Source: Rhizophagus irregularis (Eukaryota; Glomeromycota; Glomeromycetes; Glomerales; Glomeraceae). Taken from it: DNA of 64,000 bases. The translations under genes and the position numbers were made by a program. This document shows, piece after piece, positions 1 to 64,000 of the stretch. The stretch spans positions 3,376,501-3,440,500 of the forward strand of contig NC_089442.1 of NCBI RefSeq assembly GCF_026210795.1, written 5' to 3'. Below the pieces are notes generated by a model. The model was not told where the DNA came from and searched no databases. It worked only from the letters and a program-made list of their open reading frames with translations. How positions within the stretch are numbered: position 1 is the stretch's first letter; the number at the start of each line of letters is the position of its first letter.

Positions 1-1224
1 TTCATTGTAATAGAAAGCTTTTTTCAATAATAATAAAAAAGTATTTAAGTTTCGACAATAATAAGTATTTACTCTTGGATACATTTCCATAAGATAAAAT
101 TTCTTTCTTTAATATTTTTCGAAGTATTGTATTATTCTTTAAGTTATTGAGTATTCTTTAAATTTTTAATATTTTTTATAATTTTTTGAATCCTAATTAA
201 ATGCGAAGTTATTGAATTTTAAAACCTGGGAATTTTTCTAGTAAAAAACAAAGAAAATTCCCGAATTTGATATCATATTAATAATATTAATTGATCATAA
301 AAAAATCTTTATCAATAAAATTTTATATAAGACTATACATAGTTTTGTTGAGTTAGTTGACAGCGCACCCCAACGTGACATATATAAAAAAACTCAAATT
401 TCATCTTACGTTCCGTGCTTTATTAAGAAGAGAAACTTAATTATATTGTTTATATACCTTACATTACGCACTTAGCCAATCTACGTTACGCATTACGACT
501 TTATAAGATAAATCAATAATTGTACTCAGAAAATAGTATATTTATTGATATTTGTTTGTTATCCCACGTTATGATAAATTTGGTTGGTTAATTTTATTTA
601 TCACATGTGTTTGGTGTCATACATTCCCATCTACCATTTAAGCCTTTAAGGTGGTTCACGAAAAAATCAAATAAGCCAAAAGTGATATGCCAAACTAACT
701 TTGTCACCTAAGTAAACTTGCTATTTTTATTATTGATTTTGGGGATAAGGTACTTAGTAAAATTTTACTAATAATTTGAATCTACTGCGCATAGAAATAA
801 TTATAAATTCGAAGAATTGAATTTTTTTGATTTTTTGGGCTTATAGGAAAGTACCTTTTATATTTTAAGAAAATCTTTGAAAATTTGTCAAAAAAATACT
901 TAATTGGTATATGTACTGTACACATACAGTAAAATGAATAAATAATTATATTAATTATATTTTAATATTTATGACTTACCTATATACGCAGCCCAGATTC
1001 CAAAATGATAAATGACGTTTATTATAGCGATAATGCCGATCTTATCCCGAATTGCCAATTAAGCAATTTTGTGATTTTTGCTGCGCCACAATGAGCGACA
1101 CACGTTACCGGATGTACAAAGTTTGTTTTTCATACATGCAGTGCGCACAATGCATTTTGTATACCTAAATAACTAATAAAAGCGTTTAATAAAAAAAACT
1201 CCATTTTCTTTTCAGTTAGGGAGA
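1..1224. other. AT-rich upstream region, no gene recognised
   Basis: No convincing coding frame is visible on either strand. A polypyrimidine tract ending in CAG at 1205-1215 lies just before the ATG at 1225. It could be the acceptor of a 5' UTR intron of the kinase gene that follows. The promoter should lie in this stretch, but no specific element can be assigned. Confidence 0.5.
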
Positions 1225-4200
1225 ATGGCTTACAGTAATGATAAAGGTAAAAAGCATGTAGCATAAATACTACTTAATACAAACTAGAATTATTCTAAAA
1301 TTTTTAAACAAATTGCAATAAGTTTCAAGTACTAGCATTAAGAAATATGAAGGTAATTTTAATATACTAAACAAGTTGAAATTAAAATTTTGTTTTAAAA
1401 ATGCTATCTATTATTTATACCTTACACATAATTTAAACTAATTATATTATACAAATGTTATATTAAATAATTTAGCTCGTAAGTTAATAGGTTACCTCAA
1501 TAATTGAATTTAATGAAATTACTTATTTTCGGTATATTCCATATAACTAAATAATAATTCATTTAATGATTAATAATACTATAGTCTGTAAGTTATCAGT
1601 TATTTCATTACTTTATTTATTTTACATAATATTAAAATAATTAAAATCATCTCTGTTTAAATAACTTATTTATAATTAATTATATTTACAGATGGTAAGT
1701 TACAATGCTTATAAAAATTATATTTGTTTGTTTTTGATGTTTTGTATAACTCAACTAATTATATTCTTTATTCAAATAACTAGATTGTAAGTGATGTATT
1801 TAATTTACAGTAAATACTTTATTATATTTATATTTAACTAATTAATAATTAATAATACTGCAGGGTGTAAGTTATGTGCTATCTATATTTCTACTATTTA
1901 TATAATTTAAGCTAACTAAACTAGATTATTTTGTAATTTCTTTAGTTAGTAAGTTATAAGTTATTTATTTAATTCTATTATTACATATTTATATAACCAT
2001 ATATATAACATTTAAACTAACTAAATTCTTTATTTAAAAAAATTTTTGTAATTTATTTTAGATTGTAAGTTATAATTTATATAATATTTACATATAATTT
2101 AAACGCTAAATTATTTATTTAAAAAATTATTTTGTAATTTTTTTTTTAGATGGTAAATTATAAGTTATTCATTTAACTCTATTATTAGTATATATTTATA
2201 TAATATTGACAAACTAAATTCTTTATTTAAAAAATTATTAAATAATATAGAAAGTAAGTTATTTATTTAATTCTATTACATATTTATATAAGGGTGAATT
2301 TATTCCTCACCCCGGGTGAGATTTAATATTCTTCACCCCTAAAAATTTTTTTATTTTTTGTTATGTATTTATATGCGTTTTATAATATATTATATATATA
2401 AAAAAAAATAAAGTTATATTTATTGTATGCCAAATATATACATATCGTTGATCAATCTTTATTGTTTGATTTCGCCAAATAAACGTAACAATTGAATTGT
2501 ATCGCACTACTACTAAACAAAATACAAAATAATCTTCGCTATAAACATGTGATTATGTAAAGTTCATTATTGTTTTGAACAAGTATTACGATAATGACCG
2601 TTTTCTCCACATAAACCACACTTACGACCTTTATCACCAGAAATTGCTTGTTCACTCCCATTTTTGACTTTATTTGAACCTGATTTTTCAAAAGATGATT
2701 TTAACCGCTTCGTTGCGGGTCTACCCTTTGGTTGATGCTTTAACGAATCCATTATTTGATTAGAATCAACCAATACTCCCCTTGTATTATGAAAAACTCG
2801 ATTATCATTTGCAATCATTTTTCTTCTTGCTAAATCTTCTTGTTGTCTAATTGATTCCGCTTGAATTAATTGAGCTTCCCTTCTTTTGTTATATTCTCTT
2901 ATAAACTGAATTAGTTCTTCATCATCATCTTGAATCGCAAATTGAATTGCCTTTTTGGCTTCACCCATTAAAGTACCAAATTTCAATTGTTTTTGTGATA
3001 TTTGCCTGGAATAGCTCTCTGAAAGATCATTTACAGTATATTTTCGCGTAAATTCTAAAGTGATTTGTGTATTATTTTGATCATTTTGGCAACTATTCAT
3101 TATTATTTCGCTAGAAGAGATATCACTTGAAGTGATATATTCATCTTTATACCAACGCTTGGGAATCAATACCAAATGAAAATATGCTTTAGGAGTTTCA
3201 ACAAACACTTTAAAAAAATGTCTGCATATAATACCATGCGTTATAAGCATGAAACAAGTGCATAAATATTCTCCGGTATTAAGCAAAATCACATGTTGAT
3301 AACACTTCGGAAAATTATACCGAGAGACCTTCCAAATTTCTAAAATATCGTCTGAGTTAACCATTGAAATCAAGGATTTTAAGTCAAGTTCCCGATCCTC
3401 ATCAGCTTCAATAGGTGTTTCAATAGAATCATCTACTTCTTTATCAAAAAAAGGTTCAAATGAATCGTCATCTGATGCTGAAATTTCGGAAAATGGTACT
3501 TGATGTGTACGATAACATACAGATTGGCACATCTGCTTATAATGTGCATCATGAATTGGTTGAGTGAGATACTTTTTCATGGTAATATCAATGTTTTTAA
3601 AAAACGTTTGAATAACAAAGGGTTGTGTATACTGTAATGTTGAGGATTTCCAAATTGAATAACGATTGTTAATCAACTCAAATTCTAGCCAATTTTCAAT
3701 TGATTCTTGAACTTGTGAAAGAAAAAAACTTGACTGTACAGCCTTCTGTATCAACGCATTTTCTGATTCTACGCGTTGTGTGGATTGTGTTCCCGCTGTG
3801 AAATGCCTTGATGTAAAACACTTTACCCACGTATGTTTTCTATTTAGTAGCATTGTAGTTATATATTTTTTCCCTGCTTCATATTTTTCAACTATACCTG
3901 CAGACCGGCGTTCAAATACACTTTCACAATGAGAACGTTGGATTGCCCTAAAATCTTTGAGAAACTCTTGATAAAGAGGTGATCCTAAGCATGAACGAAG
4001 ATTTTTTGGAAGATTTTGGTAAAGATGGTATAAACATTGCATATGATGAGTTTCTGGAAATACTGTAGAAATGGCTGCAATCATGGCAGGATCGGCATCA
4101 GTAACAAATGTCAATGGAGGAATTTCACATGCTTCAAGACAACATCGAAGCAACCATTCATAAGATTCTTGTTTTTCATCTTGTATGAAGGCTTGGGCTG

Positions 4201-7200
4201 CCAACCTGCTCTTGTTATAATTATCAATTAAAATAAAGAGACTTAATGGGTAGTTATACTTGTTAGTTCGCGCAGTATTGTCATGGATAATAATGTCATA
4301 AAATTTAGACCATCTTTCACGTTGTTCTGGTGACATCCAGAAAATACCAATTAGCCGGTTACTTGTATCATCTATTAACGGCTTTACAAACCATGCAGGA
4401 TCATCTGCTTGCAATTCAAGAAGTCTCATTAATAAAGATGCTGCATCTCCTAAATTATTAAGGCCTTTTTCTTGTTTGATCTTTTGAATTGCATTTCCCA
4501 AGTCTTGGGTAAGAAATACACGATCAGGATACTTTGGTTGAAGAAGATTCCTAATTGTTCCTGCATCACATCGGCCATGCACAACATAAAATTCTATCTG
4601 TTCCATAATTTCTTCAGTAAAATTTTTGTAACAAGTGGAGAATTTTATGGTATCGGTGAGAATCTCATGATTGTGTTCGTTATTAAATAACGTTACAGTT
4701 ACTATGGGTGAATTTATTCGTCTATTAACATTCATTTGCCACATACAGCCCTGTTTTTTGGTTCCTTTACTTTTTCTTTACCTAATGTTGGCCTTAAAAG
4801 CTTCTCAGTATACCTTCCTCCTAAATCACACTTAAATACCCTTTTTCTACAAGTACCATCCGGAAATTTTTCACTTTTATGCTTAAAGACAGCAAAATTA
4901 TTCTGAAGAGCGTACTGTTCTATAAAATGTACTGCAATTTCCATGGAATGAAACCTTGTTCCATTCTCAATCTCGATTAGAGTATTAATTAACGGAAAGC
5001 CACCAACATAATCTTTAAGTTCGGCACCTAATACACTTTTAACAACATATTCCTCACTATTATCATCATGATTGGTGGGTTCTGTAAAAGGTGAAACCTC
5101 ATATAACATGATTAACCAAGCACAAAAAGCAAAGAACATGCAAGAGCAAATACTATTACGGTGCGTATTATGTAGCATGCATGTGAAAAACGCGTGACTG
5201 TGGCTTATAATTTATACTGTTTATTTTATAATACAAACGCGTAGGTTCCAATTAGGGATGGCAACGGTCGGTCATGGTCGGTCATCGGTCGGTCATAACC
5301 GGTCAAGAACCTTTGACCGACCGACCGACCGTTTGACCGACAGTTTGACCGATCATTTTTTTTTATATTTTCGCAGTGTTTTTATTAAGGCAATTGAAAA
5401 AACGTGCGAAAACGTTTATTTTTTATTAAATTATTAATAAAAAAACGTTTTCGCAACGTTTCTATTAAAATAATTAAAAAACGTTGCGAAAACGTTTTAT
5501 TTTAATTATATTATTAATAAAAACGTTTTCGCAACGTTTTTTGTTAAAATAATTAAAAACGGTTGCGAAAAACATTTTTTTTTAATTAAATTATTAATAA
5601 AAAACGTTTTCGCGACGTTTTTTATTAAATTTTTCATAAAAAAATTTGGTCGGTCAAACGGTCGGTCAAACGGTCAGTCAAACGGTCGGTCAGAAGTCTT
5701 GACCGACCGATATCGGTCACGGTCATGACCGGTCATAATCGGTTAATGACCGTGACCGTTGCCATCCCTAGTTCCAATCAAATTTATTATAGTTTATTAC
5801 ACAAGCACGTGAATAAATACTAATAATATATAGGGGGTGAGTAATCACCTGGGTGAGGAATAAATTTTCTCTTTATATAATATTTACGTATAATTTAAAC
5901 TAACTAAATTCTTTATTTATAAAACTATTTAATAATATAGGGAGTAAGTTATTTATTTAATTCTTTTATTCCATATTTATATATAATTTAAACTAACTAA
6001 ATTCTTTACTTAAAAAATTATTTAATAATATAGAGAGTAAGTTGAATACATATAATATCTATATATAATTTAAACTAACTAAATTCTTTATTTAAAAAAA
6101 TTAAATAATAATATAGAGTGTAAGTTATTTATTTAATCCTATTATTACATATTTATATAATATTTACATATATTCTAAACTAACTAAACTCTTTATTTAC
6201 AAAATCATTTAATAATATAGTTCGTAAGTTATTTATTTAATTCCATTATTACATATTTATATATAATTTAAACTAATTAAATTCTCTTTATTTAAAAAAT
6301 TATTTAATAATATAGAAAGTAAGTTATTTGTTTAATTCCATTATTACATATTTATATAATAATTACATATTAAACTAACTGAATTATTTATTTAAAAAAT
6401 TATTTTGTAATTTTTTTAGTTGGTAAGTTATTAATTATTTATTTAGTTCTATTATTACATATTTTAACTAACTAAATTCTTTATTTATACTTCCTTTTAG
6501 ATTGTAAGTTATAAGTTATTCATAATATATTATTGCATATTTATATAATATTTACATATAATTTAAACTAACTAATTTCTTTATTTAAAAATTATTTTGT
6601 GATTTCTTTTAGCTGGTAGGTTATAAGTTATTCAGTTAGTTCTATTATTACATATTTATTTAATATTTACATATAAATTTAAACTATTGTTTCTTTTAGT
6701 TGGTAAGTTATAAGATATTTATTTAATTCCATTTTTACATATTTATGTAATATTCACATATAACTAATTTCTTTATTTAAAAAATTATTAATATTATAGT
6801 TCGTAAGTTATTTATTTAGCTCATTACATATTTATATAATATCGATATAATTTAAACTAACTGAATTCTTTATTTAAAAAATTATTTTATAATATAGAGG
6901 GTAAGTTCTATTATTATTACATATTTATATAATAGCTTTATATTTAAACTAACTAAATTTTTTTATTTAAAAAATCATTTAATAATATAGCTTGTAAGTT
7001 ATTTATTTAATTCTTTTATTACATATTATATAATATTTACATACTAAATTCTTAATTTAAAAAATTGTTAAATAATATAGCTCGTAAGTTATTTATTTAA
7101 TTCTTTTATTACATATTTATATGATTATATTTATACATAATTTAAACTAACTAAATTCATTATTTAAAAAATTATTTAATAATATAGGGTGTAAGTTATT

Positions 7201-9963
7201 TATTTAATTCTATTATTGTACATTTATATATTTATCGATATACTAACTAAATACTTTATTTAAAAAATTATTTGCAATTCTTTTAGACCGTAAGTTATCT
7301 ATTGTTACATATTTATATGATAATATTTATATATAATTTAAACTAACTAAATTCTTTATTTAAAAATTATTTAATAATATAGAGAGTAATTAATTTATTT
7401 AATTCATTTATTACATATTTATATAATATTTACGTTTAATTTGAACTAACTAAATTCTTTATTTAAAAAATTATTTAATAATATAGGGTGTAAGTTATTT
7501 GTTTAATTCTATTACATAATATTTACATATAATTTGTACTAACTAAATTCTTTATTTGAAAAATTATTTTATAATTCCTTTTAGTTGGTAAGTTATTAAG
7601 TTACTTATTTAATACTATTATTACATATATTATATTTAGTATATAATAATATTTATTCTTTTATTTAAAAAATTATTTAATAATATAGATCGTAAGTTAT
7701 TTTTTTAATTCTATTATTACATTTTTACATATAATTTAAACTAACTAAATTTTTTATTTAAAAAATTATTAATAATATAGATCGTAAGTTATTTTTTTAA
7801 TTCTATTATTACATACTTAAAATAACTAGATTCTTTATTTAAAAAATTACTTATAATAATATAGATGGTAAGTTATTTATTTAATTCTATTATTATATAT
7901 TTATATAACATTTACATTTTACGCATAATTTAATCTAACTAAAATATTTATTTGAAAAATTATTTAACAATATAGATAGTAAGTTATTCATTTAATTTTT
8001 ATTACATATTTACCATATTTACCGTATACTTCTGATATTAAGCACCCGAAAAAAAGCACCCGGGCCAGAATTATGAAAATTTTGGCCTACATTATGCTGT
8101 TCTCAGCCAGCATTACGGTCAAAAATTGGGGTGCTTAATTTCAGAAGTATACAGTATAATTTACGTATAATCTAAACTAAATTCTTTACTTAATAATATA
8201 GATTGTAAGTAATTTTATTATTACATATTTGTATAATATTTGCATACAATTTAAATCAATTAAATTCTTTTATTTAATAAATTATTTAATAATATAGATT
8301 GTAAGTTATTTATTTAATTTTATTATTATATATTTATATAATTTTTCTGAATAATTTAAGCTAACTAAATTCTTTATTTAAAATTATTTTAATAATAGCA
8401 TGTAAGTTATTTGTTATTTTTATTTTATATAATATTTATTTTTTAACTGAATTCTTTTATTTAAAAAATTTTTAGTTGGTAAGTTGAAAATTATAGATTA
8501 CTAAATATATTTTATATAATAACTAAGATTTATATTATATTAAATTCCTATTTTAATTATAGAGTAAGTAGTGTCATTAGTTTTAATTTAAATTTTAGTG
8601 TAAATTCCAATATATACTTTAATAGTTTAATATAATTTTTGAATTTTAATTTTTTAGATTTGGAAAAAGTGGAAATACAATTTTAGATGAATTTATTTGG
8701 GAAAAAAAATTAAAATGGATTCCTTATAATAAATTTAAAAATGTTGAATATCTTGATAAAGGAGGATTTAGTACTATATACAAAGCTATTTGGCTAAGAG
8801 ATATTGGAAATAAAGGAGGATTTAGTACTATATACAAAGCTATTGGGTTAAAAGATATTGGAAATAAAGAAGTAATTCTTAAATGTCACACTAATCTAAA
8901 TGAAAATTTAAGTGAATTTTTAAATGAAGTATGATATATTATTTATGTTTTTTTAATTTAAATTATAATTTATTTATGTTAGTATATTATTATTTTATAG
9001 TGGAAATATCATGAAAGTTGCTTAGAAACATTTGATATTATTTATTTCTATGGATTTACAAAACATCCAGATACCTTAAAATATATGGCAGTAATGGATT
9101 ATGCAAACAAAGGTAATTTAAGAGGAAATTTAACAAGAATAGTCAAAAATAATTGGATACAAAGATTATATATGTTATATGAAATTATTTCTGGACTTAA
9201 TGATATACATAAACAAAATCTTATTCATTGTGATCTTCATGATGGTAATATTTTAAATCATAATGAGAATACAGATAAAATTTATATTAGTGATTTAGGA
9301 TTATGTCAACCTGCAAAATCATTTTTAAAAAAGTATGACATTTATGGTGTTATACCATTTATGGCACCTGAAGTTTTAAGAGGCAAATCTTATACTCGAG
9401 CTAGTGATATATATAGTTTTTCTATGATTATGTGGGAATTTACGTCTGGGGTACCACCATTTAATAATAGAGCACATGATCTTCAACTTAGTTTAAGTAT
9501 TTGTAAAGGTGAACGTCCTGAAATTATTGAAAATACTCCACAATGTTACGTAGATTTGATGAAAAAATGTTGGAATGAAGATCCATTAAAAAGGCCATCA
9601 ACTGAAGTAGTGTTAGATATCATTGAAAAATGGGTTTTACTTCCTGAGGAAATGAAAATTGAAGACATCGATAAAGAATTAAAATGCAATATTATTGAAT
9701 TTATAAATGCACCAATTGGGCATAAAAATCTTGCTACTGAATCTCATCCGCAAGCATGTTATACAAGTCGATTGCTTGATTTTACTAGTAAAAACTTGAA
9801 TGAAGAAATTCTTGAAAGTGAAGATTTGGATGATTATATAATTAAAGATTTGAAGTCATTAGGTATGTAATATAGTAATATAAAAAAATTAATTTGCAAA
9901 TTATTTATGTGAAATTAATTTTATTTATTTAATTATTTAGATATTAAAACAAATAACGAATAA
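1225..9963 (+). CDS. Protein kinase gene whose N-terminus is encoded by a chain of 3-nt microexons
   Basis: Seen: the kinase domain is in two ordinary exons, 8658-8928 and 9001-9862, joined by a 72-bp intron. Motifs are GGFSTIYKA (Gly loop, present twice), VILK, HCDLHDGNIL (Cys where HRD has Arg), SDLGL (DFG variant) and YGVIPFMAPE. The exon at 8658 has no ATG in frame near its start and needs two incoming bases. My model is an ATG exon at 1225-1246 (MAYSNDK plus one base), 35 three-base exons between 1476 and 8478, a single A at 8563, then 8658. The sum is 22+105+1+271 bases, in phase at every junction, with no stop. The joined part reads ALYDWFNYERKKFQ near its start and HHDNYSFE at its end, running into FGKSGNTILDEFI. 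That matches the F..(W)..SGN..ID.FI motif usual before this fungal kinase domain. The last exon is 9941-9963 if the GTATGT donor at 9863 is used; otherwise translation stops at 9870. The kinase part is confident. The microexon part is a strong inference needing RNA evidence. Confidence 0.72.
1247..2282 (+). repeat. Tandem intron-like array, first block (9 microexon cassettes)
   Basis: Nine cassettes of the form TAG or CAG + NNN + GTAAGTT (or close variants) are spaced roughly 80-115 bp apart. The three-base cassettes are CTC 1476, TCT 1585, ATG 1692, ATT 1784, GGT 1864, TTA 1946, ATT 2062, ATG 2150 and AAA 2251. The DNA between them is related from unit to unit and carries intron signals: donor GTAAGT, a CTAAC or CTAAT-like branch sequence and a T-rich tract ending in TTTTAG or TATAG. 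The first interval (1247-1475) is longer than the others, and units may have been lost there. The block is interrupted at 2283 by a MULE transposon and resumes at 5881. Confidence 0.85.
2567..5178 (-). pseudogene. MULE transposase (FAR1-like, DDE, SWIM, zinc knuckle), frameshifted
   Basis: The protein lies in two overlapping frames: 4732-5178 (148 aa) and 2567-4744 (725 aa). The first holds most of a FAR1-type DNA-binding domain (ending near DGTCRKRVFKC). The second begins with its last part (MWQMNVN, then NEHNHEI). It then has a MULE transposase domain around residues 145-260 (IHDNTARTNKY, FVTDADPAM, MQCLYHLYQNL), a SWIM finger near residues 495-515 (CTCF...HGIICRHFF) and a C-terminal CCHC knuckle (CGLCGENGHYRNTC). 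The two frames should be one protein. The break falls at an A-run near 4755-4760, where one base more or less restores continuity, so it could be a real mutation or an assembly error. Apart from this break the protein looks full length. Confidence 0.88.
5253..5770. mobile_element. hAT-type MITE nested in the MULE
   Basis: The 8-bp target duplication gttccaat (5245-5252 and 5771-5778) flanks a 518-bp element. Its ends are perfect inverted repeats beginning TAGGGATGGCAACGGTC. Both subterminal regions are dense in GGTCGGTC/GACCGACC repeats. The centre has repeated pairs of the type AACGTTTTCGCAACGTT. No coding frame is present. An 8-bp duplication and TAG-type ends fit a non-autonomous hAT element. 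Confidence 0.9.
5881..8657 (+). repeat. Tandem intron-like array, second block (26 triplet cassettes and a 1-nt cassette)
   Basis: The unit is about 95 bp: GTAAGTTATTTATTTAATTC, then a TTACATATTTATAT segment, then AAACTAACTAAATTC, then an AT tract ending AATATAG. Cassettes by start: GGA 5941, AGA 6034, AGT 6117, TTC 6221, AAA 6316, TTG 6420, ATT 6501, CTG 6613, TTG 6700, TTC 6800, AGG 6898, CTT 6991, CTC 7081, GGT 7188, ACC 7287, AGA 7383, GGT 7487, TTG 7585, ATC 7689, ATC 7781, ATG 7865, ATA 7976, ATT 8202, ATT 8298, CAT 8399, TTG 8476. A single A at 8563 follows, then a 94-bp unit ending at the kinase exon. Counting all 35 triplets, 35 of 105 bases are G or C, clearly more than in the surrounding unit sequence. 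Every cassette is exactly three bases although its sequence varies freely. Confidence 0.88.
8024..8152. mobile_element. Small MITE inside an array intron
   Basis: Inverted repeats of about 24 bp (GTATACTTCTGATATTAAGC and its complement near 8127-8152, one mismatch) bound a 129-bp insert. It lies in the intron between the ATA cassette (7976) and the ATT cassette (8202). The TA at each end would fit a Tc1/mariner-type TA duplication, but the exact boundary is ambiguous because GTATAC is itself palindromic. Neighbouring array units lack the insert. Confidence 0.75.
8761..8868 (+). repeat. 54-bp tandem duplication of the kinase glycine loop
   Basis: The 54 bases at 8761-8814 recur at 8815-8868 with a few substitutions. 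The result is two copies of GGFSTIYKAI..(L)..DIGNK in frame. Only one Gly loop can serve the active site, so the protein has an 18-residue insertion in its N-lobe. Confidence 0.9.
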
Positions 9964-9970
9964 TTACATG

Positions 9971-10562
9971 TTTTGAAAAAAGATTTATATTTGATATTTG
10001 ATATTATGCATTTAACAGAAATTGCTTTATTCAAACACTAAGGCTAGAGTAGTAAAATATTATACAAGATTCTTAGTTTGTAATTTAAATAATTCCTTTT
10101 TTTTATATTCTCATTTTTTAGAATTATTTAAACACTAAGGCTAGAGTAGTAAATATTTTACAAATTTCTTGGTTTGTAATTTAAATAAATCTTTTCTTTT
10201 CTATAAATTATCCAATTATTAAATATAAATTATCAAAATAATATTAACATATAAAACCATTTCTAATGTATAAAATTAAAATAATTAATGTAAAATTTCT
10301 TATATCCATTTTTAAGTCTTTATTTACTTAGTAGCACGGTACAAGTTAAATACCATTTTAACGATAGTTTATCTGGTCTTTACCCTTACATTACCATGGC
10401 TTAGCACCATTTTTTTTATAAATATATAAATCATATTTTTCCACGTTTTTTTCAAAATAAATTATATTTTTAATAATTTTTTTTAATCCTCGATCAATTG
10501 CAACAAACATGGATTGTAACAGGTGAATATATGTGTTTTTTTCGATTTAGTAAGGTCTGCTA
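9971..10562. repeat. Downstream region with a diverged direct repeat
   Basis: Two copies of about 67 bp beginning AAACACTAAGGCTAGAGTAG occur at 10033-10099 and 10130-10198. Both end in TTTGTAATTTAAATAA. Nothing else is recognised here; it is the 3' flank of the kinase gene. Confidence 0.6.
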
Positions 10563-10563
10563 A

Positions 10564-10752
10564 CAATATTCTATCATCTCATCTGTCAAACAAGTGAATA
10601 AAACTATCTCAACTATTTCATCAGGTACAACCTTTTCACCTTTGACTACGCCTAGCACAACTACCCCAACTACTTCATTGATTACCACTTCGCCCTCTGG
10701 ATTTAGGATTACGCCTAGTACAACTACAATTCTTTTGTCACCAAAATTATAA
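10564..10752 (+). pseudogene. Thr/Ser-rich exon remnant
   Basis: A 63-codon open stretch is rich in Thr, Ser and Pro (for example TTPSTTTPTTSLITTSPSG) and follows a stop codon, with no start. Its G+C content is well above its surroundings. The upstream bases (near 10525-10575) resemble the putative intron at 13960-14020, which suggests a once-repeated exon of a secreted or surface Thr-rich protein. The opposite-strand reading is a Val-rich artefact of the same codons. Function unknown. Confidence 0.35.
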
Positions 10753-12690
10753 AGAGTTGAACTCAGATGCACGTACGTTTTACCATAATCTTGGTAACGA
10801 TGTACAGAGAGTGGGTTTACTTGAGGCGATTGCCGACGCGAGAGAGAAAGAATGCAAGAAACTGAAGGGGTACTATGATTTGTATTGATTTGTTTATGAT
10901 TTGTTTTGTTTATATTCATCGCTAAAATTTTCACCTTAACTGTTTAGTTTATTCGTGTTCTCAGTTTTTTAAAGCTCATTTAATAAATATCCATAACCAG
11001 TGCTAGTGTATGGGTGTATGTGTGTATTTCCTCGCTCTTTTCTTTTTTTTCCTTCTCCCAAAGGTCTGTTCAGTGTAGCTGCACCCTCAACGTTAGTGAT
11101 TTAGAATAATGAGACATGAATTTTTTTCAAAAGAAAAATTCTGGTGCATAAGCCAATGTTAGTTATAATATTGACATTATCATTTTAATAAATAAAATAT
11201 GATAAAAAATAATTAATAGAAAAATAATAATTTTTTAATTTTCTCCTATATTATCAATTCCAAAATATGTGCAGTATAGTGAACTATAATAGAATTAATA
11301 AAGAAAGCACTTGTTATACAGTGTATACTGTAGGTTTATTAGTGTGCAATACCCGTGTTTAGCCCGGGAGTGGTTTTTTCTAGTTTGTTCAAATTAATTG
11401 GATTTAAAAATATATATTATTAAACTAAAGTTTTTCTCTACTGTTTCTACTGTTTCTTAAAACTCATCTAATTATTCCGCTAAATTTTTTATTGAATATG
11501 TGTCTTTTCATAAATCTCTCCCACGTAAATCGTAAAGCGTGTGATCCCATTATCAGTTATATAATATTACTAAATTAGCTAATTACCACATTCCAAAAGG
11601 TTGCAAGTCGAAATAAAAAGTGATTAATGAGTTTAGTATAGTTTTTCGTTCAAATTTCAATTAATGTTACTTTCATGCATATTTTCGAAGCAACAAAACG
11701 AAATAAAATTTATACTATTTAATTAAAAGAAAATAACAAATTTAAATTCGTAAATTACTGGATTCAAATGTTTTTGCGTGTACCCAGACTATATAAGTTT
11801 TTTATTATGTTAACACGTTTTTTATTATTTTTGATTGTCTCGTGGTTCATAGGACTTATTTAGTTGGTTTAATTTCACGTGCATGAGCGAGTATATGTAT
11901 ACTTTTTCAATGAAACCATTTGTTATTATTATATATTACTAAACATGATTAATTAATAATTTAAAGAAAGCTTAACAGTAAGTTCATTGGATTTAATCAA
12001 GTTTTTTGTAGAATCCTATGCGAAGAATAACAAATTATTCTTCATCACTACCAAAGGTTGTGTTTCCCTTTATTACAAATTTTCTTATTAAATTATTTTT
12101 TTTAAAAAAAAAAATTGACATTGCTAAAGAAAATAAAATTAGCGGAAATCTCTATGCATGGATCTTGGATCTTGAGCGTCTATGAAGATTGAAATTATCT
12201 TGTACTCTTTTTTTTAATGGGTTGATAACTAATTAATAGATTCGCCTTTATAAAGAAATTAGATTTAATGAGTAAAAACTCGATCTGTTGAAAAAAAATT
12301 TATATATTTAATGATTTATTATTATAACAACTACTCTGCAACATAATCCACCGGTATATTTCCTTAGGATTTTAATTAGTACTGTACTGCGGATGTGATC
12401 TCTATTATAATTATCCGTATTCCGTAGGGTTGTAATGACAGTGAGTAAGATAAAAGCCCACGCTGATTACTACGCTGATTAGTCAAATACGGTCAATCAT
12501 ATGACCACTCGTACAACCTAAAAATTACGTAACATTAATTCATCTCTTTTTTAGTAAATCAATTTAATGAGTAATGCTTTTTATGTACTGATAAATTCTG
12601 CTACTATGACATCAAGGGTAAGGATAATTGATATAAAAAACTCGAAGAAACTAAGAAACTATTAAATTTCTTTCTAAAAAAATTTCAAGC
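10753..12690. other. AT-rich non-coding stretch
   Basis: No coding frame, RNA gene or transposon end could be supported. Short homopolymers and a GTGTATGGGTGTATGTGTGT-like microsatellite near 11005 are the only landmarks. Confidence 0.5.
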
Positions 12691-12699
12691 TATATTTCT

Positions 12700-13275
12700 G
12701 TAAGGATGTTCAAAGACACTTTCAACTGCCACTTACGTCGCTCCATTCGTTCAAACTTCAAAGGTTCTAATTTCGAAGTCTCCTAGTGGTGCGTCTTTCG
12801 TATAACTTTGTTTTATTATGATTTTATAATGTTCATTTTTTTTCATTTTCTATTTAGAATTAAGAAATACTTCTTTTGGTGCTGCTCTTCCTTCAACACT
12901 GGTTCTGGCAATAAATCACCATTTGGTGGTATGTTTTCTATATGACCTTTCATTTTGTAATTTTCATCATTTTTCAATTGTCTATTTAGAGTTCAGAAGA
13001 CGGGTTACTTCCGAGCCTTCTCTTGAAAACAAAATTCCTGAGTTGGATAATAAACTTTAAATGAGTTGGTTTTGTATGACATTGATAAACGTCGAAATGA
13101 GTTTATCGAACGTAGGATTACCAAGGCCGAGAACAAGTTTCTTTTCCTTATCGTTGGTGCCACTTTTTCAACCATTGGTGCTACCAAAATGTTCTTGGAA
13201 AAAAAAGAGACTGGTAAAAAGATTGCTGGTGTCTAGAACGTTCTCAGAAAAAAATGAGACTGATAAGAAGAAGTA
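12700..13275 (+). pseudogene. Decayed small protein gene, unknown family
   Basis: Coding-like pieces follow candidate acceptors near 12857 and 12990: SEPSLENKIPELDNKL, then, in another frame, NELVLYDIDKRRNEFIERR and a hydrophobic stretch FLFLIVGATFSTIGATKMF followed by a Lys-rich tail. The last piece recurs imperfectly just after its stop (13170-13275). Frame breaks between the pieces and the tail duplication suggest a pseudogene. The hydrophobic segment could be a membrane helix. I do not recognise the family. Confidence 0.35.
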
Positions 13276-14754
13276 ACCTTTTTTTTTTAAAAAAAAACAG
13301 TAACGCGTTTATTATTTATGTATTCTACAAATCATAACATAAAATAATAAAAAACACTTAGAAAGAAATAGACCCAAAGCCATATTTCCCTATTAGAAGA
13401 AGTAACCTCTTCTTTTCTACATTTTATATTATAAAGTCAGAATAGCTTAGCTTATACTCCTTTTTTCTATATTTTAATCATAGTAAGAATAGCTTATCTT
13501 TGCTTTTCTTTGCAATTGGTTTATTTTACAAGAACATGTAATAACGAACTGTTGCTTTTCATTAAAATGATTTTAATAGTGAAACCGTTTTATACATATA
13601 AAAAAATAATGACGAAAACTGCCTCATTCCCAATATATCAATACTTATAAAATATTTCCAATGGTGAAATAATATAAATAAAATATAACTATTTATGATA
13701 TTATTATTATATATGAATTTTATTTTTCTATTTAATGGAATATTTTCTTTGGGTTTCTCTTCCTACTTCTAAACTTACTAGAACAAATCGACTTTTTTAA
13801 ATAAATAAAGGTCAACAACAAACATGAATTATAAGATCAATAGATATATGTGTCTTTTGATTAAAGTCTACTAAATGATATTTTGTCATTTCAGCAACGA
13901 TTGAAACTACACTGGTGCAACACTTATCACACCTACTTCACCCATTTTCACCAGGTACAACTTGTAAGTATATGTGTTCTTTGATTTAACTAAATGATAT
14001 TCTATCATTGTAGACACTCGTTGGAGATTAATAGCCAACCTATTTGGGTTACTAGTGGATTGGGTGTTATCATAAATGATTTACATGTATCAATGTTTGT
14101 TTATTACTTTTCTCTTTACTAAACGTTTCATTAAAAATTTAGTAGTGACTACATGAAACGTCCAATGCAAGCTTACACATAACCAACAAAATAAGTCTTG
14201 TGGCCCATATTACTTTTTGCTTCTCCAACTATCAATTTTTTAAGTAAAATTAGAATATAATGTTATAAGGAAAATGGCGATACATTTGAAATTATAACAT
14301 ATAATTCATGAACTTAATAGTAAAATGAAATTGACCTAGAGTTAAAGAACTAAAAAATTAATAACTCAAAAAAAAGAACAAAATCCATTCACCTGAAATA
14401 TTTATAGTAAACTAGAGTTACTAAGACTTCGCCACTTAGATTCTTTTCAGATATTAGATGATGCAATATCTTATATTTTCAGGAGAAAATTATCAAGAAA
14501 AAATAATCTGATGTGCGGAATTCACAACACGAAAATAATTTGCAAACAGTAAACTTATTACCATCTACTTGGTACTGTATCTTATGTATTATTTTCATTT
14601 AAAATTTAATAAATTTATAAAACCCCACTTCTTGTATGATTTTTCTAATAAATACAAACATTTGGTTATTACACCACCAAAGATTACATGGGTGATTGCT
14701 TGTAACAATTTTTGTTGTTGGATTTAAGAAAATAAAAGTAGACGACTTTGTTTT
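13276..14754. other. AT-rich stretch with one possible Thr-rich exon remnant
   Basis: At 13900-13965 a segment between CAG and GTAAGT contains ACAACG..ACT-type codons. It is flanked by intron-like sequence similar to that before 10564, so it is probably a further remnant of the same exon family. The rest shows no feature I can support. Confidence 0.35.
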
Positions 14755-14762
14755 GTGCTATC

Positions 14763-15445
14763 TAGTGCTCCTACCGGGTCAAGTCAGGTCGGGTTTTGAG
14801 AATATATTTGACCCGATCTGAAGTGAAAAAGGAGGACTCGTATATGTTCAGGTCACACAATTTTATAACCCGAAATCGACTTGACCCGAGTGTAGTTTAA
14901 CCCGTATAACCCGGGTTCAAACTCGAATTTTTGGTTAACCAATAATAAGAAAAATTGACCTACAAGATAATGACAATGATCATCATGTAGGTTGCACAAC
15001 CTTTATCTATCGTTGCAATACGAATTTAAAGTTATATATTATCCAATTACATTTAATATAAACTTCATTTAAACTTAAAAGAATTTACATTACATATGTA
15101 TAATTAACTATTCAATTAAGATTAGAATTAAAATTCAAAATTTTATTAAATGCATCAATAGAAACTCAATAATACCTTTATTTCTGCCAGAATTTCAAGC
15201 ACATGCTCTAATTGTTTCGTTTTAACTTAATAAAGGTGCGAAAAAAAAGATTTGGATAATCAAATGATTATTCGGGTTGACCCGGGTTAAAACCCGGGTC
15301 AAGGAAATATATGACCCGACCCATCGGGTCGGGTCATGCGGGTCATGCAGGTCACGAGTCACTCAAAATTACAAGTATCGCACCCGATTTAAAAGTCGAG
15401 TCGGGTCAAAATAACCTGGGTTAACTCGGATTATTCGGAGCACTA
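14763..15445. mobile_element. hAT-type MITE rich in GGGTC/GACCC
   Basis: The 8-bp duplication gtgctatc (14755-14762 and 15446-15453) flanks a 683-bp element with short inverted ends TAGTGCTCC. Subterminal DNA is packed with GACCCG/CGGGTC motifs, which can pair between the two halves. There is no coding frame. End sequence and duplication length fit hAT. Confidence 0.85.
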
Positions 15446-16045
15446 GTGCTATCAAATGGATTCACAAGTATTATGCAATATTAAAAAATTAATATCGATT
15501 TACCTCTTATTTGAAAGCTTAAATTTAATCTGATTATATAGTAATAAAACCATTAAAAACCGAATTTTCTCATTCTATTTTGATTACTTATTACTAGTGT
15601 TTGGATCCGTAACCGGATTCAACTGGATATATCCGGATAATTTTTTTTTTCGGATATCCGGATAATTGCGGTTTTTACCCGGATAAAAAACTGGTTAAAA
15701 ATTATCCGGGTTGACCCAGAATCCGGATAAAAAAAAATTTTTTTTTTGATTTTAATTTTATCCTTTTAATTTTCATTTCATTTGTAAAATATTCTATTTG
15801 TATCATTGATTTATTAATAAAAAAAGATTTATTTGTCTAATAAAATTATTTTATCATGATTTAGAATTTATTTTATATAATACAATAAATCTTATACTGT
15901 TAGAATAGAATTATTCAATAAAAGAGTAAAAAAATATAACTTACTAAAAGATTTATCATTTTATTTAATAAAAGTAAAATTCACTTTATTTAAAAACATT
16001 TACATAATAAAAATAAGACACTAACAAAAATAAATTTAATATCAA

Positions 16046-18408
16046 TTATTCTAATACATCCTCATCCTCCACAAAATCATTATTTTCCACTTCTAAATCT
16101 GGTGGAAATACATTAATATGATCCATAGTTTGCATGTTGCGTTTTAAAAATACCATTTTTCCTACTAAACCAGGATCCAATAAACTTCTTTTTGCCGTAA
16201 TGTGATTCCCTGCATCAGAAAAAAGTCGCTCAGAAGCTACAGAAGTAGCAGGAATTCCTAAGTATTTTTGTGCAATAATAGAAAGAATTGGAAAAATTTC
16301 TTTTTTAGTCTTCCACCAATTTAATGGATTTTTATTTTCTCTAGCAACTGGCAAGAGAAAATAAGTAGTAATTTCATCAGCTATTGTTGATGATGCAGTA
16401 GATTTTTCTGTTGTTTGAAATACTTTTCTTATTGATTTTTCACGCATCTCTCTATACTCATGTAAAGATCTTGTACTGGGAGTTGAACTTCTACTAGTAT
16501 CAGCTGAAATTGTTGAAATTGGTGTAATTGTGGGTGATGGTGGAGTACTAATTTGTTGTTGCATTTCTCTTTTCAACTGATCATATTGTATCTGTAAACT
16601 TGAATGAATTTTTACTTTTATATTTTCATCAGATATAAAATTAAGATCTTTATATCGTGGGTCTAAAAGTGCTGCCATAATGCCAAACTCATCTGGCATT
16701 GACCAGTAGTGTTTTAAGCCTATATATATATTTTTTTTTACATTTTTTAAAACTTCTGAAATATTATTATAATCTATTCCAGTTGACTGGTTAGTTAAAT
16801 TCTCTTCTGTATCAGATATAATGGTATTATCATCAGGTTCTTCATATTCCTCATGTAAATTATCAACTGGTTTTAAGGAATTTGTAAGATTTGTAATGAT
16901 GGGGAACATTTGACTTAATGTTATATAGGTACTTCCAGAAAAATCTCGTGTAGCTTTTTCAAATGGTGCTAATATATTACATAATTCATCCAATAATTCC
17001 CATTCATTATCCTTTAACACAAGTTTTTTTAATCTATTACCATCAGCTTTTTCTTCAGGTTTGAGAGAACATGACAAATTTATATTTAGTTGAAGTACTG
17101 CATATTGAAGAAAAATAAGCCTATCCCATGCTAAATAAGAAGAGTTCCACCTTAAATAATCAAATAAAATTACATCAAATTTTAATTAAAATTATAATAA
17201 TAAAATATTAAAATTTAATTGAATAGTAATTAATTAAATGTAAAAAATTTACCTAGTAGATATATCTTGTATTAAATGGTATGTTTCTTCATAACCAATG
17301 TCTTTTTGAACGTTAATCAGTCTTTCAATTTGTTTTTGAGTGGAAAAAAAATTGATTAATTGTTTTACACGTGATACCAAATCTTCTACAACCTTTAAAC
17401 CTTTATTAATTGCCAATTGTAAGGTATGGGCAGCACAGGAGAGTCTTTTAATTGGTTCTAAATCTCGAATGGCAGCTACTATATTAGTCCATTATCTGCT
17501 GTTATTGATATAACCTGGCTTTCAATTTCCCATTTTTGAATAGCTTTTTTGATTACTTCAGTAATTGCTTGTGCAGTATGTGGGGTTGGAAAATAAGAAA
17601 TTTCAAGCAAAACATCCATTATTTCAAAATCTTTATTGATCCAAGTTGCTGTTAAACCCAAATATCCATGTTTTGAACGAGAAGACCATAAATCAGTAGT
17701 TAAAGATATTGATTGAGCAGTTTTTAAAAGTAGCTTTAATTTATCTCTATTATACCCATAACTACGAGCAATCATCATTCTTATTTTTTTTGCTCCAGGA
17801 ACTGTGAATATTGGATCAATAATATGCATATGCTCAATATAGGCCTTATTAGTTACAGTAGAAAGTGGTTGGGTTGTTAAAAGAATCCATCGTAATGTAG
17901 ATAATTCTTTTTCTTTTTGTCCATTAATATTGGACATAGTAGATTGAGTTGGCATTGATTTATTTTCAGATGTAATACTTTCTGTAGGTGGTGTAATTCC
18001 ATGTTTAATAGCATGGTAACTGAGATTTCCTGTAGATCCATCATATTTATAGTGTTTTGAACATTTTTCCCCATTTTCTAATATAAACTGACAATATGCA
18101 CGTACCTCTCCACTTTCATTTTGCTTTTTAACACAATAATCCCATACCCAACTTACTTTTGTTTGTGGCTTGATTTTTGAAGTAGTTTGCTTAAAGGGAT
18201 TTGAATCATTTGATATTTGACTTGTTGATTCAAATGCAGTTAATGATTCTTGATCTGATTTTTCACTAGTACTTGCCATTTTTTGTTTTCCAAATGTTTT
18301 AGATGATTTTGCAGGGCGTCCTCTTCTTGATGGTATTGGAGTAATTTCTGCAATTTCATCACTAGAACCTTCATTTTCACTTAAGACAATATAATTTTGA
18401 TTTTCCAT
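16046..18408 (-). pseudogene. hAT transposase with one frameshift and one intron
   Basis: The start is the ATG at 18408. The N-terminal part (18408 to about 17485) has a basic Ser/Thr-rich leader, a BED zinc finger (VSWVWDYC...YCQFI...CSKHY...NLSYHAIKHG) and the first catalytic block (SLTTDLWSS, ISITADNG). A single missing base near 17485 shifts the frame. Beyond it the protein continues (AAHTLQLAINKGL-like, then TR). A 102-bp GT-AG intron at 17151-17252 follows, then WNSSYLAWDRL. The rest ends in the hAT dimerisation domain (NPLNWWKTKKEIFPILSIIA, then ATSVASERLFSDAG). Spliced, and allowing one base, it is about 753 aa. Everything but the one base looks functional. Confidence 0.88.
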
Positions 18409-18589
18409 AATTTTATGAATTATTTTATTTATTCAATAAATGAAATTATAAAAAAAAATCCAGAAAGATGGAAAATAAATGCACTATTTATTTATTTCAA
18501 TTAAGGCTTAGAGCTAGATTAATTTTGATAAAAAATAAATAATTCATAAATCAAAATTTAATTAATAAAATTTTGCAAATTTTAATTGG

Positions 18590-19010
18590 CACAAATGTGC
18601 ATAAATTTCAATCAAATAAATGCCACAAATTTAATCATATAAATGCCACGAATTTAATCATATAAATGCCATGAATTTAATCATATAAATGCCACGAATT
18701 TAATCACATAAATGCTATGAATTTAATTTAAATAAAGCCTTGCACAAATTTAAAGCCATCAATTAATCAAATAAATGCCACGAATTTAAACAAATAAATG
18801 CTATGAACTTAATCATATAAATGCCACGAATTTAATTTAAATAAAGCCACAAATTAAAGCCATCAATTTAATCAAATAATGCCATGATTTTAATTAAATA
18901 AATGCCACGATTTTAACTAATAAATGCTATTGTTTTTATGATTAATTAAATTATTGCCACGAATTTAATTAAAAGCCACAAATAAGTACCACGAAATTTA
19001 TTTATTAGGT
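18590..19010. repeat. Minisatellite of about 22 bp in the hAT 5' region
   Basis: Roughly 15 imperfect copies of ATAAATGCCACGAATTTAAT occur between the transposase start and the right end of the hAT element. They may be part of the transposase-binding region or simply slippage. Confidence 0.75.
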
Positions 19011-19195
19011 TCCACAAAATTATCTGTTAAAACCGATCTACAAAAAAAATTTTTATATAAATTTATCCGGATTTCGGTTTTTATCCGGATATATCCGGAT
19101 TTTTATCCGAAACGGATAACCCGGATAAAAACTGGATAATTTTTTTATTTTATCCGGATGACGGTTTCTATCCAGATCCAAACACTACTTATTAC

Positions 19196-20379
19196 CAACA
19201 AAAATTTTGCATGCAAAATTAATCTTTATAAACTTGTACATCGCAATATTCAAATCTTGTTTATTATTTTAAATTATCTTGAAAAACATCTTTCCTTAAT
19301 TTGTGTAAACTTATGATTCCTGTTTTTGCTTCTTTTATTCTGTATATTTATATTTTTTTTGTGATTTCTATTAAGCACTATTATATCAGTTTTTTACTAT
19401 TAAATCTTCAGTATATATAATTTTGAAGATGTTTATTATCCTAAACATTTTTTTTTTAAAAAAAATGATCAGAATGATCCACCAAACATTAATTGTATTT
19501 ACTTTTATTATATCAAAAGAAGCTATAAGATATATATTAAATTTCTTTTTCATTTCTTTAAAACCATATAAATGTTTGATCCAATTTCATAATTATGTAT
19601 ATAATAAATACGAAATGCAAATAATTCCAGATTAATAATAGCCCAAATTTTAGAATTTTTTAAAAATCTTTGATAATATGTAAACAGATATGTAATGCAA
19701 TACCGTAACAAAGACACAAAAAACATAACGTTGCCCGATTCTTTTCTTTCTAATTTCAGCTATTTTAAATTATTTCAGATTTAGACTATCTTTTGTCCGT
19801 TTTGCTTAATTAAATTTAATAAAGGCTAGACCAAATAATAGTGAAATTATCGAAATTGAAAATCTCTAAGCTGAATTAAAATATGGAATGTCATCAATCG
19901 ATATTTCAAGATTCAAATCCTGAAGGGGTAGAAAAGGTCTGTAAGGTAAAGGTAAATTAAAAATAGCATGAATGATGCTGATTGTGTAATAGCTAAATCG
20001 TTTACCACGCCACTATTAATGTGCAAAGGTGACACACATGTTCAAGATTTGTATTTTTGAGATTTTATAATAAAAAGTACAAAATTAGTTTGGCCACGTC
20101 AGATTTGTTTTTTTAAACCTGTGTTGCTGAATAATATTAACAAGTATTATTTAGAATTTCAAAGAAAGACCAATGGTTGCTTTAGACGTGAAAATAATCA
20201 AACACAAATACAGAAATTAACTTATTGCAGAGGACTTGATAGTATCGCCTTAGACGAAAACAAGAAATCTATATATTAAAAAAAAGTGTTTGTGTGACTA
20301 ACGTTTAGATTAGCCTGTATAAATTAATTTTGAATTGCTGATCCCATGTTCTTTATAGTTTATATAAAAATTTGATGTA
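19196..20379. other. AT-rich stretch, nothing recognised
   Basis: The only open frame of note (19423-19635, + strand) is Ile/Phe-rich and has the composition of random AT-rich DNA. No gene is supported. Confidence 0.5.
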
Positions 20380-20385
20380 ATATTG

Positions 20386-22533
20386 TATGAAGCGCCATAC
20401 TGATCAAAAGTCTGGGGTTTAAACCCCAGATCAAATCCCAGATTTATCCAGGGTGAAAATGGATTAATCCATATTTCATCCCAGATTTTCCTATATTTCA
20501 CCCCGGATTTGATCCATATTTTATCCCAGATCTGATCCACATTTTACCCCAGATTAATTCCTTAAATTTCACCAAAAATTACATCACACCCAATTGTCAA
20601 CCCCCGGATTAATCCATATTTCATCCCAGATTTAATCCATATTTTACCCCGGATTAATCCATATTTTATCCCGGATCTGATTTATATTTTATCCCGGATT
20701 TGATTTTATCTATATTTGATTTTATCCTGGTGATATAAATCCAACATTACGAAGTCAATTATTGATTTTAGCCAGTTAGAATTCTTGCCGATCAACCAAT
20801 AAAATTAAATTCTCCTTACGCTGCTCTTTTTACTTAATCAATTTATTTTATTAAAAACTATTTAATGATAAAATTTTATAAAATTCTAATTATTAGATCA
20901 TCATATAAAATACAAGAGATACCTATTATAGAGGTATTGCACTGAATAAATAATAAAAATAATTTATTTTAATCAGCCTGTTAATAGGTTAATAATAAAT
21001 TTTTAAAAAAATCTCAAAATATTTTTCAACATATTTATTTATAAAAAATGTATGAAAATAAGTTTTTTACTTCAAATTACCAGGTAATTATTTTCATTTA
21101 GCCAGAATTATCAATTTTTACTGGCATTATATTTTTTAATGCTGGTTGATTATCATAATTTCAGTCACCTGGTGATCATCATCTCCAGTAATAGTTAGAA
21201 AAATTCTGAAAATAAAATTTAAAAAAATTTTTTATAATAAAGTTTCTATTTATATATAGGATGTTTAAACTTTAAATATGAATTATATATATGATTATTA
21301 TAATACTAAATATTTTTTCAATAATACCAACAAATTTTCTCCCCTATGTAATCTAAAAATATTTATTGTTTATATTTATCTAAAGGGCTTGGTTTTTTTT
21401 TGCCTTCTAATTATAAAATTGTTAGATAAGAGAAATAAAATAAATAATACCAAATGATTGATATGAAAATTTTCCTTTTAAAAAGTCATATAACCTTATG
21501 TATAATTTTCCAATTTTATTAGAACCAAAATTTCAATAAGTGTAATGTCAGTTCCTATAAAAATGAAAAAAAAATAATTTTATTTTTGAAAAATATTTTT
21601 TGAAAACTTACCTAAAATTTTGGTCATATGATATAACGTGAGAATGGAACCAGCATTACAAACTTGGCAACTTGGCTGAAATTAAGCGTAAAGGGTATGA
21701 CATCTGGTAATAATTTAAAATCATGTAATCTCTATATTTAAGGATAGCCCTGAAATTTGAAATTAATTTAACAAAAATCTGAAATCTGAAATTCTGATTC
21801 ATAATTAAAATTAATGAACCCGTAATTCCAGCCAAAATCGAAATTCAATAGTTCCTGCTGGAATTAAGTGCATAATTCCGGCTGAATTTACATATTTAAT
21901 TTCAATTTTGGCTGGAATTTCAGATTTCAGAAGTTTGGAATTACGGATTATGGGTTCAGAATTTTGGAAAATCTAATTTCAGGGTCATCTTTATCTCTAT
22001 TCAAAACATCTCATGTAAACTTTAATAGAAATTTTACTTTATTTTAAAGTTATAAGAGAGGTTTCTAAAATGATCTCATAAACAAAAAAATCTGATCACA
22101 TGACTTAAAACCTGTGATATAGTCTAAGGATAAAATATAATCCAGATAAATATAGATCAGATCTGGGATAAAATTGAATCTGGGATAAATCAAATCCGAG
22201 ATAAAATATAGAATCAAATCTGGGATAAAATATAGAATCAAATCCGGGATAAAATATAGATCAAATCCGGGATAAAATATGGATCAAATCTGGGATGAAA
22301 TATGGATTAATCCGGGGGTTGACAATTGGGTGTGATATAATTTTTGGTGAATTTTAAGGAATTAATCTGGGGTAAAATGTGGATCAGATCCGGGATAAAA
22401 TATGGATCAAATCCGGGGTGAAATATAGGAAAATCTGGGATGAAATATGGATTAATCCATTTTCACCCCGGATAAATCTGGGATTTGATCTGGGGTTTAA
22501 ACCCCAGACTTTTGAACAGCATGGCGCCTCATA
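20386..22533. mobile_element. Non-autonomous DNA element with inverted repeats of about 350 bp
   Basis: The left arm (20386 to about 20735) and right arm (about 22125-22533) are inverted copies. They begin TATGA(A/G)GCGCCAT(A/G)CTG and continue with AAAAGTCTGGGGTTTAAACC and many repeats of ATCCCGGATT or ATCCATATTT. A 6-bp duplication atattg (20380-20385 and 22534-22539) flanks it if the ends are TATGA. An 8-bp taattattg-like reading (taatattg) is also possible if the ends are asymmetrical. No coding frame is present in the 1.4-kb centre. Superfamily not assignable by eye. Confidence 0.8.
21745..21990. repeat. Inverted repeat inside the long-TIR element
   Basis: Two arms begin CCCTGAAATT and contain GGAATT/AATTCC and CAGCC-type motifs. 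They face each other within about 240 bp. This looks like a small nested MITE or palindrome; no clear target duplication was found. Confidence 0.4.
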
Positions 22534-22540
22534 ATATTGA

Positions 22541-23280
22541 GTCAAAGATTACCCAGCTGAAGTTGCGTATCGGTTTCACAAATGTTATTTTTGGAATTAC
22601 AAATACAAGACCGTTCGAGCCAATATCCGTCTAATAAAAGATATGAAGGAAATCTTCATTAAGGGCGGTTCAAATATAACAATAGAGAAGAATGAACACA
22701 AGTATTTTTCAGGATGTTTGGCGCAACAATAAATTTAAGAGATATCAAGAAGCGATGTAGCTGGAAAACCGTAAAAACATTAGATGATAAAGAAATTGGT
22801 GAGCAAGATTTTATTTTGGTTAAAAAATATATTAAAAGATACGGAGGTCATTTTTGCAAAAATTGTCAAAATAAACAAATTAAGATATATTGTGATATAT
22901 TTTAACAATGAGTAAGATCTTTTAAAGGCAATATATAAATCTACAATGGAGTAAGAGATAGGTAAAGGCTTACAAATGAAAGGACAGGACGAAATTATTG
23001 GAAAAGACGGCAAGTTTATAAAGCTACAGTGCGGGAACTTGATAGTACAAGATAATGCACTTCCTTTATCAGAAGACAAACAATTTGAAGACGCATTGAT
23101 GAGTCCCAAACTTAAGCAAGACGATTTCGACGGTACCTAGGAGCAAAGAAGAACATGAAAATTACAATAATCTGAACAACGAATTTAGTATGAGAATGGA
23201 TGAAATTAATAATAACGAAGTAAAAACGATTTCAAAGACGACAAAGAAAACAGAGATTGTGGATTTGGAAAGTAATATAT
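22541..23280 (+). pseudogene. Decayed coding sequence of unknown function, cut by the long-TIR element
   Basis: Three coding-like stretches follow the right end of the 20386-22533 element. One begins VKDYPAEVAYRFHKCYFWNY (22541 to a stop near 22725). One contains WKTVKTLDDKEIGEQDF and CKNCQNKQ (up to 22905). One contains MKGQDEIIGKDGKFIKLQC and, after a stop, SKEEHENYNNLNNEF and NEVKTISKTTKKTEIVDLES (22976-23275). G+C is higher than in the flanks, and frames are broken by stops. I do not recognise the family. The piece near 23600-23670 (ILLIHVWKWLKKNADEWRIF) may be its C-terminal end, separated by a MITE. Confidence 0.4.
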
Positions 23281-23304
23281 ATATATATAAACGAAAACAA
23301 GAAG

Positions 23305-23498
23305 AGTCGACCCCCTATATAGTCACCCCCTGTATAATCACATCATATAAAATTCCCCTTTATAAGCACACCATATTTTGGCCCAATGTACCAATAAATA
23401 TTGTTAGAAAACCTCCTCTATAGTCACAACATATGACTTTTTTTATAATCACACCCTTTTTTTCTCCCGAGGGGTGCGACTATAAAGGGGGTCGACTG
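23305..23498. mobile_element. pogo/Tigger-like MITE
   Basis: Inverted ends read AGTCGACCCCCTATATAGTC (left) and CAGTCGACCCCCTTTATAGT (right, complement). The right end is followed by TA. The left outer base has mutated. The ends resemble TA-CAGT elements of the pogo/Tigger type, the same group as the larger element at 58375-61053. About 190 bp, non-coding. Confidence 0.75.
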
Positions 23499-23500
23499 TA

Positions 23501-24218
23501 TATATATTTATATATTTATATCGTAATGACACGCCAGGCAGTGACAGAGTACACTCTGTTGATGAATAAACAAAATTTAATTTCTCTTAATTAAACAAAG
23601 TTAAAGACGAAATTTTATTGATTCACGTTTGGAAATGGTTGAAGAAGAATGCGGACGAGTGGAGAATTTTCGTATGACTTTTCGGATACATTTCTATCAA
23701 GAGCGTAGATTATTAAGATTTAGTTTATTAACGTTTTAATCTATTACGTGTTTTTTGTATAATTTTTCATATTACTGTATGTTTTTTATTATGTTGATGC
23801 AAATTGTATAAATTGTTTTTTTTTTATAGACCATCAATTTTAGTCATAGTATAGCAAAATTTTAGTAAATTTAGAAAAACATAAGGATAATATCGAAAAA
23901 AATAGGAAAATTTTTAGTTTAGTAATTAGATCAAATTTTTATAGACTTAACAATTATAGTATAAATTTATTAGGTTTTTAGATCGAGGTATTTTAAATTG
24001 TAATGACCATCGTGGTCTAAATTATTAATAAAATGCAAAAAATATTTTTAGAATTTGAGATGATCGGCATTAAAATCACGTTATGACATTTTCCTGCGGT
24101 ACAAGGATCGGTTGCAAGCTTTATGATCAACTTGTCACACGTTACAGAAAAATTATATTAATATATTTGGTAAATTGAATGGTTTTTCTCCAACTCCCAA
24201 TAAAACAAAAAAAAAAAA
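23501..24218. other. Gene-poor stretch before the kinase-RING-TPR gene
   Basis: It holds a possible relic piece near 23600-23670 and AT-rich DNA. The last bases before the ATG at 24219 are a run of A. No promoter element can be named. Confidence 0.4.
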
Positions 24219-27200
24219 ATGGCAGAAAACTTTGAGACAGAAGATTTAAATTATTATATTGATTGGTTAGATAATTCAATCACTGAAGAACATATCAAAT
24301 ATTATGAGTATTCAGACTTTACAAATATTCAACAAATAGGAAAAGGTTCATATGGAAATGTTATTCGTGTTAATTGGAAAAATTCAAACCGTCTTTTTGC
24401 TATAAAGTCTTTTAATAATGATAAACAAACTCTTAAAGAAGTTGTAAAAGAGGTATTAATATTTTATTATTTAATGAATATTTCAATTAAATAAAATATT
24501 AACTGAATTTTATATATACTATTTGTACTATATGTGTAATATATATATATTTCGTTATAGTTAAAATTGCATCGAAGTGTTGATGATCACGGAAACATTG
24601 TAAGATTATATGGAATTACGAAGATTGAAGGTGGGTATTTGAAGTATTATATGTCATAAATGTAATGATTTACTTATATAAAAATCTTTTTATTCAGACA
24701 CAATTCATCAAATGAATAAGTACTCTTTAATCTTAGAATATGCCAATAATGGTACATTAAGTACTTATTTAAATGAACATTTTAATAAGCTTGATTGGAA
24801 TGAAAAATGTCTTTTAGCACTGCAACTGGCAAGTGCTGTAGAATTCTTACACGAGAAAGATATTATTCACCGCGATTTGGTAATATTAAACGTTGTTATT
24901 TTTAATTGGTTTATTGTAATGTAATTAAATGCATTTTAATATAATTTTTTTCTTTTTTTTTATAATTAAAGCATCAAAACAATATACTCGTACATGAGAA
25001 AAATATCAAATTGGCAGATTTTGGATTATCAAAAAAAATTGCTGAAGCATCAAGTGATGCATCAAAAATTTTTGGTGTAATACCTTATATAGACCCGGAA
25101 AGTTTCAATAATCAAAGACAGAATTATAAATTAAATAAGAAATCTGATGTATATAGTGTTGGAGTTTTACTATGGCAAATTTCAAGTGGAGATGAACCAT
25201 TTAAGACTAAAGGTTTTGATTATGACGCATACTTAGTATTAAAAATATTAAATGGCGAAAGAGAAGAAATGATTGATGGAACTCCTGTTGAATATAATAA
25301 GTTATATACAGGTAATGAATAATGCTCATATATATGTTTTAAAATCATAAGTGTTTAATTTCCTTATTGAATTATTAGAATGTTGGAAATATGAATCAAA
25401 TGAACGTCCAAATATGCAAGAAGTTGTTACAGTTCTTGAAGCAATTATTTCATCTGAACAAAATGATGTAATTATTTATGATTTTAATGAAAAGAAAGAA
25501 TTAAAGGAATACCAATCGAACTCAAGCTCAAGCAAGGGAACTATAGATATCAATGATGATTTAATAAATGATATCACATCTTTAAATATTGTTAGTGGAA
25601 TAATAAAGCAATCTGAAAATGTTTCTTCAAGTGTATCAAGTCAGGCGATGAAACCATCATTAGATGATATAAGTGTTTATAATAATGATTTAATAAATGA
25701 TATCATATCTTTAAATGTTGTAAGTGGAATAATAATGGAATCCAAAAATTGTATGCCAAATGTGTCAAATCAGGTAACGGAACCATCAGTAGATGATACA
25801 TGTGTTTATAAAAATCAATTACTTCTCAAACTAGAAAATGAGGGATTTACTGCGCCGGATGACAAAGCAGAAGAACTTATAAAAAATCTGACTAATCCGA
25901 AATATTTGTACGCACTTAAATTACTTATTGAAAATTTGCGGAATAACTTTTCGTCTCAAATATTAATAAATTCATTGAAATCCTTATCTAATCCCGACTT
26001 ATTTGATTATTATTCAAAAGATTACATGGCAAGATTAGAATTACATTTACGAACCTGGGTAGCAGTTTTAGAACGAATACAATTTTCACAACCACCAATA
26101 ATTCTTAGTGAGGATCTTCAAGATAAAGTTTACAATTCTTTAATGAAATTTTCAGAGATTTATTACAAAACAACACAGGTAGTTGATAATAATCTTAAAT
26201 TAAATTTTCGCCAAGAAAAAGATGAAATATATAATTATAATATTAACTTTTTATTAATTTACTTGAGAGATACACTTAATAGTCTGCGTGAGAATGAAAC
26301 TTGGTTTCAAGAACTATTAAAAAAAATTAGAGAATTATTAAAGACTATTTTAAATATTATACCATCATCAAAAGCTGCTATACCAAATAATGATTGTACA
26401 ATCTTATCACTGCTTAATCAAGCACGTCAAAGTTTAAGTTTTAAATATCCAGTAGCATCATATTATATAAATTGGAGAATTATGTTAATAATTCAATACA
26501 ATCTATTCATCTGGTCTGAAGGCTCTGAAAAGATTATTAATAAGAAATTTGGAGAATTAATACTAATGGAATATATCTGGAGTTTCTTAGAAATAGAGTG
26601 GAATGATGTTGCAGAAAAATCTATTTTAGATTCTCAAACAAAATTTGATGAAGTGTCAAATAAAATCATTAAGGATTTGAAAAATTCTAAAGGACTTTTA
26701 AATGATATTACTGGAAATGAACCTATTGCATTACCACATACTCTGTGGTTTGGAATATTAGATCTTGCACAAAATCTTATCCAAAGATCATCTCGAATAG
26801 CTACATATGGTCTTTGTTATTATTTGGCAATTGAATCACTTAATAAAGCACCAAGCAGTTTTATTCAGTTTAAATCTATTGAACTATTATTACATTTATA
26901 CAATATTGATAATAGAATGTTTTCAATGATTGAAATTGATTTTGAACAATACACACAAAAATTAAATGAAAATAATTTAACAGATCCCATAGAAAAATTT
27001 CAAAATTTATTAACTTTTGTCAAAGAAAAATATCTTGAGGATTTAAAAATTCTAGGCAATAATACTGGAAAAGGAAAAGAGAGAAAAGAAAAAGGGATAA
27101 ATCAAAATTTAAAAATAGAACAAATACCAAATTCTAACATTTTAGATGTTATAGCAGATGAAATTACTTGTCCAATTAGTAGTGAACCAACAGATCAATT

Positions 27201-29566
27201 ATGTATTTTAAAATGTCAGCATATATTATCATTAAATAATTTAAAAAAGTTAAAACAAAAAATATGTCCTAAATGTCGGGAAAATTTTAAGGACAATGAT
27301 ATCAGAAATTTACCGCAAAATTCTATTTATAAAAATTTATATACAAGATTTTTTGAATCTGGACATATTTTACCTTTTATTGAATTAGAAAATTCGGGTC
27401 AAACAATAGATAATCAATATGATAATGATGATTCAGATAATTCAGAAGTTGATCCTTTATTAACTAAAAAAAAGAAATTCATGAATTCAATTATTAAATT
27501 AAATTCAAAAATATCATCATCAATACTTTCTAGAATTACAAAAAAACAACGTCCAACATACCAAAATATTATAAATGAAATAAATGAAAAGCATTATGAA
27601 AAAGCTGAATTATTATGTAAAGAATTTTTACATTTTTTTCCTAAAAGTTATTCTTTAAGATGTATTTTAGCTTATATTTATAGATGTCTCAACAATTATG
27701 AACAAGCACACTTTTACTTAGAAGAAGCTATTAATATAAATCCCAAAAAACCAGTTGCTTATTTTATTTGTGGAGAAATACATTTTAGACAAAATAAATA
27801 TGATGAAGCTATAGATTATCTAAAAAAATCATTAGAATATAAAGCAAAATTAACTAATTTATATACAATACTTGGAAACAGTTACCTATTGCGTATTAGT
27901 TATGTCAATGATTATACAGAAGCTGCAGAAAATTATAATATTTCATTAAAAAATGATCCAAACAATTGTTTATGCCTTAAAAATTGTGCATACAGTTATG
28001 AAAAAAAAGGATTATATTTAAATTCTTTAATGTTATTAGACAAATTGTTAAATATTAACAAGAAGGATTCTTTGATTTTATGTTATTATGGAGAAATTTT
28101 ATGTAATATGACACAATATAGTAAAGCTATATCATATTTTACAAAAGCAAATATTATAGATCCAGAAAACATTCATAATTTGAATAAGAGAGCTATTGTA
28201 TATTATATTCTTCAAGAATATGATAAAGTTTTATCAGATCTTGATATAATTATACAATTAGATCCAAAAAGTAGTTCAGCATATTATCTCAAGAGTCTAA
28301 CATATTATACAAAAAAAGATATTGACAATGCTACAATAGTTTTTAATAAGTATACAGAATTATCAAATTTACTGAATTCTGATAATATTTTAGAAAAAAT
28401 TCAATTATTTTATTTAGAATGCTTATTAAATGAAGATAGTTCTTATGATTTGATTAATATGTTAACAAAAATCAATCAGATTCCTCATATTTATGAAAGT
28501 AAATCACTACTTTTTATTAGATGTAAAATATATATTGAATTAAAAGAGTATTATGAAGCAAAAGTAGATTTGGATATGTTATTTGAATTAACTGCTGATG
28601 GCTATCATAAGTGTTTTTCATACATTCATTCATTACAAAAGTATTCAGATTTTTGGTCATATTTATGTAAAAATAACAAAAATGATTTTGTAACAATTAA
28701 TGAATTGAGTAAATACATGTATAAAGGTAAAAAAATATTTAAATTATTTATTATCTTCTAATTAAGTTAATAATAATTAATATATTATTAAAACTTACTA
28801 GAAAAAAAAGTATATTTTATTTCAAATCTTATAAATAGTAATGAATTTTATCAAGAGAGTGATAGCAGGTAAAGTCTATTCATAATACTGCTAGTACTTT
28901 AAATCAAATTATCTTAAATACAAATTAACCATAATTTTAAAATTTAAGTTTATCAGGACTGGTATTGTGTTCTAAAAATAATAAACTTTATTTAGATTTG
29001 CCTACACTAAAATGTGATGATTTTTATTATCTTATTTGCAAAATGAATGTTAAAAAAATAATATCTGAAGATTGCTATATAAAATTTATAGTTAAGCCTG
29101 TAAGTTAATTATTTTAAATCTCTTATTCTATTTTAAATTAATATTAACTCAATTATTATAGGATAATAGGCAAAAAGAGCATATGTTAAAGTATAAAGAT
29201 GTGTCAAAACTTGAGGGATTAGGTTGGATTGAATATGAGCTTTTTTGGGGACTTGTTAACTTTCAACTTTCAATTGAAGTATATTCTGTTGATATGGTAT
29301 ATTTTCTATTTACTTATTCAGATTAATCTCCTTTCAGAATAAAATATAATATTATTCTTTAATTCATATAGCAAATAGATTATGTTCGACTCGGACATAA
29401 TGCAAACACAATAACTTGCATTCCCAACATGAGTATGATGGGTTATTTGTTACCGGATTATCCCCAATTTTTATCAAATGTTCCAGAAACTTTCAAAGAC
29501 AAGTATTTTTTAAGAAAAGAAATGGAAAATTTACTTGATTTAAAAGATATCCTTAGCATCTTATAA
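24219..29566 (+). CDS. Kinase / RING-U-box-like / TPR fusion protein
   Basis: Nine exons join in phase to 1573 codons plus stop: 24219-24452, 24561-24630, 24698-24879, 24972-25311, 25379-28726, 28802-28868, 28949-29099, 29162-29296, 29372-29566, all with GT-AG introns. Residues about 25-300 are a protein kinase: [43 protein letters not shown] (APE variant), [12 protein letters not shown] 43-residue unit is then repeated twice, followed by a long helical region of unknown fold shared with two neighbours. Near residue 870 is a RING/U-box-like motif ([15 protein letters not shown]...CPKCRE) that lacks one expected ligand. About residues 1010-1270 are TPR repeats. The C-terminal domain ([12 protein letters not shown], then PETFKDKYF) is shared with the paralogue at 39562. 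Known: RING/U-box domains usually recruit E2 enzymes. Inference: a kinase coupled to ubiquitin transfer or protein scaffolding. Substrates unknown. Confidence 0.88.
25558..25815 (+). repeat. In-frame tandem duplication, 2 x 129 bp
   Basis: A 43-residue unit beginning DLINDI.SLN.VSGII and ending DD..VY(N/K)N occurs twice back to back after the kinase domain. Neither of the two kinase-less paralogues has it. Confidence 0.85.
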
Positions 29567-29930
29567 TTATTTACTTTTCTTATTATTATCATTTTGTTTT
29601 ATTCAACATACTTTGAAAATTTTTTAAAAACTAAACCATTTTATCTATAAAAGAAAATCATTCGTTTCAGGAATTTTTTATTGAAAGGTATTTGTACGTA
29701 TGGTGTAGGATATTTCATAAAATATTAGTAATTCAACTTTATAGCAAGAGATAAAATATTACGTAAAACATTTATTCATATTTTTTAACTGGATATACAA
29801 ATTTTATTAGTTATACAATATACATTTTGTTTCGTTGTTAAAAATAAAATATCGACGGTTAGATTTAATTATTTTATTTGATACAATAAATTATATTTAC
29901 AAATTATAAAATATATATTACCGTATTATC
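29567..29930. other. 3' flank, duplicated after the paralogue
   Basis: About 300 bp after the stop codon are similar to 43602-43910 after the second paralogue (shared TTTGTTTTATTCAA and ATCTATAAAAGAAAATC blocks). The duplication that made the genes therefore extended beyond the coding region. Confidence 0.75.
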
Positions 29931-30697
29931 TTTACTTATAAAAATAAAAAGCTTCAGGATTTTTATAATTATTAAAAAGAATCCTTTTATATTAATATTT
30001 GGTGAATTATCCCAACATTTTATCATTAAATCTAAATAAGATTTTGGAGTTCCTTTAATAATTTCAGGACGTAAACCATTAATAATTTCTTTTATTAATT
30101 TTCAAACGAACAAAAGACCGTTGATTTGGAGTTAATTCCCATATTATCATTGCAAAAGAATAAACGTTTGAAGATTTAGTATATATTTTTTCTTTTTCAT
30201 CATCGTTAACAATATTTGATAATATTTTGGTACTATATAAGGTATTATACCATAAAACTTTTTAATATGATAAGAAATCAGCAAATACATTAGATCTGAA
30301 ATTAATATATTATATTTTTGTGTAACATTATATTTTGAGTCTTCATTTTCTTCACCTTCAAAGGATTCCGAAAGATCTAATAAAACGTTTCCACCATGAA
30401 AATCACGATGTACGTATTTATGATCATGTATACCTTCAGTCCTTTCGTTATTTCTAATAATATGAAAATTTTCTGATACCAATCAATTCAACAAAATTAT
30501 CTTGAAGATATTGACGTAAATTTCCCGCTTTCATACTTCATAGCTAAAATGTAATCATTGGTTTCTAGATCCTAAGAAATTCCGTATAAGATGGAGGGAG
30601 AATAAAAAAGAAAAAATTATATAAAATTTATCTAATTATTATGATAAAAACGTTTTAATTTTTTCGTACCTGACGTACAAAATCCGCTCCATTAATA
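29931..30697 (-). pseudogene. Kinase C-lobe relic (antisense copy A, 3' part)
   Basis: On the minus strand the catalytic loop VHRDFHGGNVLLD, then KYNILISDL, FYGIIPYIVP and traces of the C-lobe are visible around 30000-30480. They are broken by stops and shifts. The matching N-lobe is at 31645-32640, separated by a 928-bp insertion. Related to copies B and C. Confidence 0.75.
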
Positions 30698-30706
30698 TTC
30701 TTCGAA

Positions 30707-31634
30707 CTTTTTTTTTTTATCGGTAAACGCATTTTTTATTTCCGTAAGTGTAGAAGAACAAATTACATGTTAAATACAAAAAAATACATTGAAATTTAGT
30801 CAAAGCTAAACGTATTCCTAAATCTCTCCAGACCGAAATCTCCGTATAATAAAACGAAGTAAAGACTAACAAGCCGAAGAAAAATAAAAAACAATAAATT
30901 ATACAAGAGAAAAAAAAATCTGAGACTACAGATTTGGGGAAAAGCACGATCGCTAAAAAACCCAAGGATATCTATAACCCAAACCACTACAACTAGCTAT
31001 GAACCAGACTAAATCGCATCTTACACACTATAAGAACGACACATCATCCCTCTCCGTGCAACACCAGATTCTCCTTTGATGCCCAGAACCCTCGCACCTC
31101 AAGGCATTGAAGACAACACGTACATCTGTTTAGTAATTCACCCGCCCAAAAAAAAATTTGTTATTATGGTCACGTTGTAATGTGCTGCAACCGTCGAAAT
31201 ATCCGGAAAGTCAAAATTTACGTGCTTAGATTTGTGCTGCGCCACAAGGAAAAAAAAAATCTTTAGGAAGCCTCGAAACCGAAGGACCTTTAGAGAAGAG
31301 CACTCCCAAGTCTTAAGCCTAAGTGGAGGTAATAGGATCTTGACCCGTCCGCAGAACGTTATCAACCATCGTGCAAAATACGGTTGTTCCCAAAAATTGT
31401 TAGGCCCAAACCGTTTTGTTGTAATATGCCCAGGTTGCGAACACGACTCAAGTCTTTTTTCGGACTTCGTACTTCTTGTCCTTGCTCGAAACTCGTCTCG
31501 AAATGTCCGTAAAAGAGAGAATATTCAGTTGGTGACGTTTGTCTGGTTCCAAAAAACATTTTAAATATAACAACTCTTCCGTTTTTTGTTTAAAAATTTG
31601 TGGACAAGATGATCGTCGGAAAGAGTTCACATCA
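30707..31634 (-). mobile_element. Retroposed insertion with T-run end, splitting kinase relic A
   Basis: Kinase relics B and C have no DNA at this position, so 928 bp were inserted. The insert is bounded by a near-perfect 10-bp direct repeat (attcttcgaa at 30697-30706, attcttctaa at 31635-31644) and begins with 11 T. That is a poly(A) tail on the minus strand. The inner 600 bp are more G+C-rich than anything nearby and open in several frames. I cannot identify the source transcript (retrocopy or SINE-like element). The short frames 31448-31630, 31362-31559 and 31138-31365 are not convincing proteins by themselves. Confidence 0.6.
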
Positions 31635-31644
31635 ATTCTTCTAA

Positions 31645-32640
31645 TTGTTTAAGAATTACATACTGAGATACTATTGAGATCCTATTGTACTTTTATTGCT
31701 AAACGAAAATAAAATGTTTCCTCCATGTATTCAAAAGATTAAATAAATTAATAATTAGGGCAGTGACATATAGTTTCATAAGGAGCCTCCCCCTAAGATT
31801 TTTTTTAACCAATAATATTTCAATTATATATATATATTACTAATTTTAACCAATAAAAAAGTTTAATTTTGTGTCACGTAAGATTTTACTTAACCTCCAC
31901 CCCTAAATATAGAAACTTATATAAAACAAAAATAAAATAAAAAAACCAATCACCTCATATTAAGGTCTAGCGACAACGCGATCACTCCATAATTTTAATT
32001 CTTCACGTTCAGTTTTAGAAGAAAGAGATTTTCTCTTATTTTTTAATTATTAACAATTTTAAATAAGCCATCGGATTTTTTTTTATTATCAGATAAAGAT
32101 AAAGATTGTAAACCAAATTCTCTAACATTGTTAGGAGCTTCTTCATAAATTAATTTCCAAATAAATCATCATGTTTTCTACTACTTCATTTATCCGGCCT
32201 TTAAAGAAAGTCCATTATTCCAAGAAGCGAGATAAACTTTAACTATAACCACCTTCTTCTAATAATATATTTTTAAATTCATCAAATGGAATTAATTTTA
32301 AATAATTTTTTTTTTAATAGAATTTGTTAATTGAATTTTTTTATAAATTCGATTAATAAATCTATTTCATTTGTCCAATAACAAAATTTTCTTTAAATAA
32401 TTTTGTTTCACATTCATTACACCATAATACTGAATTTTTTAAAAAATATATAATCTTTTGATGCTTGTTTAATTATTAAATACGGTTGTCGCTTTTCTTA
32501 TCGCATCTCTAAATAAATAAAAATAAATAAAATAAAAAGAATTTTAAAAATTATTAAAATAATGCTTTAAATAATAATATGATTACTATACCTTGATTTT
32601 TTTATCCCCATTACCTTTTTTTTACAAATATATATATGCG
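31645..32640 (-). pseudogene. Kinase N-terminal relic (antisense copy A, 5' part)
   Basis: The minus strand matches copy C (54820-55560). It has a Cys-pair linker (LWCNECETKLF-like), a (W)TSE..LLDEFI segment and a GGYS.VYL glycine loop, with frameshifts and stops. A start-like exon (ATG GGG ATA AAA) lies near 32600-32620. Confidence 0.6.
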
Positions 32641-34668
32641 AAAAAGAAAAATAAAGAAAAAAATTCAAATTTTGAGAATAAAAAATTTTTCATATTTAGA
32701 TTACCCTGTATAAGTATTTGATAACATAAAAGTGTGCGTCCGATCTATTTCGTATTTATCATATCATAATTAAGGAAATTTGATTGAAACTAATAAGTAC
32801 ATTTCCGGTTAGTTAAAATTTTAACTGGATTTTTTTTTATTCTGATGGATCAATATTAACAAAAAAAGTATAATTTTTCTTATTAATTTGCGGTCATTTC
32901 TGCCCTCTTAGTTACCACGACTCTATAATAATAAATCAAAATTTTTGGAATTTTTTTTTTAACCAAAAATATTGTTTATTCTTTTTTGGTTTGGGTCAAG
33001 ACTATAATCAGATTCGAACTATGTCCTACGGCTTTTCGATATTTAGAGAGATTTTTTTTATTCAATGATATTGTTTCTAAATTTTTTGATAAATCTATAT
33101 AAAATTTGACGTTTGGGCATAAATAATTTTGAATTGTGCAACTTGAAATCCTATACCATATAATTAAAACTCGGGACATGCATCCCCTGATCTATTTATA
33201 GTCGATCCGTGTGCCAATCAACTAATTTATTCTTTTCCCATTTAGGTTTGATCTTTTTTCCTGAAAAAATTTTTTTTTTTTAAATAATCCTATTGTTTCG
33301 ATCTTTAAGACCGATTTTTTTTTATATTATTTTTTTTCGATCTTTTTTTTAGACCGTATTATGATTTTTTTTTCTTTTTTTATTATCATTAAATAAAGAA
33401 ATAAAATATTATATTAAATATATTTACAAAATTATTGTTTTTTTAAAAAAAAATCACTATAACATTTAGGAAAATTGACCGACGTCGATAGAAAGATGAT
33501 TAAGATTTTTCAATTAAACTGAACGCTGGATAAATAGTTTGATTTTCAAGTTCATAAAAATCAAAAAAATTGATATTTTTAAAATATTTTATAATTAATT
33601 AATTAATTGAAAAAATTGTTAATTTAATAATAGATTATTATAACCAAATCCATATCCGAAATTCTCTAAATAATCACCAGATTTTTGAATAAAGATTTTA
33701 ATTCAAATGATTTAGTTAAATTAATATCAAAAGAATAATAATAAGTGAAATGAACAGATTCTAATACATTTAATTGTTCAAATATTTTTCCTAAGTTAGT
33801 TATAAGTTTAAGATTGATGTAATATAAAATAATAAGAAATAATTATAAAATTTATAAAAATATTTGTAATGTTTTCATAATATCAAAAATACTTCTAAAA
33901 AAATTGATCAATTTTTATTTATAATTATTTTTTCACAATTCCTTAATTAATCCGAATTTCATTCTAAACTCAAACGTAAATATAATTTATATCATTCTAA
34001 TATTATAAAACATATTATTTTATTATTTTTTGTTAACTAATTATTACCATATTAAATTCCTGATTATAAACAAAAAAACCACTGTAACTACTTAGTATTA
34101 CATTATAATACTAGCGAAGCAACGGTAACTGCTAGTATAAATTAAATTTTTTTGGATAGGTAAATCAATATCATAATTTCTACTTATTATATCTTTTTTT
34201 ATATTGGCTACAGTATCAGAGTCATGTGTATATACGGTTAAATTGATAATGGATACTTTTTTCGCCAATAGTAGCTTTTTTTAATTTTTTTTGGTTGTCT
34301 ATCTCCAACCTTTAAGTTGTAGTAATTTTTAATTATATAAATAAAATATTTAATTATATTCCATGATACTAATACGACAGCCATACTTCTTTAATAAATA
34401 TAATGTGAAGTACTATTATTAATGCTGTAACCCAAATGGCTACTTTTCAGAAGTTAAAATGCCTGAACAATGTAAAAATGATTATATAAAGAAAGACAAG
34501 CCTGTAGTAGAAAAAGGAAAAAACCATTGGTAATATATTTTATATAAATTGATCCTGTTTCAACGCAACAGGCTACAGCTAGTATATCATATAGTATGAA
34601 TAAATAAACAATGATTATCAACATCATTTAAAATCTAGTATTTTATGAACTAAATAAAATAGGATATA
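32641..34668. other. AT-rich stretch, poly-T tracts, one possible F-box-type relic
   Basis: Mostly homopolymer-rich, non-coding DNA. Minus-strand 33640-33815 reads LITNLGKIFEQLNVLESVHF and TKSFELKSLF. This resembles the leucine-rich C-terminal part of fungal F-box proteins, but it is short and ends in a stop. Confidence 0.35.
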
Positions 34669-34676
34669 AGGAAAAA

Positions 34677-35150
34677 ATGACCAAAATTTCATTAACTGAA
34701 ACCGGGGAACTTACGCACGACCCAATAGTATATCACACGTTTCACATCACACAATTCAGATTGATATTTATTATTAATTTTATATTAATTTGTATATTTA
34801 ATAATATAAATATTGAAATATTTTATTTAATAAATACTTTTTTAGGGAAGAAAAGGAAGTGCGGTTAACGAAATTGATAACGATGATAATGATAATCAAA
34901 CATCAAATTAATTGTTTTATAAATCTCAATGAAGATGATATTAAACAACTTGAAATTAAAGAAGGTATTTAAAATATTTGCATTATTTATTTTTTTCTTC
35001 ATAATAAATAAATATAAATCTATTTTTTATTAGATGAAGAAGTTGATTTTTATCAATGGAATTCATTTAACAAATACCATTTTACAAAATCAATGGATAA
35101 TTCATCAACAATTACATGCATTATTGGAAAAATTGAATGGTATAAAGTAA
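34677..35150 (+). pseudogene. Relic of a small duplicated gene, unknown function
   Basis: It begins MTKISLTE and continues as broken pieces (YHTFHITQFR, then GKKRKC). Further exon-like pieces lie at 34925-34966 and 35033-35147 (EEVDFYQWNSFNKYHFTKSM, IIGKIEWYK, then GTAAGT). A diverged copy is at 57007-57485. Both copies are interrupted. Family not recognised. Confidence 0.4.
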
Positions 35151-35419
35151 GTAACAATATATTTTAAGCATAATTTATTAAAATTATCATCATTTTTTTA
35201 TATTATAAAATCTACTGTATATTACAGAATATTGTACTTAATATTTGCACTAAAACAAGTATCCAAATTTAAAAGAACTTAAAGAAGGTATTTTAAAGGG
35301 ATCATTTCATAATGAATCAAGTATAACGTATTCTGGAAGCAAATACCTTTGCTGAAACCCATATAGTAGCCATGCTGCCGCCACTTAACGTAGTAGGCGT
35401 ACGGCTATTCTATGTTTAA

Positions 35420-35745
35420 TTCTAACGCAGTTGTATGTATTTAATATAGAAAATATATAGTAAATTATAGTCATAGTATAGAAATTGTATTGCTAATACA
35501 AGAAACTATATATAAATGTTAGCAAGAAACTGTATAAATGATTTAAAGTAATGATATATATAATTTGCATTAAACAATTTAAACATGTAGTAAATTCATA
35601 ATAAATTTATAGAACATTTGTATTAACTTTACAATAAATATGTAGTAAATTGCAGTAAATACATAATAATATATAGTAAATTCACAGTAAATACATCATA
35701 GTAAATATATATTAAATTCATAGTAAAATAATTGTATATATGAGT
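35420..35745. repeat. Degenerate repeat of AGTAAATTCATAGTAAATAC type
   Basis: About ten short, irregular copies of (A)TAGTAAATT or AGTAAATACAT occur in 300 bp. Low-complexity, no gene. Confidence 0.55.
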
Positions 35746-35749
35746 CCGA

Positions 35750-36043
35750 TCACATTCTAAAAATTGGCAAGCAAGTATGGCGCAGCAAAAAGATCTTAAT
35801 CACACCAAAGCAAGTTCTCATAAATGAGACTCCAGGAAATAAATTTGGAACTATAAAGATGGGACGCGTAATTAGGTGGCATATCCAGTCAAGCCGATTT
35901 GGTAAAAACTTTACTGCAGTATTTTTGATACCCAAATGCGGAACCTGTATTCTAGCCAGGAGATGAATTACCCTTTCATCAAACGTACTGATTGTAGGAA
36001 GTGTCTGGTATACTTTACTACAGTCTCTCCTAATAATACGCAA
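35750..36043 (-). CDS. Possible exon of unknown protein, 97 codons
   Basis: An open minus-strand frame is distinctly richer in G+C than its flanks (STFDERVIHLLARIQVPHLG, PIFIVPNLFPGVSF). No domain is recognised, and it may be one exon of a gene or a relic of an inserted sequence. Kept because of its composition; the coding status is uncertain. Confidence 0.25.
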   Translation of the reverse strand: MRIIRRDCSKVYQTLPTISTFDERVIHLLARIQVPHLGIKNTAVKFLPNRLDWICHLITRPIFIVPNLFPGVSFMRTCFGVIKIFLLRHTCLPIFRM

Positions 36044-36389
36044 TCTAACCTACCCAGAACCTGTAAAAAAAAAACCAAGAACATTTAGTAAACCGTTTCA
36101 CTTTATTAAAAAAAAAACAAATAAAAAAAAAAGATCAAGATTCATAATACTTATATGGCGAATCTTAGTTCTTTTCCATTCTTGAAAAACCTATATAATA
36201 AAAAATAAGAACGGTTACTAAACTGTTACACTTTATTAAAAAAAATGAAAAAGATTCATAATACCTACGATGAATCTTAATTCTTTCAGCTTGCTTAATA
36301 GTATCCTACAAAAAGAAGAAAACGTTAGAACATTTCTTAATTACAACAAATACACCCGCTGATCCACTTCCCATTTACCTACTAAAGTT

Positions 36390-37240
36390 TTTCTTTTTTT
36401 CATCTTCGTTACCGATATTTAATAGTATTTCCGATGTTATACAAAGTATTTGCACCATAAAGCTGTGTGAATGATGAAAACTTTGAAAATTCATTACATA
36501 ATACAATATTTTTGTGTATCACAATATTTAAAATTCATTTTTCTTCTCCTTCAAAAGATTCTGAAAGATATAATAAAACGACTATGAAAATTACGATGTA
36601 CAGTACGACGTATTCATGATTATTGAAATTATACGTAAATATATTGCAAAATCATTAATTTCTAGATCTTGAGAAATACCGATAATTTAGACTTTCTCAG
36701 AACTCATTAGAATATAACATTAATAAGGCTGAAAAATATTAGGGAAAACATATTATTCAAGTTAAGAGCGCTCAGAAAAATATTGATTTAGATTATTTAA
36801 TGTCAAAAATGAAAAAAAGTTTTTATGATAAAAACCTTATTCATTTGATTTTTATATATATATAAAAAAAAAACTATTATTTTACAATTCATGCGATATA
36901 TAAAAAAATTCGCTCATAAAAAATTTTTACATACCTGATTACCTGACGTACAAAATCAACTTTATTAATGTTTTTTGAAGGTTTTTACTGTTTAAGAAGA
37001 CATATTGAGATCCTGTTGTACAACATTTCTTCTTGTATATTCAAAGATTAGATTAATATATATTTTAGAAAATAAAAATAAAAAAAAATCATCACCTCAA
37101 ATTTAAGTCTCTAACTTATAACTTTAATTAATTCTTCAGTTTTTAAACGAAAGAGAATTTCTCTTATTTTTTAATTTATTAACAACTTTAAAATAAACTT
37201 TCGGAATTTTTTTTATTATTAGATAAACAAATCCATTTAT
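36390..37240 (-). pseudogene. Kinase relic (antisense copy B)
   Basis: Highly diverged but collinear with copy A. It shares segments equivalent to the SKYN..LISD region, the EGEE-coding stretch, the intron near 36930-37030 (ATTGAGATCCTGTTGTAC) and the GAAAGAGA..TTCTCTT block at 37150. No usable frame remains. The N-lobe is missing or unrecognisable. Confidence 0.55.
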
Positions 37241-38845
37241 ACAATAATTTTAAATTTTTGTTCCATATTTGTCACCTGTAATACTGTATTAAATTTAATT
37301 TTTATACCTAAATAACATCCAACGATTACGAACTCTTTCAAAAAATACACGCAGATAGGATAATCAATTAACAAAGATCTAATGTCAATGTTAAGCTTAG
37401 ATTCTTGATTCGTTCCACAAGTAAACAATCTAGTTATATCGAATTTTACTGAATATAAACTTTTTCAACTATTAACTAGTAATTCTTGTTCTCATTAAAT
37501 ATAGATATTCTATTTCTTTATTTTCTTTGTTCTTTATTCACCTATTATAATTTTCTCAATCTTTTCATATATTCTATTTGCATTTTTCGTTTTACTCCTA
37601 GTATATTTAATTTTCACAAGTTGTTGATAAGTCTTTCTAACCAACATTTGTATTCATATAATTATAATTTTATTACGTCACTGTTTCATATTTATTTTCA
37701 TCTTTTGCGTCATTCATATTTAAAAGCGTTTCGTCCCAATTAGTACCATTGCAATTTATTTTTTTAACTCTGTTACTTTTCCGCATCAGCGTGAATATCG
37801 TCTGCTTTATCATTCCAAAATCTCTTGTACGCACCCTATTATCTGAATTCTATTTTTATTAATAAAGTTCTTTATCCACCTCCAAAAAATATTTTCTCAT
37901 TATATTCTTTTATTTGTATTTTTGTATATTAATCTTCCCACTTATTAATGAAATTATTACTATTATCTGCATAAACATTTATTCGTTGTGTTATTTGGTA
38001 TCATCAATACCACTGCGGCACTGCCAAAATCGCAGTAAGCCCTATATTTGTACTGTTAAATCTTTACGAGCGGAAATGTCACATGACTTACAGATCATTA
38101 GTAAATTATTTTGTGTAACATTCATATACGAAACATTAATAAGATATATCGAAACTAAATATTTAAATATTAATTTTTTTTTCATAGTTATTTAGACTAA
38201 ATATTATATATTTTTATAGTTTTTTAAAAAATTATGATATTAAAAAAAAGAACTATTATTAATTCAAAAATACTTATTTTTTACCTTCATGTCACTGATT
38301 GAACTAATGTTAAAAATTTAAAATAACTATACAAACATTTTCTATTTTATCACGTTCTTTTCGTTTATTGGAAAAATTATTTTAATGATGTAGATTTCAT
38401 TTTTGATCAGCACTAAGGCTAATTTCTGGCATTTTACCAGAATTAAGAAATTGTTTATTTGATAAGTATGAGATATTTTTCTCTAACTATTATAACTAAA
38501 ATATATTAAAATAAAGAAATATATAAAATATATAAATACAACAAAAAAATGAGTTAAAACAAAACAATTTTTTTTCGTACTTATTAATTTATTATATAAA
38601 AATAAAGAAATAATTAACAATAATTTTTAAATAGATTGAACTTATTAAACTGGAACTTCGAATTTTTAAAAGACTTAAAGTAATTTTAAGAACTCAATAA
38701 ACCTCAAAACATATGAAAAAAAAGTGTTATATTGTATAAATACGATGTTACCTTCGACTTGAATTTTTGAAATTAACTAAATTTAGGCCGACATTATAAG
38801 TTTGGCCAGAGTTAAAAAAATTTTAGCCAAAATTACAATTTAAAG
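37241..38845. other. AT-rich stretch, nothing supported
   Basis: Several Phe/Ile/Tyr-rich open frames (37486-37743, 37914-38195) have the composition of translated AT-rich non-coding DNA. No gene, RNA or transposon end is supported. Confidence 0.5.
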
Positions 38846-39100
38846 ATCAATGTCCTCAAAATTATAAGGACAAATATGTCCTGACTCCTCAAGTTACAAG
38901 AACAGAAATGTTCTCAAATTACGAGAACAACAATGTCCTCAAATTATGAGGACGAAATGTTCTTAAATTACATGGACAAAAAATTAATAATGTCCTCAGT
39001 TATAAGAACAAAAATGTCCTCATGGTTGTAAGAATGAAAATCATGTCCTCATAGTTGCGAGGACAAAAATGTCCTCAAAATTATGAGGCAAAAGTGTCCA
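38846..39100. repeat. Minisatellite with facing GTCCTC/GAGGAC motifs
   Basis: About eight copies of ATGTCCTCAAATTA(C/T)GAGGAC-like units. Each is itself a short inverted repeat (TCCTC ... GAGGA). They could form a chain of small hairpins on either strand. Confidence 0.7.
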
Positions 39101-39561
39101 CGTTTGTAAGGTCACATGATCACTGCTTAATATTGGCCAATAAAAACCGTGGTTTCCATAGAGGATGCATTTGAGACATGATGGATAAGGTTATTTCCTT
39201 TGCCGATCAGGCGAATGGGGCCAAGCGGATGATCATACCGAAAAAAAAAATCCGTGTATGTAATACAATATCATAATAGAAACAATGCGTCAAGTAATAT
39301 GATTGGAAATTTGCTGATCTTGTTGTGTTCCTGGTAACAGTACAAGTTGTACATAATTTAATCTTGCTTTCTGTACAAATACAAATGTTTCGTTAAACGT
39401 ACCTTACTGTATACAAAATTTTATTATAATTTTACTTATTCTATCAACTCCCGTCGTAAACACAAAACTCCGCCTGAATATTTATAAGCAATAAATTTAT
39501 AAATTTATTACAAGCATAGAATTAATATATTTTTTTTCTTTTTTCTTCTTGTAATAAAAAA
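39101..39561. other. Upstream region of the second paralogue
   Basis: No gene is present. The bases just upstream of the ATG (pyrimidine-rich, then GTAATAAAAAA) are matched in the third paralogue at about 61240-61268, so the duplicated unit includes proximal promoter DNA. Confidence 0.5.
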
Positions 39562-42500
39562 ATGGAAGGAAGTTCAAGTCAGGTAAATTATTATTTTGAG
39601 CAATATTAAAAATTTAATTAATTAAAAATCGCTAAAACTTACTTTATATAATATAGAGTGGAAGTTCTTCTACCAATACTGCTCCTGGTAACTTAGAAAA
39701 TAATAACTCTCTTTCGTATAAAACGATTTTGTATGAAAATTTGTCCAACAATCGTATCCTTCTTAAATTAGAAGAAGATGGATTCATTACGCCTGATGAA
39801 AAGGCAAAAGAACTTATTAAGGAACTATCCGAAATAAAGTATTTATATGCTTTGAAGGTGCTTTTTGAAAACTTACAAAACGAGTTTTCGTCTCAATCCT
39901 TAATAAATTCGTTAGAAGCTTTAATTGATCCCACTTCCTTTAATTATTATTCAAAAGAAAGCATGGCTAGACTTGAGTTACATTTAAGAACCTGGGTGTT
40001 AGTCTTAGAACGAATTTGCTTTTTACCAATAGTACTTAGTAAAGAACTTCGAGATAAAGTTTATAATTCTTTAGCAAAATTTGCAGAAATTCATCGTAAA
40101 ACAACTCAAGTTATCGAAATAGGACTTGATAATAATTTTAGACAAAATTTCAATCAATTCAATCAACAAAATAATAATCAAGACGAACAAATTATTAAAA
40201 AGCGTAATTATAATATTGATTTTTTATTAATCCATTTACGAGATACTCTTCATAGTTTACGTGATGATGAAACTTGGTTTCAAGAAATTATACGAAGAAC
40301 TAAAGATTTTCTTAAAGCTGCATTGAATATTACACCAGGAATTTTATCAGCGGCAGGAGTCGCTCTTCCAAATGATAATTGTTCAATCTTATCACTGCTT
40401 ACCCAAGTACGTCAAAGTTTAAGTTTTAAATATCCAGTAGCATCTTATTATGTAGATTGGAGAATTATGCTAATAATTCAAAATAATCTTTTCGTTTGGT
40501 CTGAAAGTTCTGAAAAGATTATTAGTAAAAAATTTAGTGAATTAGTACTTATGGAATATATCTGGAGCTTTTTGGAAAGAGAATGGGTTAATGCTGCAGA
40601 CAAATCTATTTTAGATTCTCAAACAAAATTTGATGAAGCATCAAATAAAGTCGGTAAGGCTTTGAAAAATGCTGGAGGCTTTTTAAATGATCTTACTAGA
40701 AACGAACCTATTGCATTACCACATACTTTGTGGTTTGGAATATTAGATCTTGCACAAAATCTTATCCAAAGATCATCTCAAATAGCAACATATGGTCTTT
40801 GTTATTATTTAGCAATTGAATCACTTAATAAAGCACCAAGTAGTTTTATTCAGTTTAAATCTATTGAATTATTATTACATTTATATAATATTGATAAAAA
40901 AATGTTTTCAATGATTGAAATTGATTTTGATCAATACACACAAAAATTAAATAAAAATAATTTGGAAGATTCTTTAGAAAAATTTCGAAATTTATTAACT
41001 TTTGTCAAAGAGAAATATAATGAAGATTTAAAAATTTTAAGTAATAATATTGGAAAAGGAAAAGAGGGAAAAGGAAAAAGTTTAAATCAAAATTCTTATT
41101 TAAAGAAAAAACAAACATCAAATTCTAACATTTTAGATGTTATAGCAGAAGAAATGACTTGTCCAATTAATAGTGAACCAACTGATCAATTATGTATTTT
41201 AAAATGCCAACATATATTAGCATTAAGCAATTTAAAAAAATTAAAACAAAAAATATGTCCTAATTGTCGGGAAAAAATTGAAGATAATGATATTAGATAT
41301 TTACCACAAAATTCAATTTATAAGAATTTATATACAAAATTTTTTGAATCTGGACATATTTTACCTTCAATTGAATTAAAAAATTCCGATCAACTATATG
41401 ACAGTGATGATTCAGATAATTCAGAAGTTGAACTTATATTAACTAAAAAAAAGAAATTTACGAATTCAATTATTAAATTAAATTCAAATATATCATCATC
41501 ATTACTTTCAAGAATTACAAAAAAACAACATCCAACATATCAAAATATTATAAAAGAAATAAATGAAAAACATTATGAAAAAGCTGAATCTTTATGTAAA
41601 GAATTTTTAAATTTTTTTCCTAAAAGTTATTCTTTAAGATGTATTTTAGCTTATATTTATAGATGTCTCAACAATTATGAACAAGCACACTTATACTTAG
41701 AAGAAGCTATTAATTTAAATCCCCAAAGACCAGTTGCTTATTTTATTTATGGAGAAATATATTTTAGACAAAATAAATATGATGAAGCTATAGATAATTT
41801 AAAAAAATCATTAGAATATAAAGCAAAATTAACTAATTTATATACAATACTTGGAAACAGTTACCTATTGCGTATTAGGTATGTCAATGATTACACAGAA
41901 GCTGCAGAAAATTATAATATTTCATTAAAAAATGATTCAAATAATTATTTATGCCTTAAAAATTGTGCATACAGTTATGAAAAAAAAGGATTATATTTAG
42001 ATTCTTTAATGTTATTAGACAAATTGTTAAACATTAACGAGAAGGATTCTTTGATTTTATGTTATTATGGAGAAATTTTATGTAATATGAAACAATATAG
42101 TAAAGCTATACTATACTTTACAAAAGCAAATATTATAGATCCAGAAAATATTCATAATTTGAATAAGAGAGCTATTGCATACTATATTATTCAGGAATAT
42201 GATAAAGTTTTATTAGATCTTGATAAAATTATACAATTAGATCCATTAAATAGTTCAGCATATTATCTTAAAAGTCTAACATACTATACAAAAAATGACA
42301 TCAATAATGTCACAATATTATTTGAAAAGTATACAGAATTATTAAAATTACTGAGTTCTGATAGTAATAGTTTAACAAAATTCCAATCATTTCATCTAGA
42401 ATATTTACTAAATAAAAATAGTTCTAAAGATTTAAATAATATATTAACAAAAATCAATCAAATTCCTAATATTAGTGAGAATGAATTATTACTTTTAATT

Positions 42501-43601
42501 AGATGTAAAATACATATTGAACTAAACAAGTATTATAAAACTAAAGTAGATTTGGATATGTTATTTAAAATAAGTGGTAGAGACAACGCATATTACTATA
42601 AAGCTTTTTCATATATTCATTTATTATTACAAAAGCATTCGGGTTTTTGGTCATATTTATATAAAGATTGTGAAATTGACAAATGTGATTTTACCAAACT
42701 TGGAATTACTGACGAGTTTAGTAAATACATGTATAAAGGTAAGAAATATTTAATTTATCTATTATTTTCTATTTAAGTCAGTTATAATAATTTAATACAT
42801 CTAACACATTAGAAAAAGAAGTATATTTTATTTCAAATCTTACAAATTTAAATAGTGAACTTTGTCAATTCCAAGAAAGTGATATAAACAGGTAAAGTTT
42901 ATTAATAATAGTAATTTAAGTCAAGTTGTCATATACCAATTAACCAAATTAACCATAATTTTAAAATTAAAGTTTATCAGGGCTGGTATTGTGCTCTAAA
43001 AATAAAAAACTTCGTTTAGATTTGCCTATAATATATAATAATTCTGTTTATCTTCTTATTTATAAAATAAATGTTAAAAAAATATTATCTAAAAATTGCT
43101 TTATAAAATTTATATATAATGATAATGTAAGTTAATTACTTAAAATCTCTATCATTATATTTACTAATTTTAATTAATATTAACTCAATTATAGAAAAAT
43201 GATCAATATGAGCGTATGTTAAAACGTAAAGATGTGTCAAAATTTGAGGGATTAGGTTGGATAGAATATCAGCATTTAAATTTTAACATGAATGGATTTC
43301 AACTTTCAATTGAAATAAATTCTATTGAAATGGTATGTTCCTATTTACTTATTCAAATTAATTTCCTCTCAGAACAAAATATAATACTATTCTTTTATAT
43401 ACATAGCAAATAGATTATGTTCGATTTGCAGATATATCTAGAAGAATAACTCACATTCCCAACATGAGTTTGATGGGTTATTTGTTACCAGATTATTACC
43501 GATTTTTACCAAATGTTCCAGAAACTTTCAAAGACAAGTATTTTTCAAGAAAAGAAATGGAAAATTTACTTGATTTAAATGATATCCTTAGCATCTTATA
43601 A
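39562..43601 (+). CDS. RING-U-box-like / TPR protein, kinase-less paralogue
   Basis: Six exons join in phase to 1222 codons plus stop: 39562-39582, 39657-42738, 42813-42891, 42973-43126, 43195-43332, 43407-43601. The protein starts MEGSSSQSGSSSTNTAPGN in place of the kinase found in the gene at 24219. From ILLKLEEDGF onward it is collinear with that gene. It has a helical region ([34 protein letters not shown]), a RING/U-box-like motif near residue 507 ([15 protein letters not shown]...CPNCRE), TPR units over about residues 640-905 and the shared C-terminal domain ([30 protein letters not shown]). Role inferred as an adaptor or ubiquitin-ligase-like protein; not proven. Confidence 0.88.
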
Positions 43602-44228
43602 TTATTTAATTTTCTTATTATTATCATTTTGTTTTATTCAATATACTTTGAAAATTTTTTAAAACTGAACCATTTTATCTATAAAAGAAAATCTTTCATT
43701 TCAGGAATTTTTTATAGAAAGATAACCGTTGGAAATTACTATCTACGCTGGGGAACATATACAAAAAAATTTGTATGGTATATGATATTTCATAAACTAT
43801 TAGTAATTCAACTTTATAGTAAGAGACAAAATATTACGTAAAACATTTATTTATATTTTTTAACTGGATATAACAAATTTTATTAGTTAAATCTAACCGA
43901 CGATATGTTATTTTAACAACAAACATTAACGAAACATATATATATTGTATAATTATTTTATTTGATATAACTGAATAAATTAAAACAATAAAAAGATATT
44001 ATTGGGCGTTTTTTATAAAACTAGTAACGATTTTGTTGATCATTTGTTGATCATTTATTTTAAATTTATTATAAATTTTGTCACGAGATTTTCTATGGAA
44101 ATCATTTCTCAATTTGTTATTAAAACACCTGCTGAATTGCCTCGAAATTGAAAATCATTTCCCTTTTTATAAAAAAATTTCCTTTTTGGTAAAAAACTCT
44201 CAGATTAATCTTATATAACTTTATGTAA
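43602..44228. other. 3' flank, then pre-insertion DNA of the LINE
   Basis: The first 300 bp resemble 29567-29870. The similarity to unit 1 resumes after the LINE and satellite (from about 54180, ACCGTATTA...CTTTAC). The LINE and satellite therefore split a once-continuous duplicated segment. Confidence 0.6.
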
Positions 44229-44335
44229 ATGTCAATGACAATGTGGTTCCTACTTTTTTGTATTATTACAAAGATATAACTTAGAAAATTTATTTTCGTT
44301 TTTTCTAATAATCCTATTTCGTAAACCATAACGGT

Positions 44336-46527
44336 ATGTCCACCCCAACTAGGACTACTCGTAGTGCTGCCCAGAAGGGTATAGACAACCAGGAGCAGGG
44401 AGAAACTATGGAAGGAGTTGTTGGTACAACTTCTACTGCGCAAAATACTTTGAATAATTTTACTTTCACTCCTAACGATGAGGAGTTTACTACAGTTAAG
44501 TCTAGAGCTACCTTACGTCAAGAAAACAAGAAGAAAAAGAAACAACAACACCAGGCAGCTGCTACTGCAAGATTACCATATAATAGAAAACAACAAGCAG
44601 CTTTCAAACGACAGGAACTCGACCCTTTCGTTGCTTATAATCCACAAAATACGCAGCAAAAAAAGAAACCAAAACTGGTGAGACCCCGAAAAATGTCGAT
44701 CCTATTGTAACACAATCAACCTCTGCAACACCAACTGCGAACAAAGGAAAAGCTAATGAAGATCATTCAGATGTACTACAAAAGATCAACACACAAGATC
44801 AAGATGATCAATCGACGCATGATGACTCACATTTTGATGATCCATCTGCCGATAATCAATTGCCTGAAATAGAAATGGCTGACGCCGAATTTTCACCAAT
44901 CGTCTTGTCTAAACATAACACATGGAAAGCTACTTGTACGATTCCGGAGGCGCCTAAAAGTACACAATTTTGTCATTATATTGTTAAAATTATCAAATCA
45001 AAAATTGACGTCGTTACCACTTTTGAAGAAAAAAAACCGATTAGATTGACTGATGATACCAATCAAGAACAAAAATACTGTTACGTGATTAGTATTAAAG
45101 TTAATACCGAAGTTGATTTAAATAGCTTATGTAATATGACTTTTAAAATGCCTAGTGCAACCGATGGAGAAGAAAATAATGTCGTTTACTCTTTTAAGAA
45201 AGTAGAAAATTTACAAGAAAAATGAAAACAACTTTTTCAAACTCGTGAAAGTCGTACTATCAAGGTATTCAATATACCATTATATATGGAAAATTATAAT
45301 TTGAAGGCTGTTTTTAGTCGTTATGGAGAGTTAGAAGAAGATGGCATTACTACACGACTCAAAGGTATATACAGACAAGCTTTTATAACCTACAAAGACG
45401 AACTTAGCTTACAACCCTTTTACGCTCAATGGAGTGTATGGGCGTTTAAAGAATGTCTCTCGGTGGTACCTGTTTTGCTATCTGAAGAAAAAAAATCTGA
45501 AAAGTTCCAATTTGCAGCTAAAATTAATGGTTTACCGTTCAATACTTGTGCACGTGATTTACAACCATTGGTTACTGAAACCAGCGCTGCATCTATTTTT
45601 ATTCCACGCAACCCCGTGACATATAAACCTATGAAATATGCTTTTGTATATTTTAGAAATGATGAAGATTTTAGTATTGCAACCAATAATGTATATGAAT
45701 ATGAAGGTCAACAACTAGAATGGTCCCCATTAGATACCAAATCTTGTCATAGATGCGGATATACGGGACACGTAGCGAAGGAATGTCAAACGGAATTACG
45801 ATAACGTTCTAATAAATTAAATCGTAATCAACTGCTCCAACAATTTAAAAATCGTAATAAATCTAGATTCAATTCATACGCCGATGCCACTAAGGGAAAT
45901 AGATATCCTAATAATCGACAACGGCATTGGAATCAAAATAATATTATCAACCGACAACGTAATAACAATACATACACCTTTAGTGAAGAAGAAATGCAAG
46001 CTTGGGGTGACGAAGAAGATATAAGTGACAACAACTACAACCCAATTCAAGGTGGAACTAAGAAAGGAGGCTCTATGCATGATCCAAATAACAACAAACA
46101 TACATCTTCACAAAATGATTTATCAGAGATTAAAATACAACTTACCACTTTAAATGCAATGATTACCGAATTTAGAAAAGAAAATGATATAGTTAGAAAA
46201 GAAATTAATTCAATTAAAGAAACCTTTAAAAATAATAATAATCGTAAAGGTCTCCAACAAACCCCGAACAAATTGCCAATAGTTAACGATAATAATAAGC
46301 GTGCCAAACCTGACTCATCTTCAAGTGAAAATGATGACAACAATTTAGTGCTTAACTTAGAATCAAGAGTAGAAAAACAAGATAGTTTATTAAATAATAT
46401 GTTCAATATGATCACGAAACTTACTGGACAACTTTCCGATAAAGAACAAAATGATTCTACTACAACCAAAATTGCAAGTATTGGGGGTACTAGCAATTCA
46501 GCCAACCAGTTCGAATCCACCTTTTAA
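44336..46527 (+). pseudogene. LINE ORF1 (RNA-binding, CCHC), broken
   Basis: The reading starts MSTPTRTTRSAAQKGIDNQE, then loses frame in an A-run near 44655-44670. The second frame carries the rest: an acidic linker, an RRM-like region (RTIKVFNIPLYMENYNLKAV, then KYAFVYFRNDED), a CCHC knuckle at 45745-45786 (CHRCGYTGHVAKEC), a basic Asn/Arg-rich part and a coiled coil (LSEIKIQLTTLNAMITEFRK). It has in-frame stops at 45223-45225 and 45802-45804. About 730 residues if intact. This copy is probably not autonomous unless the lesions are sequencing errors. Confidence 0.8.
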
Positions 46528-46533
46528 ATCTTA

Positions 46534-49500
46534 ATGATTGTACAACCCAATAATAACAATTTAATTAATAATTATTTTAACAATCCACCCCCACATTTAA
46601 TTAATTATAAAAGAAAAAAGAAAAAGAAGAAAAAAACAAACTTAATGGAAGATAATACAATTCCAAATCAAATTAACGATAATATAGATATGTTTAACGA
46701 GCACGATAATCAGAAATATTTTACAAAAATAGCGGTGCTTAATATATGTACCTTAACAGAATATAAATTGAACAATATTTTTGACTATATAAGAAAAAAT
46801 GGTGTCGATATAATGGGTATTACAGAAACACAAAAAGCTGATAAAGAAATTAATTTTTTCAACGCAAATAAAGCTGGATACAAAATTATTTCACATAATG
46901 ATAATAAAAATGCTATTGGAAAAGGAGTTATGCTTATAATACGAAATAATTTAGAAAAACATATATTCAATATAGAAAAAATTAATGGACGTATATTAAT
47001 AGTGGATTTTTCCTTTAAAAATAATAAAAAATTACGTTTAATATTATTTTATAATTTAGCTAATCATCGTACGGGTGTAGATATGAACAACAAAATTAAT
47101 ATGAATACACATGTGATTAATCATATTAAAATAGCTAAATCTCAAAAAATGGAAATCATTTGTTGTGGTGATTTTAATTTACAATATAGAAGGTTTAAAA
47201 AACGACTTGATAATAAACAATCTATGCCAAAAATGTTGAAAATTTTTCAGAAATTAGAAAATCTTAATTTATGGGATGTTCATAAAGAAACTTATGACAT
47301 GGCAAATACAAAAGAAATAATGACTTACTTTGGTCGTTTCAAATCAAGAATTGATTATATATGGATATCAGAAAATCTTTTCACGAAAACATCGAAGGCA
47401 AAAATTATTAATATAAAAGATATAATTAAAACGGATCATGCCTTATTAACTTTTGATTTTATTAATGAAGATTTGATTTATCCGATTTTACAGACAAAAA
47501 AAATGAATACGACTAATGTAAATTTAATTAGACATATTTTTGATTTTGATAATACTGAAGAAAAAGATCTTTTAAATTTTCAAGATGACTTAAAAAAGGT
47601 TGCTACTTCTTTTAATTTAAATGGTTCGATTGAAGAAAAGTGGTCGTTTTTTAAAAATAATTTATTGAAAATTAAACAACAACATATTCGATCTAAAGAA
47701 ATTATAGTTAATGTCGACCGTGACAAAATATTTCAACATACACAATTATATAAAGATTTACGATACATTGTATATTTAAGAAGAAAATTTAAAAAGAAAT
47801 TGAGTTTTGAAAAACTCGCTCTAAATTGGAAATACTACAATAATTATTTAAAACATTTAGTTAAAAGACATTCAATAGATGAAGTGAATTCAACGTATCT
47901 CTTATTACAACATAGAATAAGTCGATTTTTAATAGGTCAATATGTTAAGGAATTAAATGAGATATACGATACATTATTTTCAAAATTTTCACTGGAAATG
48001 TTTAATCTAAAAAATGATAAAATTATAGAAGCCATAGATAAATGTTGTGCAGATTTGGCAGATAATCAACGAAGAATGATTGATAATATTACTGAAAATG
48101 AAATGAAAAAAATTTTTATAGATAGAGTTTTAATTGATGACGAAGATGGAAACAGTATTTTAGTTACTGATGAAAATAAAATCAAAGACATAACTAAAGA
48201 TCATTTTCAAAATGCAGCAGGATCGAAAAATCGTACAATAGATGATTTACAAGAGTGGTCTGATGAATATGAACCTATAAGATCAATTAATGAATTAATT
48301 TATAATAATTGTCTTGAACCAATAACAGATGATGAATGGGATATGGTAATCAAAGATTTACCAATTAAAAAAGCAGTGGGACCAACAGGAATTGCATATG
48401 ATGAAATTAAAAAGGCTCCGTCAGAATTTAATCATTTATTAAGAGACATTATAAATGAAGTTTTACGTACTCAAATAATGCCTGAAGACTGGAAACTAGC
48501 AAATATATATCCGATCCCAAAGCCGAAACCTTGGGGGTATAGATTAAATAATACTAGGCCAATCACGTTATTGGAAACAGCTAGAAAAGTTATGATGAAA
48601 ATAATTACAAAACGTATTTCGAAGATAATGGTAGAACATCAAATTTTACAAGGATATCAATACGCGGGCTTGCCCTTAAATTCAACTTTTGAACCATTAC
48701 GAATAATTAATGAGATAATTCAACATAGTAATGAACGTGATAAAGAATTATGGATTCTTGCTCTTGACATGTCAAAGGCTTATGATCGGATTAATGTTTT
48801 TATGCTTGAAAAAGTGATGAAAAGAATTAAATTTCCAGTAGAATTAATTAATTTATTAACAGGTCTATCGATTGGACGTAAAAACAAAGTTTTTACACCT
48901 TATGGTTTAATAGACGCTTTTGATATGCAATGCGGGATTGATCAAGGGGAGATAATTTCACCGCTTTTGTGGATTATTTACTACGATCCTTTATTGACAA
49001 AAATTAAGAATTCAAATCTAGGATACAATATAGATGGTTTTAAAGTTAATAATATTTATGAAAATGTCGAAGAAAAGATTAATTTTAACTTTCCAGGTTT
49101 AGCGTATATGGATGATACAAATTTCATGGCTGGAAACCAGGAAAATTTAGAGAAAATTTTATCAATTGCTGACACCTTTTATAATCTTAATGATATAAAA
49201 ATCAATAAGGATAAATCAGAATTATTGTTAAGAAAAAAATATATCCCAGAATCGTTATCTTTGAGTTTTGGAAAATTGATAGTTAATATTAAACCTACTA
49301 GTAAAAAAGGTTCAATTAGATTACTAGGAGTTTGGTTCAATGCTTTTAATCGAAGAAATCATGTAATTGATCAAATTAAAAATGAAATTAATAATTGCTG
49401 CGATTCAATGATCTTACAGAAAAAATTAACAGATAAACAAATGGCTTTTATCTTTAATGTCTTAATCATTCCAAGAATTGAGTATAGGGCACAACTAATT

Positions 49501-52155
49501 ATTTTATCAGAATATGAATGTAACAAAATTATGGCAAAATTTCGTATTTTATTTAAACATAAGTTAAAATTTATGAAAACTACACCGAATTCAATAGTTC
49601 ACTTAAAAGAGATGTTTAATGTTAAAAATATTGAGGATAATCAATTACAAGCAAAAACGACTAATTTTATCTTACAAATTAATGATAAAAATGAATTGGG
49701 AATGATCACTAAAATTCGTTTATATAATCTTCAACAATTGTTATTTTTAAACGATAATCCTATTTATTCATTACGAGAAAAAGATATTATTAGATATAAG
49801 AAAATTTTCATGACGCAATTAAAAAATCATTATATATTAGAATGTATCAAAATGTTAAAGACTCAGAATTTTAGCATTGCTATTAACGATACGGTAGATA
49901 AAATGGAAATAATTGGAGGAAATATTTTAATTAAAGATATTTTACCTGAAGAAATTTATTTCGATAATTTACGATCAATAAAAAAACTAAATATTATGTT
50001 TGCAGATCAAATTTTGACGTTAGATGGGAAAAATTTATTAACGTTAAAAGAAATTTTGGGAAAACGATTTAAAAAATTTTTTAGTCCAAATAGATCTTTA
50101 ATTGAAAAGAGTTGGAAAATTATAGAAGATTGTATTTTAGATAACAATGAAGTAATAAAAAGACGAATTTCTATTGAAGCTAGGAATAAAATAGGCACTA
50201 GTTTTGCTCATAATTTAAAAGGAACAATTCTAACTAAAATGAATTCAAACTCAGAACCTATAAATAATGGTTTTATTTTTGGAAAAAAGAAGTTATATAA
50301 CGATATAATTTTAGTTTATGGTAAAAATTACAATTTGGGATCTAATAATATAGTATTGGAACATTATATAATGGTTAATAATCCAGATGATTTATCTATG
50401 GGTTTAAAAAAATGTTTAGGATGTTTTTTGGATGAAACAAGCACCATCGGTCCCCTCGAAAGAATACATAAACAAAGTAATTGTTTAGTTAATTTGAGAA
50501 TAGAAGATGTTTATTTTCTTGAAAATTATTTACATTCACATGCAATAATAATACATGAAACTGATTCATATATAGTACCAGATATTATTCAATCACATAT
50601 TGAGTCAAATATATGGCATGAACATAATTTTATTATAGAACCATTGCTTTTTAAACAAGATGATATTAGATTAAATATTTTTGAGTCCAATATGCAAAAA
50701 TCAACGCAAAATTGTATAGAAAAATATGTTAAAAAAGAAAAATTTAATAAGAACTTATCGATCGAAAAGTTAAACGTCATCAACTACAAATTAATCCAAC
50801 AATTGGGAGAACAAATTTTCGTATATATAGATGGTTCTGTTATAAATAATGGAACAGAGAATATTGATGGTATAGCCGGTTTACATTTTTATGATAAAGA
50901 TCATAAATTAATTGACGAATTTTACGTTAACATTGAACATTGGATTTCTCCAAGTAAAGCAGAAGTGACAAGTTTTATAATTGCATTGATTATTGTTCAT
51001 AATATTAGTAATGTCGAGATAATTACAGATAATGAATTTATTTTTAATTATTTTAATGATATTATATGCAAAACTGAAATTTATAATACACGTAAATTAC
51101 TAAAAACACAGAATAACATTTATATTTGGGCATTAATTCGACAATTTATAGACTTAAATGAAATAATTATACCAAAAATTACTAAAATCAAAGCACATGA
51201 CGATGATTTATATCATAATTTTTTAGATCAACAAATTAAAGGTCGTTATTCAGATAGAAATAGGGTATTTTCGGTTAATTTTAATTTTTTTCAACTCGAT
51301 AAAATCGAATATATGCTTACATGGAATAATATTATTATCGAAAAACCGATTAGACGTTTCATACGATATTATAATGAAATTTTAAATTTAGAAAAATTTT
51401 TTAATCTTCGAAGAAATCGAAAATATACAATAGATAGTGTAGAATGGGCAATTACGTTCGAATTCTTAAAGGAAAATGAAAACATTTTACAAACTAATTT
51501 CCACACAACTAAACGACATCGTTATAAAATTAAGAATTTAATTGAAGAAATTCCGACTGTAGAACAAAGAAAATTGATTAATTTTGATATATATAAGGAT
51601 TGGAAATGTCCTGTCTGTGAACGTAAAAAAGAAACTTTTGGACATGTTTGGCATTGTTATTCAAATCGTAAAAGAATGAGAAATATTATATATTATTCGA
51701 TTATATGTTTAATTGAAAAAATTAAAGAATACGATATTTATACCTTCGATGAAACTAAAATAATTGACTTGTTTATAAACGAATCCTTTGGCGAAGTTAA
51801 AGTTGACAATAATAAATTAACTTTCGTAGATATTATTAAAGGCTTATTTCCTAAATTATTAGCTGATTTCTTACGACAAGAAATTAAAATGACTAAAGTT
51901 CATATATTCGAAACTGGAGTCAAATTTTTAGATTTCATTTTTGATTCTACACACAAGATTTGGTTTGATAGATGTGATTTACAAAAAGATAAAGAAAAAA
52001 GTTTAGGCGTTACTAAAGAAGATAAAAAACAGTATAGTTATGATAAAAATATAGTTAAAAAAGATATTAATCATAAAGTCTATCAAAAGGTAGAAGGGCT
52101 TTTGAATAATATATATTTTAATATAGAACCTTTAGAGTTTTATAGTTCGTGTTAA
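46534..52155 (+). CDS. LINE ORF2: endonuclease, reverse transcriptase, RNase H
   Basis: One open frame of 1873 codons, starting 6 bp after the ORF1 stop; a second candidate start is at 46645. An APE-type endonuclease comes first (GITETQ, CCGDFNLQ with D213 and N215, then TDHALLTFDF with H302). The reverse transcriptase follows, with IYPIPKPKP, RPITLLE, LALDMSKAYD (D745) and YMDD (858-861, Met where most LINEs have Ala). RNase H begins VYIDGS (D1433), followed by KAEVTSF and ITDNEF. A C-terminal Cys/His motif WKCPVC..KKETFGHVWHC begins at residue 1690. It cuts target DNA and copies the LINE RNA into it. All key residues checked are present. Confidence 0.93.
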   Translation: MIVQPNNNNLINNYFNNPPPHLINYKRKKKKKKKTNLMEDNTIPNQINDNIDMFNEHDNQKYFTKIAVLNICTLTEYKLNNIFDYIRKNGVDIMGITETQKADKEINFFNANKAGYKIISHNDNKNAIGKGVMLIIRNNLEKHIFNIEKINGRILIVDFSFKNNKKLRLILFYNLANHRTGVDMNNKINMNTHVINHIKIAKSQKMEIICCGDFNLQYRRFKKRLDNKQSMPKMLKIFQKLENLNLWDVHKETYDMANTKEIMTYFGRFKSRIDYIWISENLFTKTSKAKIINIKDIIKTDHALLTFDFINEDLIYPILQTKKMNTTNVNLIRHIFDFDNTEEKDLLNFQDDLKKVATSFNLNGSIEEKWSFFKNNLLKIKQQHIRSKEIIVNVDRDKIFQHTQLYKDLRYIVYLRRKFKKKLSFEKLALNWKYYNNYLKHLVKRHSIDEVNSTYLLLQHRISRFLIGQYVKELNEIYDTLFSKFSLEMFNLKNDKIIEAIDKCCADLADNQRRMIDNITENEMKKIFIDRVLIDDEDGNSILVTDENKIKDITKDHFQNAAGSKNRTIDDLQEWSDEYEPIRSINELIYNNCLEPITDDEWDMVIKDLPIKKAVGPTGIAYDEIKKAPSEFNHLLRDIINEVLRTQIMPEDWKLANIYPIPKPKPWGYRLNNTRPITLLETARKVMMKIITKRISKIMVEHQILQGYQYAGLPLNSTFEPLRIINEIIQHSNERDKELWILALDMSKAYDRINVFMLEKVMKRIKFPVELINLLTGLSIGRKNKVFTPYGLIDAFDMQCGIDQGEIISPLLWIIYYDPLLTKIKNSNLGYNIDGFKVNNIYENVEEKINFNFPGLAYMDDTNFMAGNQENLEKILSIADTFYNLNDIKINKDKSELLLRKKYIPESLSLSFGKLIVNIKPTSKKGSIRLLGVWFNAFNRRNHVIDQIKNEINNCCDSMILQKKLTDKQMAFIFNVLIIPRIEYRAQLIILSEYECNKIMAKFRILFKHKLKFMKTTPNSIVHLKEMFNVKNIEDNQLQAKTTNFILQINDKNELGMITKIRLYNLQQLLFLNDNPIYSLREKDIIRYKKIFMTQLKNHYILECIKMLKTQNFSIAINDTVDKMEIIGGNILIKDILPEEIYFDNLRSIKKLNIMFADQILTLDGKNLLTLKEILGKRFKKFFSPNRSLIEKSWKIIEDCILDNNEVIKRRISIEARNKIGTSFAHNLKGTILTKMNSNSEPINNGFIFGKKKLYNDIILVYGKNYNLGSNNIVLEHYIMVNNPDDLSMGLKKCLGCFLDETSTIGPLERIHKQSNCLVNLRIEDVYFLENYLHSHAIIIHETDSYIVPDIIQSHIESNIWHEHNFIIEPLLFKQDDIRLNIFESNMQKSTQNCIEKYVKKEKFNKNLSIEKLNVINYKLIQQLGEQIFVYIDGSVINNGTENIDGIAGLHFYDKDHKLIDEFYVNIEHWISPSKAEVTSFIIALIIVHNISNVEIITDNEFIFNYFNDIICKTEIYNTRKLLKTQNNIYIWALIRQFIDLNEIIIPKITKIKAHDDDLYHNFLDQQIKGRYSDRNRVFSVNFNFFQLDKIEYMLTWNNIIIEKPIRRFIRYYNEILNLEKFFNLRRNRKYTIDSVEWAITFEFLKENENILQTNFHTTKRHRYKIKNLIEEIPTVEQRKLINFDIYKDWKCPVCERKKETFGHVWHCYSNRKRMRNIIYYSIICLIEKIKEYDIYTFDETKIIDLFINESFGEVKVDNNKLTFVDIIKGLFPKLLADFLRQEIKMTKVHIFETGVKFLDFIFDSTHKIWFDRCDLQKDKEKSLGVTKEDKKQYSYDKNIVKKDINHKVYQKVEGLLNNIYFNIEPLEFYSSC

Positions 52156-52429
52156 TCAGTATACTATTCAAATAATTTTTTATTATTTTATTTCATTTTA
52201 TTTTTTAAATATTTTCTTTTATTTTCGCCCGATTGGGTTGATTTTTTTTATTATTATTTTTTCTTCTTTTTGTTTAGTTATCCTGGTTCATCAGGAATAT
52301 AGTAATTTTTAGTATATTCTAGGTGTTTAGTTTTGTATTATTGTTATGTAGATTTATTCTATTACTGTTATCAAACTAATGACACGTGCTGTAATGTTTC
52401 TTTTATAATAAATAAATTTTTCGTTAACC

Positions 52430-52459
<30 letters not shown>

Positions 52460-52461
<2 letters not shown>

Positions 52462-52518
52462 GTCAATGACAATGTCAATGTCAGTGACAATGTCAATGTC
52501 AATGTCAATGACAATGAA
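52460..52518. repeat. TGTCAATG microsatellite holding the LINE target site
   Basis: Irregular repeats of TGTCAATG and TGACAATG follow the poly(A) tail. The first 15 bp are the right target duplication, so the LINE inserted at the edge of this small repeat. Confidence 0.8.
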
Positions 52519-52659
52519 AAAACTTCTAATGCCAACTTTTCGCAAAAACTCTTCCTGTGCCACTAAAAGTCCCTGTTAAATTGTTGCATCATTCAATATT
52601 TGCATAATTTCATTTTTTTGTTGATCATTAAAATTTCATAAAATATTGCAAAAAAATAA

Positions 52660-54110
52660 AAAAATTGTAAAAAAAACGTTTCAGCGTTTTTTCATATAAT
52701 ATTATTAAAAAAATGCCAAAAACTTTTTTTTTTGCATTACTATTAAGAAAAAAACGTTTTGGCATTTTTCCATATAAAATTATAAAAAAATAACACAAAA
52801 ACGTTTTTTCTTCATTTTTTATTTTTTTAACAAAAAATGTCAAGACTGACGTTTTTAATTAAAAAAAACCAATATTTTTTTGATTTTTAATCACAAAAAT
52901 GTCAAGTCTGACGTTTTTAATTAAAAAAATCATTTTTTTTTGATTTTTTAATTACAAAAACGTCAAGTCTGACATTTTTAATTAAAAAAAAACCAATATT
53001 TTTTTAATTTTTATTTTTTAATCACAAAAATGTCAAGTCTGACGTTTTTTAATTAAAAAAATCATTTTTTTGATTTTTTAATAACAAAAACGTCAAGTCT
53101 GATGTTTTTAATCAAAAAAATCATTTTTTTTGATTTTTTAATTACAATAACGTCAAGTCTAACGTTTTTAATCAAAAAAATCATTTTTTTTTGATTTTTT
53201 AATTACAAAAACATCAAGTCTGACATTTTTAATCAAAAAAATCATTTTTTTTGATTTTTTAATTACAAAAACGTCAAGTCCGACGTTTTTAATTAAAAAA
53301 AAACAATATTTTTTTGATTTTTAATTACAAAATGCCAACTGCCAAGTCTGACGTTTTTAATTAAAAAATCAATATTTTTTTGATTTTTAATCACAAAAAC
53401 ATCAAGTCTGACGTTTTTAATAAAAAAATCATTTTTTTGATTTTTTAATTACAAAAACGTCAAGTCTGACGTTTTTAACTAAAAAAATCAATTTTTTTGA
53501 TTTTTAATTACAAAATTGTCAAATCTAACGTAGAAAATAATTTTTTGAATCATAAAAATATCAAATCTGACGTTTTTAATTAAAAAATCATTTTTTTTTA
53601 TTTTTAATCACAAAAATGTCATGTCTGACGTTTTTAACTAAAAAAATCATTTTTTTTTGATTTTTTAATTACAAAAACGTCAAGTCTGACGTTTTTTAAC
53701 TAAAAAAGTCATTTTTTTGATTTTTTAATTACAAAAACGTCAAGTCTGACGTTTTTTAACTAAAAAAGTCATTTTTTTGATTTTTTAATTACAAAAACGT
53801 CAAATCTGACATTTTTAATTAAAAAAATCATTTTTTTTATTTTTAATCACAAAAATGTCATGTCTGACGTTTTTATAACTAAAAAAGTCATTTTTTTTGA
53901 TTTTTTAATTACAAAAACATCAAGCCTGACGTTTTTTAAATGAAAAAGTCATTTTTTTTTGATTTTTTAATTACAAAAACGTCAAGCCTGACGTTTTTTA
54001 ACTAAAAAAGTCATTTTTTTGTTTTTTTAATTACAAAAACGTCAAGTCTGACGTTTTTAATAAAAAAATCAATTTTTTTTATATTTAATTATAAAAACGT
54101 TTGATGACCC
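52660..54110. repeat. Satellite of about 60 bp with a palindromic core
   Basis: About 21 copies of a unit with core ACGTCAAGTCTGACGTTTTT followed by AATTAAAAAAATCATTTTTT and TGATTTTTTAATTAC run from about 52830. A related, looser AACGTTTTGGCATTTTT section precedes them. The core is an inverted repeat (CGTCA..TGACG), and the A- and T-tracts also pair, so each unit can fold as a hairpin. No gene is present. Confidence 0.85.
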
Positions 54111-54249
54111 AACCCAAAATTTTCGAGTCAATCTGACAGTATAATGATTATAACTCACTAATAATTACCAAGTTACTCTAGTTATATTTAACAAATTATA
54201 AAATGTATATTACCGTATTAGTATCTTTACTATAAATAAATTTTTAGAA

Positions 54250-55560
54250 ATTTAAATCTCTACTAAAATAAAAAGCTTCAGGATTTTATAACTATTAAAA
54301 AGAATCCAATCATTACTTTTAACCAATTCTTTTCTTTCAATTTCAGCTACTTCAATTATTTCAGGATCTAAATTCCATTGAATTTTCCAATATTTGATAA
54401 TATTTCTGGTGCTATGTAAGGTATTATACCTAAAATTTTTACTATGTGATAAAGAATCAGAAAATACTAATGTATAAATCATTGTTTTCTGGATCCCGAG
54501 AAATTCCGTATAATTTTGGACTTTTTTCCGAACTCATTACAGTGTAATATGAATCAAGCTATATTAGAAGGGGGGCGAGGAAGGAAAAAAAAGAAAAAAT
54601 TATTATAAAATTTATCTAATTCTTACGATAAAATCGTTTCATGCCTGACATAAAATCAGCTCCATTAATATTCTTTGAATTTTTTAATTGTTTACTACAT
54701 ATTGAGATCCTGTTGTACTTTTATCGCTAAACGAAAATGAAATATTTCCTTCCGTGATATAGATATTAATATTTATTGCAGAAACATATAGAGAATTAAA
54801 ATAACAAAAAAATTCAATCACCTTATATTCAAATCTAGCGACAACACGATCACTCCATAATTTTAGTTCTCCAGTTTTAGAAGAAAGAGATTTTCTCTTA
54901 TTTTTTAATTAATTAACAATTTTAAATAAACCAAATTCTCTAACATTATTGGGATCTTCTTCCTTCCAAATAAAATCACCATTGTGTTTTTATACTTTAT
55001 TTATCCAACCTTTCATCGTACCAAAATAAAGTCCATTATTCCAAAAAGCGAGATAAACTTTACTATAACCACCTTCTTCTAATAATATTATATTTTCAAA
55101 TTCATCAAAAGGAATTAATTTTAAATAATTTTCTTTAACAGAATTTGTTAATTGGGTTTTTTTAATAAATTCATCTAATAAATCTATTTCACTTGTCCAA
55201 TAACTAAAATTTTCTTTAAATAATTTTGTTTCACATTCGTTACACCATAATATTGAATTTTTTTTTATAAGGTGTTTTACATTTAAGACAATATTCTGAT
55301 GGTGATAAAAGTGATGAGATGATGGAATTGGTTGATAATATTTTTAAATAATTACAAACTCTACTAAAATATGTCTCCGCATAATCTTTTGATGACTTGT
55401 TTGATTTCTAAATACGGCGGTTGTCGCTTTTCTGATCGCATCTCTAAATAAATAAATAAAAAGAATTTTAAAAAATTATTAAAATAGCGCTTTAAATAAT
55501 AATATGATAACTTTACCTTGATTTTTTATCCCCATTACTTTTTTTACAAATATATATATA
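54250..55560 (-). pseudogene. Kinase relic (antisense copy C, the most complete)
   Basis: On the minus strand: a start-like exon MGIKNQ near 55520-55540, then the Cys-pair linker (EYCLKCK, LWCNECETKLFKENFSY), TSEIDLLDEFIKKTQ, IPFDEFENI and a glycine loop LEEGGYSKVYLAFWNNG. The C-lobe remains at 54250-54480. An extra base in an A-run near 55265 and an in-frame stop after GWINKV disable it. No insertion is present where copy A has 928 bp. Confidence 0.7.
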
Positions 55561-55738
55561 CTATAATTTTATTTACGAAAAAAAAGAATAATCTAAATAA
55601 TCTAAATTTTGCGAAAATAAAAGAAAAAAATTCAAAATATATAATCTATATAAATTAAATTTTTTGGATCTATCATCTTTATGATTAGAATAATTGATTG
55701 GCTATAATCATATTTCATTTTTGGTTATTACCATCCTC

Positions 55739-56899
55739 TTGGGATGATGCAATCGGCCGCAGATCAGATTTAACTATTTTTTATTTTTGTCTTTTTAGTT
55801 CAATACCGAAATAAATTTTTTAAAACCAATTTTTTTTATTTTTTTCGGTTCAAACCAAAAAAATAAACTCTTAGTTCTTTTTTATTTTTGGTTATTTTTT
55901 TTTTATAAATTATTAATAATTAATTAGCACTAACTGAATAAAAAAGACCTTTTTTTACTTATTATTTTTTTGATTGTCTATCTACATCTTCTAAGTCTAT
56001 TTATAATTTTGTTTAACATTGATCATTATATACCATTAAATTCAAAATACCAATTTACATCATTATAATCATCATTATATAAAAATATAACTAAACTAAA
56101 AAACTATTTTTTTTTTAGGAAATTTGTTATGTCTGGTATATATGATAATTATTATAATGTTGATATGAAATTTTGCGATAAGTTTATTATTTTTAGTAAT
56201 TTAATTTTTTCATATAATATTCACAAATTCACTATAGAAAGTTTATAAAAAGTTTATTATATGATAATTGATTTAAATAAATTTAATAAATTTAAAACCA
56301 TTTTTTCAGACTTTTTCTTTTCACTTTGATTTTTAATAATTAAACTAGCTGTAATCTGCTGCATTGCGACAGGATTAATTTATGCGTTCATTTGTAGATT
56401 TTATACCCACAGCCAGGCCTATATGTCTTTTTTTATGTTTGCTCAGGAAGCCATATTGATTTTAGCATTAGTGATATTATGCATTATACTGTATTTATGA
56501 GAAACTAATGTATTATACACTTTCATATGAAATAGGTATAAAAAAAAAAGACAATATTAAAATAAGTATTAATTACGCTAATTGATCCAAACCTAAAGGT
56601 AAAAACTAATTAGAAAAGAAAACTATTATTAAAAATAAAAGTCAAAAAAAAGTGTTTACCGTAACATCACAGCGTTAATCCGATCACTGATCTTGCTTAA
56701 ATATATAAAATTAATATATATTAATAAAGGAAAAAATATTTTTAATTTTAGTAAAAAACCAAACTGAAAAAACTGAAAAAAGGAAAAAATGGCACCCCGA
56801 AAAAATTTTCTAGCTTTTAAAAGAAAAAAGGAAAATTAAAACCGAAAAAAAAATTTTTAAAGTTCGGATATCTGTGGTGATACATTGCATCATCCCAGG
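55739..56899. mobile_element. Possible TIR element, 1.16 kb
   Basis: Inverted ends TGGGATGATGCAAT (55740-55753) and ATTGCATCATCCCA (56884-56897). Both arms continue with AACC..AATTTTTTT and CGGTT/AACCG motifs. No target duplication was seen and there is no coding frame. Confidence 0.45.
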
Positions 56900-57006
56900 C
56901 TAGTCACAGAGAATAAATAATAAAAGTATTTTATGTAAATATTTATGTTTCATTACTAATAAAGAAATGTCATGTTACTAAACTTTCGTTAGCATTATAA
57001 GGAAAA

Positions 57007-57485
57007 AAATGACCAAAATTTCATTAACTGAAATTGGATTAGCCATTGGAACTTACACACGACCCCGATAGTATATCACATGTTTCACATCACACATTCA
57101 GATGGAGAAAAGAAGTACGATTAACGAAATTAGTCAATCATCAAAAAAATCAACAATACTTCTCTACCAGTTGATAACAGCTTAAAGACAGAAGATTCGG
57201 ATAATAACGAATATTTATCAAGATATTTTAGTAACAACTTAATGATAATAATGAAACTGTTGATAATCAAACATCAAATTGATTGCTTTTTAAATCTAAA
57301 ATATTTGCAATATTTATTTTTTTCTTATAATAAATAAATATAAATATATAATCAATGAAATTCATTTAGCAAATACCATCTTACAAAATCAATTGATAAT
57401 TCATCAACTATTATTAAATCTGCAGCATAAAAACAAAAAAGGTTAACAGACATTATTGGAAAAAGTGAATGGTATAAGGTAAGGT
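57007..57485 (+). pseudogene. Second copy of the MTKISLTE relic
   Basis: It is collinear with 34677-35150 (ATGACCAAAATTTCATTAAC, the CGACCC..ATAGTATATCACA segment, then GAATGGTATAAGGTAAG). It is broken by different stops and indels. Its presence after antisense copy C mirrors the order after copy A. Confidence 0.5.
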
Positions 57486-57489
57486 AAGT

Positions 57490-58372
57490 ACTAACAATAT
57501 CTTTCAAGCATAATTATTAAAATTATAATATTTTCTAATAACTTTTTTTTACTTAATATTTGCACTAAAAATAAGTATCTAAAAGGAAATCAAGTATAAC
57601 AAACAAGAACGTACTGGCAACAAATACGAAGTGAGGTAGATACTGTATATATATATTTATAAAATTTTATTTATTATTACAATTATTAATTTATAATTTA
57701 TTCAAGGATATATAACACAAAATAGTTAGAAAATTTATTTGGTAAAAGAAATAATTCCTAAAGTTAGGATTATACGCCTATTAAAAAATCTGTATTTAGC
57801 GAATTATATATTAAATTACTGTACGAAAATCTAATAATTGCTTAATAATAACTTAATTTGAAAGTGAAATAATAATTCTTCAGTACTAAGAATGTAATTA
57901 TTTATAATAAATTCAGAATTATAAATTATTACAAATTAATATTCGTTAGATTTAATATTTGTAAATTAATGTAAATTTTATATCATTTGTAATTGATACT
58001 AAAAAAATTAATTAAATTATATTATAAAATCATAAAATGTGAAATTGAATATTTAACTAGACTTAAGATATGGATATTATTAAATGAAAAGCAATAACTC
58101 AATTAAAAGTCTTTTATTATGTATGGAAATTATATACTACTATTATTCAACGATTTTAATATATTTTAAATTTATTTAATAATAGTATTAAATAAATGGA
58201 AAACTCAATATTAACTTAATGCAAATTTTATTTTATTTAATTGGCAATGTAACAATTTAATCTATTAATTAGCCATATAGGTTCATATTGAATATCATAT
58301 CCATTTATTTTCATACAAAATACGAAGTATACTTGTTCAATTACCAAATTTTCTAAAAGATTTGTTTCTTAC
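57490..58372. other. AT-rich stretch, nothing recognised
   Basis: No coding frame, RNA gene or repeat structure is supported here. Confidence 0.5.
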
Positions 58373-58645
58373 TACAGTCAGCTCACCTTATAACGAAGTT
58401 AGCGTACAAGCCAATTAAGCCTCATTATAAAAAAATTCGTTAATATTATAACGAATTATTCAGTAAAATATCAGCATAAAGTTTTCCGCATCACGTAATA
58501 TTATAGATTGTGTTATGAAAATAAACAAATAAATTAAATTTTATTGCAACTAATAATCTAAAATCTTACATTCTATTATACATATGTACATTTTTATTAG
58601 AATTCTTTACTCGAAAAAATACGCATTTATAGAAAAAAAAAAATA

Positions 58646-60688
58646 TTATTTAAAAAAAGAGATGGAAAAAATAAATTTTAGATCTTCTATTATAATACTG
58701 ATACAATGAAAAAATAGATACAAGTTTTTTTTCTCAAGATTCGTTTGTCTTGCAGAAATGAACCACTGTTTCAAAGCTTCTTTCTGCAGCTCTTTAACAT
58801 ACTTCAATTCTTCTTTTTTTGTATCAAAATTATCTTCCTGTTGTTCCAGATACAAAATTATTTTGTTATAAAGTTCAATTGCTTCACTATGAGTAATTGA
58901 TGGTAGAAGTCTAAAGGATTAAAATCTAATGCTTCGATTTCGTTCTCTTGATTATCACCAGGAAGAACTGCTTTTAATATTTCTTCAACAGGTATCATTT
59001 CTGCTGTTAATCCAGAATTGTCATATTGAACGAATTCATCAGCAGCTAAAGGTTTTTTCAAGGTCAAGTTTATCAATTAAATCTTGAACTTCTTCAAGTT
59101 CTTTCGTATGTGTTAAAAGAATTTGTGTTTCAGCACCAAGATCCGAATCGATTTCATCATCTTTAGGCAAAATATCCGCTTTCAGCCAACAATTTTCAAT
59201 TGTAGATTGCGTAACATTATCTTCCCCAGTATCGCCAGAAAATTTTTCACCCCACGTGACCCTAAATAATTTGTCACCCGTGTCACATCCCTCCACTTTC
59301 TCATTTTTTATAAGTATTCTGGGGACAGAGATTTTTTCGGTGTCTAAAATCCTATTCGTCACACGTTATTCGACACATGGTTAATTTCTTAATTCCAGCC
59401 AAATCTCCTAATGCCGGCCAAAGTCACGTGGGGGTGAAAAATTTTCTGGCGATACTGGGGTAGATGCGTAACATTATCTCATGATGCACGTGCAACATAT
59501 TTGATGCACTTTTTAATGTTAATCTCACTGGGTTTAATACCATATTCATTATAATTATCAAAAGCTTTAACCCTATTACGCAATAATAACTTCTATATTG
59601 TGCCTAAAAATAAAAATAATTTTAATTTAAAGTGTATAACTGTAATGTATATAAATTAAATAATAACAATCCGTTGTTTACCTTAAAACTGTTGATAATC
59701 TCTTGATCGCACGGTTGAATATGTGCAGTAGTGTCTGGGGAAAGAAATTCAATTTTAATATTTGTAAGATTTATAGTTTCATATAAAGAATGAGCTGGTG
59801 CATTATCGACAAGAAGGATAATATTTCGGCCTTGTGTTCTCATTTGTGAATCAAGTTTCTTGAGATAACCATTCAAAACGGATGCTTGCATCCAACTTTT
59901 TGTGTTCCAGTAGTAATTTATTGGAAGAGTATATTTGTTAATATTCTTGAGAGCTCGGGGTTCTCATATTTGTGTATCAATAATGGTTGTAATTTTTCAG
60001 TTCAATTTGCATTACATGTAAGAAAAACAGTTGTGCGATCTTTTGATTGCTTGGTTCCAGCAACAGAACCATTAGATATAGTGCGATTAGATCGCATTTT
60101 CCAGAAAAGGCTTATCTCATCACAATTAAAGATATCTTCTAGATCATAATTTTTTAGAATTTTGACGCAAATTTTCACGCATTACATCAAGTTCTGAAGT
60201 GGTGCACTTGCTGCTTCTCCATGTATGTTATATTGCTCAAGATTATGCCGTTTTTTTAAAGTTATCTACCCATCCATCTGATCCTTTAAATTTATGTTCA
60301 TTACATAAAAAAGACAAACTCCAAAGCTTTAGTTGAAAGAATATTATCACTTATTATAGTAAGACCGGCCCGAAGTGCATTTTATACCCAAAGATCTAAA
60401 GCATCTTCAATAATAACAAAGGGAAGTTTTCTTTCACGTCGTAAACCAGCCTGATATGAGTTAAGGTCTATAGCAAGCCAACAGTCTTTTGCCTTCAAAA
60501 TATCACTAATCTTCTCTTCACTAACATCGTACTCTTTAGCTAAATCTTTGTTTTTTTAAAGGTGGAGAATTTTTTTTTAAGCAAATTTCTTTCTTTTGTG
60601 CAGCCGTAAGAGACTTACGTTTTTTAGGAGCAGGAATCTCATTAAAAAGTTGTTTTTTAGTTAGACTAATAGGCTTGGCTTTTGGCAT
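58646..60688 (-). pseudogene. pogo/Tigger transposase, many breaks
   Basis: The start is the ATG at 60688 (MPKAKPISLTKKQLF, then SLTAAQKKEICLK, a psq-type helix-turn-helix). After a shift come EYDVSEEKISDILKAKD and a CENP-B-type region (KGSDGWVDNFKKRHN). The DDE domain is clear at 59622-59891 (IILLVDNAPAH, TTAHIQPCDQEII). The acidic C-terminal region is at 58858-59200. Several stops and shifts plus a MITE insertion make it inactive. Confidence 0.82.
59224..59460. mobile_element. MITE with 37-bp inverted repeats and long flanking direct repeat
   Basis: Ends CCCCAGTATCGCCAGAAAAT... and the complement (59423-59460) match over 37 bp with one indel. A direct repeat of 20-21 bp (59202-59222 and 59460-59479) with one indel flanks it. 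That is longer than usual for target duplications. No coding frame of its own. Confidence 0.75.
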
Positions 60689-61268
60689 CTCAAAAAAAAA
60701 AAGAAATATAAAATATGAAAATAACAAAGCACAAAACGCGAAACATGAACATGCATCACTATCATTTTATTAATGAAAATGTTAAACATGTGATATTGCT
60801 ATATCTGATGAATGATTTCGTGTATAAATTGTCCTTTACAGTAAAAAGTCATCTCGCAAAAAAACCTTCGTTGTAATAAAAAAAAATAAAAATTCGTTAA
60901 AAAGTGAGTCATTTCTTATATACAATGTACTTCATACAGCATTTAACTAGTAAAGTTCAATATAAAAATTTTTTTATATATGTTAAAATCTGTACCACAG
61001 TGAAGATCCGTTGTATTAAATAATTCGTCAAATCAAAAAGTGAGAGCTGACTGTATATTATGTTTAAAAAATTATCCAATGATTATTCGAGAATAAAATC
61101 ACGCTGATTAGCATTCAGAATTTACATAAATTACATTACATTAAATATGGGAATGTTAGAAGTACAAATGCACGCCATTATGTTACACACATTCTGATTG
61201 TTTTTTTACTTAAATTCTGTCGTCACAATAGAATTAATATTTTCTTACTTCATTTTGTAGTAAATAAA

Positions 61269-64000
61269 ATGGAAGGAAGTTCAAGTTCAAGTCAGGTAAA
61301 TTATTATTTTGAGAAATATTAAAATTTAATTAAAAAATCTTTAAAACTCATTTTATGTAAAATAGAGTGGAAATTCTCCTACCAATACTGCTCCTAGTAA
61401 CTTAGAAAATAATAACTTTCTTTCATATAAAACGATTTTGTATGAAAATATGTCAAACAATCGTATTCTTCTCAAATTAGAAGAGGATGGATTCATTATG
61501 CCAGATGACAAAGTAGATGAACTTTTAAAAAATCTAACTAAACCAAGTTATTTGTACACACTTAAATTGCTTTTTGAAAATTTACAAAATGAGTTTTCAT
61601 CACAAGTTTTAGCAAATTCATTAGAAGCTTTAGTTGATACCCCTTTTAATCATTATTCAAAAGAAAGTGTTGCTAGATTAGAATTACATTTAAGAACTTT
61701 GGTTACCATCTTAGAAAGGATATGTTTTTCGCCAATAGTACTTAGTAAAGAACTTCGAGATAAAGTTTATAATTCTTTAGCAAAATTTGCAGAAATTCAT
61801 CGTAAAACAACTCAAGTTATCGAAATAGGACTTGATAATAATTTTAGACAAAATTTCAATCAATTCAATCAACAAAGTAATGATCAAGACGAACAAATTA
61901 TTAAAAAGCGTAATTATAATATTGATTTTTTATTAATCCATTTACGAGATACTCTTCATAGTTTACGTGATGATGAAACTTGGTTTCAAGAAATTATACG
62001 AAGAATTAGAGACTTACTTAAGACTGCATTGAATATTACTCCAGGAATTCTAACAATAGTAGGAATCAATCTTCCAAGTGATTGTTCAATCTTATCAATG
62101 CTTACTCAAATACGTCAAAGTTTAAGTTTTAAATATCCAGTAGCATCTTATTATGTAGATTGGAGAATTATGTTAATAATTCAAAATAATCTTTTCATTT
62201 GGTCTGAAAGTTCTGAAAAGATTATTAGTAAAAAATTTAGTGAATTGGTACTTATGGAATATATCTGGAGCTTTTTGGAAAGAGAATGGGTTTATTCCGC
62301 AGATAAATCTATTTTAGATTCCCAAACAAAATTTGATGAAGTATCAAATAAAGTCGTTAAGGCTTTGAAAAATGCTGGGAGCTTTTTAAATGAACTTGCC
62401 GGAAATGAACCTATTGCATTACCACATACTTTGTGGTTTGGAATATTAGATCTTGCACAAAATCTTATCCAAAGATCATCCCGGATAGCAACATATGGTC
62501 TTTGTTATTATTTAGCAATTGAATCACTTAATAAAGCACCAAGTAGTTTTATTCAGTTTAAATCTATTGAATTATTATTACATTTATATAATATTGATAA
62601 TAAAATGTTTTCAATGATTGAAATTGATTTTGATCAATACACACAAAAATTAAGTGAAAATAATTTGGAAGATTCTTTAGAAAATTTTCGAAATTTATTA
62701 ACTTTTGTCAAAGAGAAATATCATGAAGATTTAAAAATTTTAAGTAATAATACTGGAAAAGGAAAAGAGGGAAAAGGAAAAAGTTTAAATCAAAATTCTT
62801 ATTTAAAGAAAAAACAAACATCAAATTCTAACATTTTAGATGTTATAGCAGATGAAATTACTTGTCCAATTAATAGTGAACCAACTGATCAATTATGTAT
62901 TTTAAAATGCCAACATATATTAGCAATAAGCAATTTAAAAAAATTAAAACAAAAAATATGTCCTAATTGTCGGGAAAAAATTGAAGATAATGATATTAGA
63001 TATTTACCACAAAATTCAATTTATAAAAATTTATATACAAAATTTTTTGAATCTGGACATATTTTACCTTCAATTGAATTAGAAAATTCTGATCAACTAT
63101 ATGACAGCGATGATTCAGATAATTCAGAAGTTGAACTTATATTAACTAAAAAAAAGAAATTTATGAATCCAATTATTAAATTAAATTCAAATATATCATC
63201 ATCATTACTTTCAAGAATTACAAAAAAACAACATCCAACATATCAAAATATTATAAAAGAAATAAATGAAAAACATTATGAAAAAGCTGAATCATTATGT
63301 AAGGAATTTTTAAATTTTTTTCCTAAAAGTTATTCTTCAAGATGTATTTTAGCTTATATTTATAGATGTCTTAACAATTATGAACAAGCTCACTTATACT
63401 TAGAAGAAGCTATTGATTTAAATCACAAAAAACCAGTTGCTTATTTTATTTGTGGAGAAATATATTTTAGACAAAATAGATATAATGAAGCTATAGATAA
63501 TTTAAAAAAATCGTTAGAATACAAAGCAAAATTAACTAATTTATATACAATACTTGGAAATAGTTACCTATTACGTAATTTTTTGGTCAATGATTACACA
63601 ACAGCTGAAGAAAATTATAATATTGCATTAAAAAATGATCCAAGTAATTATTTGTGCCTTAAAAATTGTGCATACAGTTATGAAAAACAAGGATTTTATT
63701 TAAATGCTTTAGTGATATTAGATAGATTGTTAAATATTAACAAGAAGGATTCTTTGATTTTATGTTATTATGGAGAAATTTTATATAATATGAAACAATA
63801 TAGTAAAGCTATATTATACTTTACAAAAGCAAATATTATAGATCCAGAAAATATTCATAATTTGAATAAGAGAGCTATTGCATACTATATTATTCAGGAA
63901 TATGATAAAGTTTTATTAGATCTTGATAAAATTATGCAATTAGATCCATTAAATAGTTCAGCATATTATCTTAAAATTCTAACATACTATACAAAAAATG
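61269..64000 (+). CDS. Third RING-U-box-like / TPR paralogue, 3' end outside the window
   Basis: Exon 1 is 61269-61295 (MEGSSSSSQ), then an intron to 61365. Exon 2 runs from 61366 (SGNSPTNTAPSN) to the window end, open throughout. It is collinear with 39562-43601, two codons shorter over the compared part. It has the same helical region, the RING/U-box-like motif ([15 protein letters not shown]...CPNCRE) and TPR units up to ILTYYTKN at the window edge. Changes are scattered substitutions and in-frame indels, which suggests a functional paralogue. Confidence 0.88.

Follow-up and report, generated by a model that had tools for sequence, protein, structure and literature searches.

Within the window, which is the whole 64-kb stretch of contig 14 of the Rhizophagus genome that was analysed, we read positions 1225 to 9963 as a single gene whose closing short exon lies at 9941-9963 (Table 1). 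Between its opening exons and a protein kinase domain, the predicted gene runs through a series of units, each consisting of an acceptor AG, exactly 3 nt and a donor of the GTAAGT type. The original prediction had counted 35 such units before the kinase gene, with a G+C content in the triplets of 35/105; on recounting, all 35 units were present and the G+C content was the same. Listing the pattern across the window gave 37 matches, of which those at 5806 and 5834 were excluded as lying inside the end of an inserted transposon. The exact motif TAGNNNGTAAGT was found 30 times in the 64-kb window, always on the + strand and between 1473 and 8484, compared with an expectation of 0.34 from dinucleotide shuffles and a maximum of 2 in any single shuffle.

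Table 1. Predicted exons and inserted element of the array-kinase gene, in window coordinates.
Feature	Position	Strand	Remarks
Exon 1 (ATG)	1225..1246	+	22 nt; MAYSNDK plus one base
Exon 2	1323..1352	+	30 nt, in frame; VSSTSIKKYE
Array block 1	1476..2253	+	9 three-nt exons: CTC TCT ATG ATT GGT TTA ATT ATG AAA; triplet starts 1476, 1585, 1692, 1784, 1864, 1946, 2062, 2150, 2251
MULE DNA transposon	2292..5871	-	within one array intron (gap between units 2251 and 5941)
Array block 2	5941..8478	+	26 three-nt exons, GGA at 5941 first, TTG at 8476 last; triplet starts 10-22: 5941, 6034, 6117, 6221, 6316, 6420, 6501, 6613, 6700, 6800, 6898, 6991, 7081; triplet starts 23-35: 7188, 7287, 7383, 7487, 7585, 7689, 7781, 7865, 7976, 8202, 8298, 8399, 8476
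One-nucleotide exon A	8563..8563	+	TATAG-A-GTAAGT
First kinase exon	8658..8928	+	271 nt; FGKSGNTILDEFI...
Second kinase exon (catalytic part)	9001..9862	+	862 nt
Last exon	9941..9963	+	D-IKTNNE, stop; agrees with the C-terminus of P0021

The earlier exon list stood as regards the triplets, the 1-nt A exon and the kinase exon, but had overlooked the in-frame exon at 1323-1352. In place and phase, this exon matches exon 2 of locus L040 (120 nt) and exon 2 of L012 (75 nt, with its acceptor picked by eye). A first exon resembling that of the window gene was found upstream of the arrays read at L010, L011, L012 and L051. Translation of the join gave one open frame running into FGKSGNTILDEFI, as had been claimed. 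Without the last exon, the joined product is 432 residues long and matched PF07714 (E 2.9e-36; 125.5 bits vs the Pfam cut-off of 23.1), and the N-terminal segment encoded by the array had zero Pfam matches in this profile search. Kinase motifs could be recognised by eye (the lysine in VILKC, HCDLHDGN and a motif of the DLG type), and we infer that the product is an active kinase. In the window gene, the more constant ends of the array-encoded segment read ALYDWF.. and ..SFEFGKSGN, the latter leading into the kinase.

Two of the array introns carry insertions. The MULE is flanked by a 9-bp target duplication, TTTATATAA, at 2283-2291 and 5872-5880, and contains a transposase ORF (2567-4744, minus strand; PF10551, E 6.1e-22). 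Joining the triplets on either side of the MULE keeps the frame. A palindrome-like short insertion is present in the second of these introns, at about 8030-8157 of the window, and would explain the 226-nt distance between the units at 7976 and 8202.

We surveyed the whole genome (146,748,485 bases in 32 contigs) for further TAG-NNN-GTAAGT arrays, a search that the original prediction had put forward. Counting both strands, there were 6,435 exact TAG-N3-GTAAGT sites, compared with 881 sites for N4 and 877 for N6, which rules out that a 4-nt or 6-nt spacing is equally common. A reversed-pattern control in the same genome gave 1,477 sites for N3, 2,227 for N4 and 1,479 for N6. Because this control is itself uneven, the excess of N3 sites, about 5,500 exact sites if the N4 and N6 counts are taken as level, is only approximate. 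The exact pattern was present in 541 of the 633 units of the arrays that we read, and arrays that are whole or nearly whole held 17 to 44 units, the shortest read being that of L040 with only 11. From the site excess, the share of exact units and the number of units per array, we estimate that the genome holds roughly 200 arrays.

All four dense clusters on contig 1 up to 2.63 Mb (L009-L012) had a kinase gene behind them, and at L013 and L014, with one or two pattern matches each, no array was present on inspection. Conversely, a genome search with the kinase exon, in which 150 of 3,861 candidates were scored, gave at least 151 matches, and an array lay upstream of every one of the best 30 (L015-L044). 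Arrays were also read at L045 with L051, at L048 with L052, and at L054. The array, which had been regarded as a peculiarity of a single gene, thus belongs to a large family.

The sample used for the analyses below comprised 38 sequence sets with 633 units, representing 37 arrays, since L053 and L019 are parts of one array with one unit in common; for L015-L044, each set covers the final 1.5 kb of the locus and holds 9 to 15 units. Units were accepted with at least 5/6 matches in the donor, T or C at position -3 and a spacing of >40 nt, rules by which units are undercounted. Exons of 3 nt were present in all 38 sets, and some of the other arrays showed gaps without any recognisable unit. Near the end of the L054 array, at about 1245, a 6-nt exon (ATTCTT) stands where a 3-nt exon was expected; its length is still a multiple of three.

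The donor was GTAAGT in 565 of the 633 units, and the acceptor was TAG in 609 and CAG in 24, figures that are partly built in by unit selection. Among introns of 50-125 nt, the median length of the array introns was 96 nt (5-95% range 77-112). The branch-point motif CTAAH was found in 87% of 569 introns vs 40% in mononucleotide shuffles, with median positions 36-40 nt before the 3' site. In having a consensus donor and acceptor and a branch-point motif at a fixed distance, the array introns conform to GT-AG introns. The 1-nt A exon ahead of the kinase exon was present at all 30 loci (L015-L044), at 27 of them by the strict pattern; the variants were GTGAGT in L022, an AAG acceptor in L039 and GTAAGC in L041.

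Triplets starting with GT, where a donor would directly follow the acceptor, numbered 3 vs 94 predicted by composition, and triplets ending in AG numbered 4 vs 15.8. We treat this avoidance as secondary support, because starts with TG (7 vs 46.7 expected) and TA (1 vs 13.9) are rare too. Splicing does not explain all of the avoidance, and it offers an obvious reason for the GT starts alone.

Exons 1 and 2 deliver one base of an incomplete codon to the array (phase 1), so that each junction codon consists of the last base of one triplet and the first two bases of the next. We examined 569 pairs of neighbouring triplets lying no more than 130 nt apart, and compared them with 1000 shufflings of the triplets within each array. 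A single phase-1 stop was observed at adjacent junctions, vs 21.3±3.5 after shuffling and 11 in the lowest of the 1000 shuffles. This sole stop, in L034 at about 326, is formed by CGT followed by AAC at a normal spacing of 91 nt. No depletion was seen at lag 2 (21/508 vs 18.9 shuffled), lag 3 (17/454 vs 16.9) or lag 4 (20/403 vs 15.1), nor in phase 2 between adjacent triplets (74 stops vs 70.8). Stops are therefore purged solely between neighbours in phase 1, which argues that selection sees adjacent triplets joined in that frame. The dependence on adjacency further suggests that full inclusion of the triplets is the isoform under selection and would be the main one, and most skips would be tolerated. 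Phase-0 stops were seen in 3 of 531 triplets (in L027, L028 and L044) where composition predicts 12.9, a depletion that is not specific to stops, because all TAN and TGN triplets are rare. We prefer phase 1 as the likely coding frame, given the stop statistics, the phase in which exons 1 and 2 end and the close fit of the 1-nt exon's donor to the consensus.

The triplets are hypervariable. Base composition is nearly even at their last position and moderately even at the first, within flanks that are mostly >85% A+T; the middle base is T or G in about 91% of triplets across all arrays read, and the wobble base, in phase 1, is unusually rich in T and G. In comparisons of unit pairs with no more than 4 differences in 70 flank bases, which select on flank similarity, use non-independent pairs and involve introns that may be constrained, the three triplet bases differed in 38%, 26% and 56% of 810 pairs between arrays, vs 3.7% per flank base, and in 5.0%, 5.7% and 9.2% of 282 pairs within arrays, vs 1.45%, a weaker contrast. 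When pairs, likewise non-independent, were picked on the distant flank alone, the rate of difference in triplets was 2.1 to 2.75 times that of nearby intron bases; at the strictest setting, 447 of 503 array pairs showed the excess. Where the downstream flank served for picking the pairs, differences in the near flank upstream amounted to 30-46%, on average still below the triplets. Between arrays, with codons read in phase 1, positions 1 and 2 were the most variable and the wobble base the least, a pattern opposite to that of ordinary coding sequence; among pairs within arrays, the wobble base was not the least variable.

Closely related kinases share few of their triplets. Across 45 pairs of loci with a kinase-exon identity of 93% or more, a mean of 2.8 of the last 11 triplets agreed, and L040 and L041, whose kinase exons are 97.7% identical, had 3 of 11 in common. 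The 3' end of the array is usually fixed, with TTG in 30/30 loci and CTT TTG in 22/30, and several arrays start alike (CTC .. ATG ATT GGT TTR), indicating a variable middle between more constant ends. Amino-acid entropy was 4.05 bits for the phase-1 segment and 3.79 for the kinase exon, and the segment is richer in W, F, Y, R, H and D than the kinase exon.

We then compared these readings with public gene models. P0021 (DAOM 181602=DAOM 197198) starts within the second kinase exon and shares 99.2% identity with the window gene over 261 residues; we take it to be the same gene. P0016 translates the L051 array in phase 0, leaves out two of its triplets and has a last exon of 5 nt. Aligned with the phase-0 translation of L051 over 33 columns, it shows 29 identities, 2 mismatches and 2 gap columns. 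The source contig of P0016 is 344,056 bases long, so some pipeline called 3-nt exons in a different assembly, and an assembly error is correspondingly less likely. In P0003, P0041 and P0122, as we decode them, the array is bypassed by way of a 7-nt exon. A search with residues 1-65 of the L040 product matched five database proteins, in which the array is skipped, other sequence is retained or exon 2 is fused to another gene. The phase-1 segment of the window gene was absent from the N-termini with a WIPY-like motif among the best 120 of 1,106 database matches, and no phase-1 gene model was found among the database proteins searched. Taken together, the models examined suggest that, in this large gene family, the variable part is missing from the database annotation of the fungus or wrongly read there.

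Two further proteins were considered and rejected. P0107, from another isolate, was tried as a diverged allele of the L053/L019 array, but its alignment score of 55 falls inside the shuffled range (mean 47.7, maximum 83); used as a database query, its residues 1-95 matched nothing but P0107 itself. P0110 was tried as a phase-1 model, and L054, its locus in its own genome, does not encode its N-terminus in the part read. The annotated protein P0121 joins the acidic exon 2 of the array-kinase family to a DUF8211 protein.

The best explanation for these observations, to which we assign a probability of about 0.85, is that serial 3-nt microexons are spliced together and encode a hypervariable N-terminal segment of a protein kinase. 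The original prediction had proposed such a chain for the window gene, and it draws support from the N3 spacing across the genome, the avoidance of stops between phase-1 neighbours, the 87% of introns with a branch-point motif, and the A exon at 30/30 loci. Counting against it are the public models that omit the array or read it in another phase, the phase-1 stop in L034, the T/G bias of the wobble base, the rarity of TGN and TAN triplets, the gaps without a recognisable unit in other arrays, the 54-bp duplication in the window gene and the unevenness of the reversed-pattern control. The same 3-nt exons could be spliced in phase 0, with one triplet per residue and a 5-nt last exon, AGTAA, that yields ..LSKFGKSGN as in P0016. 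Besides the 29/33 identical columns of that model, several database models that start MSKFGKSGN, or nearly so, agree with this frame. We nevertheless consider it improbable, because neighbouring triplets avoid stops in phase 1 only, the array is entered in phase 1 from exons 1 and 2, three triplets are themselves phase-0 stops, and a 5-nt exon needs weaker donors next to a near-perfect GTAAGT. Splicing could also be combinatorial, variable subsets of triplets giving many N-termini per gene and no single full-inclusion mRNA being of importance. The frame survives any subset, about 96% of single skips stay open as judged from the lag-2 stops, and P0016 is without two triplets of its array, which would count here if that model is read-based. 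However, the purging of stops between direct neighbours only indicates that selection sees full, in-order inclusion, and there is little chance that subsets are the principal output.

We find it hardest of all to believe that the array is a satellite within one long 5' intron or UTR, with splice-like motifs that are mere repeats and a kinase that starts downstream. Tandem repeats are able to diverge in such a manner, and the models P0021 and P0035 do start within the kinase part, but neighbouring units of a satellite are not expected to avoid stops in a frame dictated by exons that lie kilobases from them, and this reading would leave unexplained both the fixed 3-nt length and why triplets change faster than their flanks.

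A chain of spliced microexons would operate as follows. In the window gene, the 35 exons of 3 nt would be set apart by spliceosomal introns that are homologous to each other and measure about 95 nt, except for the one enlarged by the MULE. Every short intron would be removed by the ordinary spliceosome and the triplets would normally all be kept, in order, each repeat unit of DNA contributing one codon's worth of mRNA, and the final 1-nt exon would put the frame right for the kinase exon. The predicted product opens with a short stretch that is conserved, continues with a hypervariable segment, which in the window gene spans about 35 residues, and enters the kinase through a conserved motif (here SFEFGKSGN). 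Since every unit is 3 nt, units could be gained, lost, swapped or mutated without loss of frame, and the array would act as a frame-safe generator of N-terminal diversity over an estimated 200 or so paralogues. The footprints of splicing factors make simultaneous binding to introns 3 bases apart hardly possible, which implies that the introns would be removed sequentially, possibly in the 5'-to-3' order that the original prediction put forward. A strong donor sequence in the intron would have to compensate for the free triplet on its exon side, and the near-invariant GTAAGT fits this. Units within an array can be near-identical, so tandem duplication is the probable way in which arrays gain units, each duplication adding one codon with the frame intact.

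Given the hypervariability and the size of the family, our guess is that the variable segment serves recognition or targeting. More tentatively, and with the odds against it, the arrays may form a codon-by-codon diversity generator for some 200 (again an estimate) recognition or targeting kinases, in which turnover of units rewrites the segment and partial skipping adds variants. This would be an undescribed type of repertoire, which arbuscular mycorrhizal fungi might use to recognise partners or to tell self from non-self.

Introner-like families consist of introns that are mutually homologous and spread over many unrelated genes. Homologous introns are common to introners and arrays (the 282 within-array and 810 between-array close unit pairs here), but introners reside in many unrelated genes, whereas the arrays read here precede one kinase family (4/4 clusters in the first 2.6 Mb of contig 1, and 30/30 kinase loci). 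In schistosome MEGs, exon length varies. These genes are the nearest known system: their coding region is described as mostly very small symmetrical exons, the splicing of which leads to proteins a few residues apart (PMC4350168), and a series of tiny symmetrical exons is likewise found in the arrays. The products of schistosome MEGs are secreted or gland-associated, whereas here 3-nt exons within homologous tandem repeats lead into a kinase. The coding region of the window gene is not mostly microexons, the kinase exons being 271 and 862 nt long.

Splicing has been described for a 3 bp exon of Drosophila homothorax and for 1 nt exons of plant APC11 and VPS55, the last with a conserved GTRAGT donor (PMC7392893; PMC4674806; PMC8831610). 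Those exons are isolated or paired, whereas here there are dozens in succession in many paralogous genes. Xlr2 of Trichoderma contains a fungal microexon, and the abstract of that report states that functional microexons were previously undescribed in filamentous fungi (PMC11121469); the Xlr2 microexon is one exon acting as a switch, in contrast to an array. With the expanded kinase family of Rhizophagus (PF07714/PF00069), the genes described here share a similar kinase domain and entry motif, but in the models of that family that we examined the array segment is absent or differently framed. In the available sections of the genome paper (PMC10234402) and of the work on SP7-like effectors (PMC11333574), microexons are not mentioned, and we found no description of chains of single-codon exons in the open-licence PMC literature, supplements being outside the scope of the search. 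The components are known, and a tandem repeat that gives one codon per repeat together with a hypervariable region is a variant of nothing that we could find. Single exons of 3 nt or 1 nt are splicing curiosities; here dozens appear to stand in a row, in an estimated 200 or so genes, with stops purged across junctions about 95 nt apart. This opens questions as to how the spliceosome handles introns 3 bases apart, whether it works through such chains in order, and how a hypervariable segment of a protein can change codon by codon while the frame is protected. If RNA confirms the splicing, the arrays would represent a new route to building and varying proteins.

Some observations concern the state of individual genes and the rest of the window. 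The kinase exon at 8658-8928 contains a 54-bp in-frame tandem duplication, at about 8756-8869, in the part encoding the glycine loop, and the window gene may be impaired by it. In L011 (minus strand), the kinase exon is apparently interrupted by an insertion at about 6000-6420, and this array may belong to a dead gene. Elsewhere in the window, positions 52815-54100 are occupied by a big tandem array with a period of 60/121 bp.
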